A DNA stretch of 45,109 bases, taken from positions 1 to 45,109 of the IMG/VR virus record IMGVR_UViG_3300025127_007573, one strand, 5' to 3'. Shown here in pieces: positions 1 to 45,109 of this stretch. The notes beneath the pieces are model-generated. The model was not told where the DNA came from. It was given only the letters and a program-made list of their open reading frames with translations, and did no database searches. A program made the translations under genes and the position numbers. The DNA comes from a virus. Within the stretch, counting starts at the first letter, position 1; every line of letters begins with the position of its first letter.

Positions 1-124
1 GGAACTATTCCCACCCATAAGGCGAAGCACGCCGAGGTTAAAGATAATGAAGTTCCGACACTAATGGCTATAAGAGGATTAGCCACCCTCATAACAAAAT
101 GAGACACTCGAAAGGGCCGCGAGT
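1..124 (+). ncRNA. Candidate structured RNA of unknown class (5' end may be cut by the window)
   Basis: Four non-overlapping helices can be drawn in the first 124 bases. GGAACT 1-6 pairs with AGTTCC 51-56 and encloses the hairpin GGCG 21-24/CGCC 30-33. TGGCTA 65-70 pairs with TAGCCA 80-85. CTCAT 88-92 pairs with ATGAG 99-103. ACTCG 106-110 pairs with CGAGT 120-124. This density of perfect short stems just upstream of the first gene suggests a structured transcript or leader. I recognise no tRNA, intron core or named phage RNA here. Several 5-6 bp stems can occur by chance, so this is a weak call. Confidence 0.3.
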
Positions 125-150
125 ATAAACAAAGATCCCCCTTTTATATT

Positions 151-474
151 ATGAAATACTATATCTCCCAAACTATTGTTGAACTTGTTGATGGTCGCCT
201 GACCGGTCGAGAAGTAGTATTGACCCGCGCTGATGCCAAAGTAGATAAAGACTCTGCGAGGCTTCAAAATGTTAAACTGTTCAAATCAAAGCTGCAAGCT
301 ATGGGTATACCTAACCTGCATGTAAACAAATACGAGAAGAAGCGTTATAATAAACTTGTGAGAGAACAGAATAAACATAGAAAAGAAGTCAAACTAACAG
401 TTGCCGATATTGCTGAGATGACTAAACAGGCGGTTGAAGCTGATTTATTGACTAAGGAACGTGATGATGTTTAG
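151..474 (+). CDS. Hypothetical protein, 107 aa
   Basis: I do not recognise this protein. The first 28 residues look like beta strands. The middle and C-terminal half is helical and strongly charged, with a Lys/Arg-rich stretch around residues 55-80. There is no signal peptide, membrane segment or Cys. The ATG has no clear Shine-Dalgarno sequence; it sits directly after TTTTATATT, which resembles a -10 box, so the true start may be further in. The 3' end overlaps the next gene by 8 bases, which suggests co-translation. It could be a small nucleic-acid-binding protein, but only its charge supports that. Confidence 0.6.
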   Translation: MKYYISQTIVELVDGRLTGREVVLTRADAKVDKDSARLQNVKLFKSKLQAMGIPNLHVNKYEKKRYNKLVREQNKHRKEVKLTVADIAEMTKQAVEADLLTKERDDV

Positions 475-652
475 CATCGGAGAACTCATAAAAAGAAAAA
501 CTATTATCAACAGACCTAAAGGGTATTGTGTAGTTGTAGATAAGCAAGGAGATAACTACGTTTTATACAATAACTCTCTTAAATGTTTACAGACTGTTGC
601 CTTAGCTGTTATAGATGGTCTGTATATTTCAGTAGTAGATGATGGTAGTTAG
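467..652 (+). CDS. Small SH3-like ('VGDhV' family) protein, 61 aa
   Basis: I chose ATG 467 over GTG 461 and ATG 464 because AAGGAA at 454-459 then has a normal spacing of seven bases. The protein opens with FSIGELIKRK, matching the 'hxVGDhV' opening of the other small family members in this window. It then has the beta pattern GYCVVVDKQGDNYVLY. The expected fold is a five-stranded SH3-like barrel with no catalytic residues. This is one of the shortest members. Its function is unknown; known small SH3-like domains bind nucleic acids or proteins. The gene overlaps the end of the preceding one. Confidence 0.6.
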   Translation: MFSIGELIKRKTIINRPKGYCVVVDKQGDNYVLYNNSLKCLQTVALAVIDGLYISVVDDGS

Positions 653-879
653 TTATTTGTTGGTCTATGTGGTTGTATGATTGTTAATGTTTTATATTGT
701 GATATTGTTTGTGTATGATTTTTGTTGTAGTATTTAATATATATACCCTTGCTCGATGTTTGTCAAGGTGTGAGTTTCATGCGACAACAATACCTAACAA
801 TGTCCTGCACTTACGATGACGTGTATCATCAATGATTTCAACTACTTACGCGCTTTACATTCTTTTGACATTTGATCGC
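653..879 (+). other. Noncoding stretch without a convincing gene
   Basis: No ORF longer than about 20 codons with a ribosome site is seen here. The first 100 bases are rich in T and G and run into an AT tract (TATTTAATATATATA near 731-745). A small hairpin, GATGA/TCATC around 817-832, follows. The stretch probably serves as the upstream region of the promoter at 880-908. Confidence 0.4.
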
Positions 880-908
880 TTGATTTGTGCGTGAGAGTAT
901 AGTATAAT
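880..908 (+). promoter_or_regulatory. Sigma70-type promoter
   Basis: TTGATT (880-885) and TATAAT (903-908) are separated by 17 bases. This gives a perfect -10 box, a good -35 box and ideal spacing. The predicted start of transcription is near 915. The downstream GAGAGGGA at 923-930 and ATG 935 make this a complete expression unit for a micropeptide. A second TTGACA at 865-870 is too far from the -10 box to matter. Confidence 0.6.
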
Positions 909-934
909 AAGAGTATAGAAAAGAGAGGGATTCT

Positions 935-1018
935 ATGTATACAACTGAAGATAAGATCGTCGATGGCCTGTGTGCCGCACTGTGGACCGCTATGTTTATT
1001 ATGCTGATGGCCTACTAG
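935..1018 (+). CDS. Putative membrane micropeptide, 27 aa
   Basis: This 27-codon ORF starts at ATG 935, five bases after the strong ribosome site GAGAGGGA. It is preceded by a near-consensus promoter. The first ten residues are polar and acidic. Residues 11-27 (starting GLCAALW) are hydrophobic with several Met and Ala, enough for one membrane helix. I know no homolog. Such peptides in phages are often host-takeover or lysis-timing factors, but that is only analogy. The good promoter and ribosome site are the main reason to call a gene. Confidence 0.45.
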   Translation: MYTTEDKIVDGLCAALWTAMFIMLMAY

Positions 1019-1019
1019 T

Positions 1020-1110
1020 GACACTACATATAGTGTCTGCATGCGCGAGTAATAGCAAAATCCCTAGGGGAGTATAACGCATGCACACTACATGTAGGTT
1101 TATGCGCGAG
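1020..1110 (+). repeat. Imperfect direct repeat, first copy containing a perfect hairpin
   Basis: GACACTA (1020-1026) and TAGTGTC (1031-1037) form a perfect 7-bp stem with a 4-base loop. The same sequence begins a unit, ACACTACAT...ATGCGCGAG (1021-1049), which recurs at 1085-1110 as ACACTACATGTAG...ATGCGCGAG. The second copy has lost the hairpin. The hairpin directly follows the stop codon at 1018, so it could be a processing site, a weak terminator or a protein-binding site. It lacks a following T-run. Confidence 0.4.
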
Positions 1111-1176
1111 ACGAGAGTACATAAACGAATACAGTTTATTATTAACATAAGAACTGTTTAGCTTGGAGGATATTGT

Positions 1177-1320
1177 TTGCCGAGAGTAAAGAACATAATA
1201 AAAAGAGTAGGGGAAACCTGCACAATCGTCGTGTGCTATGCGCCAGTGATTGCATATGTATACAGTTATGTATTATTTGATAGTGTGATAGGTAGAACTG
1301 ACAGTAATATGACAAAATGA
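1177..1320 (+). CDS. Putative small membrane protein, 47 aa, TTG start
   Basis: GGAGG at 1165-1169 lies seven bases before TTG 1177, an ideal spacing, and the frame stays open for 47 codons. The N-terminus is basic (PRVKNIIKRVG). A membrane-compatible segment follows (CTIVVCYAPVIAYVYSYVLF, residues 15-34), with a polar tail after it. The basic-then-hydrophobic layout predicts the N-terminus in the cytoplasm. No known family is recognised. A TTG in another frame at 1173 gives a 35-codon ORF with no clear character and poorer spacing. Confidence 0.45.
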   Translation: MPRVKNIIKRVGETCTIVVCYAPVIAYVYSYVLFDSVIGRTDSNMTK

Positions 1321-1345
1321 TTTGACTGTTTATTGACAAGGGCCA

Positions 1346-1370
1346 CCCCCTACCCCCCTACCCCCCCACC
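1346..1370 (-). other. C-rich tract; possible G-quadruplex on the minus strand
   Basis: The + strand reads C5-TA-C6-TA-C7-A-CC inside an otherwise AT-rich intergenic region. The minus strand therefore has three G-tracts of 7, 6 and 5. Because the G7 tract can split into two G3 runs, four runs with short loops are available for an intramolecular quadruplex; the + strand could form an i-motif. It lies between the gene ending at 1320 and the SH3-like cluster starting at 1470. It might stall replication or transcription, or be a replication or packaging signal; none of these is shown. Confidence 0.5.
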
Positions 1371-1469
1371 GGAATCTATGTCTCTAGACTTGACATATCC
1401 CTCACATGCCGGCTAAGTACGTTTTCAATACGCCTAAAAATTTTCCAGATTATAGCACCTAGTTACTGA

Positions 1470-1760
1470 GTGGGATATTGGGAAAGAGTGAAGGACTTCT
1501 TCGAAAAGCCACCAGTAGGTCACGATCTTGAAGTGGGTTGCTTGGTTACATGTACATGCCATGGAGGCGTGGCGTTAGTGTTGGAGTTATACGACCAACC
1601 AGATGAAGAAGATTATCCAAATATGAACATGGCAAAAATATGGTGGGTAAAATTACCGCATTCAAATATAGATCGCGTGTGGATGCATACTATAGCGAGA
1701 TTACACCGGTATCCAAGCGCACCTAAAAATAAAACAGATCCCAAAAATACCGCAAAATAA
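1470..1760 (+). CDS. Small SH3-like ('VGDhV' family) protein, 96 aa
   Basis: Residues 18-28 (HDLEVGCLVTC) carry the family opening. They are followed by a GVALVLELYDQ strand, a KIWWVKLP strand (the 'YxVxW' position) and a closing IARLHRY. The start is GTG 1470, without a strong ribosome site; a second GTG at 1488 behind GGGAAAGA is possible. The 36 bases before the GTG resemble those before the GTG at 1780. A Lys/Asn-rich tail (residues 88-96) is probably disordered. It is first of three tandem family members, and the codons here are richer in G and C than in most of the window. Confidence 0.6.
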   Translation: MGYWERVKDFFEKPPVGHDLEVGCLVTCTCHGGVALVLELYDQPDEEDYPNMNMAKIWWVKLPHSNIDRVWMHTIARLHRYPSAPKNKTDPKNTAK

Positions 1761-1779
1761 ATTTTCAGATATTTACTTA

Positions 1780-2061
1780 GTGGGCAATGACAAGGATTAT
1801 ATAATAAGAATCCAAGAATTGGATGTAGGTGACTTAGTGACTTTTTGTGGGTACAACTATACACCAGACTTTCTAATTTATGATGAGGTTAGGGACGGTA
1901 CATTGGGAATAGTAATAGAAAAGATCACATCTATTGGTACGTATATGGGGGGCAAACCGCTTAACAAGACTTATCGGGTATACTGGTTTAAAAGTGGAGA
2001 GCAAACAACGGAGTTGCGCGACTATTTGCGGTTGTATACTAGCGGAGACGTTTATAAATGA
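1780..2061 (+). CDS. Small SH3-like ('VGDhV' family) protein, 93 aa
   Basis: The core motif LDVGDLVTFCGYN is at residues 14-26. Next come the strand GTLGIVIEKITS, a basic turn and YRVYWFKSGEQT, and the protein closes with LRDYLRLY. This is the classic layout of the set: VGD turn, valine-rich strand, aromatic YxVxW strand and a final short helix/strand. The start is GTG 1780, preceded by TTTTCAGAT and TTTACTTA, a copy of the arrangement before 1470. The 3' end overlaps the next family member by 4 bases, so the two are probably translated together. Confidence 0.65.
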   Translation: MGNDKDYIIRIQELDVGDLVTFCGYNYTPDFLIYDEVRDGTLGIVIEKITSIGTYMGGKPLNKTYRVYWFKSGEQTTELRDYLRLYTSGDVYK

Positions 2062-2366
2062 ACGCGTTACGCGGCAAAATAAAACCTGTTAAGAATTCGA
2101 GAGTGAAATTGGGCGACGTTGTGACGTTCCTATCATACACACCTTTCGTAGAAGGTCGTACACCATGGGGCACAATTGTGGAGCAAGTGGATAGAGGTAT
2201 CACAGGTACACATATGTTGTGTGCGATACAGTGGTTCAATACAGCGCCCGGGCATAGGGGCCATATATCGTACCATTATTCGAATGAACTCGTACAGCTT
2301 GAGGAAAAGTTATCATATGACGCTGCGTTGTCGCGTGTGACCGAACCTGACGGCAATAAGGCATAA
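2058..2366 (+). CDS. Small SH3-like ('VGDhV' family) protein, 102 aa
   Basis: VKLGDVVTFLSYTPFVEG begins near residue 16. GTIVEQVDRGITG and MLCAIQWFN follow, and NELVQLEEK closes the barrel near residue 78. The last 20 residues are an extra, probably disordered tail. It overlaps the preceding paralog by ATGA, which fixes the start. Sequence identity to its two upstream neighbours is low outside the motif positions, so the triplet is an old expansion and not a recent duplication. A hairpin that may end transcription lies just downstream at 2370-2386. Confidence 0.65.
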   Translation: MNALRGKIKPVKNSRVKLGDVVTFLSYTPFVEGRTPWGTIVEQVDRGITGTHMLCAIQWFNTAPGHRGHISYHYSNELVQLEEKLSYDAALSRVTEPDGNKA

Positions 2367-2369
2367 TTT

Positions 2370-2386
2370 CGCACGTTGTTGGTGCG
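2370..2386 (+). terminator. Weak hairpin terminator candidate
   Basis: CGCAC (2370-2374) and GTGCG (2382-2386) flank a 7-base loop and are followed by TATTTT. The stem is short, so termination would be partial. A second perfect stem, CCGCAT 2415-2420/ATGCGG 2430-2435, lies 30 bases on, before the next gene. Confidence 0.3.
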
Positions 2387-2567
2387 TATTTTCGCATAGG
2401 CCGACGTTTTGTGTCCGCATTGCTAGATTATGCGGTCATATCTTGTTCTGCGATTGTGGACGATTTGTGAGCAATTGTCTGCGTTGTGTCTGGGGAAGAA
2501 AAATTTTACGGAAGAAACCGAACAATGTAGACTATTTAAAACTGGAAAAAATTTTGGTTTTAAAAAC

Positions 2568-2840
2568 ATGAAAATTACGAAGAAAAAATTGCGCGAATTA
2601 ATCATCGAAGAACTCTCTGCTGATGATAAAGCGGAAATTAAAAAAATTGCTTCGAAAGAAGCCGAAACTTTGCTAAAAAGCAAAACAATGAAGGACTTAG
2701 TTGCGAAGGAAGTAGAAAAGTCATTAAATAGCACTGCTAGTAAAGAACAGATTGGTGATATAACCAAAAAGGTTCTCAAAAAGTTGTATAAAGATTTATC
2801 TCTGCAACACCCATATATAATTGACCGAATAAAGGTTTAA
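2568..2840 (+). CDS. Small helical phage protein with capsid-targeting-like leader, 90 aa
   Basis: I start at ATG 2568. The 46 codons that could be added upstream read through hairpins and lack helical character. The first 20 residues, MKITKKKLRELIIEELSADD, form an amphipathic basic helix ending in an acidic patch, the kind of leader found on several other proteins here. The middle is a charged coiled-coil-like helix. The end, KLYKDLSLQHPYIIDRIKV, is a motif I associate with small proteins of marine T4-like phages, from memory and unverified. An ACTATTTA element lies 29 bases before the ATG. A virion or head-interior role is inferred. Confidence 0.6.
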   Translation: MKITKKKLRELIIEELSADDKAEIKKIASKEAETLLKSKTMKDLVAKEVEKSLNSTASKEQIGDITKKVLKKLYKDLSLQHPYIIDRIKV

Positions 2841-2886
2841 ATGTTAGTTTTTTTATAAAGATGACTAAGTATCGTGAATTAAAATT

Positions 2887-3165
2887 ATGTATCATTTCGC
2901 TCACATATTAATGATTGCTGCCCCTTTGATGGTGATGACTAATACCAATTACAAGGACATGAATGTATTTGTACCAAAAGCTGCAACAACGCAAAGTGAG
3001 CGATTAAAAGAATTTCTACCTAAAAGCGAATGTAATTTCAATGAGACTTCCGATATACTAACAAAAAAAATTAAATATTTTACTTACGATTGTCTTCAAC
3101 CAAACAATAATTGGCTTCTTATTAATGTGACGGAAGCTAATTACATTGATGTACTACGCAAATAA
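2887..3165 (+). CDS. Putative exported small protein, 92 aa
   Basis: The N-terminus has a short hydrophobic core (HILMIAAPLMVMT, residues 6-18) that could act as a signal peptide or membrane anchor, although the preceding residues lack a strong positive charge. The remaining 70 residues are polar and contain exactly two Cys (49 and 69), which could form a disulfide in the periplasm. I recognise no family. The gene overlaps the next by 17 bases. It is the only exported-looking protein among the small SH3-like genes around it. Confidence 0.45.
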   Translation: MYHFAHILMIAAPLMVMTNTNYKDMNVFVPKAATTQSERLKEFLPKSECNFNETSDILTKKIKYFTYDCLQPNNNWLLINVTEANYIDVLRK

Positions 3166-3406
3166 ATATTTCGCTGAAGATCTAAAAGTAGGTATGGCTT
3201 TTAAAGATGTGTTGAGTGGTGATGTTGGTATTCTGGTCAAACGCTACAACGTGATGGAGGGCTGGCCTGATTCAGGGCCTATATGGGCATGGGAGGTCTT
3301 ATGGACTGGCCCAGCTACAGATCACACAAATAATAACCAGCCATACACAGAGATGGGTATTCTTGGTATGATTAATGCCGGGCGCTTGGAGATGTGCGAT
3401 GATTAA
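3149..3406 (+). CDS. Small SH3-like ('VGDhV' family) protein, 85 aa
   Basis: ATG 3149 is preferred over TTG 3146. The motif LKVGMAFKDVLSGD starts at residue 12, with Met-Ala in place of Asp-hydrophobic. The strand VGILVKRYNV and the aromatic strand WAWEVLWTG follow. A longer loop with DHTNNNQPYTEMG comes before the closing strand RLEM. It overlaps the preceding gene by 17 bases and the following paralog by 8, so three family members (3149-3882) are read as one coupled set. Confidence 0.65.
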   Translation: MYYANKYFAEDLKVGMAFKDVLSGDVGILVKRYNVMEGWPDSGPIWAWEVLWTGPATDHTNNNQPYTEMGILGMINAGRLEMCDD

Positions 3407-3686
3407 CAACGATTTTGAATTGGAAAGGTTGCGCTCTCATGCAGATAATATTATATTGAATGTTGGTGACATAATTATCGATCATGTTTCGGATATGAGA
3501 GGTATTTTAGTAAATCGTATACATCATATTGATATTGAAGAAGATGATGTATATTTATGGGAAGTTAAACTTTTTAATAGACCTCAGAAATCTCACAATC
3601 CTATTATGGAAGAAGATGGTTTAAAATTTTCAATCGCCATAGGCACAGTGGAGTGGCATTCAGTTGAGCAATCAGAAAATAAATGA
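3399..3686 (+). CDS. Small SH3-like ('VGDhV' family) protein, 95 aa
   Basis: I use ATG 3399, preceded by TTGGAG at 3387-3392, and not the GTG/ATG further upstream. An N-terminal 20-residue helix comes before the motif ILNVGDIIIDHVSDMRGILV. DVYLWEVKLFN supplies the aromatic strand and IGTVEWHSVE closes. Compared with neighbours it has an extra acidic loop (DIEEDDV). Overlap with both adjacent genes implies translational coupling. Function is unknown; the fold is inferred from the strand pattern alone. Confidence 0.65.
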   Translation: MINNDFELERLRSHADNIILNVGDIIIDHVSDMRGILVNRIHHIDIEEDDVYLWEVKLFNRPQKSHNPIMEEDGLKFSIAIGTVEWHSVEQSENK

Positions 3687-3882
3687 AACCGGTTGGTGGA
3701 CAACATATGCAGCCGGCGATTTGGTTGTAGTTAACAACAAACATTTAGGTATTGTTTTGGATAAAGCATACACAAAACAAGAGACACTATTTCCATTTGT
3801 GAAAGTTTATTTATTGGAAGATAATGACACGTATGACTACGGAGTCAATTCTTTAGAAATAGTTTCGAAAGCAAGCTCTTAG
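3664..3882 (+). CDS. Small SH3-like ('VGDhV' family) protein, 72 aa, TTG start
   Basis: The only in-frame start before the motif is TTG 3664, with GGAG at 3650-3653; the nearby ATG 3683 is out of frame. YAAGDLVVVNNKHLGIVLDKAY (residues 15-36) holds the family signature, VKVYLLEDN the middle strand and SLEIVSKA the end. It overlaps the preceding gene by 23 bases. It is the last of this triplet and is followed by a 238-base intergenic region containing a promoter candidate. Confidence 0.6.
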   Translation: MSNQKINETGWWTTYAAGDLVVVNNKHLGIVLDKAYTKQETLFPFVKVYLLEDNDTYDYGVNSLEIVSKASS

Positions 3883-4011
3883 TTTCTATATACTATAATG
3901 AAGTTGTCAAGAAAACTAATGGAGCAGATTAGTGTTGGTGCGATATACGTCAATATTTGTTTGTTTTTTTTTGGCACACATATTGAATCAATCGAGTTGC
4001 AACTCTTAAGT

Positions 4012-4042
4012 TTGACAAATATATCTTTGTTTCTTTTATATT
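4012..4042 (+). promoter_or_regulatory. Promoter candidate for the serine protease gene
   Basis: A consensus TTGACA (4012-4017) is followed after 19 bases by TATATT (4037-4042), and a TATAAT lies a little further on (4044-4049). Spacing is longer than ideal, so strength may be modest. The surrounding 3883-4120 is very AT-rich and contains no gene I can support. Confidence 0.4.
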
Positions 4043-4120
4043 TTATAATTCAAAATAAAAACCAATCAAGTTAGTTCTGCTATTTAGTGAGTAAAGCAAT
4101 TACATTATAAGGGGCAAAAA

Positions 4121-4846
4121 ATGAAAAACTTATTATTATTTATTAGTATTTTGTTTGGGTCTGCGACACCAGCACCAAACACTAATACAGCAACAGAGCC
4201 AACATCTACAATTGTAGAATCTGTAAATTCATCGTTTTCTAGAGTTGAATTAAATGTTAGGGAGGCCGCTGTTAAAGTTTTGGCCAACGGAGGACATGGC
4301 TCAGGATCATATTTGGTGCATAAAGGGTTTCATTTTGTGCTGACGGCTCAACATGTAGCCGATGGTCCTCTAGGTAAAAGTTACGTTATTTCAAAAAATG
4401 AGGAAATAAGATCAGCAACGTTGGTATATTCTAGTCCCGCCGATGACATAGCAGTATTAATGATCAGTAAACCATTTAGATATATTGAACCAATAAAATA
4501 TAAACCAGTTAAATCAACGGCCCAAGTTGGCGATGAAATTGCTTATTCTGGATTCCCTTCATCTCATAAACTTATGAGTATACGTGGTCGAGTTGCTGGC
4601 TATGAAAATAAAATAGGGTCTGGAAAACAAATTATTCTTCACACGTATGGGTGGTTTGGCTGTTCTGGTTCAGTAATTTATAACAAAAAAGGTGAAGTAG
4701 TTGGTGTGCTTTGGGGCGTAGATGTAGAATATTATCCATCAATGGCAATTATAGAAGATATGATTTGGGTTGTACCAATTGAAAAACTTGATATTCAAAA
4801 AACAATTAATAGAATTTGTAAATACAACAAGCTAAAATTCTGCTAA
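4121..4846 (+). CDS. Secreted trypsin-like serine protease, 241 aa
   Basis: This is a chymotrypsin/HtrA-fold peptidase. The catalytic triad can be seen: His78 in TAQHVAD, Asp109 in SPADDIAVL and Ser182 in GCSGS, a variant of the usual GDSGG. Residues 1-17 resemble a signal peptide (one Lys, then LLLFISILFGSATPA), followed by a Thr/Ser-rich linker, so the enzyme probably acts in the periplasm or outside the cell. There is no PDZ domain, so it is not a full DegP-type protein. The start at 4121 has AAGGGG seven bases upstream. It could process virion or host envelope proteins; the substrate is unknown. Confidence 0.8.
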   Translation: MKNLLLFISILFGSATPAPNTNTATEPTSTIVESVNSSFSRVELNVREAAVKVLANGGHGSGSYLVHKGFHFVLTAQHVADGPLGKSYVISKNEEIRSATLVYSSPADDIAVLMISKPFRYIEPIKYKPVKSTAQVGDEIAYSGFPSSHKLMSIRGRVAGYENKIGSGKQIILHTYGWFGCSGSVIYNKKGEVVGVLWGVDVEYYPSMAIIEDMIWVVPIEKLDIQKTINRICKYNKLKFC

Positions 4847-4882
4847 AATATAACTACTTATACAAAACACTAGGATTACAGC

Positions 4883-6568
4883 ATGTCAGATTTAAAATCA
4901 ATTCTTCAAGAAGAATATAATAAGGTTGCTTCAACAATTAAAGGCAAAGATCTTTTGCAAATGGTTGAAGAAGTCATGGAACTTCCCATTTCAAAGTACC
5001 TTGTACCTGAACTTGTACAGGAAAGAAAAACTCAAGATTTAACATTCAAGCTTTCCATGATTCCTGAGATTGAAGTTTCTGAGCTAGGTTGGTCTGATGT
5101 TCGAACGCCTGAAGGCGGAGGTGAACCAGTCAAGGGACGCGATCGCCAGTTACTTGAAAGTTACTTAGAAAACATCCTTGGCGGTGAAGTTGCGCGCGGG
5201 TTAGATTCACTACCACAACAGCTTGACAAGCTCTCTAGTTTTTATAATAATCCTGAACAATATTTAGAGTCAGCTGAAACACGTCCTGAAAAAATTCAAC
5301 AAGCTGTATCTATGCTTGTTTTTTACAAAACTCTTACTAAGATTATTGCTAATTTTAATGCATCATCCGCAGGTTTTAGTTTTGAGTCTTTTTTGGCAAC
5401 TTTACTTGATGGGGTTCAAGTGCCGGCAAACACTGGTACAATTGCTGACTTTTACGCCGGCGGTACAGACGGAGAGCCTATCAGCCTCAAACTTTATAAT
5501 GAAAAGAGCGTCGAGGTCGGTGGTAGTTTTGTCGATCTTGTTGGCGATCTTTTAAATGACTCCAAAGATAATCGTATGACTTATCTTGTTGTTATGAAAA
5601 ATCTTAAAGGTGAAGCTGAAAATTTAACTGGTAATTTAACTTTTTATCAATTTGATTTTACTCTCGACAATGTTATGGATATCATTGGCGACTCAAAGCC
5701 TGCCTCAGCAGCAACAATTATTTTGCCTCTAGAGGGTAATGAAATTTCTGACGTTGAGGCTCCAGAGCGCATCAGAATTACTAGTGATATGGTGCAAGAG
5801 CTTTTTGTTCAAAATCTTAATGATATTGTTAAGAATGAACAAGCAGTCGAAGCAATTATTAGCAGTCCATATTTTCAGTATGGTACAGATGAAATGCTTT
5901 CTATTGCTAGTAGTTCTACACCTGTCCGTCGTTATGCAGACAAAAGAAAAGCTAGTAACCGTGAAAATATGGAACAAGTTTTGAGAGGTATGCCCGCTTT
6001 TGAAAATGAAGAGAATGTTGATCAAATTGTTTTAGCTATTTATGGTGCCCTTGACAAAGCCGCAGTCCAAGTCAAGGAGTTGCGCGCCGGCCGAAAAGAA
6101 AAAATTGCACAAATTCTACCATCTTTATCAACCTATCGAGTTACTAAAGGCAGTAAGGGCGAAAAAAGAGCGTCAGAAGCTGAGAACATCAATGTAGCAG
6201 CTGAAAAAAGTATCGAATACTATGACAATCTTAAAGGTAATAGGGATGCACAGAAAAAAGCATTGCTAAAAACTAATGGATATTTAAATGAAATGCAATT
6301 TTCATTAAACAAAGCCGAAGTTATGAAACTTGCTGAACCCATGGCCTCTCTTGAAGTGGGAGCAGAAGCAATTCAAAAAATGTTAAGTCAAACGACATCG
6401 CTTTTAAATTCAGAAGTTTTTGCTATTTTTGATTCTCTTCGAAACTTATCAGATAATCTCAATGGTTTCTTTGCTAGTGGTCTCGGTGACACGGAAAAAG
6501 CTACCGAAGCAATTGGTAATGCTCAAGATATTGAAACGAAAACAGAAAAAGTTAAGTCTGACTCATAA
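4883..6568 (+). CDS. Large conserved phage protein with PD-(D/E)XK-like pattern, 561 aa
   Basis: I know no assigned function; proteins of this look occur in marine myoviruses (memory, unverified). The N-terminal 160 residues are mainly helical with an acidic LQEEYNK start. Residues 164-225 read as a possible nuclease core: FE at 167-168, D189 in TIADFYAGG, and SLK at 201-203. This fits the E...D...xxK order of the PD-(D/E)XK fold but with Ser in the acidic position. The C-terminal half is helical and coiled-coil-like. ACTACTTA lies 22 bases before the ATG. It opens a run of leader-bearing proteins, so it may be a virion component. Confidence 0.6.
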   Translation: MSDLKSILQEEYNKVASTIKGKDLLQMVEEVMELPISKYLVPELVQERKTQDLTFKLSMIPEIEVSELGWSDVRTPEGGGEPVKGRDRQLLESYLENILGGEVARGLDSLPQQLDKLSSFYNNPEQYLESAETRPEKIQQAVSMLVFYKTLTKIIANFNASSAGFSFESFLATLLDGVQVPANTGTIADFYAGGTDGEPISLKLYNEKSVEVGGSFVDLVGDLLNDSKDNRMTYLVVMKNLKGEAENLTGNLTFYQFDFTLDNVMDIIGDSKPASAATIILPLEGNEISDVEAPERIRITSDMVQELFVQNLNDIVKNEQAVEAIISSPYFQYGTDEMLSIASSSTPVRRYADKRKASNRENMEQVLRGMPAFENEENVDQIVLAIYGALDKAAVQVKELRAGRKEKIAQILPSLSTYRVTKGSKGEKRASEAENINVAAEKSIEYYDNLKGNRDAQKKALLKTNGYLNEMQFSLNKAEVMKLAEPMASLEVGAEAIQKMLSQTTSLLNSEVFAIFDSLRNLSDNLNGFFASGLGDTEKATEAIGNAQDIETKTEKVKSDS

Positions 6569-6621
6569 TTCTAACTGACAAACGTACTATTTAAGTCTGT
6601 AGTTGAGGAATTTTATATCTT

Positions 6622-7128
6622 ATGGATGATTTGTACGGTGAAATCGAAGAAGAAATCGATGAGTTAGACGAAAAAAAGAAACGCAAGAAAAAGAAAAAGA
6701 AGTCTGGTAAGAAGGATGCGTGTTACCACAAAGTCAAGTCACGATACAAAGTGTGGCCAAGTGCGTATGCATCTGGTGCTCTTGTTAAATGTCGCAAAGT
6801 TGGCGCCAAAAATTGGGGTAATTCAAAAAAAGAAAACCTTAGAATTATGGTTGAAGACGAATTGACCCAAGTTTTGGAAGAAAAAAAAAATTTAGATGAA
6901 GACTTACGTAAATGGTTTGGTCGTAAAGGTGCACCCGGTAAGAAAAAAGGCTGGGTAGACTGTAATACATGTCGAAAAGACAAAAAAACAGGTCGCAAAA
7001 AGTGTGGCGCATGCGGAAGATCTAGTGGTGAGAAGCGTTCAAAATATCCATCATGTCGTCCAACCCCTTCGGCATGCGGCAAAAGAGGTAAATGGGGCAA
7101 AAAATCTAAAAAAGGAAAGAAGGGATGA
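6622..7128 (+). CDS. Modular Lys/Cys-rich basic protein, 168 aa
   Basis: The order is: acidic start (1-17), a Lys-rich run (18-32), a module with CYHKVKSRYKVWPSAYASG (34-52) and Cys57, an internal leader-like helix LRIMVEDELTQVLEE (73-87), and a module with WVDCNTCRKDKKTG and six Cys (114-152). The last part resembles a domain I recall as DUF5872, unverified. The CxxC pairs at 114/117 and 128/131 could bind a metal. The tail is again Lys/Gly-rich. The strong positive charge and the leader suggest a DNA-associated head protein; that is inference. GAGGA at 6605-6609 is rather far (12 bases) from the ATG. Confidence 0.65.
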   Translation: MDDLYGEIEEEIDELDEKKKRKKKKKKSGKKDACYHKVKSRYKVWPSAYASGALVKCRKVGAKNWGNSKKENLRIMVEDELTQVLEEKKNLDEDLRKWFGRKGAPGKKKGWVDCNTCRKDKKTGRKKCGACGRSSGEKRSKYPSCRPTPSACGKRGKWGKKSKKGKKG

Positions 7129-7502
7129 ACCAAGATTACATTGAAAAGTTAATACAAGAAGAATTAGAGGCATATTTAGAAGAATCTCATTATTATGGTC
7201 TTTACGAAGAAGAAGAATTAACTGAAAAAAAGAAAAAGAAAGCATGTAAACCCTCCAAAGGTAAAAAATTTGCTAGAAGAGTGAAAGGTAAGTGTGTATC
7301 ATACGGACAAGCTGGAAAAGCCAAGGGTGGCGGTGCAAGAATTAAGCCCGGTACTGGAAAAGGTAATGCATATTGCGCAAGATCATATGGAGACATGAAA
7401 TCTCACGGAAAAGATTGCTCTGGTAAAGATAGAGGAACACCTTTATGTCTTTCGCGTCAAAAATGGAAGTGTTCAGGTAAATATTCTCGTAAAGGTAAGT
7501 AA
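7125..7502 (+). CDS. Leader-bearing basic Lys/Cys-rich protein, 125 aa
   Basis: The leader MNQDYIEKLIQEELEAYLEE (1-20) is an acidic amphipathic helix ending in Glu. A Lys run and a basic domain with KPSKGKKFARRVKGKC (42-57), GQAGKAKGGG (61-70), AYCARS (82-87) and RQKWKCSG (111-118) follow. The spread of Cys and aromatic residues suggests a small metal-stabilised fold seen repeatedly in marine virus proteins (memory). It overlaps the preceding gene by ATGA. The charge and leader together fit an internal head protein that is packaged with DNA, but no experiment supports this here. Confidence 0.65.
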   Translation: MNQDYIEKLIQEELEAYLEESHYYGLYEEEELTEKKKKKACKPSKGKKFARRVKGKCVSYGQAGKAKGGGARIKPGTGKGNAYCARSYGDMKSHGKDCSGKDRGTPLCLSRQKWKCSGKYSRKGK

Positions 7503-7505
7503 AAA

Positions 7506-9947
7506 ATGCTAAATGACGACCAAATTTTGGCAAAAACAGCAAATTTACTTAATACTTTACAAGAAAAGTGTTGGGATGGTTACAGACAGGCTGGTTTGAA
7601 GAAAAAAGGCGACCGAATGGTGCCTAATTGTGTCCCTGTCAATGAGAAAGTACTCCGAGAAGTCACCGAAGACGAGATGCGAGTGCTTGAGGACGTGTTA
7701 GATGACCTAAATCCAGCAAATTTGCCCTTAAATGACCTTTTTAGCAACAAAATGCGTGTTGTTATACCTTTTCCAACCTTAGACACCAACTCAGAGCTTG
7801 GTAAGTTCTCAGAATTCTTCAGATCTCAAGAGTATGATGTAGATTGGGAGAAAGGGATGGTATATGCCGAGCGAGATATGCGCTCAGTCGATGATTTACT
7901 TGATACTTTAATTGGTATGCAGGGTGGACAGCCCGAAAAAAAGAAAATTAAGAAAATTCAGATGAAAATCGGCAAACTTTTCTCTAAATTAGCTGATTTA
8001 AGCCGAAGAAAAGACGAAATATACCAAAAAGTCTACAAATATATGGCGAATATCAACTATAAGTTAGCAGATGGCGAACCAGTTAGGACACGAACCCGAG
8101 TTACCGGAAAAATGCTAAAAGCAGCGCTCGATGAGAAAGAATATGAGAATTTTCAGAGAATTAATACTCAAATTAACTTATATGTCGTAAATCCGGGTGT
8201 CGCAGGTCCAGCCGGCTATGATTTAACCGATTTAGCCACTGAATACGGCGAATATTGGAAAAAGAACGCCGGATACATCAAAAAAGAGATAAATAACATC
8301 GATAATGACAAATATTCTATTATTATTACTCGACATCCGATAGATGTGCTCAGAATGAGTGATTTTGATACAATTACCTCTTGTCATTCTCCAGCTAGCC
8401 GCCAAAATGCCTATCAATCCTACTATAAATGCGCTGTAGCCGAGGCTCAGGGCCACGGAGCGGTAGCATACGTGGTTGAGACAGAAGACCTTCTGAGCGC
8501 CACTAACACCGGCAATATAGACAGCGCAGAGCAAGAAATCCAAGAAGGTGAGATATTTGCTGACGATAAACGTCCATTTACCGGTGATATTGAGCCAATT
8601 TCTCGCACACGTATCCGTCATGTTAGATATTACGAAGGTGACGAGCCTCCGAAGCGCTGGGATGATGGACAAGACGTTGGAATGCCCGAAAAGCGCGTCT
8701 ATGGTATAGATATTCCCGGTTTAACTAATAGAGTTACTGATTGGGCGAGATCAAACCAAGAAGAAGTCATAGCAAACATGCCAAAAAATGATAATGGTAT
8801 TATTGATCTTAATAAATTTATGATTTTTGGTGGCTCTTACGAAGATACTGCAAATGCTGCTGGTCGTGAAAGATTAATGAGACAGTTATTAGGTGCACAA
8901 GCTCTTGTTAGCGGCAATATGAAACAAAACACAGACACTGAAGATGATCTGGATGCTGATTTAGTTGGCGACATTATCGCACAATATGAAGGGCAGTGCG
9001 AAGAAATAATGAATGAGTACAATAATAGAATGGCTCAAACATATTCTGATTATGAAGTTGGAGATGATGGCGGTGAGGGTGCTTATATTAGACCTTTCGC
9101 GGCATTTATTGCGAAGTGGCCGGTTGATGAGTGGAAAAGACTGCCCGGTAATCAAGAAGAGGTTGTGTGGAACTCTGTTGATGAAATAATTGCGATATAT
9201 GGTGATATATTTGAAGACTCTAACAACTATACGCCTGTTATTCGTCGTGTTCGCGAAGAAATACATTTAACCATGAAGGTTAATTTTGAACACCCTGACA
9301 TTTATGGTAACGGCTATATGGCAATGCCAGAAGAATACAGAGAAGCGCTTGAAAACATTGATGCTATAATCGACGACAGAAGAGATCAGTTTGAGGCTGT
9401 GCTTACCGACTACTTCAAGCGTGAAGGACAAATGGAAGGTGGCGAGTTTATGAATCTTGCCATAGGAATCGAAGACGGAGTGCTCTCATCTTACGAGTGG
9501 GATCTCGAAACTGACGGACAATACTCCGAGTCGTACGAGTGTACTGCGCGCTATACACACTACTATGATCCAGAAGATTTAGGATTGGGAATTGAGGTAC
9601 TAAAACAGATTGTTGATTCTCGCGACTTTAGAATTGAGCTGAGAAAACAACTACTTGAAGCGCCAAGAAAAGAGCAGAATACACAATATTACTTAAATAT
9701 GGATGCCGTCACAGTTGAAAAGGGTGGCGAGATAGCATTTACTGCCATATTCTCAATTAATGCTGACGCGCCTGACATTATGACTGGATTATTCGTAGAA
9801 CTTGTAGAGGGCGAGATGGACGACGAAGACAACCTTAATGTGGTATTCAACAGAGTGTTGGCCCAATTTGTTAATTCTCGCAAGCCTGCGTTTATGCAAA
9901 CTAATGAATCGATTGTATCAACTTGGAAGGACTATTTAAGATCATGA
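7506..9947 (+). CDS. Large phage protein with CW-GY/PNC module, 813 aa
   Basis: Residues 1-20 form a short leader-like helix. A module with CWDGYRQAGLKKK and VPNCVP (Cys22 and Cys42) follows, and the same module occurs in the gene at 9944. The central part (about 260-330) has ITRHPIDVLRMSDFDTIT, SCHSP and YYKCAVAEAQGHGAVAYVV. Cys and His in these motifs hint at an enzyme active site, but I know no assigned activity. The C-terminal half is acidic and mixed alpha/beta. It starts three bases after the previous stop. Its size and neighbours suggest a virion protein, possibly delivered into the host. Confidence 0.65.
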   Translation: MLNDDQILAKTANLLNTLQEKCWDGYRQAGLKKKGDRMVPNCVPVNEKVLREVTEDEMRVLEDVLDDLNPANLPLNDLFSNKMRVVIPFPTLDTNSELGKFSEFFRSQEYDVDWEKGMVYAERDMRSVDDLLDTLIGMQGGQPEKKKIKKIQMKIGKLFSKLADLSRRKDEIYQKVYKYMANINYKLADGEPVRTRTRVTGKMLKAALDEKEYENFQRINTQINLYVVNPGVAGPAGYDLTDLATEYGEYWKKNAGYIKKEINNIDNDKYSIIITRHPIDVLRMSDFDTITSCHSPASRQNAYQSYYKCAVAEAQGHGAVAYVVETEDLLSATNTGNIDSAEQEIQEGEIFADDKRPFTGDIEPISRTRIRHVRYYEGDEPPKRWDDGQDVGMPEKRVYGIDIPGLTNRVTDWARSNQEEVIANMPKNDNGIIDLNKFMIFGGSYEDTANAAGRERLMRQLLGAQALVSGNMKQNTDTEDDLDADLVGDIIAQYEGQCEEIMNEYNNRMAQTYSDYEVGDDGGEGAYIRPFAAFIAKWPVDEWKRLPGNQEEVVWNSVDEIIAIYGDIFEDSNNYTPVIRRVREEIHLTMKVNFEHPDIYGNGYMAMPEEYREALENIDAIIDDRRDQFEAVLTDYFKREGQMEGGEFMNLAIGIEDGVLSSYEWDLETDGQYSESYECTARYTHYYDPEDLGLGIEVLKQIVDSRDFRIELRKQLLEAPRKEQNTQYYLNMDAVTVEKGGEIAFTAIFSINADAPDIMTGLFVELVEGEMDDEDNLNVVFNRVLAQFVNSRKPAFMQTNESIVSTWKDYLRS

Positions 9948-10462
9948 ATGTAACTGGTGAACAATTAAGAGAAATAATTCTAGATGAATTAGAAAATTAT
10001 TTGGACGAACAATTTCTTGTTGAAAAATGTTGGCCCGGATATGAAAAAAAGGGCATGAAAACAATGTTTGGAAAACGATATCCAAATTGTGTTAAAAAGT
10101 CTAAGAAAAAGAAAAATGAAGAAATTGAACTAGATGAAGCAGACCCAAAAAAAGGCACTGGTAAAAAACCTAAAGGTTCTGGACGTAGATTATACACTGA
10201 TGAAGATCCAAGCGATACAGTGTCAGTTAAATTCTCAACAGTGCAGGATATCAAGGATACACTGTCTAAGGCTTCATTCAAGTCTAAATCCCATAAACGA
10301 CAGTCGCAAATTATAAATTTAATACACCAGCGTGCTCGCGCTGCATATCAAAATGCCAAAGATCCAGAAGTTAAAGCACGACTTAAAAAATCGTATGAAT
10401 ATGCTAAAAAAAGAAAAGAAGCATCAAAAGAAAAAACTAAAAGGATGAATAAAGATAAATGA
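9944..10462 (+). CDS. Three-module basic phage protein with leader, 172 aa
   Basis: The start is ATG 9944, overlapping the previous stop by ATGA. The modules are: leader MNVTGEQLREIILDELENYL (1-20); a CWPGYEKKGMK...YPNCV module with Cys29 and Cys49, the same 20-residue spacing as in the gene at 7506; and a basic domain from about residue 70 with KKGTGKKPKGSGRRLYTDED and a helical KARLKKSYEYAKKRKEASKE end. I associate the last with a domain of unknown function common in marine phages (DUF5824-like, unverified). The high Lys content suggests nucleic-acid binding. Confidence 0.7.
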   Translation: MNVTGEQLREIILDELENYLDEQFLVEKCWPGYEKKGMKTMFGKRYPNCVKKSKKKKNEEIELDEADPKKGTGKKPKGSGRRLYTDEDPSDTVSVKFSTVQDIKDTLSKASFKSKSHKRQSQIINLIHQRARAAYQNAKDPEVKARLKKSYEYAKKRKEASKEKTKRMNKDK

Positions 10463-10701
10463 GCAAATACATGCAAGACCCAGATTTTCTTTTTAGTGTT
10501 TTAGCTATGCTTGTAAAGAAAAACAATGGTAAAATTACAATAACTGAAAAAGAGATGAAAGATATTTCAAAAGGTGATTTGATTGGTATGTATTATGAGC
10601 CTGAGACAGGTGATTTAATTTTAAAACAAGTTGATAAAGATGATATGCTAAAAGCAACTAGCATGGTTAGAGATGATATAGATAAGGTATATGATAATTA
10701 A
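10459..10701 (+). CDS. Small hypothetical phage protein, 80 aa
   Basis: The ATGA overlap with the preceding gene fixes the start. Residues 1-20 are a hydrophobic-faced helix (DPDFLFSVLAMLVKK). NNGKITITEKEMKDISKGDLIGMYYEPETGDLILKQVD then looks like four beta strands around the GDLIGMYYEPETGDLIL hairpin, and an acidic helix ends the protein. I recognise the general look from other marine phages but no function. No signal peptide, Cys or catalytic motif is seen. Confidence 0.6.
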   Translation: MSKYMQDPDFLFSVLAMLVKKNNGKITITEKEMKDISKGDLIGMYYEPETGDLILKQVDKDDMLKATSMVRDDIDKVYDN

Positions 10702-10857
10702 ATGTTTGGTGAAAGTTTGATAGTTTTGTTTGCTTGTATTAGTTTAGTTGCCTTTGTGACTACTAAAAATCAAACAAATGAATTAAACAAAGAAGATACA
10801 GCACAGCACCAAATAGAGGAAAGTAAAAATGAAACTTATATTAGAAAAATGGAATGA
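10702..10857 (+). CDS. Small membrane-anchored protein, 51 aa
   Basis: An ATG directly after the preceding stop (10699-10701) opens 51 codons. Residues 5-20 (SLIVLFACISLVAFVT) form a single membrane segment, followed by a charged helical tail rich in Glu, Lys and Gln. The 3' end overlaps the next gene by 29 bases, and that gene's ribosome site GAGGA lies inside it. The shape, one N-terminal anchor and a polar helix, is that of spanin-like or anchor proteins, but no lysis genes are adjacent. Coupling to both neighbours is the main support. Confidence 0.5.
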   Translation: MFGESLIVLFACISLVAFVTTKNQTNELNKEDTAQHQIEESKNETYIRKME

Positions 10858-11260
10858 TTATTTAACTGAAGATCAAAGACTGTCTTGTCCACGAGCAACG
10901 CAAGACTTGGCCTTAAATACAGAAAATAGAGATGCCACTATAAAAAAATATAATTATGGACCTCTTAATGTTGACGAGCCCGGTGATTATTGGAAAAAAA
11001 TTGCTGCTTATTGGAAAACAACCGAGGAAGCAGCTAGAAAATCACTGTGTGGCAACTGTGTAGCTTTTGATATTTCTCCAAGAATGAAAGATTGTATGCC
11101 GGGCGACACTTTTGATGAAGATGGCGAGCTTGGATATTGTTGGATGCATCACTTTAAGTGCCATAGTGCAAGGGCATGCCATACTTGGGCAAAAGGCGGA
11201 CCTATAGCAAAAGATTCTGAGTCTGAACAATGGCAAGAAAAAAATGAAACTAATACTTGA
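10829..11260 (+). CDS. Leader-bearing Cys-rich conserved phage protein, 143 aa
   Basis: It begins with MKLILEKWNDYLTED, almost the same leader as the next gene (MKLILENWRKYLAEAEE). The body is conserved-looking, with LNTENRDATIKKY, PGDYWKKIAAYWKTT and a Cys cluster in LCGNCVAFDISPRMKDC, GYCWMHHFKCHS and ARACH. Seven or more Cys plus three His in 70 residues suggest one or two metal sites. I recall very similar proteins in marine phages, all without function. GAGGA at 10816-10820 supports the start. Packaging in the head through the leader is inferred. Confidence 0.7.
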   Translation: MKLILEKWNDYLTEDQRLSCPRATQDLALNTENRDATIKKYNYGPLNVDEPGDYWKKIAAYWKTTEEAARKSLCGNCVAFDISPRMKDCMPGDTFDEDGELGYCWMHHFKCHSARACHTWAKGGPIAKDSESEQWQEKNETNT

Positions 11261-11930
11261 AAATTGGCGAAAGTATCTAGCTGAAGCTGAAGAACCTATT
11301 ACTACACTTCGTATTTTTGATTTTGATGAGACAATAGCTCACACAAGGTCAGAAACACGTGTTACAGCGCCTGATGGTTCTACCGCGTCACTTGGCAATC
11401 AAAAAGAATTTGAAGATTACATGAAGGCCGCAGCGTCTAAAGAGGGAATAGAAACATTTGATCCTGTACGAGATTTGCAAGATGCTGGGTATGATATAGA
11501 TTTATCAGATTTTTCTATTGTCAAAAATCCAGATGAAATAACAGTTGTAACTGATATTATGAGAAACTTTACAGACGATTCTAAAACATATGTCATGACT
11601 GCTAGAAGAGGTAATTCAATAGGACCCATAATTGACTATCTAGACGAAATTGGAGTTGATGCTGGTCGAGTGCGAGTGATTGCTACTCAAGGCGAATCTA
11701 AGGGTGACGTTATGGCTAAAATGATTACAAATAAAATTATGCCTGATGGAAAATCAAACATTAACCGAATTGAATATTTTGAGGATTCGCAAAAAAATAT
11801 TGACGATGTATTAGCAAAAATTTGTGATAATCCAAAAATAAACGATGTCAAACCAGATAGTTTTAAGCTTATTATCTACAAAGTAGTTAAAATTAACGAT
11901 GGCTACAAATTAGATAAGATTACATGTTAA
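11244..11930 (+). CDS. HAD-superfamily phosphatase with capsid-targeting-like leader, 228 aa
   Basis: The HAD motifs are in order: DFDET (Asp26 nucleophile, Asp28 acid/base), Thr119 in YVMTARR, Lys153 in ESKGD and Glu180-Asp181 in EYFEDS. The enzyme should hydrolyse a phosphomonoester; HADs with a small cap insertion such as residues 35-95 act on nucleotides, sugars or polynucleotide ends. The first 17 residues (MKLILENWRKYLAEAEE) are not part of the HAD fold and resemble the T4 leader MKTYQEFIAEA. The gene overlaps the preceding one by 17 bases. An injected or head-packaged phosphatase is a testable idea. Confidence 0.8.
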   Translation: MKLILENWRKYLAEAEEPITTLRIFDFDETIAHTRSETRVTAPDGSTASLGNQKEFEDYMKAAASKEGIETFDPVRDLQDAGYDIDLSDFSIVKNPDEITVVTDIMRNFTDDSKTYVMTARRGNSIGPIIDYLDEIGVDAGRVRVIATQGESKGDVMAKMITNKIMPDGKSNINRIEYFEDSQKNIDDVLAKICDNPKINDVKPDSFKLIIYKVVKINDGYKLDKITC

Positions 11931-11962
11931 TATAAAACTACTTAAATTCGGAGGACGTAATT

Positions 11963-12286
11963 ATGTCTAATGATAATTCAGGATGGGAAACCTATTCAAA
12001 TTTAGTATTGCAACAGCTAGAGGCGATGGCTAGCGGGATTGATGCTTTAAGAGCGGAATTACAGGATGTTAAATACCAATTAACTGAATTAAAAGCAAAA
12101 GAAGATAAGGTACAAGATTTGAAAGTGTGGAAAGAAAAAATAGATGATGTTGCATCACCTCCACAATTAAAAACTGCTTTAAGAGATATTGAAAATTTAA
12201 AAAATTTCAAAACTAAGGCTGTAACTATTTTTATGGTTGCCCAAGCCTTTACAGGTTTTATTTTAGCGTACGCTCATTTATTTTAG
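11963..12286 (+). CDS. Coiled-coil protein with C-terminal membrane anchor, 107 aa
   Basis: Residues 10-85 are a heptad-rich helix (QLEAMASGIDALRAELQDVK and similar), and 88-107 (VTIFMVAQAFTGFILAYAHL) are a single membrane segment at the very C-terminus. This topology matches XhlA/hemolysin-like lysis accessory proteins and small tail-anchored phage proteins; sequence alone does not decide. CGGAGGA lies seven bases before the ATG, and an ACTACTTA element is 18 bases before it, so this gene probably begins its own transcript. Confidence 0.6.
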   Translation: MSNDNSGWETYSNLVLQQLEAMASGIDALRAELQDVKYQLTELKAKEDKVQDLKVWKEKIDDVASPPQLKTALRDIENLKNFKTKAVTIFMVAQAFTGFILAYAHLF

Positions 12287-12321
12287 TTGCAAATATTTAA
12301 TAATAATGTTATGTTTAATTT

Positions 12322-12582
12322 ATGAAATATGACGACGCTAAGCTAGGTCACTTAGTAAGATTAAAATTTTCAAATAATTTTAAAACTATAAAATTGGGGA
12401 TCATCACCGATTTAAAAAAAGATAGTTTTATGGTAAAATGGGTATGGTATAATAAACTATTTTTCATGGAGAATGAACATCATGTGTTCAATGAACTAAA
12501 TCACAAGTACTTACTTACAGAGACATGTTACGACAAAAAAGAGTGTTTAGACTGTCTTGAGTTAGTAAGCGGTGGTTTTTAG
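12322..12582 (+). CDS. Small SH3-like ('VGDhV' family) protein, 86 aa
   Basis: AKLGHLVRLKFSNN (residues 6-19) is the family opening with His in place of Asp. KLGIITDLKKDSFMVKWVWYNKLF gives the valine strand and the aromatic strand. The loop is long (HHVFNELNHKYLLTET), then ECLDCLELVSGG closes. Two Cys flank the last strand. The ATG has little ribosome-site sequence. The next gene follows the stop after one base. Confidence 0.6.
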   Translation: MKYDDAKLGHLVRLKFSNNFKTIKLGIITDLKKDSFMVKWVWYNKLFFMENEHHVFNELNHKYLLTETCYDKKECLDCLELVSGGF

Positions 12583-12583
12583 T

Positions 12584-12871
12584 ATGGCTTGGGAAAATCT
12601 AGACGAGGAAAGATTAAAACAAATTATCAGACAAATATCAGGCAAAACACCTAAATCCACTGATAAGCTAGTAAGACCATCAAAACTCATGTGTAAGGGT
12701 GAAAAATGGTATTATGTGCCATCAAAAAGAGAACATAAACGATTTGTTTGTGGTATTAAGGTGTATGTTGTTGATTATGATTTTGATGAAAAAGATAGAG
12801 TTTTAGTATATGATGGAAATTGTTTATTTGCTGTTCCTTATGATGAATTAGAGGAATTAGGTTTTAATTAA
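12584..12871 (+). CDS. Hypothetical protein, 95 aa
   Basis: I start at ATG 12584, directly after the previous stop, and not at GTG 12572, which would overlap it. Residues 1-40 are a helix with basic and acidic patches (MAWENLDEERLKQIIRQISG). Residues 45-95 are beta-rich: KLMCKGEKWYYVPSK, FVCGIKVYVVDYDF, RVLVYDGNCLFAVPYDELEEL. The last part has the aromatic and valine spacing of a small barrel, so it may be a distant, helix-extended relative of the SH3-like family, but the VGD turn is missing. Three Cys are present. Confidence 0.55.
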   Translation: MAWENLDEERLKQIIRQISGKTPKSTDKLVRPSKLMCKGEKWYYVPSKREHKRFVCGIKVYVVDYDFDEKDRVLVYDGNCLFAVPYDELEELGFN

Positions 12872-13023
12872 TGTTTTTTACTTTTAGTTATTTTTGGAAA
12901 TTTTTGCTTTTATTGGTATCTTCTTGGGTGTTTTATGGCTTTTTTGGTTATGAAATAACAATGATTACCCTGTTAGCTTCATTAGTTGGTATGAAATTTA
13001 AACCAACTAACCACTTAATATAA
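12871..13023 (+). CDS. Small hydrophobic membrane protein, 50 aa
   Basis: The TAATG overlap places the ATG on the last base of the preceding stop. Fifty codons follow. Two hydrophobic stretches, residues 8-25 (FWKFLLLLVSSWVFYGFF) and 29-40 (ITMITLLASLVG), are separated by a short polar turn with Glu28; the C-terminus is basic and polar. A two-helix hairpin this small resembles class II or III holins, but nothing nearby proves lysis function. Translational coupling and clear hydrophobicity support a real gene. Confidence 0.5.
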   Translation: MFFTFSYFWKFLLLLVSSWVFYGFFGYEITMITLLASLVGMKFKPTNHLI

Positions 13024-13063
13024 GTTAAATTTTAGTTCAGCTTTATATTTATAAGTTGTTATA

Positions 13064-13327
13064 ATGGAACAGAAAAAAGAATTTGGTTCATCCAACGCAG
13101 AAATACTGCATGTTGGTGATATTGTTGCTTGGTCAAAATGGTCAGAAGAGATTAATGACTGGGTTGAATATATGGGTGTATTGGTGTCAATACAGAACGA
13201 AATAAGAAGAAACAGATTTGTTTCAATATCCACAGTAGTTCCTTTAGATGATAACACTAAAGAATTAACATTTTTTACTTTTACATTAAGATTGGTGTCT
13301 CAAACTTCAAAAGAAAATAAAACTTGA
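13064..13327 (+). CDS. Small SH3-like ('VGDhV' family) protein, 87 aa
   Basis: EILHVGDIVAWSKWSEE (residues 13-29) is one of the clearest copies of the motif in the window. WVEYMGVLVSIQNEIRRN, FVSISTVVPLD and FFTFTLRLVSQT are the following strands. The loop after the motif holds several Trp. The ATG (13064) has no evident ribosome site. The 3' end is five bases from a TTG that could extend the next gene, but I prefer the next gene's internal ATG with its strong ribosome site. Confidence 0.65.
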   Translation: MEQKKEFGSSNAEILHVGDIVAWSKWSEEINDWVEYMGVLVSIQNEIRRNRFVSISTVVPLDDNTKELTFFTFTLRLVSQTSKENKT

Positions 13328-13364
13328 TTATTTGACCAACTATTTAGAGTTTAGGAGAGCCATT

Positions 13365-14297
13365 ATGGAAGACGTGCTCAAAGATTTAATTAAACAATTT
13401 ATGCCTTTTGCTCAAAAGCATATTGGTTTTAAAAAACCACCAAGATTGTTTTTGAAAAAAGACCATGCTAATGCTGAAAACCCACTAGGTAAAACAGCTT
13501 ATTACGAGCCCGGTAATATGTCGATCACACTCTATGTTACCGGTCGACACCCAAAAGATATTTTACGTTCATTGGGGCATGAGTTGGTGCATCATAAGCA
13601 AAATTGCGATGGTAAATTTAAACATTCGGGTGATACTGGTCCCGGCTACGCTCAGAAAGATCCACATTTAAGAAAAATGGAACAAGAGGCGAATCGAGAT
13701 GGTAGCATGTGTTTAAGAGACTTCGAAGATAGTTTAAAGAAAAATGATACTATTTACTACGAACATCTACAAAAAGGAGATAAGAAGATGTCATTAAAAG
13801 ATTGGAAAGAAAAAGAAATTGGAACCCTGCTTTCTGAAGCATGGGGCTTTAAATTTAACACGTTAGAGGAATTCGATGAATTTAACGGCAAGGGTGAGCT
13901 GCAAGCAGAAAGCGAAGAAGAGCTTGAAGAAGCCGCGCACGAAGACAAAGATGATGAGAAGAAAATGGAAGAAGCTGCTCATGAAGACAAAGACGACGAT
14001 AAAAAAATCGATGAAGCTGAAGATGCAGAAGAGCTTGATGAAGCGCACTGTGCCGGCAACAGAGATGATGATAAAGACGACGTTAATGAAGAAGTAGACG
14101 CTGAAGAATTAGAAGAAGGCGAAGACAAGGATGAAGAGTTGGACGAAAGAAGAGCCCGCGGCCGTAAAACTGCTGCAAGCGCTCAAGGTCGTCATGACGA
14201 TGAAAGAGCACGATTGCCTGAAGCTAAAATCAGAGAGATTCTCAAGAAAGCAATTCAAATTGTGCAAGAAAACAACAAAGCAGCCAAAAAGGATTAG
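13365..14297 (+). CDS. HExxH metalloprotease-like protein with acidic repeat tail, 310 aa
   Basis: ATG 13365 has AGGAG seven bases upstream; a longer TTG-start form is less likely. HELVHH at 72-77 in the helix LRSLGHELVHHKQNC is a zinc-peptidase motif, and Glu106 or Glu108 in MEQEANRD may be the third ligand. Residues 142-160 (MSLKDWKEKEIGTLLSEAW) look like an internal leader helix. Residues 180-262 are extremely acidic and contain two copies of EEAAHEDKDD; residues 262-310 are basic. I associate such proteins with phage virions. Whether it is an active protease (head maturation, host target) is open. ACTATTTA lies 18 bases before the ATG. Confidence 0.7.
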   Translation: MEDVLKDLIKQFMPFAQKHIGFKKPPRLFLKKDHANAENPLGKTAYYEPGNMSITLYVTGRHPKDILRSLGHELVHHKQNCDGKFKHSGDTGPGYAQKDPHLRKMEQEANRDGSMCLRDFEDSLKKNDTIYYEHLQKGDKKMSLKDWKEKEIGTLLSEAWGFKFNTLEEFDEFNGKGELQAESEEELEEAAHEDKDDEKKMEEAAHEDKDDDKKIDEAEDAEELDEAHCAGNRDDDKDDVNEEVDAEELEEGEDKDEELDERRARGRKTAASAQGRHDDERARLPEAKIREILKKAIQIVQENNKAAKKD

Positions 14298-14404
14298 TGC
14301 TGTGACTGGTAAATATAAAAGTTAGACATAATATTGAACTTAAAAAAATTCAAAATAAGTTTGTCTATAAACTTTTAGTATTATCCAGAAACGAGGAACA
14401 AGAT

Positions 14405-14656
14405 ATGTCGTATGAATCTGAATGGAGAAATTTTTTAAACGAAGATATTAATGAAAAAAACATCTTCACTTATATTCAAGGTCTCCAAGAGTTAATATCT
14501 AAGTTTAAACCTAGAACCATGACGGAACAGCGACGTCTTGCCCTCACTAAGCAACATCTTCGTGAAGTTAAACGTTACGCTAGAAAAATGCAAAACGAAA
14601 TGACTGTGCTTCAAGAAAAGGTAAGTATTTTAGAAGAATCAATGGGTGATGAATAA
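14405..14656 (+). CDS. Leader-bearing coiled-coil protein, 83 aa
   Basis: The start MSYESEWRNFLNEDINE matches the leader pattern (aromatic, Phe-Leu, then Glu) seen on other proteins here. The rest is a continuous charged helix with heptads (residues 20-80), typical of scaffold or internal head proteins. GAGGA about ten bases before ATG 14405 supports the start. The stop overlaps the next gene's ATG (TAATG), so the two are probably made together. No catalytic motif is seen. Confidence 0.65.
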   Translation: MSYESEWRNFLNEDINEKNIFTYIQGLQELISKFKPRTMTEQRRLALTKQHLREVKRYARKMQNEMTVLQEKVSILEESMGDE

Positions 14657-16671
14657 TGGGTGGTGCTGCCGGCCACATGAATCATCCTTTTGATTTGAAC
14701 TCTGTTGATACAGGGAACGATCTACTTGATTTTTTTGAAAAAGCAAAGAAGTTTGTAGAAAAAAAGGATGCAGGTGCCGTTAAAATTGATGGTGTCAATG
14801 TTTCATTTAAAGTTGTAGAAGCAGATGGTGTGCACCAGTTTGCTGTTGATCGTGGTTCAATGAAAGAAATAGACATTGGCGGCATCACCATGGGTCGCGT
14901 AGATCAAAGATTTCCAGAAGGTCATGGAATGCGGCCGGCTATTAAAACATTGTTGATGATTTTAAATAAATCGCTAAGAAATATTAAAGGTGAATTAGAA
15001 GAATTGGGAATGTGGGATAATCCTTCACTGTTCTTGAATACTGAATATGTAGCCGGCACAACTAATGTAACAAAATATGATGAAAACTTTTTAGCAATTC
15101 ATGGATTAAATCAGTTCTATGAACGAACAGCTAAATCTGGTGCTAGCAAAGGCAACATGAGACCCGGCGCCTCTCGACCAGAGGGAATAAAAGCCCCATC
15201 AACAGAGGTTCCATACGATCCTAAAGTTATGGCTAAATTAATAAAAAAACTAAATGTTGTGGCAGAAGACTATGGATTTCAAGTATACGGCTCAGTTCCG
15301 ACACAACGATTAGAAGATTCAGATATTGATTTTTCGTCAACATTGTCTCAACCATTTACTGTTCAAATATCAGATGATCGTGAAATTACAAAACCTTTAA
15401 AAGACTGGCTGTCAGAAGCTTCTAATCCACGTTACAAGACCGTTAAACTCAAGAATGGCAAGAAGACCCACCCATTACACAAAGAGCTGTACAAAGCAAT
15501 TCTCAACGGTTCTCCAGCCATTGTTGATCTCATTGAAGACGCCGATGCTGAGGCTGCGATCTATGGTGCTGTTTTTATGCATGCAACAAGAATGTTAGGA
15601 AATGATATTTTACGTGGTCTCACAAGTCCTATGGGCGATGTTATGAACCATGAAGGTGTTGTGCTGCGAGATGAAAAAATGTTCGGCCCTAATCCTGTAA
15701 AAATTACCGGTGAATTTATCCTTGGCGGCATGGGATCAGCATTTCAAGATGATACTTCATTAAACGAAGATGAGGAAGATTTTGTAGGATATAAGTTAAA
15801 ACCTGTTAAAGAAATTGAAGACGAGGACGATGATCCTGTTGTAGATCAAGAGTACAGTGGCCAAACTGTAGCCATCGTTCCCGGCGCTTTTAAACTGCCC
15901 CATATGGGTCATCTTAAGATGGTTCAACAGTATGCTGATAGACCTGATGTTGATAAAGTTATAGTGCTAATATCCTCACCGCTTAGAAATCAAAGAACTT
16001 TAAAAGATGGTACGGTTGTTACTGCTGAACATTCTGCAGAAGTTTGGAACTTGTTACTCGACACTATTGATTCGTCAAAAATTGATTTAAGAATTTCAAA
16101 ACAACCTTCTTCTGTATCTGCTACTTTTGATATTATTGGTCCTAATGGACCCTTAAGTGAAGGTGACAGAATTATATTAGGAGCAAGTGATAAGCCAGAT
16201 GACTCTGGTATACCCGATTGGCATCGTTGGCTATCAGTAAAACCTAAAGATGTGAAGCCCGGGGTTCAAGTATTAGATTTAGAATCCAACGCTGTTAAGG
16301 CTTTCGATCGTCAAGGAGGCACACCATTCAAAGGTAGAGACATGCGTGATTTAATCTCAGATGCTGCTACTGATGTAAATGCGATAGATGAATTGGAAGA
16401 ATTTGTTGGTGAGGATAATGTGTTCGAATTACTTGCTATATTTGGAATGGGTCCTCGACAAAATGAGGTAAATGAAGCAACGTCAATGAGCAGTGGAGCT
16501 GTCCAAGGTGCACCAGCTGCAAAGCCAAACTGGCCCGGGCTCGATGTAGAAGAAGAAAATGCTGAACAAGAAAGACAAAGCAGACTAAAAACAAATAAAA
16601 CAGAAAATGTAGATTTAAGTTTGATAGATGAAGTTATGAAACTAATTATTGAAAAAGGCATATCACAATGA
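14656..16671 (+). CDS. Ligase-fold (KxDG) and HxGH nucleotidyltransferase fusion, 671 aa
   Basis: The N-terminal domain carries features of covalent nucleotidyltransferases (DNA/RNA ligase and capping superfamily): Lys43 in VKIDGVNVSFK (motif I KxDG), Glu130 in LFLNTEYV, EGVVLR at 333-338 (motif IV) and Lys349 in VKITG (motif V). The C-terminal domain from about 404 (TVAIVPGAFKLPHMGHLKM, HMGH 416-419) is an NMNAT/cytidylyltransferase-like HxGH fold. An insert at 211-225 (YGSVP...DSDID) resembles the GS...DxD pattern of polymerase-beta-type transferases. The start motif GGAAGHMNHPFD is one I have seen in marine phages (memory). RNA repair, NAD-linked modification or a structural role are possible. 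The 3' end overlaps the next gene by ATGA. Confidence 0.75.
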   Translation: MGGAAGHMNHPFDLNSVDTGNDLLDFFEKAKKFVEKKDAGAVKIDGVNVSFKVVEADGVHQFAVDRGSMKEIDIGGITMGRVDQRFPEGHGMRPAIKTLLMILNKSLRNIKGELEELGMWDNPSLFLNTEYVAGTTNVTKYDENFLAIHGLNQFYERTAKSGASKGNMRPGASRPEGIKAPSTEVPYDPKVMAKLIKKLNVVAEDYGFQVYGSVPTQRLEDSDIDFSSTLSQPFTVQISDDREITKPLKDWLSEASNPRYKTVKLKNGKKTHPLHKELYKAILNGSPAIVDLIEDADAEAAIYGAVFMHATRMLGNDILRGLTSPMGDVMNHEGVVLRDEKMFGPNPVKITGEFILGGMGSAFQDDTSLNEDEEDFVGYKLKPVKEIEDEDDDPVVDQEYSGQTVAIVPGAFKLPHMGHLKMVQQYADRPDVDKVIVLISSPLRNQRTLKDGTVVTAEHSAEVWNLLLDTIDSSKIDLRISKQPSSVSATFDIIGPNGPLSEGDRIILGASDKPDDSGIPDWHRWLSVKPKDVKPGVQVLDLESNAVKAFDRQGGTPFKGRDMRDLISDAATDVNAIDELEEFVGEDNVFELLAIFGMGPRQNEVNEATSMSSGAVQGAPAAKPNWPGLDVEEENAEQERQSRLKTNKTENVDLSLIDEVMKLIIEKGISQ

Positions 16672-17459
16672 ATGAAGAAACTCTCAGAAACAGTATAAGA
16701 CAGGCAATCAGAATTGTCAAGAAAAATAGATCGCTTGCTGAGCAGAAAATAAAATCAGAAGAATCTAGACTGCGAGAAGTAATTCGCAAGCTTATTGATA
16801 TTGAAGGTAAATTAGTTTCTGAAGCTAGTACACCCGACAATGATCCGGCGCCTCATGGTAATACTGGAATTAACGTTTTAGAAGATTTATTAAAGAAAAT
16901 TGTACCAATTTTGGAAACAGATTATAAGCTTTTGACTACAAGTTTAGAACAGAGAGAGTCCTTTAGATCTCACATTGTAAACGCTGTGGTGGGTGCTTTG
17001 ACTCCTGTAGAAGCAAATAATGATGCAGAAGAAGATGGTGGTGGAGTTGAAACTGCAGGACTAGATGAAGAAATTGACATCGATGTTGTTGACGACGAAT
17101 CTAAATTTATTGATATTAATCCAGAATCACCACCTGAAGACGAGGAAGAATCTGACCCACGAGATGATTTTGGTATCGAGGGAGCTGATGTTACAGGTCG
17201 CAATATGGCATATGCTAGTTTCAAAAAAATTGAAAGCTCGATTGTTGATGCTTATGACCTACTTTCAAATTCTGAAGACCAAGAATTATTTTATGAATAT
17301 TTGATTGCAAACTTAAAATTATATTTTGATAAGTTTGAAAGCGAATTAGAAGTATCAGGTGAAGAGCCTACAAATCAAGCATATGATACTGCTAAAAAAT
17401 CACAACCTGATGGTAATGACAGTGCTGGTGGTGATGATGAAATTGATTTTAATTTATAA
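16668..17459 (+). CDS. Acidic helical phage protein, 263 aa
   Basis: Residues 1-55 are two leader-like helices (NEETLRNSIRQAIRIVKKNR and ESRLREVIRKLIDIEGKLV). Next comes a conserved-looking segment, TGINVLEDLLKKIVPILETDY to QRESFRSHIVNAV (65-110), then a strongly acidic, low-complexity region (115-175) and a helical C-terminal domain (178-225) with a disordered acidic tail. I recognise the pattern from marine myoviruses, where it follows the ligase-like gene, but no function is known to me. ATGA overlap upstream and TAATG overlap downstream indicate a tight operon. A virion or assembly role is likely by context. Confidence 0.6.
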   Translation: MNEETLRNSIRQAIRIVKKNRSLAEQKIKSEESRLREVIRKLIDIEGKLVSEASTPDNDPAPHGNTGINVLEDLLKKIVPILETDYKLLTTSLEQRESFRSHIVNAVVGALTPVEANNDAEEDGGGVETAGLDEEIDIDVVDDESKFIDINPESPPEDEEESDPRDDFGIEGADVTGRNMAYASFKKIESSIVDAYDLLSNSEDQELFYEYLIANLKLYFDKFESELEVSGEEPTNQAYDTAKKSQPDGNDSAGGDDEIDFNL

Positions 17460-17797
17460 TGAAATCTAAAACTAAACATAAAAGTGTTTTAAATAAATTA
17501 AGAGATAATAATCTTGTTAGTGATGATCTGTTAGTATTAATTAATATTATGTCATTAGAAGATATTATAGCACTAAAATTAGAACTGTCAAGTAAAATTG
17601 TAAAAAATAGATTTTATGGTTTTGACATTTGGAGAAATTCAAAATACATTGTGCAAGAAGCAATATTAAAATTTGCAATTTCTGCCACAGAGTCTAAAAA
17701 AGATGCTGCTAGATTTCTAGGTTTAAATTACCACACATTTTTAAAACTTACAAAAAAATATGAAATTCAGAAATATTTTGATAAACTGAGCTTTTAA
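17459..17797 (+). CDS. Fis-like helix-turn-helix DNA-binding protein, 112 aa
   Basis: The C-terminal half has the Fis/NtrC type helix-turn-helix: AILKFAISATESKKDAARFL then GLNYHTFLKLTKKYEI (residues 68-103), with the typical AAxxLG...YHTFxKL spacing. The N-terminal helices (20-50, LLVLINIMSLEDIIALKLEL) probably dimerise. It would act as a transcription factor on phage or host promoters; its place at the end of a virion-like operon suggests late-gene control, which is inference. TAATG overlap with the preceding gene. A hairpin lies just after the stop. Confidence 0.75.
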   Translation: MKSKTKHKSVLNKLRDNNLVSDDLLVLINIMSLEDIIALKLELSSKIVKNRFYGFDIWRNSKYIVQEAILKFAISATESKKDAARFLGLNYHTFLKLTKKYEIQKYFDKLSF

Positions 17798-17806
17798 GTC
17801 AAAAAA

Positions 17807-17823
17807 CCCTAGTTATTTTAGGG
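17807..17823 (+). terminator. Hairpin between two genes, possible terminator or ribosome-site structure
   Basis: CCCTA (17807-17811) and TAGGG (17819-17823) pair around a 7-base loop. A run of six A lies before it and no T-run follows, so on the + strand it would terminate poorly; on the minus strand it would look like a terminator. Its right arm includes the AGGGG that is the ribosome site for the gene at 17832, so it may instead hide that site. Confidence 0.35.
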
Positions 17824-17831
17824 GTATAAAT

Positions 17832-18425
17832 ATGAAAAATATATTTTTTTTAGTTGCAATGTTATTTGGATGCGCTGCGGATTTAAAAACCAGCGACAAT
17901 CTAGGAGACCCACCTGAACCTGAAGAAATTTTAGAACCAGTTGGTATTATGGCTGATGATAATTGTCAACACGTGCAAGTCGGAGACACACCTTGTAACT
18001 TCAGACTTTTAGATCAAGCTGGGAATGTTTGGGATTTATACAGTCATAAAGGAAAAGTAATTGTTTTAGATTTATCAGCGATGTGGTGTGGGCCTTGCCA
18101 AGCCGGCGGAGCTGTGGCACAAAAATTACAAGATGATTACGAAGAACAAGGTTTTGTTTTGGTTACAGTTTTGCTTGATGGATACTATTCAGGTATAGAG
18201 CCAACAGAAGAAGAATTACAAGAGTGGGTTACGTCTCATAGTATAACAAGCTCGCCTGTTTTATTTGGCTCTAGAGAGAAAATGCTTGACAATAGTGGTA
18301 TTAATGGTTATTCTATATCTGGGTTTCCGAGTTATTTCTATATTGATAGAGAAATGATTCTATACCATGGCCATTCAGGTTTTTCGGAAGATTATTCAAG
18401 ACAAATAATAGAACAATTGTTATAA
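17832..18425 (+). CDS. Thioredoxin-fold (TlpA/ResA-like) lipoprotein, 197 aa
   Basis: The N-terminus is a lipoprotein signal: MKNIFFLVAMLFGC with lipobox Cys14. After an acidic linker comes VGDTPCNFRLLDQAGNVWDL, the AhpC/TlpA-type opening, then the active site WCGPC (Cys86, Cys89) and the cis-proline in GFPSYF (Pro166). It should be anchored on the periplasmic face of a membrane and reduce or exchange disulfides. Cys45 and Cys55 in the opening strand are extra. A phage carrying this is unusual; it could help fold secreted phage proteins or change the host envelope. AGGGG supports ATG 17832. Confidence 0.8.
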   Translation: MKNIFFLVAMLFGCAADLKTSDNLGDPPEPEEILEPVGIMADDNCQHVQVGDTPCNFRLLDQAGNVWDLYSHKGKVIVLDLSAMWCGPCQAGGAVAQKLQDDYEEQGFVLVTVLLDGYYSGIEPTEEELQEWVTSHSITSSPVLFGSREKMLDNSGINGYSISGFPSYFYIDREMILYHGHSGFSEDYSRQIIEQLL

Positions 18426-18646
18426 TGTGGAAAGTATACAAATATAATGGGCACTACATACAGGGTGATTTAATTAGTAAACACACTACTGAAAGTGCTG
18501 CCATAAAAAAAGCTAAGAAAGTAATCAATTTTTGTTTTTCTGAAAAAGTTAAAAGAAACAATGAAACATTGATTTGGCTTGATGATAAGAACTATATACC
18601 TTTAGGCGTAATCGTCAAAAAACAAAGGGGGAACAAAAATGACTAA
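18425..18646 (+). CDS. Small hypothetical phage protein, 73 aa
   Basis: The TAATG overlap with the thioredoxin gene fixes the start. The sequence MWKVYKYNGHYIQGDLISKH is followed by an Ala/Lys helix (AAIKKAKKVINF) and a final beta hairpin LIWLDDKNYIPLGVIVKK. I have seen this type in marine phages without function (memory). The basic charge suggests nucleic-acid contact. The stop codon overlaps the start of a 21-codon Cys-rich ORF by eight bases. Confidence 0.6.
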   Translation: MWKVYKYNGHYIQGDLISKHTTESAAIKKAKKVINFCFSEKVKRNNETLIWLDDKNYIPLGVIVKKQRGNKND

Positions 18647-18704
18647 CTGTGAATGCTGCGGTTGTGTACCGGCAGAATGTGAATGCACATGCTGCGAACA
18701 TTAA
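18639..18704 (+). CDS. Cys-rich micropeptide, 21 aa, metallothionein-like
   Basis: ATG 18639 follows AGGGGG (18626-18631) at good spacing and opens 21 codons. Eight residues are Cys, at 4, 6, 7, 9, 14, 16, 18 and 19, arranged as CxCCxC then CxCxCC, with one Pro between the halves. This is the layout of metallothionein-like or zinc-cluster peptides. It overlaps the preceding gene by eight bases and ends three bases before the tmRNA. A metal-binding or redox role is inferred from composition only; there are too few residues for homology. Confidence 0.55.
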   Translation: MTNCECCGCVPAECECTCCEH

Positions 18705-18706
18705 AT

Positions 18707-19038
18707 GGGGGTGATCAGGCTTCGACGTGGTTTTGAAGTTATTGAGTGCAAGCAGGTTAGATACGACCTTAACAGTTCAAATAATTTAGTTGCAAATAAC
18801 AACTTACACTTCGAACAGCGCTTAGCCGCTTAGTAGGGAGGCAGATTAGGGCCTTCTATTCAATCTAATCAAAACAACAGATAAGTTGTTAAAATCAAAA
18901 AACTCAGCGCAACAGGGAAGTAAGCGTTGTTTTATAACTTCCTAACTTGTCAGTAAGTGACATTAACTGGCTAAGCTTGTGAATGACTTAATTTTGGATT
19001 TATTGCGGACGCGGGTTCGATTCCCGCCGCCTCCACCA
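18707..19038 (+). ncRNA. ssrA: tmRNA (10Sa RNA), tag ANNNLHFEQRLAA
   Basis: The 5' end GGGGGUG (18707-18713) pairs with CGCCUCC (19028-19034), followed by an encoded ACCA, forming a 7-bp acceptor stem. GATCAGGCTTCGACGTGG matches the conserved tmRNA 5' segment. The T arm is GCGGG-TTCGATT-CCCGC near the 3' end. The resume codon is GCA 18792, and the reading frame gives ANNNLHFEQRLAA then tandem TAG TAG (18831-18836). The LAA end fits a ClpXP-type degron. It should rescue stalled ribosomes and tag the nascent peptide. The length, 332 nt, is normal. Pseudoknots were not drawn in detail. Confidence 0.93.
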
Positions 19039-19077
19039 TAAAAAGTGTGTTTTTCGATTAACACCATATTTAATATG

Positions 19078-19098
19078 CCCCCTTTTGGGGGTTTATTT
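19078..19098 (+). terminator. Rho-independent terminator after the tmRNA
   Basis: CCCCC (19078-19082), loop TTTT, GGGGG (19087-19091) and then TTTATTT form a compact GC hairpin with a T-rich tail, 40 bases after the tmRNA 3' end. It would set the end of the tmRNA precursor and separate it from the gene at 19111. Confidence 0.75.
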
Positions 19099-19110
19099 AT
19101 AGGGACAAAA

Positions 19111-19308
19111 ATGTTTAATTGGTTTAAAAAAGAAAAAAAGGTTGAAGTTAAAGATTCAAATAATTTAGATATTGAAGATCAAATAGAAGAAGCTTTGTGG
19201 GATGTTAAGGAGCAGTTTGATTTGGAAACCGAAGAAGTTCATAGAACTGTATTAGATAAAAGACAAAAACTTGACTACATGAGAAAAACATTAAAGCGTG
19301 AAATCTAA
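19111..19308 (+). CDS. Small charged helical protein, 65 aa
   Basis: I start at ATG 19111, with AGGGA at 19101-19105; a longer reading from 19045 would run through the terminator. The protein is MFNWFKKEKKVEV followed by an uninterrupted charged helix (residues 18-65) with heptad spacing. The N-terminus is amphipathic and could touch a membrane. No family is recognised. It lies between the tmRNA terminator and another SH3-like gene, so it may start a new transcription unit. Confidence 0.55.
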   Translation: MFNWFKKEKKVEVKDSNNLDIEDQIEEALWDVKEQFDLETEEVHRTVLDKRQKLDYMRKTLKREI

Positions 19309-19315
19309 TTAGTTA

Positions 19316-19558
19316 GTGCACGAAGATGATAAATATTACACAAAGTTTGATATTGGCGACATTGTAATGGAAGACATATCAGTTGTTTATAATGGTGAAG
19401 AGCCATTAATGGGCTTAGTGTTAGATGTAAAAAGACATGTGTATTTTCTTGGTGAAGATGATTACGAAATTTATCAAGATCAACTAGCAGTTTGGTGGTT
19501 CCAAACAAAACGTATAGAATATCTCCCATCAGATTTTGTTAATTTATTTTCACGATGA
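19316..19558 (+). CDS. Small SH3-like ('VGDhV' family) protein, 80 aa
   Basis: KFDIGDIVMEDISV (residues 10-23) is the motif. LMGLVLDVKRHVYFL supplies the valine strand, DQLAVWWFQTKRIEYLP the aromatic strand, and FVNLFSR ends. The GTG start at 19316 lacks a strong ribosome site but leaves only a short gap after the preceding stop. The central acidic loop (GEDDYEIY) is specific to this copy. Confidence 0.65.
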   Translation: MHEDDKYYTKFDIGDIVMEDISVVYNGEEPLMGLVLDVKRHVYFLGEDDYEIYQDQLAVWWFQTKRIEYLPSDFVNLFSR

Positions 19559-19605
19559 ACATTTTTGATGATATAATTAAATTAGGAGTTTATTTCGTTA
19601 TATGA
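19555..19605 (+). CDS. Possible 16-aa linking peptide
   Basis: ATG 19555 overlaps the preceding stop, and the TGA at 19603-19605 overlaps the next ATG, giving 16 codons of a hydrophobic-faced helix (MNIFDDIIKLGVYFVI). The TTAGGAG inside it is the ribosome site of the next gene. It may only be a coupling device, or no gene at all. Confidence 0.2.
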   Translation: MNIFDDIIKLGVYFVI

Positions 19606-20099
19606 TTGTAAAAGTTGCTTTTTATAAGGGTAAAGGCGATTGGAAAAATAAAATTATCAGATGGTGGACTAAAAGTCAGTACAGCCACGCTGAGTTAGTT
19701 TTACCTAATGATATAACGTGGATTAGTATCTCACCACTTCTTAGTGGAAAAGTCTCAGCACGCTCAATTTACGAAGTAAAAAATTTACAAGATTGGGATT
19801 TTTTAAGTTTTGAATTAAGTTGGAGACAGCCAGTACGTGATTATCAGCTTAAGCAGCTACATAGTTTTATAAAGGAGACTAACGGAGCAAAATATGATTG
19901 GACTGGGATGATATTGTCACAAATATTTCCATACTTGATTAAACATAGAGATAAGTGGTATTGCTCTGAATGGATAGCACATGCTCTTGTTAAAGCTAGA
20001 ATTGTAATGTGGGATGATTTACATATTTATAGAACACCAAATTTATCACCCGGCAAATTGTATGAAGTTTTAAAAAGTTATAAACCAAATTACAAATGA
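19602..20099 (+). CDS. YiiX/NlpC-P60-like papain-fold protein, 165 aa
   Basis: The order of catalytic residues is circularly permuted as in YiiX and related NlpC/P60 proteins: His29 in SQYSHAELVL comes first and Cys121 in KWYCSEWIAHAL later. FSFELSW and KYDWTGMILSQIFP are the typical strand and helix between them. There is no signal peptide. Known relatives act on peptides, amides or lipid thioesters; phage copies are often left as hypothetical. Possible roles are cell-wall peptide cleavage or acyl transfer. TTAGGAG about twelve bases upstream supports ATG 19602; the stop overlaps the next gene by ATGA. Confidence 0.75.
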   Translation: MIVKVAFYKGKGDWKNKIIRWWTKSQYSHAELVLPNDITWISISPLLSGKVSARSIYEVKNLQDWDFLSFELSWRQPVRDYQLKQLHSFIKETNGAKYDWTGMILSQIFPYLIKHRDKWYCSEWIAHALVKARIVMWDDLHIYRTPNLSPGKLYEVLKSYKPNYK

Positions 20100-20296
20100 A
20101 ATTCAAAGTAGATGAGTGGGTGAACTACTGTGTAATGCCTGATGTTGAATATTTTAAAAATGACTTGCAACCTGCGCTAATATTGGCCGTTTTAAAAAAT
20201 GATTTATTTTATGATTACAAAATTTATATTGAGAAAACCGGCAAAATAAAAAAAGTTAGAGAACAACAACTTTTTTCAATGCCACAACCTACGTAG
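20096..20296 (+). CDS. Small SH3-like ('VGDhV' family) protein, divergent, 66 aa
   Basis: MKFKVDEWVNYCVM matches the motif with Asp-Glu-Trp in place of Gly-Asp-hydrophobic. PALILAVLKNDLFYDYKIYI follows the strand order, and KKVREQQLFSMPQ is the closing strand. It is shorter than other members and less certain. The ATGA overlap with the papain-like gene fixes the start. The next gene, a lipoprotein, begins 20 bases on. Confidence 0.5.
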   Translation: MKFKVDEWVNYCVMPDVEYFKNDLQPALILAVLKNDLFYDYKIYIEKTGKIKKVREQQLFSMPQPT

Positions 20297-20315
20297 TTAT
20301 AGGGATGGCACGAAT

Positions 20316-21332
20316 ATGCTTAAAAAGTTTTTACTTTTAGTGGCTGGTTTTGGCGTTAGTTGTACACAAGATTACTCTGTTATAAATTCCAAAGAGCCTG
20401 AAACAATTGTTATAACCGAAACTGTTACAGAAACAGAAACTATAGAAGTAGAAATTGAGGTACCAGTTTACATAGAAGTTGAAGTGCCTGTAAACGAAGG
20501 TGAAATTTGGATTGATTCATTTACTCAGCATATGTCAATTGATGGTATTGATATTTTGTGGGTCGTTGATCGATCTGGTTCTATGACGAGATTTAATGCA
20601 GAGTTGTTGGCAGGTGTTGAGGCTATGTTGTTGGCTTTGCCAGTTTCAGACTGGAGACTTGTGATGATTAGCGCTGATCCAGATAGAGCTGTAACAAGCA
20701 ATGAATTTCCTCTAGTACCCGGTGATGATATAGATGATGCAGCTGCCATGCTGGCAACATTGACAACAGCCCCATATGAAGAAGGTTTTAATTCTGTATA
20801 CCAATATATGAATAGCAATCCTTATTCTACTACGTGGATGCGTCCGGATGCTGGTTTATTAGTAGTATTTGTATCCGATGAAGAAGAACAAAGTGATGTT
20901 GAATACCCTACAGTACCAGATTTTATGAGTTGGTATCAATCTTTGAGAATGGGTTCAGTTTTCATGGCTAGTGTTGTTAACCAAGATCCTTCTACTACTT
21001 TGTGTAGCATGCCTCCAAGTATGATTGATGTTGGCGAAAGATATATGGAAGCAACTGGGATGCTTGGTGGCGTTGTGGTTGATATATGTGATACAGACTG
21101 GTCGCCCGGAGTAACTGATGCAACACATTCAATTGAGCCAATTGAATCTGTAAAATTAACACACAAACCAGAAATTGACACTGTAAGAGTTTTTATAAAT
21201 GGTTCTTTAAATCATGACTGGTATTATGTTGAATCAGAAAATACAGTATATTTTACTGTTTTGCCAACCGCTGGCCAGCTTGTAGAAATTGGGTATTTAT
21301 ACGTTAATGAAGATACTGGTGATTCTGGATAA
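20316..21332 (+). CDS. von Willebrand A domain lipoprotein, 338 aa
   Basis: A short signal, MLKKFLLLVAGFGVSC, ends in Cys16, an acceptable lipobox. Residues 28-60 are a Thr/Glu/Val-rich stalk with repeats (TETVTETET, EIEVPVYIEVEVPV). The vWA domain starts with ILWVVDRSGSM: Asp85, Ser87 and Ser89 form the MIDAS DxSxS. Later VVFVSDEEEQ fits the strand with the metal-near Asp. The last 60 residues form a separate beta domain (VRVFINGSLNHDWYYVESENTVYFTVLP). It should sit on the host outer membrane or periplasmic face and bind a protein through metal. I recall similar genes in uncultured marine phages. Superinfection exclusion or adhesion are guesses. Confidence 0.8.
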   Translation: MLKKFLLLVAGFGVSCTQDYSVINSKEPETIVITETVTETETIEVEIEVPVYIEVEVPVNEGEIWIDSFTQHMSIDGIDILWVVDRSGSMTRFNAELLAGVEAMLLALPVSDWRLVMISADPDRAVTSNEFPLVPGDDIDDAAAMLATLTTAPYEEGFNSVYQYMNSNPYSTTWMRPDAGLLVVFVSDEEEQSDVEYPTVPDFMSWYQSLRMGSVFMASVVNQDPSTTLCSMPPSMIDVGERYMEATGMLGGVVVDICDTDWSPGVTDATHSIEPIESVKLTHKPEIDTVRVFINGSLNHDWYYVESENTVYFTVLPTAGQLVEIGYLYVNEDTGDSG

Positions 21333-21389
21333 AAACTTTTAATTTTGAATAAAATTGTGATATAGTTAGGAACAAATATAGGATTGAAA

Positions 21390-21866
21390 ATGGTTATACA
21401 CAAAAAAATGTTTGATGAACCTTCAAACAAGCCAACAATTATGGTTTCAGGTGGTTTTGACCCAGTTCATGCTGGTCATATTAGAATGATAAGGGCTGCA
21501 GCTAAGTATGGTGATGTTATCGTTGTAGCAAATTCTGATAAGTGGTTGAATGATAAGAAAGGTTTTGTTTTTATGGATTTTGAACAAAGATCAGAAATTC
21601 TTAATTCTATCAAAGGTGTAATTTTGGTTAGTCACGTTGATGATTCAGATGGTACTGTATGCGAAGCTATAAAAAGGTTAAAGCCTGATTATTTTGCCAA
21701 CGGTGGTGACAGGGGGAAACACAATACCCCAGAACAAAATGTTTGCGATGAATTAGGGATTCAAATGCTGTGGAGCATTGGTGGTGATGAGAAAGTAGCT
21801 GCTTCATCTGAATTGGTCAAAAATGTTGTTGATGTTTTAGGCACAAAACGGAGGCCAGCTGGCTAA
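21390..21866 (+). CDS. HxGH cytidylyl/adenylyltransferase-like protein, 158 aa
   Basis: ATG 21390 has AGGA at 21380-21383 and is preferred over TTG 21384. The nucleotide-binding motif is SGGFDPVHAGH (His27, His30). GDVIVVANSDKWLNDKKG and FMDFEQRSEIL match the core of glycerol-3-phosphate cytidylyltransferases and the RfaE/HldE C-terminal domain. FANGGDRGKHNTPEQ and a final SELVKN signature also fit that group. It should transfer AMP or CMP to a sugar- or polyol-phosphate. A link to the glycan cluster 4 kb away is plausible but not shown. Confidence 0.8.
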   Translation: MVIHKKMFDEPSNKPTIMVSGGFDPVHAGHIRMIRAAAKYGDVIVVANSDKWLNDKKGFVFMDFEQRSEILNSIKGVILVSHVDDSDGTVCEAIKRLKPDYFANGGDRGKHNTPEQNVCDELGIQMLWSIGGDEKVAASSELVKNVVDVLGTKRRPAG

Positions 21867-21880
21867 ATAATTTAAAAAGG

Positions 21881-21909
21881 TTGACAACATTCAAAAAAAG
21901 TTTTATATT
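21881..21909 (+). promoter_or_regulatory. Sigma70-type promoter abutting the HNH gene
   Basis: TTGACA (21881-21886), 17 bases, TATATT (21904-21909): consensus -35 box, near-consensus -10 box, ideal spacing. Transcription would start near 21916, inside the first codons of the HNH reading frame, so a message from here would need the GTG at 21934 as start. Confidence 0.65.
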
Positions 21910-22440
21910 ATGTACAATAAACAAGATAATAATGTGATCAACCCCTTTGAATTTAAAACACTAAAGCTCGACGCTGCCTATCGTCCTATTGAAGTTATAA
22001 ATGGCACAGATGCGCTTGTAATGTGTTTAATAGGAAAAGCACGTAGTATTGAAACTTATGATGCAGTTATTAGATCAACTAACAACATATTCAAAATACC
22101 ATCTGTTATTGTTTTAGCGCGTGTTGTAAAATTTAGATTTAATGCTTTGCATTGCAATCGTAAAAGTGTTTTTAAAAGAGATGGTCACATTTGTCAATAT
22201 TGCCACAAATCTTTTGGCGAAAAAGAACTAACTCTTGACCATGTTTTACCTAAATCACGTGGTGGTGATAAAAGTTGGACAAATCTTGTAGCATCATGTA
22301 AAAAATGTAATCAGAGAAAGGGAGATAAAACGCCTGATGAAGCAGGAATGAAATTATTGAAAATCCCTAAAAAACCTAAAAATAATATTGTTGATTCAAT
22401 TTCTAATAATCAAAAAATCTGGAAAGATTATATATGGTGA
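21910..22440 (+). CDS. HNH endonuclease, 176 aa
   Basis: The zinc ribbon is CQYC (95-98) and CKKC (130-133). The HNH core is LTLDHVLPKSRGGDKSWTNLVASC, with Asp110-His111 and Asn125. The N-terminal domain (LKLDAAYRPIEVINGTDALVM) is the typical partner of this HNH subfamily. It cuts DNA; phage copies are homing or packaging-associated nucleases. The ATG at 21910 directly follows a -10 box, so the functional start may be GTG 21934, which leaves the conserved part intact. No intron is evident next to it, so it may be free-standing. Confidence 0.85.
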   Translation: MYNKQDNNVINPFEFKTLKLDAAYRPIEVINGTDALVMCLIGKARSIETYDAVIRSTNNIFKIPSVIVLARVVKFRFNALHCNRKSVFKRDGHICQYCHKSFGEKELTLDHVLPKSRGGDKSWTNLVASCKKCNQRKGDKTPDEAGMKLLKIPKKPKNNIVDSISNNQKIWKDYIW

Positions 22441-22450
22441 AAAAATAAAT

Positions 22451-22469
22451 CACAATAGTTATTATTGTG
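22451..22469 (+). promoter_or_regulatory. Perfect hairpin overlapping a GTG start
   Basis: CACAATA (22451-22457) and TATTGTG (22463-22469) pair around GTTAT. The last three bases are the proposed GTG start of the 34-aa membrane protein, so folding would hide the start codon. It could also be a weak terminator of the HNH transcript, but no T-run follows. Confidence 0.35.
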
Positions 22470-22571
22470 GAAACAATAACGGAACTTTTAGTTTTAGCAA
22501 TGGTTATGTTCTTGGCAGCATTTTTTTGTTTACGTGTTATTTTGCTGCCCCCTGCGAAAAGTTTAATATAG
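22467..22571 (+). CDS. Small membrane protein, 34 aa
   Basis: GTG 22467 opens 34 codons: ETITELLVLAMVMF, then LAAFFCLRVILLPP and a short polar end. One membrane helix covers about residues 7-28. Internal ATGs at 22500 and 22506 are alternatives. The ribosome site is weak. A different frame here is open for 72 codons but has no start of its own and an unlikely composition. The stop is ten bases before the next ATG. Function unknown; the start hairpin suggests control. Confidence 0.4.
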   Translation: METITELLVLAMVMFLAAFFCLRVILLPPAKSLI

Positions 22572-22580
22572 AAAATGTAA

Positions 22581-22835
22581 ATGAAATACAAAAAATCATA
22601 CCATAAAAATGATAAAGTATTAGTAAAAAGTTATGCTGGTCCTGATGTTTGTGTTAAGTTATTGAAAAGATATATTGTAAATAAATCAAAATCTAAATTA
22701 GGAGTTGATGGCTGGGATGCTCAAATTTTTTTAATTAAAGATGTTGAAAAACTTCGCAAACATGGTGTACCATATAATAGAAATGAAAAACCAATAGTTT
22801 TTGTTGCTGATTGGCAAATCATTAAGAAATGTTAG
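22581..22835 (+). CDS. SH3-like small phage protein, 84 aa
   Basis: SYHKNDKVLVKSYAGPDVCVKLLKRYIV (residues 6-33) is the motif with Asn-Asp in place of Gly-Asp and the next strand. GWDAQIFLIKDVEKLRKHGVPYNRNEK is an insertion, and PIVFVADWQIIKKC closes. I recall close relatives in marine phages with the same DVEKLRK...GVPY segment, so this is a distinct conserved subfamily. It lies just before the PhoH gene. Confidence 0.65.
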   Translation: MKYKKSYHKNDKVLVKSYAGPDVCVKLLKRYIVNKSKSKLGVDGWDAQIFLIKDVEKLRKHGVPYNRNEKPIVFVADWQIIKKC

Positions 22836-22871
22836 TAATCAAACTATATATTCTAGAAACCCAAAGAGCTT

Positions 22872-24206
22872 ATGGCTAAAAAAAATTACGTACTTGACAC
22901 TAGTGTTTATTTGACAGACGCTGATTCAATATACAAATTTGACAATCACGATATTTTTATTCCACTAAAAGTATTAGAAGAAGTAGACGGTCACAAAAAA
23001 AGACAGGATTCGGTTGGATCTAATGCTAGAGTTTTTATCAGAACATTAGATGAATTACGATCTAAAGGTAATCTTGAAAAAGGTGTACGGATTGATAAGG
23101 GAAAAGGTGTTCTTAAAGTTGTTTCATATTCTTCATTAAACAATGTTATATTTCCACCTGACCTAGACATAAGACACCCGGATCACACAATTATTGCTAC
23201 AGCTATGGCTGTACAATCCTCCAATGAAAATAGAAAAACTATCATGGTTTCACGTGACATAAATATGCGTGTAATTTGTGATTCTATTGGCATACAAGCA
23301 GAAGATTTTATTTCAGAAAGAGCAGTGATAAGCTCTGATGAATTATACGCAGGATTTGTTACGCAATTAGTCGATGAACAAATAATTGATAGATACTATG
23401 CTGGTGAAGAAATAACTATTTTAGAAGACGAAATTGATTGTAAATGGTCTCCAAATCAGTATATTATGTTAGTTTCTAATTCAAATGAAAAAAAATCAGC
23501 CTTAGCAAGATTTACCTCACACCATGAACCATTACATAATGTAATTCACAAAAATATACCTGATTGGAAAATTGATGCTAGAAATAAAGAGCAAGCATTT
23601 GCCATTGATTTACTTTTAAATCCAGAAATTAAAATAGTGTCTTTAATCGGCCGTGCTGGCTCTGGAAAGACTTTGATGGCTATAGCAGCGGGTCTACAGC
23701 AGACGATAGGGTTAAGAAGCGAGAACAACCATTATGACCGTTTAATAGTGTCTCGTCCTGTACAACCTTTGGGGAAAGATATTGGTTTTCTTCCGGGTAC
23801 TATGGAAGAAAAAATGCTTCCATGGTTAATGCCTATTCAAGATAATCTTAAATTTTTAATGGGTGATAGGACATCTTTAGAAATGTATATGGAAAAGGGC
23901 AAAATCGAACTTGAAGCTTTAACATACATACGCGGCCGCTCAATTGCCAATGCTTTTATAATTATTGATGAGGCACAAAACTTAACAAAACATGAAATTA
24001 AGACTATAATTACTCGTATCGGAGAAGGAACCAAAATTGTTTTAACTGGTGATATTGAACAAATTGATAATGTTTATGTAAACGAAACATCAAATGGCTT
24101 AGCCCATGCGGTTGAAAATTTCAAAGATTATCATATTTCTGGTCACGTAACATTTAGAAAAGGCGAGCGCTCTGAATTGGCGACATTAGCGTCAAAAGTA
24201 TTATAA
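22872..24206 (+). CDS. phoH: PhoH-like ATPase with N-terminal PIN domain, 444 aa
   Basis: Residues 1-150 are a PIN-like nuclease domain: YVLDTSVYL with Asp9, LKVLEEVDGHKK and VSRDINMRV with Asp129 are its acidic positions. Residues 255-444 are the PhoH domain, a helicase-type ATPase: Walker A GRAGSGKT (260-267), SRPVQPLGKDIGFLPG and Walker B IIIDEAQN. Cellular PIN-PhoH proteins unwind and cleave RNA. PhoH is common in marine phages, with an unclear role, sometimes linked to phosphate stress or RNA handling. No Pho box is visible upstream. The full length and all motifs suggest an active protein. Confidence 0.92.
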   Translation: MAKKNYVLDTSVYLTDADSIYKFDNHDIFIPLKVLEEVDGHKKRQDSVGSNARVFIRTLDELRSKGNLEKGVRIDKGKGVLKVVSYSSLNNVIFPPDLDIRHPDHTIIATAMAVQSSNENRKTIMVSRDINMRVICDSIGIQAEDFISERAVISSDELYAGFVTQLVDEQIIDRYYAGEEITILEDEIDCKWSPNQYIMLVSNSNEKKSALARFTSHHEPLHNVIHKNIPDWKIDARNKEQAFAIDLLLNPEIKIVSLIGRAGSGKTLMAIAAGLQQTIGLRSENNHYDRLIVSRPVQPLGKDIGFLPGTMEEKMLPWLMPIQDNLKFLMGDRTSLEMYMEKGKIELEALTYIRGRSIANAFIIIDEAQNLTKHEIKTIITRIGEGTKIVLTGDIEQIDNVYVNETSNGLAHAVENFKDYHISGHVTFRKGERSELATLASKVL

Positions 24207-24222
24207 CTAAAAGGATTTAATA

Positions 24223-24504
24223 ATGGAAAACAACAAAGTAATTACAGAAGAACAAATTCACACCAATCCAATGCTTTCAATGAGAGTTAATACAGATACA
24301 AAACTGAAAGAGTATTTAGTAGAATATGTCGGTACAAAATTGGAACAAGAAGAGGTCACCGTTAATATGATAGCTGAAGTTCTAGCCGCTGATTTTCCAG
24401 AGTTTGCTTTTGCTTATGCTGAAGAAAACTATTTAAGAGGATATCAACAAGGATTAGACGATGCTCAAGGATTGCATAAAACATTCCCAGAAACGACTGA
24501 ATGA
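24223..24504 (+). CDS. Hypothetical helical protein, 93 aa
   Basis: AAAGGA upstream supports ATG 24223. The start is polar; residues 28-60 form helices (LKEYLVEYVGTKLEQEEVTV). Then comes AEVLAADFPEFAFAYAEENY and LRGYQQGLDDAQGL, which look conserved. No membrane segment or Cys. I recall this type near phoH in marine phages, unverified. It overlaps the next gene by 44 bases, an unusually long overlap. Confidence 0.6.
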   Translation: MENNKVITEEQIHTNPMLSMRVNTDTKLKEYLVEYVGTKLEQEEVTVNMIAEVLAADFPEFAFAYAEENYLRGYQQGLDDAQGLHKTFPETTE

Positions 24505-25162
24505 ACAAGTAAATAACTTTTATACTTCTACTGGTATTCACGTGTATTTCAAAGATCATTTATATAATGATACTATTGATGTTGAAAAAATAATTTCTAA
24601 ATTAGAGTCGTTAATACCAACACAATTATTAAGTGAAGTTGAAATGATTATTATAGGTCATTTTGATGAGTTTGAAGAAAGAGATATAAACGCTTTTTAC
24701 AAAGATGGTGCAATACACGTATCAAACATTCAAAGCGATGAAAATGATTTATTGGATGACTTGATACACGAAACAGCTCATGCTGTTGAGGTTGCTTACG
24801 GGTATGAAATTTATGCTGATTCTAAAATAAAAAATGAATTTTTAGATAAAAGAATGCACTTATATAATTTGCTATGGAGTAACGAATTTAAAGCTCCAAA
24901 AAAATTATTTCAACAAACTGAATACGATTATGAGTTTGACCAATTTCTATATAAAGATGTTGGATATGCAAAATTATCAAGTATAGTTAACGGCCTTTTT
25001 ATAAGTCCATATTCTCCAACATCACTCCGTGAATATTTTGCTACTGGGTTTACAGAGTTTTATATGCACCCTAACGATCATTCATATCTTAAGAAAATAT
25101 CACCAGTGCTTTACTCTAAACTTGAAAGAGTTAATAACATTGAGTCGCTTGACAATCAATAA
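24461..25162 (+). CDS. HExxH metallopeptidase-like protein, 233 aa
   Basis: ATG 24461 has AAGGA seven bases upstream, inside the preceding gene. HETAH (103-107) in LLDDLIHETAHAVEVAYG is a zinc-peptidase motif. Glu191 in SLREYFATGFTEFYM fits the third ligand about 85 residues later, as in some gluzincin-like and anthrax-lethal-factor-like peptidases. The first 100 residues are mixed alpha/beta without a signal peptide, so it acts in the cytoplasm or virion. Substrate unknown. It is unrelated to the HELVH protein at 13365 apart from the motif. Confidence 0.7.
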   Translation: MLKDCIKHSQKRLNEQVNNFYTSTGIHVYFKDHLYNDTIDVEKIISKLESLIPTQLLSEVEMIIIGHFDEFEERDINAFYKDGAIHVSNIQSDENDLLDDLIHETAHAVEVAYGYEIYADSKIKNEFLDKRMHLYNLLWSNEFKAPKKLFQQTEYDYEFDQFLYKDVGYAKLSSIVNGLFISPYSPTSLREYFATGFTEFYMHPNDHSYLKKISPVLYSKLERVNNIESLDNQ

Positions 25163-25177
25163 TTTGTGTGTTACATT
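25149..25177 (+). promoter_or_regulatory. Sigma70-type promoter candidate
   Basis: TTGACA (25149-25154) lies within the last codons of the metallopeptidase gene. After 17 bases comes TACATT (25172-25177), which keeps the first, second, fourth and last bases of the -10 consensus. AGAGAG and the ATG at 25196 follow, so it would drive the nuclease and possibly the glycan genes after it. Confidence 0.5.
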
Positions 25178-25195
25178 ATATAAAAGAGAGAAAAC

Positions 25196-25966
25196 ATGTC
25201 ACATATATCTTATTCTGAATTAAAAGATTGGAAGTTTTGTCCATTTTATCACAAATTGACTCGTGTAGACAAGATTGACGGCTTTACCGGTAATGAGTAC
25301 ACAGCTTTTGGTTCAGCAATTCACTCAGTGTGTGAGAAAAAACTTCTTAATGAAACAATTGAAGATGATTTTTTTGTTAAAGAATTAAAAAAGAATATTT
25401 CTGAACTTGATGAAGAGCACGAAATTAATAAAAAGTTAGTTTTGGACATGATTGGTCAGGGTAAGAGAATTATACCTGAGATTGAATCTGCTCTTGAAGA
25501 TTATTTTGATGAATTCGAAGTTATGGCTGTAGAAATGCCACTCTTTGAACCTATTTCAAATACAGAAGATTATCATTTTAAGGGTTACATCGACGCTGTA
25601 GTATCTACTCCTGATGGAAAAATTCACATTTTTGATTGGAAAACATGTTCATGGGGCTGGAATGCCAAAAAACGTTCCGAACCCATGATAACGTACCAGC
25701 TTACTTTGTACAAACATTTCTTTTGCCAAAAAATGAATATTGACCCAAAAAACGTAGAAACTCACTTCGCACTACTTAAACGTACAGCTAAAAATAACAA
25801 TGTGGAGTTTTTTAGGGTAACAAGTGGAAATATAAAAACTGAAAATGCGCTTAAACTTTTGAATACAGCATTGTATAATATTAAAAATAAACGATATATT
25901 AAGAATCGTTTGTCTTGTACCGGTGGCTACGGTTGCAAGTTTCATAATACAAAACATTGTCCTTGA
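25196..25966 (+). CDS. Cas4/RecB-like PD-(D/E)XK nuclease, 256 aa
   Basis: The core is complete: His43 in GSAIHSVCEK, Asp133 in GYIDAVV, Asp147 and Lys149 in IFDWKT, and Tyr-Gln in TYQLTLY. Cys15 (FCPFYHKL) and three C-terminal Cys (241, 247, 255, in SCTGGYGCKFHNTKHC) match the Cys arrangement of the iron-sulfur cluster in Cas4 and AddB. It should be an exonuclease acting on DNA ends in recombination or replication. No Cas genes or repeats are nearby, so a CRISPR role is unlikely; similar stand-alone proteins occur in cyanophages and other phages. Confidence 0.88.
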   Translation: MSHISYSELKDWKFCPFYHKLTRVDKIDGFTGNEYTAFGSAIHSVCEKKLLNETIEDDFFVKELKKNISELDEEHEINKKLVLDMIGQGKRIIPEIESALEDYFDEFEVMAVEMPLFEPISNTEDYHFKGYIDAVVSTPDGKIHIFDWKTCSWGWNAKKRSEPMITYQLTLYKHFFCQKMNIDPKNVETHFALLKRTAKNNNVEFFRVTSGNIKTENALKLLNTALYNIKNKRYIKNRLSCTGGYGCKFHNTKHCP

Positions 25967-25973
25967 GGTATAA

Positions 25974-27254
25974 ATGACAAAAAAGAAAATTTTGGTCTTA
26001 TCTGACCACCCGCTCTCACCCTCCGGTGTTGGCACACAAACAAAATACATGATTGAAGCACTTCTAAAAACTGGTAGGTATCAGTTTGTTTGCTTAGGAG
26101 GTGCTATTAAACACAACGATTATAATCCTATAAAAGTTCAGGGCTGGGACGAAGACTGGATAATTTATCCTGTTGATGGCTATGGAACTCATGAAATTAT
26201 ACGTTCTATTTTGCAAAAGGAACGACCAGATGCACTTTGGTTTATGACAGATCCTAGATTTTATGAGTGGCTTTGGGAAATTGAAAATGAAATTAGACCA
26301 AATGTTCCCATGATGTATTACCATGTTTGGGATAACTTTCCATATCCCCAGTTTAATGGTAGATTTTATAAATCAAATGACAAGGTTGTTTGCATTTCAA
26401 AAGTTACACATGAAATTTTACAAAATGTTGCACCAGAAGTTGAAAATTGCTACCTGCCTCATGCTGTACACTCAAATATTTTTAAGCCGGCTACAAATCA
26501 GAATGAGTTAGCAACAACAAAAGAAGTCAGAGATGCTATTTTACAAAAATCAGAAACTTACAACCCTAACAAAAAAATATTCTTTTGGAACAATAGAAAT
26601 GCTAGAAGAAAACAAAGTGGTACGGTTCTTTGGTGGTTTAAGGAATGGCTTGATAAAGTCGGTCACGACAAAGCCGTGCTCTTGATGCATACAGATGCGC
26701 GTGACCCACATGGCCAAGACTTACCACACCTTATTCAACACTTAGGTATTGAAGATGGGCAGATTTTAATTTCAACTAATAAAGTCAGCCCTGAAGAATT
26801 AGCCAATCTTTATAGAGCTAGTGACTTTACAATTAATATTTCTGATGCTGAAGGGTTTGGTTTGGCAACTTTGGAATCTTTATCCTGTGGAACACCAATT
26901 ATTGTAAATATGACAGGAGGTCTTCAAGAACAAGTAACAGACGGTAAAAACTGGTTTGGTTGGGGTATTCAACCATGTTCTAAGGCTGTAATTGGTTCTC
27001 TCCAAGTCCCTTATATTTACGAAGATAGAATTGATCAAAAAGATTTTGAAAATTGTTTAGACAAAGCTTTAAAATTAACAAAAAAACGTTACGACAATAT
27101 GGCTAAGTTGGGTCGTCAACATGTTTTAGATAACTATAATTTTGAAAATTATGAGAAACAATGGGTACAAATTATGGATGATTTTATTGAAAAAAATGGC
27201 TCTTGGGAGAACAGAAAGAACTTTCAGCCATGGTGTCTTTTGGAGGTTGCATGA
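25974..27254 (+). CDS. GT-B glycosyltransferase (GT4-like), 426 aa
   Basis: It starts LVLSDHPLSPSGVGTQTKYM, the GT-B acceptor-domain opening. KIFFWNNRNARRKQ begins the donor domain near 201. DAEGFGLATLESLSCGTPIIV holds the EX7E motif (Glu293, Glu301). It should transfer a sugar from a nucleotide donor with retention. GAGGT precedes the ATG, and the stop overlaps the next glycosyltransferase by four bases. It begins the glycan cluster. Donor and acceptor cannot be read from sequence. Confidence 0.85.
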   Translation: MTKKKILVLSDHPLSPSGVGTQTKYMIEALLKTGRYQFVCLGGAIKHNDYNPIKVQGWDEDWIIYPVDGYGTHEIIRSILQKERPDALWFMTDPRFYEWLWEIENEIRPNVPMMYYHVWDNFPYPQFNGRFYKSNDKVVCISKVTHEILQNVAPEVENCYLPHAVHSNIFKPATNQNELATTKEVRDAILQKSETYNPNKKIFFWNNRNARRKQSGTVLWWFKEWLDKVGHDKAVLLMHTDARDPHGQDLPHLIQHLGIEDGQILISTNKVSPEELANLYRASDFTINISDAEGFGLATLESLSCGTPIIVNMTGGLQEQVTDGKNWFGWGIQPCSKAVIGSLQVPYIYEDRIDQKDFENCLDKALKLTKKRYDNMAKLGRQHVLDNYNFENYEKQWVQIMDDFIEKNGSWENRKNFQPWCLLEVA

Positions 27255-28504
27255 AAAAGAAAATTATTTTAAAAGGTCCTGTTCTTACGAGAAGTGGCTA
27301 TGGTGAGCAGTCGCGATTTGCCTTGCGTGCTCTACGCAGTAGGGAGGATCTATATGATATTTACATTCAGCCACTTCAGTGGGGCAGGACATCTTGGCTT
27401 TCACAGCAAGATGAAGAGAGAGAATTTATTGATAATTGCATCAAAAAAACAATTGCATTTATACAACAAGGTGGTAAGTTTGATATGTCGTTACAAACTA
27501 CAATTCCAAATGAGTTTGAAAATATGGCAAATGTTAATATCGGCTATACAGCTGGTATTGAAACCACAGTGGTTGCTCCACAATGGTTACAAAAAATTAA
27601 CGAAGTGACTGATTCTGTGATTGTCGTTTCTAGTTTTTCAACAACAGCATTCAAAAATACTGTTTACAATGGCGAGATTAATGGTACGCCGGCAACATTA
27701 GGTCTGGAAAAGCCGATTGATTTTGTAAATTATCCAGTAAAAGATTATGACCATGTAGAGCCTTTGGATATTGATTTGGAGTATGATACAAACTTTGTTG
27801 CTGTTGCACAATGGGGCCCGCGTAAGAATATGGATGCCACTGTAAATTGGTTTATAGAAGAATTTCATGATGAAGAAGTCGGTCTTGTTGTCAAAACTAA
27901 TATGGCTAAAAATTGTGTTATGGATCGTATAGGTATGTTTGAAAAAATGAAAGAAAATGTATTACAAAAATATCCTAATAAAAAGTGTAAATTATATTTG
28001 TTACATGGAGATATGACTGAAGCTGAAATGCATTCGTTATATAAGCATCCAAAAATTAAAGCTTGTATTTCATTTGCACACGGTGAGGGTTTCGGGCTTC
28101 CTTTGTTTGAGGCAGCGTATAGCGGTCTACCAGTAGTGGCTACAGGGTGGTCTGGCCAGCTTGACTTTTTGTGTGATGAGGATGGCAATGATCATTTTTA
28201 TAATGTTGCCTTTGATATAGGCACCGTACCAGAACATGTATTGTGGGAAGGCGTAATTACTAAAGATGCAATGTGGTCTTTCCCACGTGAACAGTCTGCA
28301 AAGGAGCAGATGAGATTATGTTATAATGATGTCACTTCTGATAATTATTCAAAATCTTTAGAATATAGCAATCAATTAAAGCAAAGATTTAGCAAAGAAA
28401 AAATGTATGAAAAATTTATTCAGTTGATTGAAAAACATGCTCCAGCTGAGACGGTTTTAAATGATATGGACGAAATTGAGAAGTTATTTTCAGAGGCCTT
28501 GTAA
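27251..28504 (+). CDS. GT-B glycosyltransferase (GT4-like), 417 aa
   Basis: I use ATG 27251, behind TGGAGG at 27241-27246. ILKGPVLTRSGYGEQSRFALRAL is the N-terminal domain start. FVAVAQWGPRKNMD begins the donor domain, and HGEGFGLPLFEAAYSGLPVV is the EX7E region. Related to the previous protein in fold but with low identity, so it probably uses a different sugar or linkage. The next gene begins two bases after the stop. Confidence 0.85.
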   Translation: MKKKIILKGPVLTRSGYGEQSRFALRALRSREDLYDIYIQPLQWGRTSWLSQQDEEREFIDNCIKKTIAFIQQGGKFDMSLQTTIPNEFENMANVNIGYTAGIETTVVAPQWLQKINEVTDSVIVVSSFSTTAFKNTVYNGEINGTPATLGLEKPIDFVNYPVKDYDHVEPLDIDLEYDTNFVAVAQWGPRKNMDATVNWFIEEFHDEEVGLVVKTNMAKNCVMDRIGMFEKMKENVLQKYPNKKCKLYLLHGDMTEAEMHSLYKHPKIKACISFAHGEGFGLPLFEAAYSGLPVVATGWSGQLDFLCDEDGNDHFYNVAFDIGTVPEHVLWEGVITKDAMWSFPREQSAKEQMRLCYNDVTSDNYSKSLEYSNQLKQRFSKEKMYEKFIQLIEKHAPAETVLNDMDEIEKLFSEAL

Positions 28505-28506
28505 AA

Positions 28507-30123
28507 ATGGTTGTATTTGTTTCTGATCTTTTTGTAAAAGATTATGTTGGTGGTGGTGAACTCTCAACACAAGCGTTAATTGAGACGTGTCTAGTCCCAG
28601 TCGCTCAGGTTAATTCTCAGCATTTAACAGTAGAAATAATGAAGGCCAACAAAAATGCACATTGGGTGTTTGGAAACTTTACTCAGGTTTCTCTTGACTG
28701 TTTAGTTTATGCTATAAAAAATCTTTCATATACAGTTATTGAATATGATTATAAATTTTGTGTTTATCGTTCTCCTGAAAAACATATACTTGAAGACGGC
28801 GCATGCAATTGTGAAAAAGGTCAGCTTGCAAAAGCTGTAACTATGTTTATGCTACATTCAAAATCAGTGATGTGGATGAGCGAGAATCAAAAACAAAGGT
28901 ACATGGACAAATTTCCATTTTTAGAAAAAGCTAATAATGTTGTTTTGAGTTCTCTTTTTACTCATCAGACGCTAAATTACATAGATTCGTTAAAGAATAC
29001 ACCAAAAAACAACAAATATTTAATCATTGACTCAATGTCATGGATTAAAGGAACTACAGATTGCATTAATTATGCTAAACAAAACAATCTAGAATTTGAA
29101 TTGATTAAAAATTTAGAATATAAAAAAGTTTTGGATAAATTGGCAGCTGCAAAGGGTATTATATTTATGCCGAAAGGTGGTGATACATGTCCAAGGTTCA
29201 CCATTGAAGCAAAAATTTTAGGTTGTGATTTAATTTTAAATGATAACGTTCAGCATAAAGATGAAGATTGGTTTCAGACACGTGATAAGTGCTTAGAATA
29301 CATGTATGACAGACCTGATGTGTTTTGGTCAATAACAGAAAATTTATGGAACCTTGAAACACCTAAAACTGCTGTTCAGAATGATTCTCAAACTTTTAGA
29401 ATTATTACGCCTTTTTACAATACAGAAGGATTTATTGGCAGAACAACTTACAGCCTACAAAGACAAAACAATAAAAATTTTATGTGTTATATGATTGATG
29501 ATTGTTCCACTGATACCAGTGCTACTGTAGCATCATTATCTACTGCCGGTGATAAAAGGTTTAAATTAATTCAAAATCTAGATAAAAAATATGCGTTGCA
29601 GAATATTGCTGAAACTATAGAATCTATTGAAGATATTGATGATGAAGATGTAATTATTTTGCTTGATGGAGACGATTGGCTGCCGTCAGACAGTACACTT
29701 AGTCATCTTGAAAAGGTTTACAACTCAACCAATTGTTTAATGACATATGGAAGCTATGTTTACTCTCCGAATGGTGAAAAGGGTGTTGAACCATCTGCTT
29801 ATCCTGATGAAGTAATTAAAAACAATTCGTTTAGAACTGATAAATGGAGAGCTTCCCATCTTAGAACTTTTAAATATAAATTATGGAAGCACCTTAATCA
29901 TGATGATTTAAAAAACAACGATAAATACTACAAAGTTGCATACGACCAAGCTATAATGTTACCACTGCTAGAAATGGCAGCGGAAAGGGCAGTCTACATA
30001 CCTGAGATTATGCATGTTTATAACAGAACTAATCCTTTGAATGTTGATAAAACTAAGCAACAAGAACAGTTTGAAACAGCTCAAGAAGTAAGAGCTAAAA
30101 AACCATATCAGAGATTAGATTGA
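28507..30123 (+). CDS. Two-domain glycosyltransferase (GT-B-like plus GT-A/GT2), 538 aa
   Basis: Residues 1-285 look GT-B-like: VGGGELSTQALIE at 14-26, IDSMSWIKGTTDCINYA at 174-190 and GGDTCPRFTIEAKILGCDLIL at 224-244. Residues 297-538 are a GT2-type GT-A domain: FRIITPFYNTEGFIGRT, IDDCSTDTS (330-338) and LLDGDDWL with the metal-binding DxD (387-390). Such a fusion could add two sugars in succession. The N-terminal domain lacks a clear EX7E, so it may be inactive or use another donor. The 3' end overlaps the next gene. Confidence 0.75.
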   Translation: MVVFVSDLFVKDYVGGGELSTQALIETCLVPVAQVNSQHLTVEIMKANKNAHWVFGNFTQVSLDCLVYAIKNLSYTVIEYDYKFCVYRSPEKHILEDGACNCEKGQLAKAVTMFMLHSKSVMWMSENQKQRYMDKFPFLEKANNVVLSSLFTHQTLNYIDSLKNTPKNNKYLIIDSMSWIKGTTDCINYAKQNNLEFELIKNLEYKKVLDKLAAAKGIIFMPKGGDTCPRFTIEAKILGCDLILNDNVQHKDEDWFQTRDKCLEYMYDRPDVFWSITENLWNLETPKTAVQNDSQTFRIITPFYNTEGFIGRTTYSLQRQNNKNFMCYMIDDCSTDTSATVASLSTAGDKRFKLIQNLDKKYALQNIAETIESIEDIDDEDVIILLDGDDWLPSDSTLSHLEKVYNSTNCLMTYGSYVYSPNGEKGVEPSAYPDEVIKNNSFRTDKWRASHLRTFKYKLWKHLNHDDLKNNDKYYKVAYDQAIMLPLLEMAAERAVYIPEIMHVYNRTNPLNVDKTKQQEQFETAQEVRAKKPYQRLD

Positions 30124-31016
30124 AACTAGTTTTAGAAAATGTTAATTTAAATTCGAATTCTGGACCAAATTCATTTGGACAGAAGCTGTTTAAGTATATG
30201 CCATCTTTAGGGGTTTCGTTTAATAATAACCCCGAGCCAGATGCCTACCTTTGTTTTATAGAGTCTGGTAGGCCCACATACAATGCCCCCCTATATCAAC
30301 GGCTCGATGGCATATACTTTAACAGCGAATTTGATTACAAAACTCAAAACTCAAATATTAAAAGAACATATGAATTGGCAAAAGGCGTAATATTTCAGTC
30401 TCAATTTAATAAAGAATTAACTTTTAATTATTTTGGACCTCATAATAATTATACCATTATTCACAATGGAGCAGATTTAAATTTAATAAATTCTATTCAA
30501 AACGTAATCATTAGCAAGTATGAGAATGTTTGGTCATGTGCTTCCTCATGGCGACCTCACAAAAGATTAAGTGAAAATATCAGGTATTTTTTAGAGCATT
30601 CTGGGAAAAACGATGGCTTAATAATTGCCGGCGATGTTCAAGACAAAATTCAACATGAACGAATTCATTATGTTGGTAATTTAGGTATTGATAAACTTTT
30701 TTCTCTGTACAAAGCTTCTAAATATTTTATTCACTTAGCTTGGCTAGATCATTGCCCAAACGTTGTGGTTGATGCAATGGCTTGCGGTTGTGAAATTATT
30801 TGCTCTAGCGCTGGAGGAACCAAGGAGATTGCCGGCAGTAATGCCACTATTGTTCAAGAAGATGATTGGGATTTTAGTCCAATTAAACTTTATGAACCAC
30901 CACCTCTTAATTTTGCTAATAAAACAAGAAACAAGTGGCATGTTAATGATGATTATGATATGGATTCAGTATCAAAAAAATATTACAATTTTATAAAGGA
31001 TGACTTAGATGGATGA
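30120..31016 (+). CDS. GT-B glycosyltransferase, TTG start, 298 aa
   Basis: No in-frame ATG lies near the domain start; TTG 30120 overlaps the previous stop. LENVNLNSNSGPNSFGQKLF resembles a GT-B opening. YTIIHNGADLNLI links the domains, and WLDHCPNVVVDAMACGCEIIC and AGGTKEIAG are the donor-site segments. At 298 residues it is shorter than the usual 350-400, the N-terminal domain being compact. It overlaps the aminotransferase gene by eight bases. Confidence 0.75.
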   Translation: MKLVLENVNLNSNSGPNSFGQKLFKYMPSLGVSFNNNPEPDAYLCFIESGRPTYNAPLYQRLDGIYFNSEFDYKTQNSNIKRTYELAKGVIFQSQFNKELTFNYFGPHNNYTIIHNGADLNLINSIQNVIISKYENVWSCASSWRPHKRLSENIRYFLEHSGKNDGLIIAGDVQDKIQHERIHYVGNLGIDKLFSLYKASKYFIHLAWLDHCPNVVVDAMACGCEIICSSAGGTKEIAGSNATIVQEDDWDFSPIKLYEPPPLNFANKTRNKWHVNDDYDMDSVSKKYYNFIKDDLDG

Positions 31017-32130
31017 AATTAAGCTATTAGATTTGACACGACAATATGGAATTATAAAAGAAGAAGTAATACCTGTTGTTCTTGAGATATTAGAGTCTCA
31101 AAGATTTGTTAATGGCCCAGTAGTCGAGAGATTTGAAGAAAAATTTGCTGACTTCTGCGGAACTAAATTTGCTGTTGGATGCAGCTCTGGTACAGATGCA
31201 CTAATTATGTCCTTAATCGCTTTAAACATCGGCTGTGGGGATGAAGTAATTACTACCCCTTTTACGTTTTTTGCAACTGCTGAAGCTGTAATTAGAATGG
31301 GTGGGACACCTGTATTTGTTGATATTGATGAAAGAACTTACAATATTGATACAAGTAAAATTGAAGCAGCGATTACAGAAAAAACAAAAGCCATAATCCC
31401 AGTGCATCTTTTTGGGCAATGCTCCAACATGGATGAAATTAATCGTATTGCAAAAAAATATAATCTTAAAGTTATTGAGGATGCTGCACAAGCAGTGGCT
31501 GCTGAATGGGGTGGTCAACGCGCCGGTTCAATGGGAGATTTAGGGTGCTTTAGCTTTTTCCCAGCAAAAAATTTAGGCGCTTATGGTGATGGCGGAATGG
31601 TGACTACTAATGATGAAGAGCTTTATCAAAAGATGCTAAGAACTAGACAACATGGTATTGATATGAAAAATCCGTATCATTACGATCATATCGGTGGTAA
31701 TTTTAGGCTTGATGCCATTCAGGCTGGTATTTTAAGTATTAAATTAAGATACATTGAATGGTGGACTAGACAAAGAAACGAAAATGCGCAGGTTTACAAC
31801 TCTAGACTGAGAAAAAACCTTTCAGGATTATATGATGCGCCAACCCCACCCTATACAGATTCGAAAGCTTATCATGTTTTTAATCAATATGTGATTCGTA
31901 GCAATAAAAGAGATAATTTGAAAAGAAAATTACAAATGAATAAAATTGGTTGTAATGTATATTATCCCTACCCTATACATACACAAGGCTGTGTTGCCGC
32001 TTTGGGTTATAAAGAAGGTGATTTTCCAAATACAGAGAAGGCATGCAAGGAAGTCCTAGCACTTCCAATCTACCCAGAATTAACAGATGAAGAAATCAAT
32101 AGGGTTATTGATGTATTGGAGGGCAAATGA
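31009..32130 (+). CDS. DegT/DnrJ/EryC1 sugar aminotransferase, 373 aa
   Basis: This is a full-length PLP enzyme. The Schiff-base Lys187 is in SFFPAKNLGAYGDGG; Asp158 and Gln161 in IEDAAQAV hold the PLP ring; GCSSGTDAL binds phosphate. It converts a keto-sugar nucleotide to an amino sugar. The neighbouring Gfo/Idh oxidoreductase resembles the WbpB/WbpE or WlbA/WlbC pairs that make 3-amino sugars from UDP-HexNAc-uronate, so a 3-amino (or related) product is likely but inferred. Overlaps both neighbours. Confidence 0.9.
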   Translation: MDEIKLLDLTRQYGIIKEEVIPVVLEILESQRFVNGPVVERFEEKFADFCGTKFAVGCSSGTDALIMSLIALNIGCGDEVITTPFTFFATAEAVIRMGGTPVFVDIDERTYNIDTSKIEAAITEKTKAIIPVHLFGQCSNMDEINRIAKKYNLKVIEDAAQAVAAEWGGQRAGSMGDLGCFSFFPAKNLGAYGDGGMVTTNDEELYQKMLRTRQHGIDMKNPYHYDHIGGNFRLDAIQAGILSIKLRYIEWWTRQRNENAQVYNSRLRKNLSGLYDAPTPPYTDSKAYHVFNQYVIRSNKRDNLKRKLQMNKIGCNVYYPYPIHTQGCVAALGYKEGDFPNTEKACKEVLALPIYPELTDEEINRVIDVLEGK

Positions 32131-33038
32131 ATTGTGCTCTAATTGGTATGGGTTCAATGGGTCGAAATCACTACAATACTATTTTAAAAAATGAGTCATT
32201 AAATTTTGTCGGCGTTGTTGAACCAAATAATGATTTATCACAGGATATAAAAATTAACCACTATCGTGATGTTGATTCTTTACTTGAAAATGAACAAATT
32301 GATTTTGCTATTATTGCTACACCAACTTCAACTCATCTAGAGATCGCAAAAAAGCTTTTATGTAAAGGTATTGATCTATTAGTAGAAAAACCGATTGCTA
32401 AAAATAGTAAAGAAGCAAAAGAAATGGTAAAAATTGCACATAAAAATAATTGCAAACTCATAGTTGGACACATTGAAAGATTTAATCCAGCTATACAAGC
32501 TGTGCTGCCAAGGCTATCCGGTGAAACAATTGTACATTTTGAGGCTTCACGTTTCAGTGGTTATCCTAACAGAATTACAGATGTTGGTGTCAAACTTGAT
32601 CTTAGTATACATGACGTAGATTTGATGTCTTTATTAAGCCCTAGTAACATAAAAGAATGCTACTGCCTTGATAGTGTTAATATTGATAAAAATGATGATG
32701 ATGCTGTTTTTATAATCAAATTTTACAATGGAGCATTGGCAACAATTAGAACATCATGGCTTTTTCCTTATCGTGAAAGAAAAATAAAACTTTTAGCTAA
32801 AGATAAATATTACGTTGTTGATTTGCTTAATAAACAAGCGACAGTATATACTGAAAATGAAATAGGTAGTTTTGTAGTTGAAAGTATTATGATTGATAAG
32901 ACCGATGCCTTGTCAGATCAATTATCAGCGTTTGTAAAATATTTAAAAACCGGTAACAAAGGCTCATTATGTGATGGTGAGACGGCCGGATTAGCTTTAA
33001 GTTATGTAGAAGGAGAAAATAATGAAAGCGTGCATTAA
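32127..33038 (+). CDS. Gfo/Idh/MocA-family sugar oxidoreductase, 303 aa
   Basis: The Rossmann start is CALIGMGSMGRNHY. EKPIAKN (87-93) is the signature with catalytic Lys88, and SIHDVDL carries the His-Asp pair of the family. It oxidises or reduces a sugar nucleotide with NAD(P). Four-base overlap with the DegT gene upstream supports a two-step path to an amino sugar, as with WbpB and WbpE. At 303 residues it is slightly shorter than usual (about 320-350), the loss being in the C-terminal sheet. Confidence 0.88.
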   Translation: MNCALIGMGSMGRNHYNTILKNESLNFVGVVEPNNDLSQDIKINHYRDVDSLLENEQIDFAIIATPTSTHLEIAKKLLCKGIDLLVEKPIAKNSKEAKEMVKIAHKNNCKLIVGHIERFNPAIQAVLPRLSGETIVHFEASRFSGYPNRITDVGVKLDLSIHDVDLMSLLSPSNIKECYCLDSVNIDKNDDDAVFIIKFYNGALATIRTSWLFPYRERKIKLLAKDKYYVVDLLNKQATVYTENEIGSFVVESIMIDKTDALSDQLSAFVKYLKTGNKGSLCDGETAGLALSYVEGENNESVH

Positions 33039-33915
33039 TGTAATTTCTTCAAGAGCGGTTTGTTTAAAACCGTGTCTTGAATCAGTGTGGGAAAAATATA
33101 ACCATAAACACAATTACCCAGTATATGTGTATTATTTTGATGATATATATGATTCAGAAGAATTACAAAAAGAAATTGTTGGTGATACAGGACAGAATGT
33201 CATTTTTAGGTCAATACCTTATGAGACACCAAAGCATATAGATGAAAAAGAAATGTTTTATAATAGGAAAGATGTGTGGTATGCAGCAACACAATTTCCA
33301 ATAAGCCGAAAAGGTTATTTGCATATGTGTCATTTTATGTGTAATTTTCATGGATACCCAAACACAGATTATCACCTCTATGATTATTCATTACATATTG
33401 ATGATGAATCACAGTTTACAGAAGATGTTCCATATGATTTTTTTGAAAGAATGGAGCAAATGCCAGAAGTTGATATGGCCGCTATGAAGGTATACGATCA
33501 AAATATTAAAAAGCCACACCAAGGCAACTTTGACACAAGAATTAATCTTTGGAATTTTATTAAGGTATATCTTAAGCATTATGATATTACACCTAAATCA
33601 AAATTTATGCAAGATTTAATGAATGATCCAAACGCAGATGAAAACTTTCATTTTTACCCCTGCGCAGATTCTTACATTATAAGACTAAACATGTTTGAGT
33701 CTCCAGAATGGAAGCAATGGATTAACGCTGTAAACAAGTATGGCGGTATTTACAAATATCGCTGGGGTGATAATGATGTTAACAGTTTGTTTTATCTTAT
33801 TCATTATGCTGATGATATATATGATTTTAAAACTGTTGACGAAGGATACCACGCTCAAGGAGCACTTCGCCATTTGCAAGATTATGCCCCGGGCGTAAAA
33901 GATAATTCTAGATGA
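33022..33915 (+). CDS. GT15-like glycosyltransferase candidate, 297 aa
   Basis: YLHMCHFMCNFHGYPNTDY, DYSLHIDDESQF and YRWGDNDVNSLFYLIHY match, in order, the motifs of the fungal GT15 mannosyltransferases (MCRF, a DxD-like acidic site, and RWGDAPVHS). It should use a GDP- or UDP-sugar with inversion of fold type GT-A. There is no membrane anchor. It overlaps the preceding gene by 17 bases and the next by four. A GT15-like protein in a phage is uncommon but such copies exist in marine viruses as far as I remember. Confidence 0.6.
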   Translation: MKACINVISSRAVCLKPCLESVWEKYNHKHNYPVYVYYFDDIYDSEELQKEIVGDTGQNVIFRSIPYETPKHIDEKEMFYNRKDVWYAATQFPISRKGYLHMCHFMCNFHGYPNTDYHLYDYSLHIDDESQFTEDVPYDFFERMEQMPEVDMAAMKVYDQNIKKPHQGNFDTRINLWNFIKVYLKHYDITPKSKFMQDLMNDPNADENFHFYPCADSYIIRLNMFESPEWKQWINAVNKYGGIYKYRWGDNDVNSLFYLIHYADDIYDFKTVDEGYHAQGALRHLQDYAPGVKDNSR

Positions 33916-34868
33916 AAATACTTTACATAGATTTTGGTAATGTAGTATCTGATAATCACACTTATCAGTATTATGGAGATCTATTTAGAGAATTAAAATT
34001 GTTGTCACAAATTTATTTATTGCAAGGAGTTCCGACTAATATAAACGATATATTATCACAAATACAAGGTGGGGTAGATTGTGTTATTTTTGGTCTTGGG
34101 TATTTTGCGCAAAGCGACCAGCAGTTTTTCAACAAGATTGAAGGACTAGACACACTAGATATTCCTGTAGTTTGTATGATACACAAGCCACAGACAATGC
34201 TAGATAAAAAGCTTGAGTTTTGTAAAATTAATAATGTTAATTTGATTGTAGATTCTCAATGTACCTACAAAGACTATGAGGCAAAAACTGGCATTAAATC
34301 AATTAGGGTGCCTTTTACAGCGACCCCCAAGGTCTTCTATCCCCGTGAGGTAGAAAAGAAGTTTGACGTTGGTTTTAGTGGTGCTTTACATGGTAAAGAG
34401 AACGATGGTAGACAAAAGATTTTTGGACCCACCGCTAATCTGCGTGAAAGAGTCTATGATAAGTTAGTAGCAAGAGAGCGGAACACTTTTTGGAATTCTA
34501 GTAACACAATGGAGTACAGGATACATTCAGTTGAGGAATACGCTACCAAGATTAATGAGTGTAAAATGTGGCTTGGCACAACAGGCCCAGTGCTGGATGT
34601 TAGTCCTCGATACTTTGAGGTTATGCTTTCAAAAACTTTATTGCTTTGTAACAATATGCCTGAGCAGTACGAAGATTACTTTACAGATGGCGTGAATTGT
34701 GTTATCTTTAATAATGATTTAAGTGATTTTGATAAAAAGCTTGATTATTACTTAAGTAATGAAAGTGAAATGAGTCGAATCATTGAAACAGCATATGACA
34801 CAGCTATCAATAACTATACATGGCATCATATGGCTAAGAAGCTTATAGAACAAATTAAGGAGTTGTAA
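33912..34868 (+). CDS. CgeB-like GT-B glycosyltransferase, 318 aa
   Basis: The N-terminal domain (1-140) is a short alpha/beta domain. FDVGFSGALHGKENDGRQKI begins the donor domain, and LDVSPRYFEVMLSKTLLLCN with YFTDGVNCVIFN matches the CgeB / Glyco_trans_1_2 C-terminal region, where a Glu and an aromatic hold the donor. WHHMAKKLIEQI is the typical last helix. Start overlaps the previous stop by four bases; its stop shares one base with the next ATG. Confidence 0.75.
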   Translation: MKILYIDFGNVVSDNHTYQYYGDLFRELKLLSQIYLLQGVPTNINDILSQIQGGVDCVIFGLGYFAQSDQQFFNKIEGLDTLDIPVVCMIHKPQTMLDKKLEFCKINNVNLIVDSQCTYKDYEAKTGIKSIRVPFTATPKVFYPREVEKKFDVGFSGALHGKENDGRQKIFGPTANLRERVYDKLVARERNTFWNSSNTMEYRIHSVEEYATKINECKMWLGTTGPVLDVSPRYFEVMLSKTLLLCNNMPEQYEDYFTDGVNCVIFNNDLSDFDKKLDYYLSNESEMSRIIETAYDTAINNYTWHHMAKKLIEQIKEL

Positions 34869-35476
34869 TGTCGTTTGAAATAATTGCTGATTTCGAGAAA
34901 GAAATTGCTAAGTTTTTTGGAGCACCATACGCTGTTGCGGTTGATTGCTGCACTCATGGTCTTGAACTTTGTTTACGTATGCGTGGGGAACAAAAGATTA
35001 CCGTGCCGAAGCACACATACCTTTCTGTGCCTATGTTGGCTGAAAAACTAGATTTAGAAATTGAATGGACTGATGATAAGTGGCAAAATTATTATTATAT
35101 GACTGACAGAATTGTGGACGCTGCTGTACATTGGGAACCAAACAGCTACATACCCGGTACTTATATGTGTGTTAGTTTTCAGTTTAGAAAACATCTAAGT
35201 CTTGGTCGCGGTGGTATTATTTTATTTGACAATAAGAGTGATTATGATATCCTTAAGAGAATGTCTTATGATGGCAGAAGTCCAGATGTTTCTTGGTCTG
35301 TGCAAAATATACAGACTGTTGGATATCACTACTATATGACACCAGAGACTGCAGAATTAGGATTGCAAAAATTACCTGCTGCTATTGAAACGCCACCTAA
35401 GAAGTGGGTTTACACTGACTGGGTTGATTTAACTACATTGGATGTTTTTAAGCAGGGTAGATTTGTAAGAAAATGA
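34868..35476 (+). CDS. Miniature DegT-like aminotransferase, 202 aa
   Basis: Despite being about half the usual length (370), it keeps the order: AVAVDCCTHGLEL (phosphate loop region), IVDAAVHWEP (Asp and, in place of Gln, His), and VSFQFRKHLSLGRGG with Lys108 in the Schiff-base position. The large C-terminal domain is almost absent, the last 60 residues being a short helix and tail. It may be active as a dimer, a partner subunit or a decayed copy. Its tight coupling with the formyltransferase suggests it makes the 4-amino sugar that is formylated. Confidence 0.7.
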   Translation: MSFEIIADFEKEIAKFFGAPYAVAVDCCTHGLELCLRMRGEQKITVPKHTYLSVPMLAEKLDLEIEWTDDKWQNYYYMTDRIVDAAVHWEPNSYIPGTYMCVSFQFRKHLSLGRGGIILFDNKSDYDILKRMSYDGRSPDVSWSVQNIQTVGYHYYMTPETAELGLQKLPAAIETPPKKWVYTDWVDLTTLDVFKQGRFVRK

Positions 35477-36165
35477 AAGAGCGTGTCTTATTTATTGGCT
35501 TTGCAGACTGCGAATATTGTATTTTAGCTAATCAATTCTTAGAACTTTCAGGTTTTGATGTTGATTGGCTAAAGGCCTCTAAAAATAGAAAAGATAAATT
35601 ACCAGAAAAATACAGAGACTGGCAGGGGGATTATATTTTTCATATGAAATCATATTATATATTGCCTAAAGTTTTATTAGATAGAGCTTCTAAGGCAGCG
35701 ATTAATTTTCATCCCGGGTCACCTAAATACCCCGGATCTGGATGTGTTAATTGGGCTCTTTATAATAACGAAGCAAGAACTGGTATCACTGTACACCACT
35801 TAAATGAACACATTGATAACGGTGAGATTATTAAGGTTTTTTGGATACCTATTGCTAAAAATGATTCCATTGAGAGCTTACTACCAAGAGTTCATATGCA
35901 CCAGCTTATAGCCATTTGTCAGATAGCTGATAGTTTGGCAACTGGTGGCCTTGATGTACTTGAAAATTATAAAAAACAAATTATAAATGGCAATATTAAA
36001 TGGTCTACAAAGGTTGGCCGAATTAGAGATATTGATAATTTACAAATAGTAGATGAAAATACATCACAAGAAGAATTACAAAAAATTATAAGAGCAACAG
36101 CCATTGGTAAATTTGGACCTAGGCTTAAGTTGCATGGACATGAATTTAGATATTATAAGGAGTAA
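35473..36165 (+). CDS. Sugar N-formyltransferase, 230 aa
   Basis: The fold is that of methionyl-tRNA formyltransferase. The catalytic trio is present: Asn78 and His80 in AINFHPGSPKYPG, and Asp115 in HLNEHIDNGEII. It would move a formyl group from N10-formyl-THF to the amino group of a dTDP- or GDP-amino sugar, as VioF, WlaRD and related enzymes do. It is too short and has no tRNA-binding domain of Fmt. The start overlaps the mini-DegT gene by four bases. N-formyl sugars are found in bacterial O-antigens. Confidence 0.85.
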   Translation: MKERVLFIGFADCEYCILANQFLELSGFDVDWLKASKNRKDKLPEKYRDWQGDYIFHMKSYYILPKVLLDRASKAAINFHPGSPKYPGSGCVNWALYNNEARTGITVHHLNEHIDNGEIIKVFWIPIAKNDSIESLLPRVHMHQLIAICQIADSLATGGLDVLENYKKQIINGNIKWSTKVGRIRDIDNLQIVDENTSQEELQKIIRATAIGKFGPRLKLHGHEFRYYKE

Positions 36166-36167
36166 AA

Positions 36168-37085
36168 ATGAGTGTACTTGTTTTAGGTTCTACTGGTTTT
36201 ATCGGTAAGAGCCTCATGAAAAGATTAGAGAAAGAGCCAGTAAAGGTTACTGGGGTATCCCGCTCTACAGGTGTTGACTTGCTTGATTACAAACAGGTTA
36301 GCGATTGTATTGCATCAGTTAGGCCTGATGTTATTTACAATGTTGCCTCTCATGGTGGTAGTTTACATTATGTCAAAAAGTATGCAGCATCAGTTTATTC
36401 TGATAATTTACAAATGGGTTTGAATTTATATCGTGCTCTTGTTGAACATGATTCAGCAGCTAAGATTGTTCAACCATTTTCAAACTGTTCTTATCCCGGT
36501 AATAGCTCAGTGCAGAACGAAGAAAATTGGTTAAATGGTGGTGTGCATCCTTCTATTTTTTCGTTTGGCAACTCAAAGAGAGCTTTGTATTATTTGGCCG
36601 GTTGCTATAAACAGGAACACGAAATCAGCACTGTAAACTTACTCTTGCCAAATACGTATGGGCCCGGTGACTCTACAGACCCAAATAAAACTCATGCACT
36701 GAATGGTATGATCATTCGCATGCTTCAGGCTAAAAAAGCCGGTGACAGCGAGTTTGTTGTTTGGGGCACTGGTTCCCCCGTGAGAGAATGGTGCTATGTG
36801 GACGATTTTGTGGATGCTATGGTACAAGCCACTAGTTTTGAAGATATGGAATACCCAGTTAATATTGGTCAAGAAAAAGGATATTCTATAGCTGAGTCAG
36901 CACATTTAATTAAAAAAGCTTGTGGTTTTGAAGGTAAAATTGTTTTTGACACTAAATACCCCGATGGTGATCCTGTAAAGATTTTAGGCAAGAGTAAATT
37001 AAATGATATACTGCCAAATTTTGAGTTTTTTGATCACGAAAAAGGCATTTTGAACACTGTTAAATACTATGAAAATAAATTATAA
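36168..37085 (+). CDS. GDP-fucose-synthase-like SDR, Phe in place of catalytic Tyr, 305 aa
   Basis: GSTGFIG (7-13) is the NAD(P) loop; SHGGSLHYVKKY, NCSYPGNSS and LLPNTYGPGD match the GDP-L-fucose-synthase/epimerase-reductase type. The YxxxK site reads FGNSK (Phe133, Lys137), so the general acid Tyr is missing unless the alignment shifts. VREWCYVDDFVDAM is the later conserved segment. It may be an epimerase with altered chemistry, or a non-catalytic copy. AAGGAG is well placed before the ATG. Confidence 0.75.
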   Translation: MSVLVLGSTGFIGKSLMKRLEKEPVKVTGVSRSTGVDLLDYKQVSDCIASVRPDVIYNVASHGGSLHYVKKYAASVYSDNLQMGLNLYRALVEHDSAAKIVQPFSNCSYPGNSSVQNEENWLNGGVHPSIFSFGNSKRALYYLAGCYKQEHEISTVNLLLPNTYGPGDSTDPNKTHALNGMIIRMLQAKKAGDSEFVVWGTGSPVREWCYVDDFVDAMVQATSFEDMEYPVNIGQEKGYSIAESAHLIKKACGFEGKIVFDTKYPDGDPVKILGKSKLNDILPNFEFFDHEKGILNTVKYYENKL

Positions 37086-38013
37086 TAGAATAGGCATAAA
37101 AGCAATTGATAGGGGTGGAAGTAATTTACTTCTTGCACTCTTTCATTATCACGACGAGTTCTTTTCATTATCAGAAAAAGTTACTTTTGATACTACTAAG
37201 CCTGAAGACTATCCTTTGTTTGCTGATCCTATGTGGGAGAAGGCCATGATTCCGGCCTCCCACCGCGGCACCAAGCCAGTTGAAAAAGATGATGTAAAAC
37301 TTGTTGAGTGGCTACATTTGCAAAATAGTTCTATTTTTCACGTAGCGGATAATCACAAAAAAATTGACAAAGTTAATAATATTGTACAAAAAATGCCAAG
37401 AGAAACAGTTAATCCAAATATTGATAATTATGCGTCATTTGTATATGATTATTATGATTATGAATATGACAAAATTTTGTGTATATTAAGAAATCCTTTT
37501 AGAGTAACTATATCTTCGTATTTAAAGTGGTTTGTAGAGCCTGCCGCCACTGAAGGTATTCTATGTAGAAGATGTAGGGATGACATTGCGTCGGAAATAC
37601 AGAACGATCTTTTGATAAGTGTAGTTAACTGGACAAGCGATAGAATATCAGAGATTAAAAATGCACAGATTGATAGTTTTATAGGTTTAGAATATTTTAT
37701 TAGCAATTTTGAAGCTGAACTGCCAAAATTAATTAATTGGGCTGATAACAGCGCAGTGCCTGTAAATTCACGAAATATAGGTAGCTTATATTTCCAAAAT
37801 AGTCATCAAGTTGGCCGGACCTTTGCCGGAAATTTTGACCCTTCTGAAGAAATTAGAATTGAGAGAATTAATAATTGTCATACTGAAGAATTATTTTCGT
37901 TATTATCTGACGAAACAATCCAGTATTGCAAACAAAAACTTGGTGATGAATTATTTAATTATTGGCGCCACGAATCATCTCACAATTATGAAGTTGATTT
38001 AAATTTAGCTTGA
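37069..38013 (+). CDS. Sulfotransferase-like protein, 314 aa
   Basis: IGIKAIDRGGSNLLLALFHY (8-27) resembles the PAPS 5'-phosphate loop (RGGSNL). ILRNPFRVTISSYLKWF (139-155) resembles the 3'-phosphate segment with Arg141 and Ser149. These two signatures at this spacing are typical of sulfotransferases acting on glycans. Between them sits a variable region. It would put sulfate on a sugar; whether the host makes enough PAPS is unknown. The 17-base overlap with the preceding gene suggests coupling; the stop lies inside a promoter's -35 box. Confidence 0.65.
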   Translation: MKINYNRIGIKAIDRGGSNLLLALFHYHDEFFSLSEKVTFDTTKPEDYPLFADPMWEKAMIPASHRGTKPVEKDDVKLVEWLHLQNSSIFHVADNHKKIDKVNNIVQKMPRETVNPNIDNYASFVYDYYDYEYDKILCILRNPFRVTISSYLKWFVEPAATEGILCRRCRDDIASEIQNDLLISVVNWTSDRISEIKNAQIDSFIGLEYFISNFEAELPKLINWADNSAVPVNSRNIGSLYFQNSHQVGRTFAGNFDPSEEIRIERINNCHTEELFSLLSDETIQYCKQKLGDELFNYWRHESSHNYEVDLNLA

Positions 38014-38038
38014 CAAAACAATTATTTGAGATTATAAT
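38010..38038 (+). promoter_or_regulatory. Perfect-consensus sigma70 promoter inside the glycan cluster
   Basis: TTGACA (38010-38015), exactly 17 bases, TATAAT (38033-38038): both hexamers are consensus. It overlaps the stop codon of the sulfotransferase-like gene, sits in one of the few gaps of the cluster, and lies 24 bases before the next ATG, which has AGGAG. It would let the second half of the cluster be made early by host RNA polymerase. Confidence 0.75.
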
Positions 38039-38062
38039 ACGTAATAGGAGTATGTAAAAATT

Positions 38063-38995
38063 ATGAAAAAGGTGTTTATTACTGGAGGTGCTGGATACAT
38101 TGGGTGTACTTTGGTGCCTATGTTGCTTGAAAATGGATATGAGGTAACTGTCTACGATAGTTTGATGTATGGAGGTCATGGCTTGATACACAATTTCTCA
38201 CATAAGAATTTTACATTTATTAAAGGTGATATTCTAAACAAAGAGTTTTTACATCAATCCATGAAGGGTCATGATGTTGTTGTACACCTTGCTGCTATAG
38301 TTGGATATACAGCCTGCAGAATTGATGAACAAAATTCTTATAGAGTAAATCATCAAGGTACTATGAATGTTGTTGATGGCCTAGATGGTGAACAATTATT
38401 ATTGTATGGTTCCACAGGCTCTAACTATGGAACTGTAGATGGTATATGTACTGAAGAAACGCCACTCAATCCTCTTAGTATTTATGGACGTAGCAAAACT
38501 CTTGGCGAACAAGAAGTGATGAAGTATCCCAAGGGCATCGCATTTAGATTTGCGACTGCTTTTGGTGTTAGCCCGCGCTTACGGTTGGATCTCTTGGTAA
38601 ATGATTTGTCTTATTCGGCATATAACCAAAAATATATTGCGGTTTATGAATCACACTTTATGAGAACCTTCATTCATGTTAAGGATATTGCTAAAGTTTT
38701 CAAGTTTGCTATTGAACACCCTGAAGAAATGTCTGGAGAAGTATACAACGTTGGTTCGAATTCAATGAATCATTCAAAGGGCGATGTATGCAAGTTAATT
38801 CAAGAAAAGACTGATTGCTATGTGCATTATGCTGACTTCGATGGAGATGCTGATAAGCGCGACTACGTTGTCTCCTACGACAAGATTAATGGTTTAGGCT
38901 ATGACACCACTATTAGTGTTGATGAAGGCATTGACGAGCTTCTGAGAGTGTTTCCTATCGTACAAATGGATAATAAGAAGTATAAGAATGGCTAA
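38063..38995 (+). CDS. NAD-dependent sugar epimerase/dehydratase (SDR), 310 aa
   Basis: GGAGYIG (8-14) binds the dinucleotide; STGSNYG (117-123) and YGRSK (Tyr141, Lys145) are the catalytic residues. RTFIHVKDIAKVFKFAI and VYNVGSN are standard later motifs. It could be a 4-epimerase, 4,6-dehydratase or reductase; the Arg/Phe-rich substrate segment does not decide. First gene after the promoter at 38010; overlaps the next, related gene by eight bases. Confidence 0.85.
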   Translation: MKKVFITGGAGYIGCTLVPMLLENGYEVTVYDSLMYGGHGLIHNFSHKNFTFIKGDILNKEFLHQSMKGHDVVVHLAAIVGYTACRIDEQNSYRVNHQGTMNVVDGLDGEQLLLYGSTGSNYGTVDGICTEETPLNPLSIYGRSKTLGEQEVMKYPKGIAFRFATAFGVSPRLRLDLLVNDLSYSAYNQKYIAVYESHFMRTFIHVKDIAKVFKFAIEHPEEMSGEVYNVGSNSMNHSKGDVCKLIQEKTDCYVHYADFDGDADKRDYVVSYDKINGLGYDTTISVDEGIDELLRVFPIVQMDNKKYKNG

Positions 38996-39920
38996 TGTAT
39001 TATTAATTGGCGGCTGTGGCTATATCGGCAGCAGACTGTATCAAGTTTTAAATGAAAATCATGCCGTAGATTCAGTTGACACTGAGTGGTACGGCAACTT
39101 TACTAGCAGATTTAACATTGTAAAAGACTTTGGGGAACTGACCAAAGAAGAAGTTGAGTATTATGACGTTGTTATTCTTTTAGCTGGTCATTCAAGTGTC
39201 AAAATGTGTGTTGACAATATGGTCCCTACACTAAAGAACAATGTCCTCAATTTTGCTAAATTAATAGAATTATTGAGTCCTGAACAAACGTTTATATATG
39301 CCAGCTCGTCGTCTGTTTATGGTGACACTAAAAGCTATATTGTAAATGAAACATATAATAGATTTGAACCAAATAATTATTACGACTTATCAAAGCACGA
39401 AATAGACTCTTATGCTGTGTTGTCTGATAAGAAATACTTTGGTTTAAGGTTTGGCACTGTAAACGGTGCGTCACCTAATCTTAGAAATGACATCATGATT
39501 AATGCAATGACATACAACGCACTACAGAATGGTAAAGTATTTTGCTTTAATCCAGAAGTGCATCGACCAATATTGGGTATCGAAGATTTATGCAGGGCTG
39601 TGGCTACTATTGTCGAAAAAGGTTCTCATGACAATAAAGGTCTCTACAACCTCGCGTCTTTCAATTCTACAGCTAGACAGATTTCTGAAGCTGTAGCTGA
39701 GTGTACAGGCGCCGAATTAGAAATAGTTGAAGAATTGCCTGAAACAATTACAAATGTTAAGCTGCAAACAAAGGCTTATAATTTCTTAATTGATTCAACA
39801 AAGTTTGAAGAGGTGTTTGACTTTGATTTTAAAGAAACGCCCACTACAATTGTTAAATCAATTGTTGAACAATTTGATAATATTAACAAAGGAAACAGAT
39901 CAAATGCAAAATTATACTGA
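38988..39920 (+). CDS. NAD-dependent sugar epimerase/reductase (SDR), 310 aa
   Basis: GGCGYIG (8-14), SSSSVYGD (106-113) and YDLSK (Tyr132, Lys136) are all present. HRPILGIEDLCRAVATI is the conserved strand after the catalytic helix. Same length as the preceding SDR but low identity, so the two probably catalyse successive steps. The last 17 bases overlap the methyltransferase gene. Confidence 0.82.
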   Translation: MANVLLIGGCGYIGSRLYQVLNENHAVDSVDTEWYGNFTSRFNIVKDFGELTKEEVEYYDVVILLAGHSSVKMCVDNMVPTLKNNVLNFAKLIELLSPEQTFIYASSSSVYGDTKSYIVNETYNRFEPNNYYDLSKHEIDSYAVLSDKKYFGLRFGTVNGASPNLRNDIMINAMTYNALQNGKVFCFNPEVHRPILGIEDLCRAVATIVEKGSHDNKGLYNLASFNSTARQISEAVAECTGAELEIVEELPETITNVKLQTKAYNFLIDSTKFEEVFDFDFKETPTTIVKSIVEQFDNINKGNRSNAKLY

Positions 39921-41103
39921 AATTACAGAGTGTAGAGTATGTGGAAATGAACATCTAGTAGAAGTTTTAGATTTGAATAATCAACCTTTAGCTAATAGTT
40001 ACCACAAGGGAGATGAGGAACAGGAAGAATTTCCTTTAAAAATTAATGTTTGCTCAAAATGTTTTCATGTTCAACTCAGTGTTGTTGTCGATCCTGATCT
40101 TATGTTCAAAGATTACATTTATGTAAGCGGTACTAGTAATACGTTACATAAATATTTTAAAGAATTTGCTAGTCTTTGTGAACATTATAGTCGTGGCAAC
40201 CAAAAAGTTTTAGATATTGCTTGTAATGATGGAACACAACTTGATAAATTTAGAAAATTAGGCTGGAAAACATATGGCGTAGACCCTGCGGAAAATCTTT
40301 ACCCAATCAGTAGCAAAAAACACAAAATTATTTGTGATTACTGGAGTGAAGAAGTAGCTTCAAACATGAACGAAACATTTGATACCATCATTGCTCAAAA
40401 TGTTTTTGCTCACACGCACGATATCCACACATTTCTGAAAGCTTGTGCCACGGTAGCGCACGAAAACACTAATGTATTTATACAAACATCGCAAGCAGAA
40501 ATGATTGTTAACAACGAATTTGACACAATTTATCATGAGCATTTATCATTTTTTAATACAAAATCTATGAAAATTTGTGCTAACTTAAATGGTTTTTCGC
40601 TTGTTAATGTACTAAAAGCTGATATTCATGGTGGTAGTTATGTGTTTATCCTCAGAAAAGGAGACCATGATGAATTTAAGGCCTATAAAGAAATGGGCAA
40701 AGAAAATCTTGCTGGCCTTTATAACCTTGAAACTTATGTGGAATATGCTAAGAAGTGTAAAAAGGTCACAGAAGACTTTAAGAAAGAACTGGCCAACTTC
40801 AAAGACCAGAATTACAAAGTCGTTGGCTACGGTGCAGCTGCAAAGGGCAACACGTTTTTAAATTTTGCTCAAGCTGATTTAGATTATATTGTTGATGATA
40901 ATGATTTAAAATGGAATTTACTGACACCCGGCAGAAACATACCCATTAAAGATTCGGAAGCTTTAGCAGAAGAAGATCCACAGAAACTTGTGGTTGTGCC
41001 GTTAGCTTGGAATTTTTTTGATGAAATTAGCAAAAGAGCAAATAAAATTACTAATTCAGAACTGTCATTCATAAAATATTTCCCAGAGGTGAGAGTTGTA
41101 TGA
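39904..41103 (+). CDS. Sugar C-methyltransferase (TylC3/NovU-like), 399 aa
   Basis: I start at ATG 39904 with AAGGAA before it. The three-part layout fits the family: an N-terminal zinc domain (Cys10, Cys13, Cys50, Cys53), a SAM-binding Rossmann domain (VLDIACNDGTQL, 103-113) and a C-terminal domain with VVGYGAAAKGNTFL. HEHLSFF (around 220) carries the conserved Glu-His pair of the active site. It would put a methyl on carbon 3 or 5 of a keto-sugar nucleotide, giving a branched sugar. The preceding SDR may supply or reduce the keto sugar. Confidence 0.85.
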   Translation: MQNYTEITECRVCGNEHLVEVLDLNNQPLANSYHKGDEEQEEFPLKINVCSKCFHVQLSVVVDPDLMFKDYIYVSGTSNTLHKYFKEFASLCEHYSRGNQKVLDIACNDGTQLDKFRKLGWKTYGVDPAENLYPISSKKHKIICDYWSEEVASNMNETFDTIIAQNVFAHTHDIHTFLKACATVAHENTNVFIQTSQAEMIVNNEFDTIYHEHLSFFNTKSMKICANLNGFSLVNVLKADIHGGSYVFILRKGDHDEFKAYKEMGKENLAGLYNLETYVEYAKKCKKVTEDFKKELANFKDQNYKVVGYGAAAKGNTFLNFAQADLDYIVDDNDLKWNLLTPGRNIPIKDSEALAEEDPQKLVVVPLAWNFFDEISKRANKITNSELSFIKYFPEVRVV

Positions 41104-41885
41104 GAGTCGCGGTTGTGATTACTGGTCAGCTAAGAGATTACAAAATTAATTGTGTCAATCATCTAGAGCACATTATAAAGCCTAACAATGCTGATGTATT
41201 CGTGTATGCATGTAGTAAAAACACTTTACATACTACGGGCGCTAACATAACTCAAAATTATAAAATTACTACTTCTGACTCTGTTCAACAGATTGAGGTT
41301 GATGTGAGTGATATTTATGGTGATTATCTAAAAGGTCTTGTGATTGATGAAAATGAGGCACTTGATGAAACAAATTTTGGAACTCTAGGTTATTTTAAAA
41401 AACGAATGAATAACCAAATGCAAAATATTAGAAATGGTTTTTTGATGGCTCAAAAGTATGCCAAAGAAAATGAGTTTGAATATGATGTAATAGTCCGCTG
41501 TCGACCAGATAACTCTATGTTTCTGAGATTGGTCGATCTTTCTCAGTTTAATGTTCAGCCAAATCAGGTTTATACTACAATATATCCAAGCGGACATAAA
41601 GATCCATGGTTCTTTTCCTTCTCGGAGCCTAAAACATTCGATAGGTACTGTTCGTTTGTATATCAAAAGGATGCTGATGAATCACGCACTGATAACAATT
41701 TTGAATGCCCAGAGATTGCTCTTGAGAGACATTTACATGGTATTGGTATCCAGCCTCTTTTTGTTCAAAGTATATGCCTTCCCTTCTATCAGTATGATAA
41801 AACACAACCCGTCACCGACTTTCCATTCAGGCAAGCAAATGAAAAATTGATTGATGCTGATGGTAATCTTGTGGAGCAGAGATAA
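41100..41885 (+). CDS. Putative glycosyltransferase ('GQLRD' type), 261 aa
   Basis: VAVVITGQLRDY at the start and YDVIVRCRPDNSMFL around residues 127-141 mark a GT-A-like group often found in capsule and phage glycan clusters; the RxRPD segment carries the metal-binding Asp. The central portion is variable. CPEIALERHLHGIGI may form part of the acceptor site. It overlaps the methyltransferase by four bases and abuts the fucosyltransferase. The exact family is not assigned. Confidence 0.6.
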   Translation: MRVAVVITGQLRDYKINCVNHLEHIIKPNNADVFVYACSKNTLHTTGANITQNYKITTSDSVQQIEVDVSDIYGDYLKGLVIDENEALDETNFGTLGYFKKRMNNQMQNIRNGFLMAQKYAKENEFEYDVIVRCRPDNSMFLRLVDLSQFNVQPNQVYTTIYPSGHKDPWFFSFSEPKTFDRYCSFVYQKDADESRTDNNFECPEIALERHLHGIGIQPLFVQSICLPFYQYDKTQPVTDFPFRQANEKLIDADGNLVEQR

Positions 41886-42712
41886 TGGTTTATGTCAAAC
41901 TAACAAATGGTTTTGGCAATAATTTATTTCAATATAACGCTGCCCGCTTGCTTGCTACGTTTCATGGTCAAGAAGTCATAGCTATACCGCCCTCGTCTGA
42001 TTATTATGGTGTTGAAGAATTTAAAAAAATTGGTATCAATTTAGAAAGTGTTGAGTTGCTAAATTGTCAGTTTGTTAATGACGCAAATTACACCCACTAT
42101 TTTAATGAAAGATACAAAGATTCAAATCTGCTAGTTTCTGGATACTTTGAAAATTATAAATATTTCAAAAACAATATCGATTTAATTAAATCATGGTTCC
42201 CGAAAGTCACCGAACGTAATAGCAGCGATTTAATTTTGCATCTCCGCGCCGGCGACAGATTATTTTATGCCAATGAATTTCATAGTAAGCCACAAGCTTC
42301 AAATTTTATAAATGCTATAAATCAATTCGAATTTAATAATTTATATATCGTTACTGATATGCCCGAATGGAAAAAAATTACTGTTCAAGATTTAGAGCAC
42401 ATGAAATTTCATGTAAATGTTCCACCAGAGGTTAGAGTTAGCCCTCAACAATCTGTTGATTATTTCAATTCTATAGTTGACGGTCTTGCACAATATCAGC
42501 CAATTCACAGTAAAAATACAGTCGCACAAGATTTTAGCCTTATTAGGAGTTTCAATAACATATTATTTCAACATGGTACCTTGGCTTGGTGGGCTGCAGT
42601 TCTTAGTGAAGCTAACAAAGTTGGTGTTTATGGCCCATGGAGACCATGGAAAGGTACATCAAACAAAAATTTGAGCGATATTAATTTAAAAGGATGGTTT
42701 AAATGGACTTAA
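41885..42712 (+). CDS. GT11-like alpha-1,2-fucosyltransferase, 275 aa
   Basis: LTNGFGNNLFQYNAARLLA is the GT11 opening (normally GLGNQLFQYA), and HLRAGD at 119-124 is the family HxRxxD motif for GDP-fucose. VSGYFENYKYF is also typical. FQHGTLAWWAAVLSEANKVG fits the last conserved helix. GDP-fucose would come from the dehydratase and synthase genes 1-2 kb downstream. Start is tight against the previous stop (AATGG). Confidence 0.82.
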   Translation: MVYVKLTNGFGNNLFQYNAARLLATFHGQEVIAIPPSSDYYGVEEFKKIGINLESVELLNCQFVNDANYTHYFNERYKDSNLLVSGYFENYKYFKNNIDLIKSWFPKVTERNSSDLILHLRAGDRLFYANEFHSKPQASNFINAINQFEFNNLYIVTDMPEWKKITVQDLEHMKFHVNVPPEVRVSPQQSVDYFNSIVDGLAQYQPIHSKNTVAQDFSLIRSFNNILFQHGTLAWWAAVLSEANKVGVYGPWRPWKGTSNKNLSDINLKGWFKWT

Positions 42713-42996
42713 AAGAATATTATCAACATTATTTAACTTTGCATCAGAATAAAACGAACAGAGCCCTACACTTCTTAGGGCAATGTGTTACAATAGTATA
42801 TGTAACAACTGCTATTTTTCATCAAGCGTGGCTTTTATTGCTCGCTGCTCCGTTCATAGTTTATCCTTTTGCTTGGTCTGGTCACTATTTTTTTGAAAAA
42901 AATGAACCTGCTGCTTTTTCTGCACCAATAAAAGCTAAAATTTCTGATTGGATGATGTTTCGCGATATTATTTTAGGTAAACTTAAGATATGGTAA
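42703..42996 (+). CDS. Mpo1-like (DUF962) membrane protein, 97 aa
   Basis: The motif set YLTLHQNKTNRALHFLGQ (10-27; His14, His23) and PFAWSGHYFFEKNEPAAF (55-72; His61, Glu65) matches the Mpo1/YGL010w family, Fe(II) peroxide-dependent enzymes that oxidise 2-hydroxy fatty acids in yeast. Two membrane segments lie between (30-58). Bacterial relatives are common; a phage copy in a glycan cluster is odd. It could modify lipid A or membrane fatty acids. It overlaps the fucosyltransferase gene by ten bases. Confidence 0.75.
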   Translation: MDLKEYYQHYLTLHQNKTNRALHFLGQCVTIVYVTTAIFHQAWLLLLAAPFIVYPFAWSGHYFFEKNEPAAFSAPIKAKISDWMMFRDIILGKLKIW

Positions 42997-43928
42997 TGAA
43001 AAAAATATTAGTCACTGGTGGCACCGGAATGGTTGGAAAATCTTTTCAACAGTTAAGTAATAAATATGATTTTACTCTTTTAGGTTCTAACGATTATGAT
43101 CTTAGGGACTCATCTCAAACCGACGCTATGGTTAAGGATACAGAACCAGATGCGATTATTAACCTTGCTGCAAGAGTTGGTGGTGTTCATAGTAATTCCA
43201 AGTATATCGCAGATTTTTTTAAAGATAACATTTTAATGAATACTAATCTGCTAGATTCTGCTAGAAAGTATAATACCAAAAAAGTTGTCTCACTATTGTC
43301 AACGTGTGTATATCCAGATGATGCTAAATACCCTCTCACACCTGAACAATTTAATGATGGCCCACCTCATGACAGTAATTTTGGATATGCATACGCTAAA
43401 AGAATGGTAGATGTTTATTCTAGAGCCCTCAGACAACAATATGGTTGTAATTTTATTTGCGCAGTTCCTAATAATCTTTACGGCTTACATGACAATTTTC
43501 ACCTTGAAGATGGGCATGTGATTCCTGCAATTATTAGAAAAGTACATGGTGCTAAAATTACTGGTGATATTCCTGTTTTCTGGGGAAGCGGTGAAAATTT
43601 AAGAGAGTTTACGTTTGCATCTGATATTTCAAAAATTTTATTGTTTTTAATGGAAAATTATAGCGGAGATTTGCCAGTTAATATCGGCACCACAGAAGAG
43701 AGAACCATTAAATCAGTTGTGGATTTAATTTGTAAGTTTATGAATTATAATGGTGCTGTAACTTGGGACACTAACCGACCAAGCGGCCAATACCGCAAGC
43801 CAAGTTGTAATAAAAAATTATTGGAACTTGGATGGAATAAAAATGATTATACTGATTTTGAAAAAGGATTAAAAATGACTTGTGAGTGGTACACACAAAA
43901 TTTTCCAAATGTTAGGGGTGTTACATGA
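42990..43928 (+). CDS. fcl: GDP-L-fucose synthase, 312 aa
   Basis: GGTGMVG (10-16) binds NADPH; STCVYPD with Cys106 and the YAYAK catalytic pair (Tyr133, Lys137) are the family residues. [21 protein letters not shown] is diagnostic for GDP-L-fucose synthase (usual form TNLYGP.DNF). It epimerises and reduces GDP-4-keto-6-deoxymannose to GDP-L-fucose. ATG 42990 or 42996 may start; the second overlaps the preceding stop as TAATG. Followed by the dehydratase with a four-base overlap. Confidence 0.93.
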
Positions 43929-44923
43929 AACAAAAAAGAGCATTAATTACCGGAATTACAGGGCAAGATGGTTCTTATCTGGCTGATCTGTTGTTTAGTA
44001 AAGGATATCACGTGATTGGTGTTAAGCGAAGAACTTCGATTTTAGCCACTGATCGTATTGATCATTTGTTCAGTGATGTCGACAAAGTGGTAGATTTTTC
44101 ACTGGTTTATGGTAATATGAATGATTCAGGTAATATACACAGATTACTTCTAGAATATAAGCCCGATGAAATATATAATTTAGCTGCTCAATCACATGTA
44201 CGTGTATCTTTTGAGACACCGGAAGAAACTGCCGAAGCTGTCGGTATGGGTACTTTGAGATTACTTGAGGCGATCCGAAATGTCAACCCTCAGATTAAAT
44301 TATATCAAGCATCATCTTCAGAAATGTTTGGTGATAATCCTGATGTGCCTTTTACTGAAGAATCGATATTGATGCCTGCATCACCTTACGCATGCTCTAA
44401 AGTATTTGCTCACAATTTAGTTAGGAATTATCGAGAAAGTTATGGGCTTCACGCCTCTTGCGGTATTTTATTTAATCACGAGTCTCCACGACGTGGCGAA
44501 ACGTTTGTAACTAGAAAAATTACAATGGCCGCGGCAAAGATTAAGATGGGCTTACAAGATAAAATTCATCTTGGTAATTTAAGTGCTAAGAGAGATTGGG
44601 GCTTTGCAGGTGATTATGTCGAAGCTATGTGGCTTATGTTACAGCAAGAAAATCCTGACGATTATGTAATTGCTACCGGAGAAACACACACTGTTGAAGA
44701 GTTTCTTCACGAAGTTTTTGATTATGCTGGCCTTAGTGTAGAAAAGCATCTTGAAACTGATAAAAGATTATTTAGGCCTCATGAGGTACCTCTATTATTA
44801 GGTGACGCGACCAAGGCCAAGAAGGTACTTGATTGGGAGCCTAAAGTTAAATTTAAAGAATTAGCTCAAATGATGTATGATGAAGACTTAAGGAGACTTT
44901 TTAATGTCAGCAAAAGTGGGTGA
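43925..44923 (+). CDS. gmd: GDP-mannose 4,6-dehydratase, 332 aa
   Basis: [16 protein letters not shown] (8-23) is the NADP loop of GMD. SSSEMFG, SPYACSK (Tyr155, Lys159) and [20 protein letters not shown] are diagnostic. [19 protein letters not shown] is also conserved. It makes GDP-4-keto-6-deoxymannose, the substrate of the neighbouring synthase. The length is a little under the usual 340-370, with all motifs present. Four-base overlap upstream; the next gene begins inside its last 20 bases. Confidence 0.95.
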
Positions 44924-45109
44924 TTTAGTGAAATGGTATGAATTATATGCTGATGCTATTGTAAAAGATGTTGGTAGTGGTTTGATCATGGCTAAAAGAG
45001 ATGTAAATTATCATGATGGCATGTATAGAAATATAATCTACGATGTTTGGCGTTTTAAGTGTGCTGACCTTAAAGCCTTTGTCGAACATAATATTGAACC
45101 ATTGGAGAT
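44904..45109 (+). CDS. Small SH3-like ('VGDhV' family) protein, cut by the window end
   Basis: AAGGAG (44890-44895) is eight bases before ATG 44904, a strong start within the end of the dehydratase gene. [20 protein letters not shown] is the motif, followed by [15 protein letters not shown] and [16 protein letters not shown]. The frame is open to the window end (68 codons), so the C-terminus is missing. It shows that members of the family also occur next to the glycan cluster. Confidence 0.6.

Follow-up and report, generated by a model that had tools for sequence, protein, structure and literature searches.

We found that the IMG/VR virus record analyzed here, a genome fragment of 45,109 bases (hereafter the window), carries a complete one-piece tmRNA gene (ssrA; 18707-19038, plus strand, 332 nt) that has been kept for a long time in a clade of T4-like phages. 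The phage very probably encodes a working one-piece tmRNA that takes part in ordinary trans-translation together with the SmpB, AlaRS, EF-Tu, RNase P, and protease of its host.

Identification of the tmRNA Gene

Both ends of the gene were placed identically by ARAGORN and by the Rfam model RF00023. The covariance search gave a full-length match (model positions 1-374) that scored 113.4 bits (E 1.1e-43), where the gathering score is 47, and ARAGORN reported a single RNA gene in the window, namely this tmRNA with the tag ANNNLHFEQRLAA followed by two stops. For the two-piece permuted model RF04321, the score of 38.8 bits stayed below the cut-off of 47, and the gene order is not permuted. A blastn search of INPHARED with the tmRNA returned one match only, to the 34-nt 3′ end in a single phage.

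The features expected of an RF00023 member are present, all on the plus strand. The 5′ strand of the acceptor stem, GGGGGUG (18707-18713), pairs with CGCCUCC (19028-19034) and holds G3 of the G3-U70 pair. The segment 19011-19038 contains the T arm (19011-19015/19023-19027), the 3′ strand of the acceptor stem, and the encoded CCA (19036-19038), as indicated by Rfam and covariation. The tag frame (18792-18836; ARAGORN and the codon table) opens with the alanine resume codon GCA, which has UAGUU just before it, runs through the tag codons (18792-18830) to a hydrophobic ...RLAA end, and closes with tandem TAG TAG stops (18831-18836). The original prediction had described a tmRNA with all landmarks, including the tag, the tandem stops, and the CCA, and this observation is confirmed: 18707-19038 is a genuine tmRNA.

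Secondary Structure and Covariation

Covariation was counted in an alignment of 54 thinned phage tmRNA sequences, with shuffled and slid structures as controls. In this alignment, 95.2% of the cells are paired, and two-sided changes occur at 46 pairs and in 324 cells. Shuffling gave 23.8 pairs and 76.0±8 cells, a control that relatedness inflates, and the slid structures, which relatedness leaves unaffected, gave at most 54 cells. A de novo scan for covarying helices, which used no prior structure, recovered the acceptor stem, the T stem, helix 2, one further hairpin, the crossing stems of pseudoknots (PK) 2 and 4, and the first stem of PK3. The alanine identity pair G3·U70 is present in all 54 aligned relatives. 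Some acceptor pairs seem broken in about a dozen alignment rows that are shifted by one base; the gap-free acceptor table contains compensatory stems.

The Rfam alignment of the window copy is poor in the middle of the molecule (low posterior), and the pseudoknots rest on the comparison of relatives. PK1 (18754-18778) consists of a covarying stem (18754-18758/18765-18769) and a second stem of GA(U)AC (18760-18764) with GUUC (18775-18778), which has four pairs, is 99.5% paired, and varies little. PK2 (18836-18870), recovered de novo and as helices 6 and 7, has a stem at 18836-18842/18851-18857 crossed by 18844-18850/18864-18870. For PK3 (18874-18896), the first stem (helix 8; 18874-18878/18885-18889) is 91.9% paired and the second (helix 9; 18880-18882/18894-18896) is weak, at only 75.9%. 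PK4 (18905-18943) is formed by 18905-18910/18924-18929 crossed by 18915-18921/18937-18943 (helices 10 and 11), with two-sided changes at every pair. A hairpin between PK4 and helix 2 (helix 12; 18950-18970, pairing 18950-18954/18966-18970) is 98.9% paired and has two-sided changes in 5/5 pairs. Four crossing pseudoknots are thus established by covariation among relatives, which support both stems of PK1, PK2, and PK4 and the first stem of PK3, and the tRNA-like domain is present as well. As judged from these alignments, the structure of the tmRNA is under selection in the phage clade.

Conservation and Phage Origin

The source record and its relatives bear out the view that this tmRNA is phage-borne. 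A PhoH-like gene in the window (22872-24206, plus strand; PHROG 2765, E 1.2e-109) served as an anchor and led to 54 related viral contigs. Among the 45 relatives with 8 kb or more ahead of phoH, a tmRNA is present upstream of this gene in 44; ARAGORN missed those of L007, L017, and L018, and Rfam recovered all three. The relatives are T4-like myoviruses, and one of 195 kb has T4-like head, portal, sheath, and terminase genes, as well as GroEL and eight tRNAs. Its terminase has at most 47% identity to any isolate, the top match being Flavobacterium phage immuto. Because nearly all relatives carry a tmRNA, it is a long-kept viral gene and not stray host DNA.

In a tree built by a quick method from about 330 nt and with limited bacterial sampling, the phage tmRNAs form one cluster (SH-aLRT 94), apart from those of the sampled Fidelibacterota, G027 phylum, Bacteroidota, and others. 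One cellular record within this cluster is L109, from a WOR-3 MAG chromosome (CP070664). Its tmRNA, beside an N run, has as a neighbor a homolog of the ORF at 17459-17797 of the window, and the genome has another tmRNA match elsewhere, so we read it as phage sequence, likely a phage fragment in a chimeric assembly presented as a chromosome.

Phages commonly integrate at ssrA, fragments of which occur in prophages (PMC9004378), as would fit a captured host fragment or a functionless relic of integration. Such an origin is extremely improbable, given that the gene is whole from end to end, occupies the same site upstream of phoH in nearly every relative, and has accumulated compensatory changes over dozens of divergent copies; the relatives are large T4-like myoviruses, and the phage copies group together and with no sampled host.

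A phage tmRNA is of a known kind, since tmRNA genes have been reported in isolate phages (402 of 18,146, or 2.3% of genomes; PMC9004378) and, together with SmpB, in huge phages (PMC7162821). The description of such genes as rare therefore holds for isolates but fails within the clade of the window phage, where the gene is almost universal.

Tag Peptide

We collected 106 distinct phage copies with 48 different tags; this set was chosen in part by a scan for the ANNN pattern, from which the viral copies added are those among the matches listed. The set of phoH neighbors was not chosen by tag and therefore provides unbiased evidence for the ANNN start, which is found in every ARAGORN-called tag of that set. 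The form of the tag in the clade is ANNNxHF(E/D)...LAA: the ANNN start, F7, and the LAA end are kept, and the middle drifts even between close relatives. Synonymous codons are used at conserved residues (AAT/AAC at the three Asn and TTC/TTT at the Phe), and the Leu-Ala-Ala end is written with several codons, including all four for Ala. Comparison of the copies shows the tag reading frame to be under selection in the clade. The tandem TAG is common to part of the clade, mostly with tags that have a QRLAA end.

The original prediction had noted an unusual tag middle with a retained LAA end, and the middle is indeed unlike the bacterial tags sampled, which are ADYGYMAAA in Fidelibacterota (Marinimicrobia) and GENNYALAA in Bacteroidota. 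The prediction had also suggested that the tmRNA might stand in for a host copy lost during takeover, or redirect tagged proteins. The difference in the tag, together with the conservation of ANNN, F7, and LAA around a drifting middle, could suggest that the tmRNA mainly redirects tagged proteins or alters their fate, for example, if a host adaptor were avoided or a phage protease used. We consider this very unlikely. Close relatives differ greatly in the middle of the tag, which would not be expected of a fixed site for an adaptor or a phage protease, and a tag that still ends in LAA points to the usual route to host ClpXP.

After the resume Ala come three Asn codons, and many relatives have tRNA-Asn genes nearby; none is present in the window fragment. 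Second tRNA-Asn(GUU) genes were observed between the tmRNA and phoH in L012 (9480-9575), L013 (8859-8954), L055 (9118-9212), L053 (7913-8004), L029 (6960-7036), and L052 (9546-9622), beside or in place of the normal tRNA-Asn. Their bodies are leucine-like class II (long variable arm, U1-A72, and G73) or glutamine-like.

Candidate Hosts

It had been proposed that the tag could identify the host lineage. Across about 85,000 species genomes, an anchored tag pattern matched 57 stretches, of which just seven correspond to ARAGORN-called tmRNAs. Four of the seven are phage sequences (L128, L136, L138, and L109), some of them misbinned in MAGs, and the remaining three have tags that diverge after ANNN. 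The matches are mostly due to chance, and we rejected the tag as a host marker.

Two candidate host groups were also set aside. Fidelibacterota, suggested by a co-binned contig, are a weak candidate, as the tags are unlike and the phage lipoprotein lacks a cellular relative there; the Marinimicrobia MAG that contains L128 has a tmRNA of its own, with the tag ADYGYAAAA. Flavobacteria were suggested by the terminase similarity of 47%, but immuto phages have no tmRNA.

The nearest cellular tag found, ANNNKHFALAA, occurs in one genome (G236) of the G027 phylum, tags of which (ANDNVELALAA) resemble, as we presume, those of Myxococcus. Of 189 genomes from this phylum, 95 encode relatives of a VWA-like lipoprotein of the window (20316-21332), compared with two of 199 Fidelibacterota (one being the phage contig itself) and none of 198 Bacteroidota. 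We treat the G027 phylum as a lead on the host rather than a result. The homolog of this lipoprotein in L316 has the VWA-like motif WVVDRSGSM.

Upstream Gene and Its Overlap With the tmRNA

In most relatives, an ORF of 66-86 aa (…IWLD..P.GVI.KK…) lies directly before the tmRNA. Among the 63 copies that have it, 50 place its stop codon within the tmRNA, most commonly as TGA at positions 6-8. Of 103 phage copies, 52 have an ORF of at least 40 codons that enters the tmRNA, compared with none of 39 controls (0/28 Fidelibacterota and 0/11 other viral; Fisher p 5e-10, relatedness ignored). The 5′ ends of tmRNAs are known to mature by an RNase P cut at G1, so the upstream message is predicted to lack a stop codon. 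The same overlap has been described for Carsonella smpB by Hudson et al., and such overlaps are found in about 1 in 15,000 mRNAs (PMC4131195). As in Carsonella smpB-ssrA, a protein gene enters the tmRNA 5′ end in the relatives of the window phage, with a predicted nonstop mRNA; the upstream gene is, however, an unrelated 69-aa phage protein, with about 50 phage copies, and the window copy has no overlap.

In the window, the member of this phage family is a 73-aa ORF just upstream of the tmRNA (18425-18646, plus strand). Its end overlaps (ATGACTAA) the start of a 21-codon Cys-rich ORF, MTNCECCGCVPAECECTCCEH (18639-18704, plus strand), whose stop lies 2 nt before G1 of the tmRNA. The 73-aa ORF thus stops at 18646, with the Cys-rich ORF in between, and the same arrangement is found in L128, in which the close homolog of the Cys-rich ORF has synonymous changes and keeps all Cys. 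An exact-pattern search for the Cys-rich ORF in IMG/VR found no match besides the window and L128. For the 73-aa protein, the AlphaFold2 model is confident (pLDDT 92.9); the fold search gave no PDB match at E <0.1 and one close match among viral models, and no match was found among isolate phages.

The frequency of the overlap in phage copies and its absence from the controls raise the possibility that the RNase P cut strips the upstream stop, such that the small protein would be made from a nonstop message, itself be tagged, and have its level tied to tmRNA activity. The same logic has been proposed for Carsonella smpB-ssrA and is known for arfA (PMC4131195, PMC3985003). We regard this as unlikely. 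On the tree, at least 25 changes in the stop position and at least nine in the overlap state were counted, so drift or compaction of the genome explains the overlap as well as design does, and we rejected the overlap as a strictly conserved design. It is similarly doubtful that tmRNA maturation in the clade deliberately makes a built-in nonstop substrate, as with arfA in E. coli; the window would then be a derived form in which the inserted Cys-rich micro-ORF broke the link.

Other sequences were observed at this position. In L026, L048, L207, and L209, which lack the small ORF, the sequence immediately preceding the tmRNA (CUAGCGAGUGGGGAGCAAAAGAACCAC...) is conserved and seems to be structured; when checked in L026, it matched no Rfam family besides tmRNA. 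In another group of phage tmRNAs (L138, L165, L184, L236, L243, and L258), the upstream small protein is LESLELDVLKxANGNxSAGVRARRGLRLLK, which we take to resemble the bacterial histone H1-like Hc1. Two genes before the tmRNA, the window encodes an AhpC/TSA-thioredoxin-like protein (17832-18425) that seems to carry a lipoprotein signal (MKKLYFIMALMFGCA in L128).

Terminator and Downstream Flank

The gene had been predicted to have its own terminator. This applies to the window copy, in which a terminator-like hairpin with a T-rich tail follows the tmRNA (19077-19092, plus strand; CCCCCTTTTGGGGG and TTTATTTAT, two overlapping sites compared with 0.4 expected), and the hairpin is kept in L128. 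As a clade feature the terminator does not stand, because such a hairpin occurs within 110 nt in only 3 of 104 phage relatives. Promoter-like sites around the tmRNA in the window are at background level only, with no clear promoter before the gene, and the adjacent sequence yielded no riboswitch. The start codon of the next gene typically lies at most 40 nt past the CCA (83 of 100 copies), which places the tmRNA inside a run of genes on the same strand. Downstream in the window is a 65-aa ORF (MFNWFKKEKK...; 19111-19308, plus strand), a homolog of which adjoins the tmRNA in L128. Farther along the window (25974-34868), genes for glycosyltransferase, aminotransferase, and GFO/IDH/MocA oxidoreductase follow one another and make up a phage-borne cluster of the surface-sugar type.

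Proposed Function and Comparison With Known Systems

A search of 23 related records, which are possibly fragments, turned up no SmpB, while a control search found it in 10 named genomes; the tmRNA therefore most likely works with host SmpB. For its processing, charging, use of SmpB, proteolysis, and benefit, we infer the following from known tmRNA biology. The tmRNA would be transcribed during infection within the same-strand gene run, host RNase P would cut its 5′ end, and host AlaRS would charge it with alanine through the G3-U70 pair. Host SmpB and EF-Tu would load it into ribosomes stuck on broken mRNAs, where it would add ANNNLHFEQRLAA, and the LAA end would direct the product to a ClpXP-type host protease. 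In this way, free ribosomes may stay available to the phage throughout mRNA degradation, perhaps along with recycled amino acids.

Compared with bacterial one-piece tmRNAs (RF00023), the window copy has the same tRNA-like domain with G3-U70, T arm, and CCA, the same UAGUU-GCA resume site, a tag ending in LAA, and four pseudoknots in the usual order. It differs in being phage-encoded and shorter than typical (332 nt), in its own tree cluster, and in the clade form of the tag. The mycobacteriophages Bxz1 and Wildcat and Bacillus phage G (PMC4131195) are likewise lytic-type phages with a complete phage-encoded tmRNA; the window phage belongs to another lineage with another tag, and its tmRNA is found at one conserved place across a marine T4-like clade. 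The methylophage Melnitz (PMC9004378) is also a marine myovirus with its own tmRNA, but that tmRNA is of the two-piece, circularly permuted type and comes with a glutamine riboswitch, whereas the window tmRNA is one-piece, with no such neighbor found.

The recurring overlap with the upstream gene offers a natural set of about 50 cases for testing whether tmRNA processing creates its own nonstop substrate. With a tmRNA that is near-universal and structurally selected in this uncultured marine T4-like clade, ribosome rescue appears to be part of the normal equipment of these phages.
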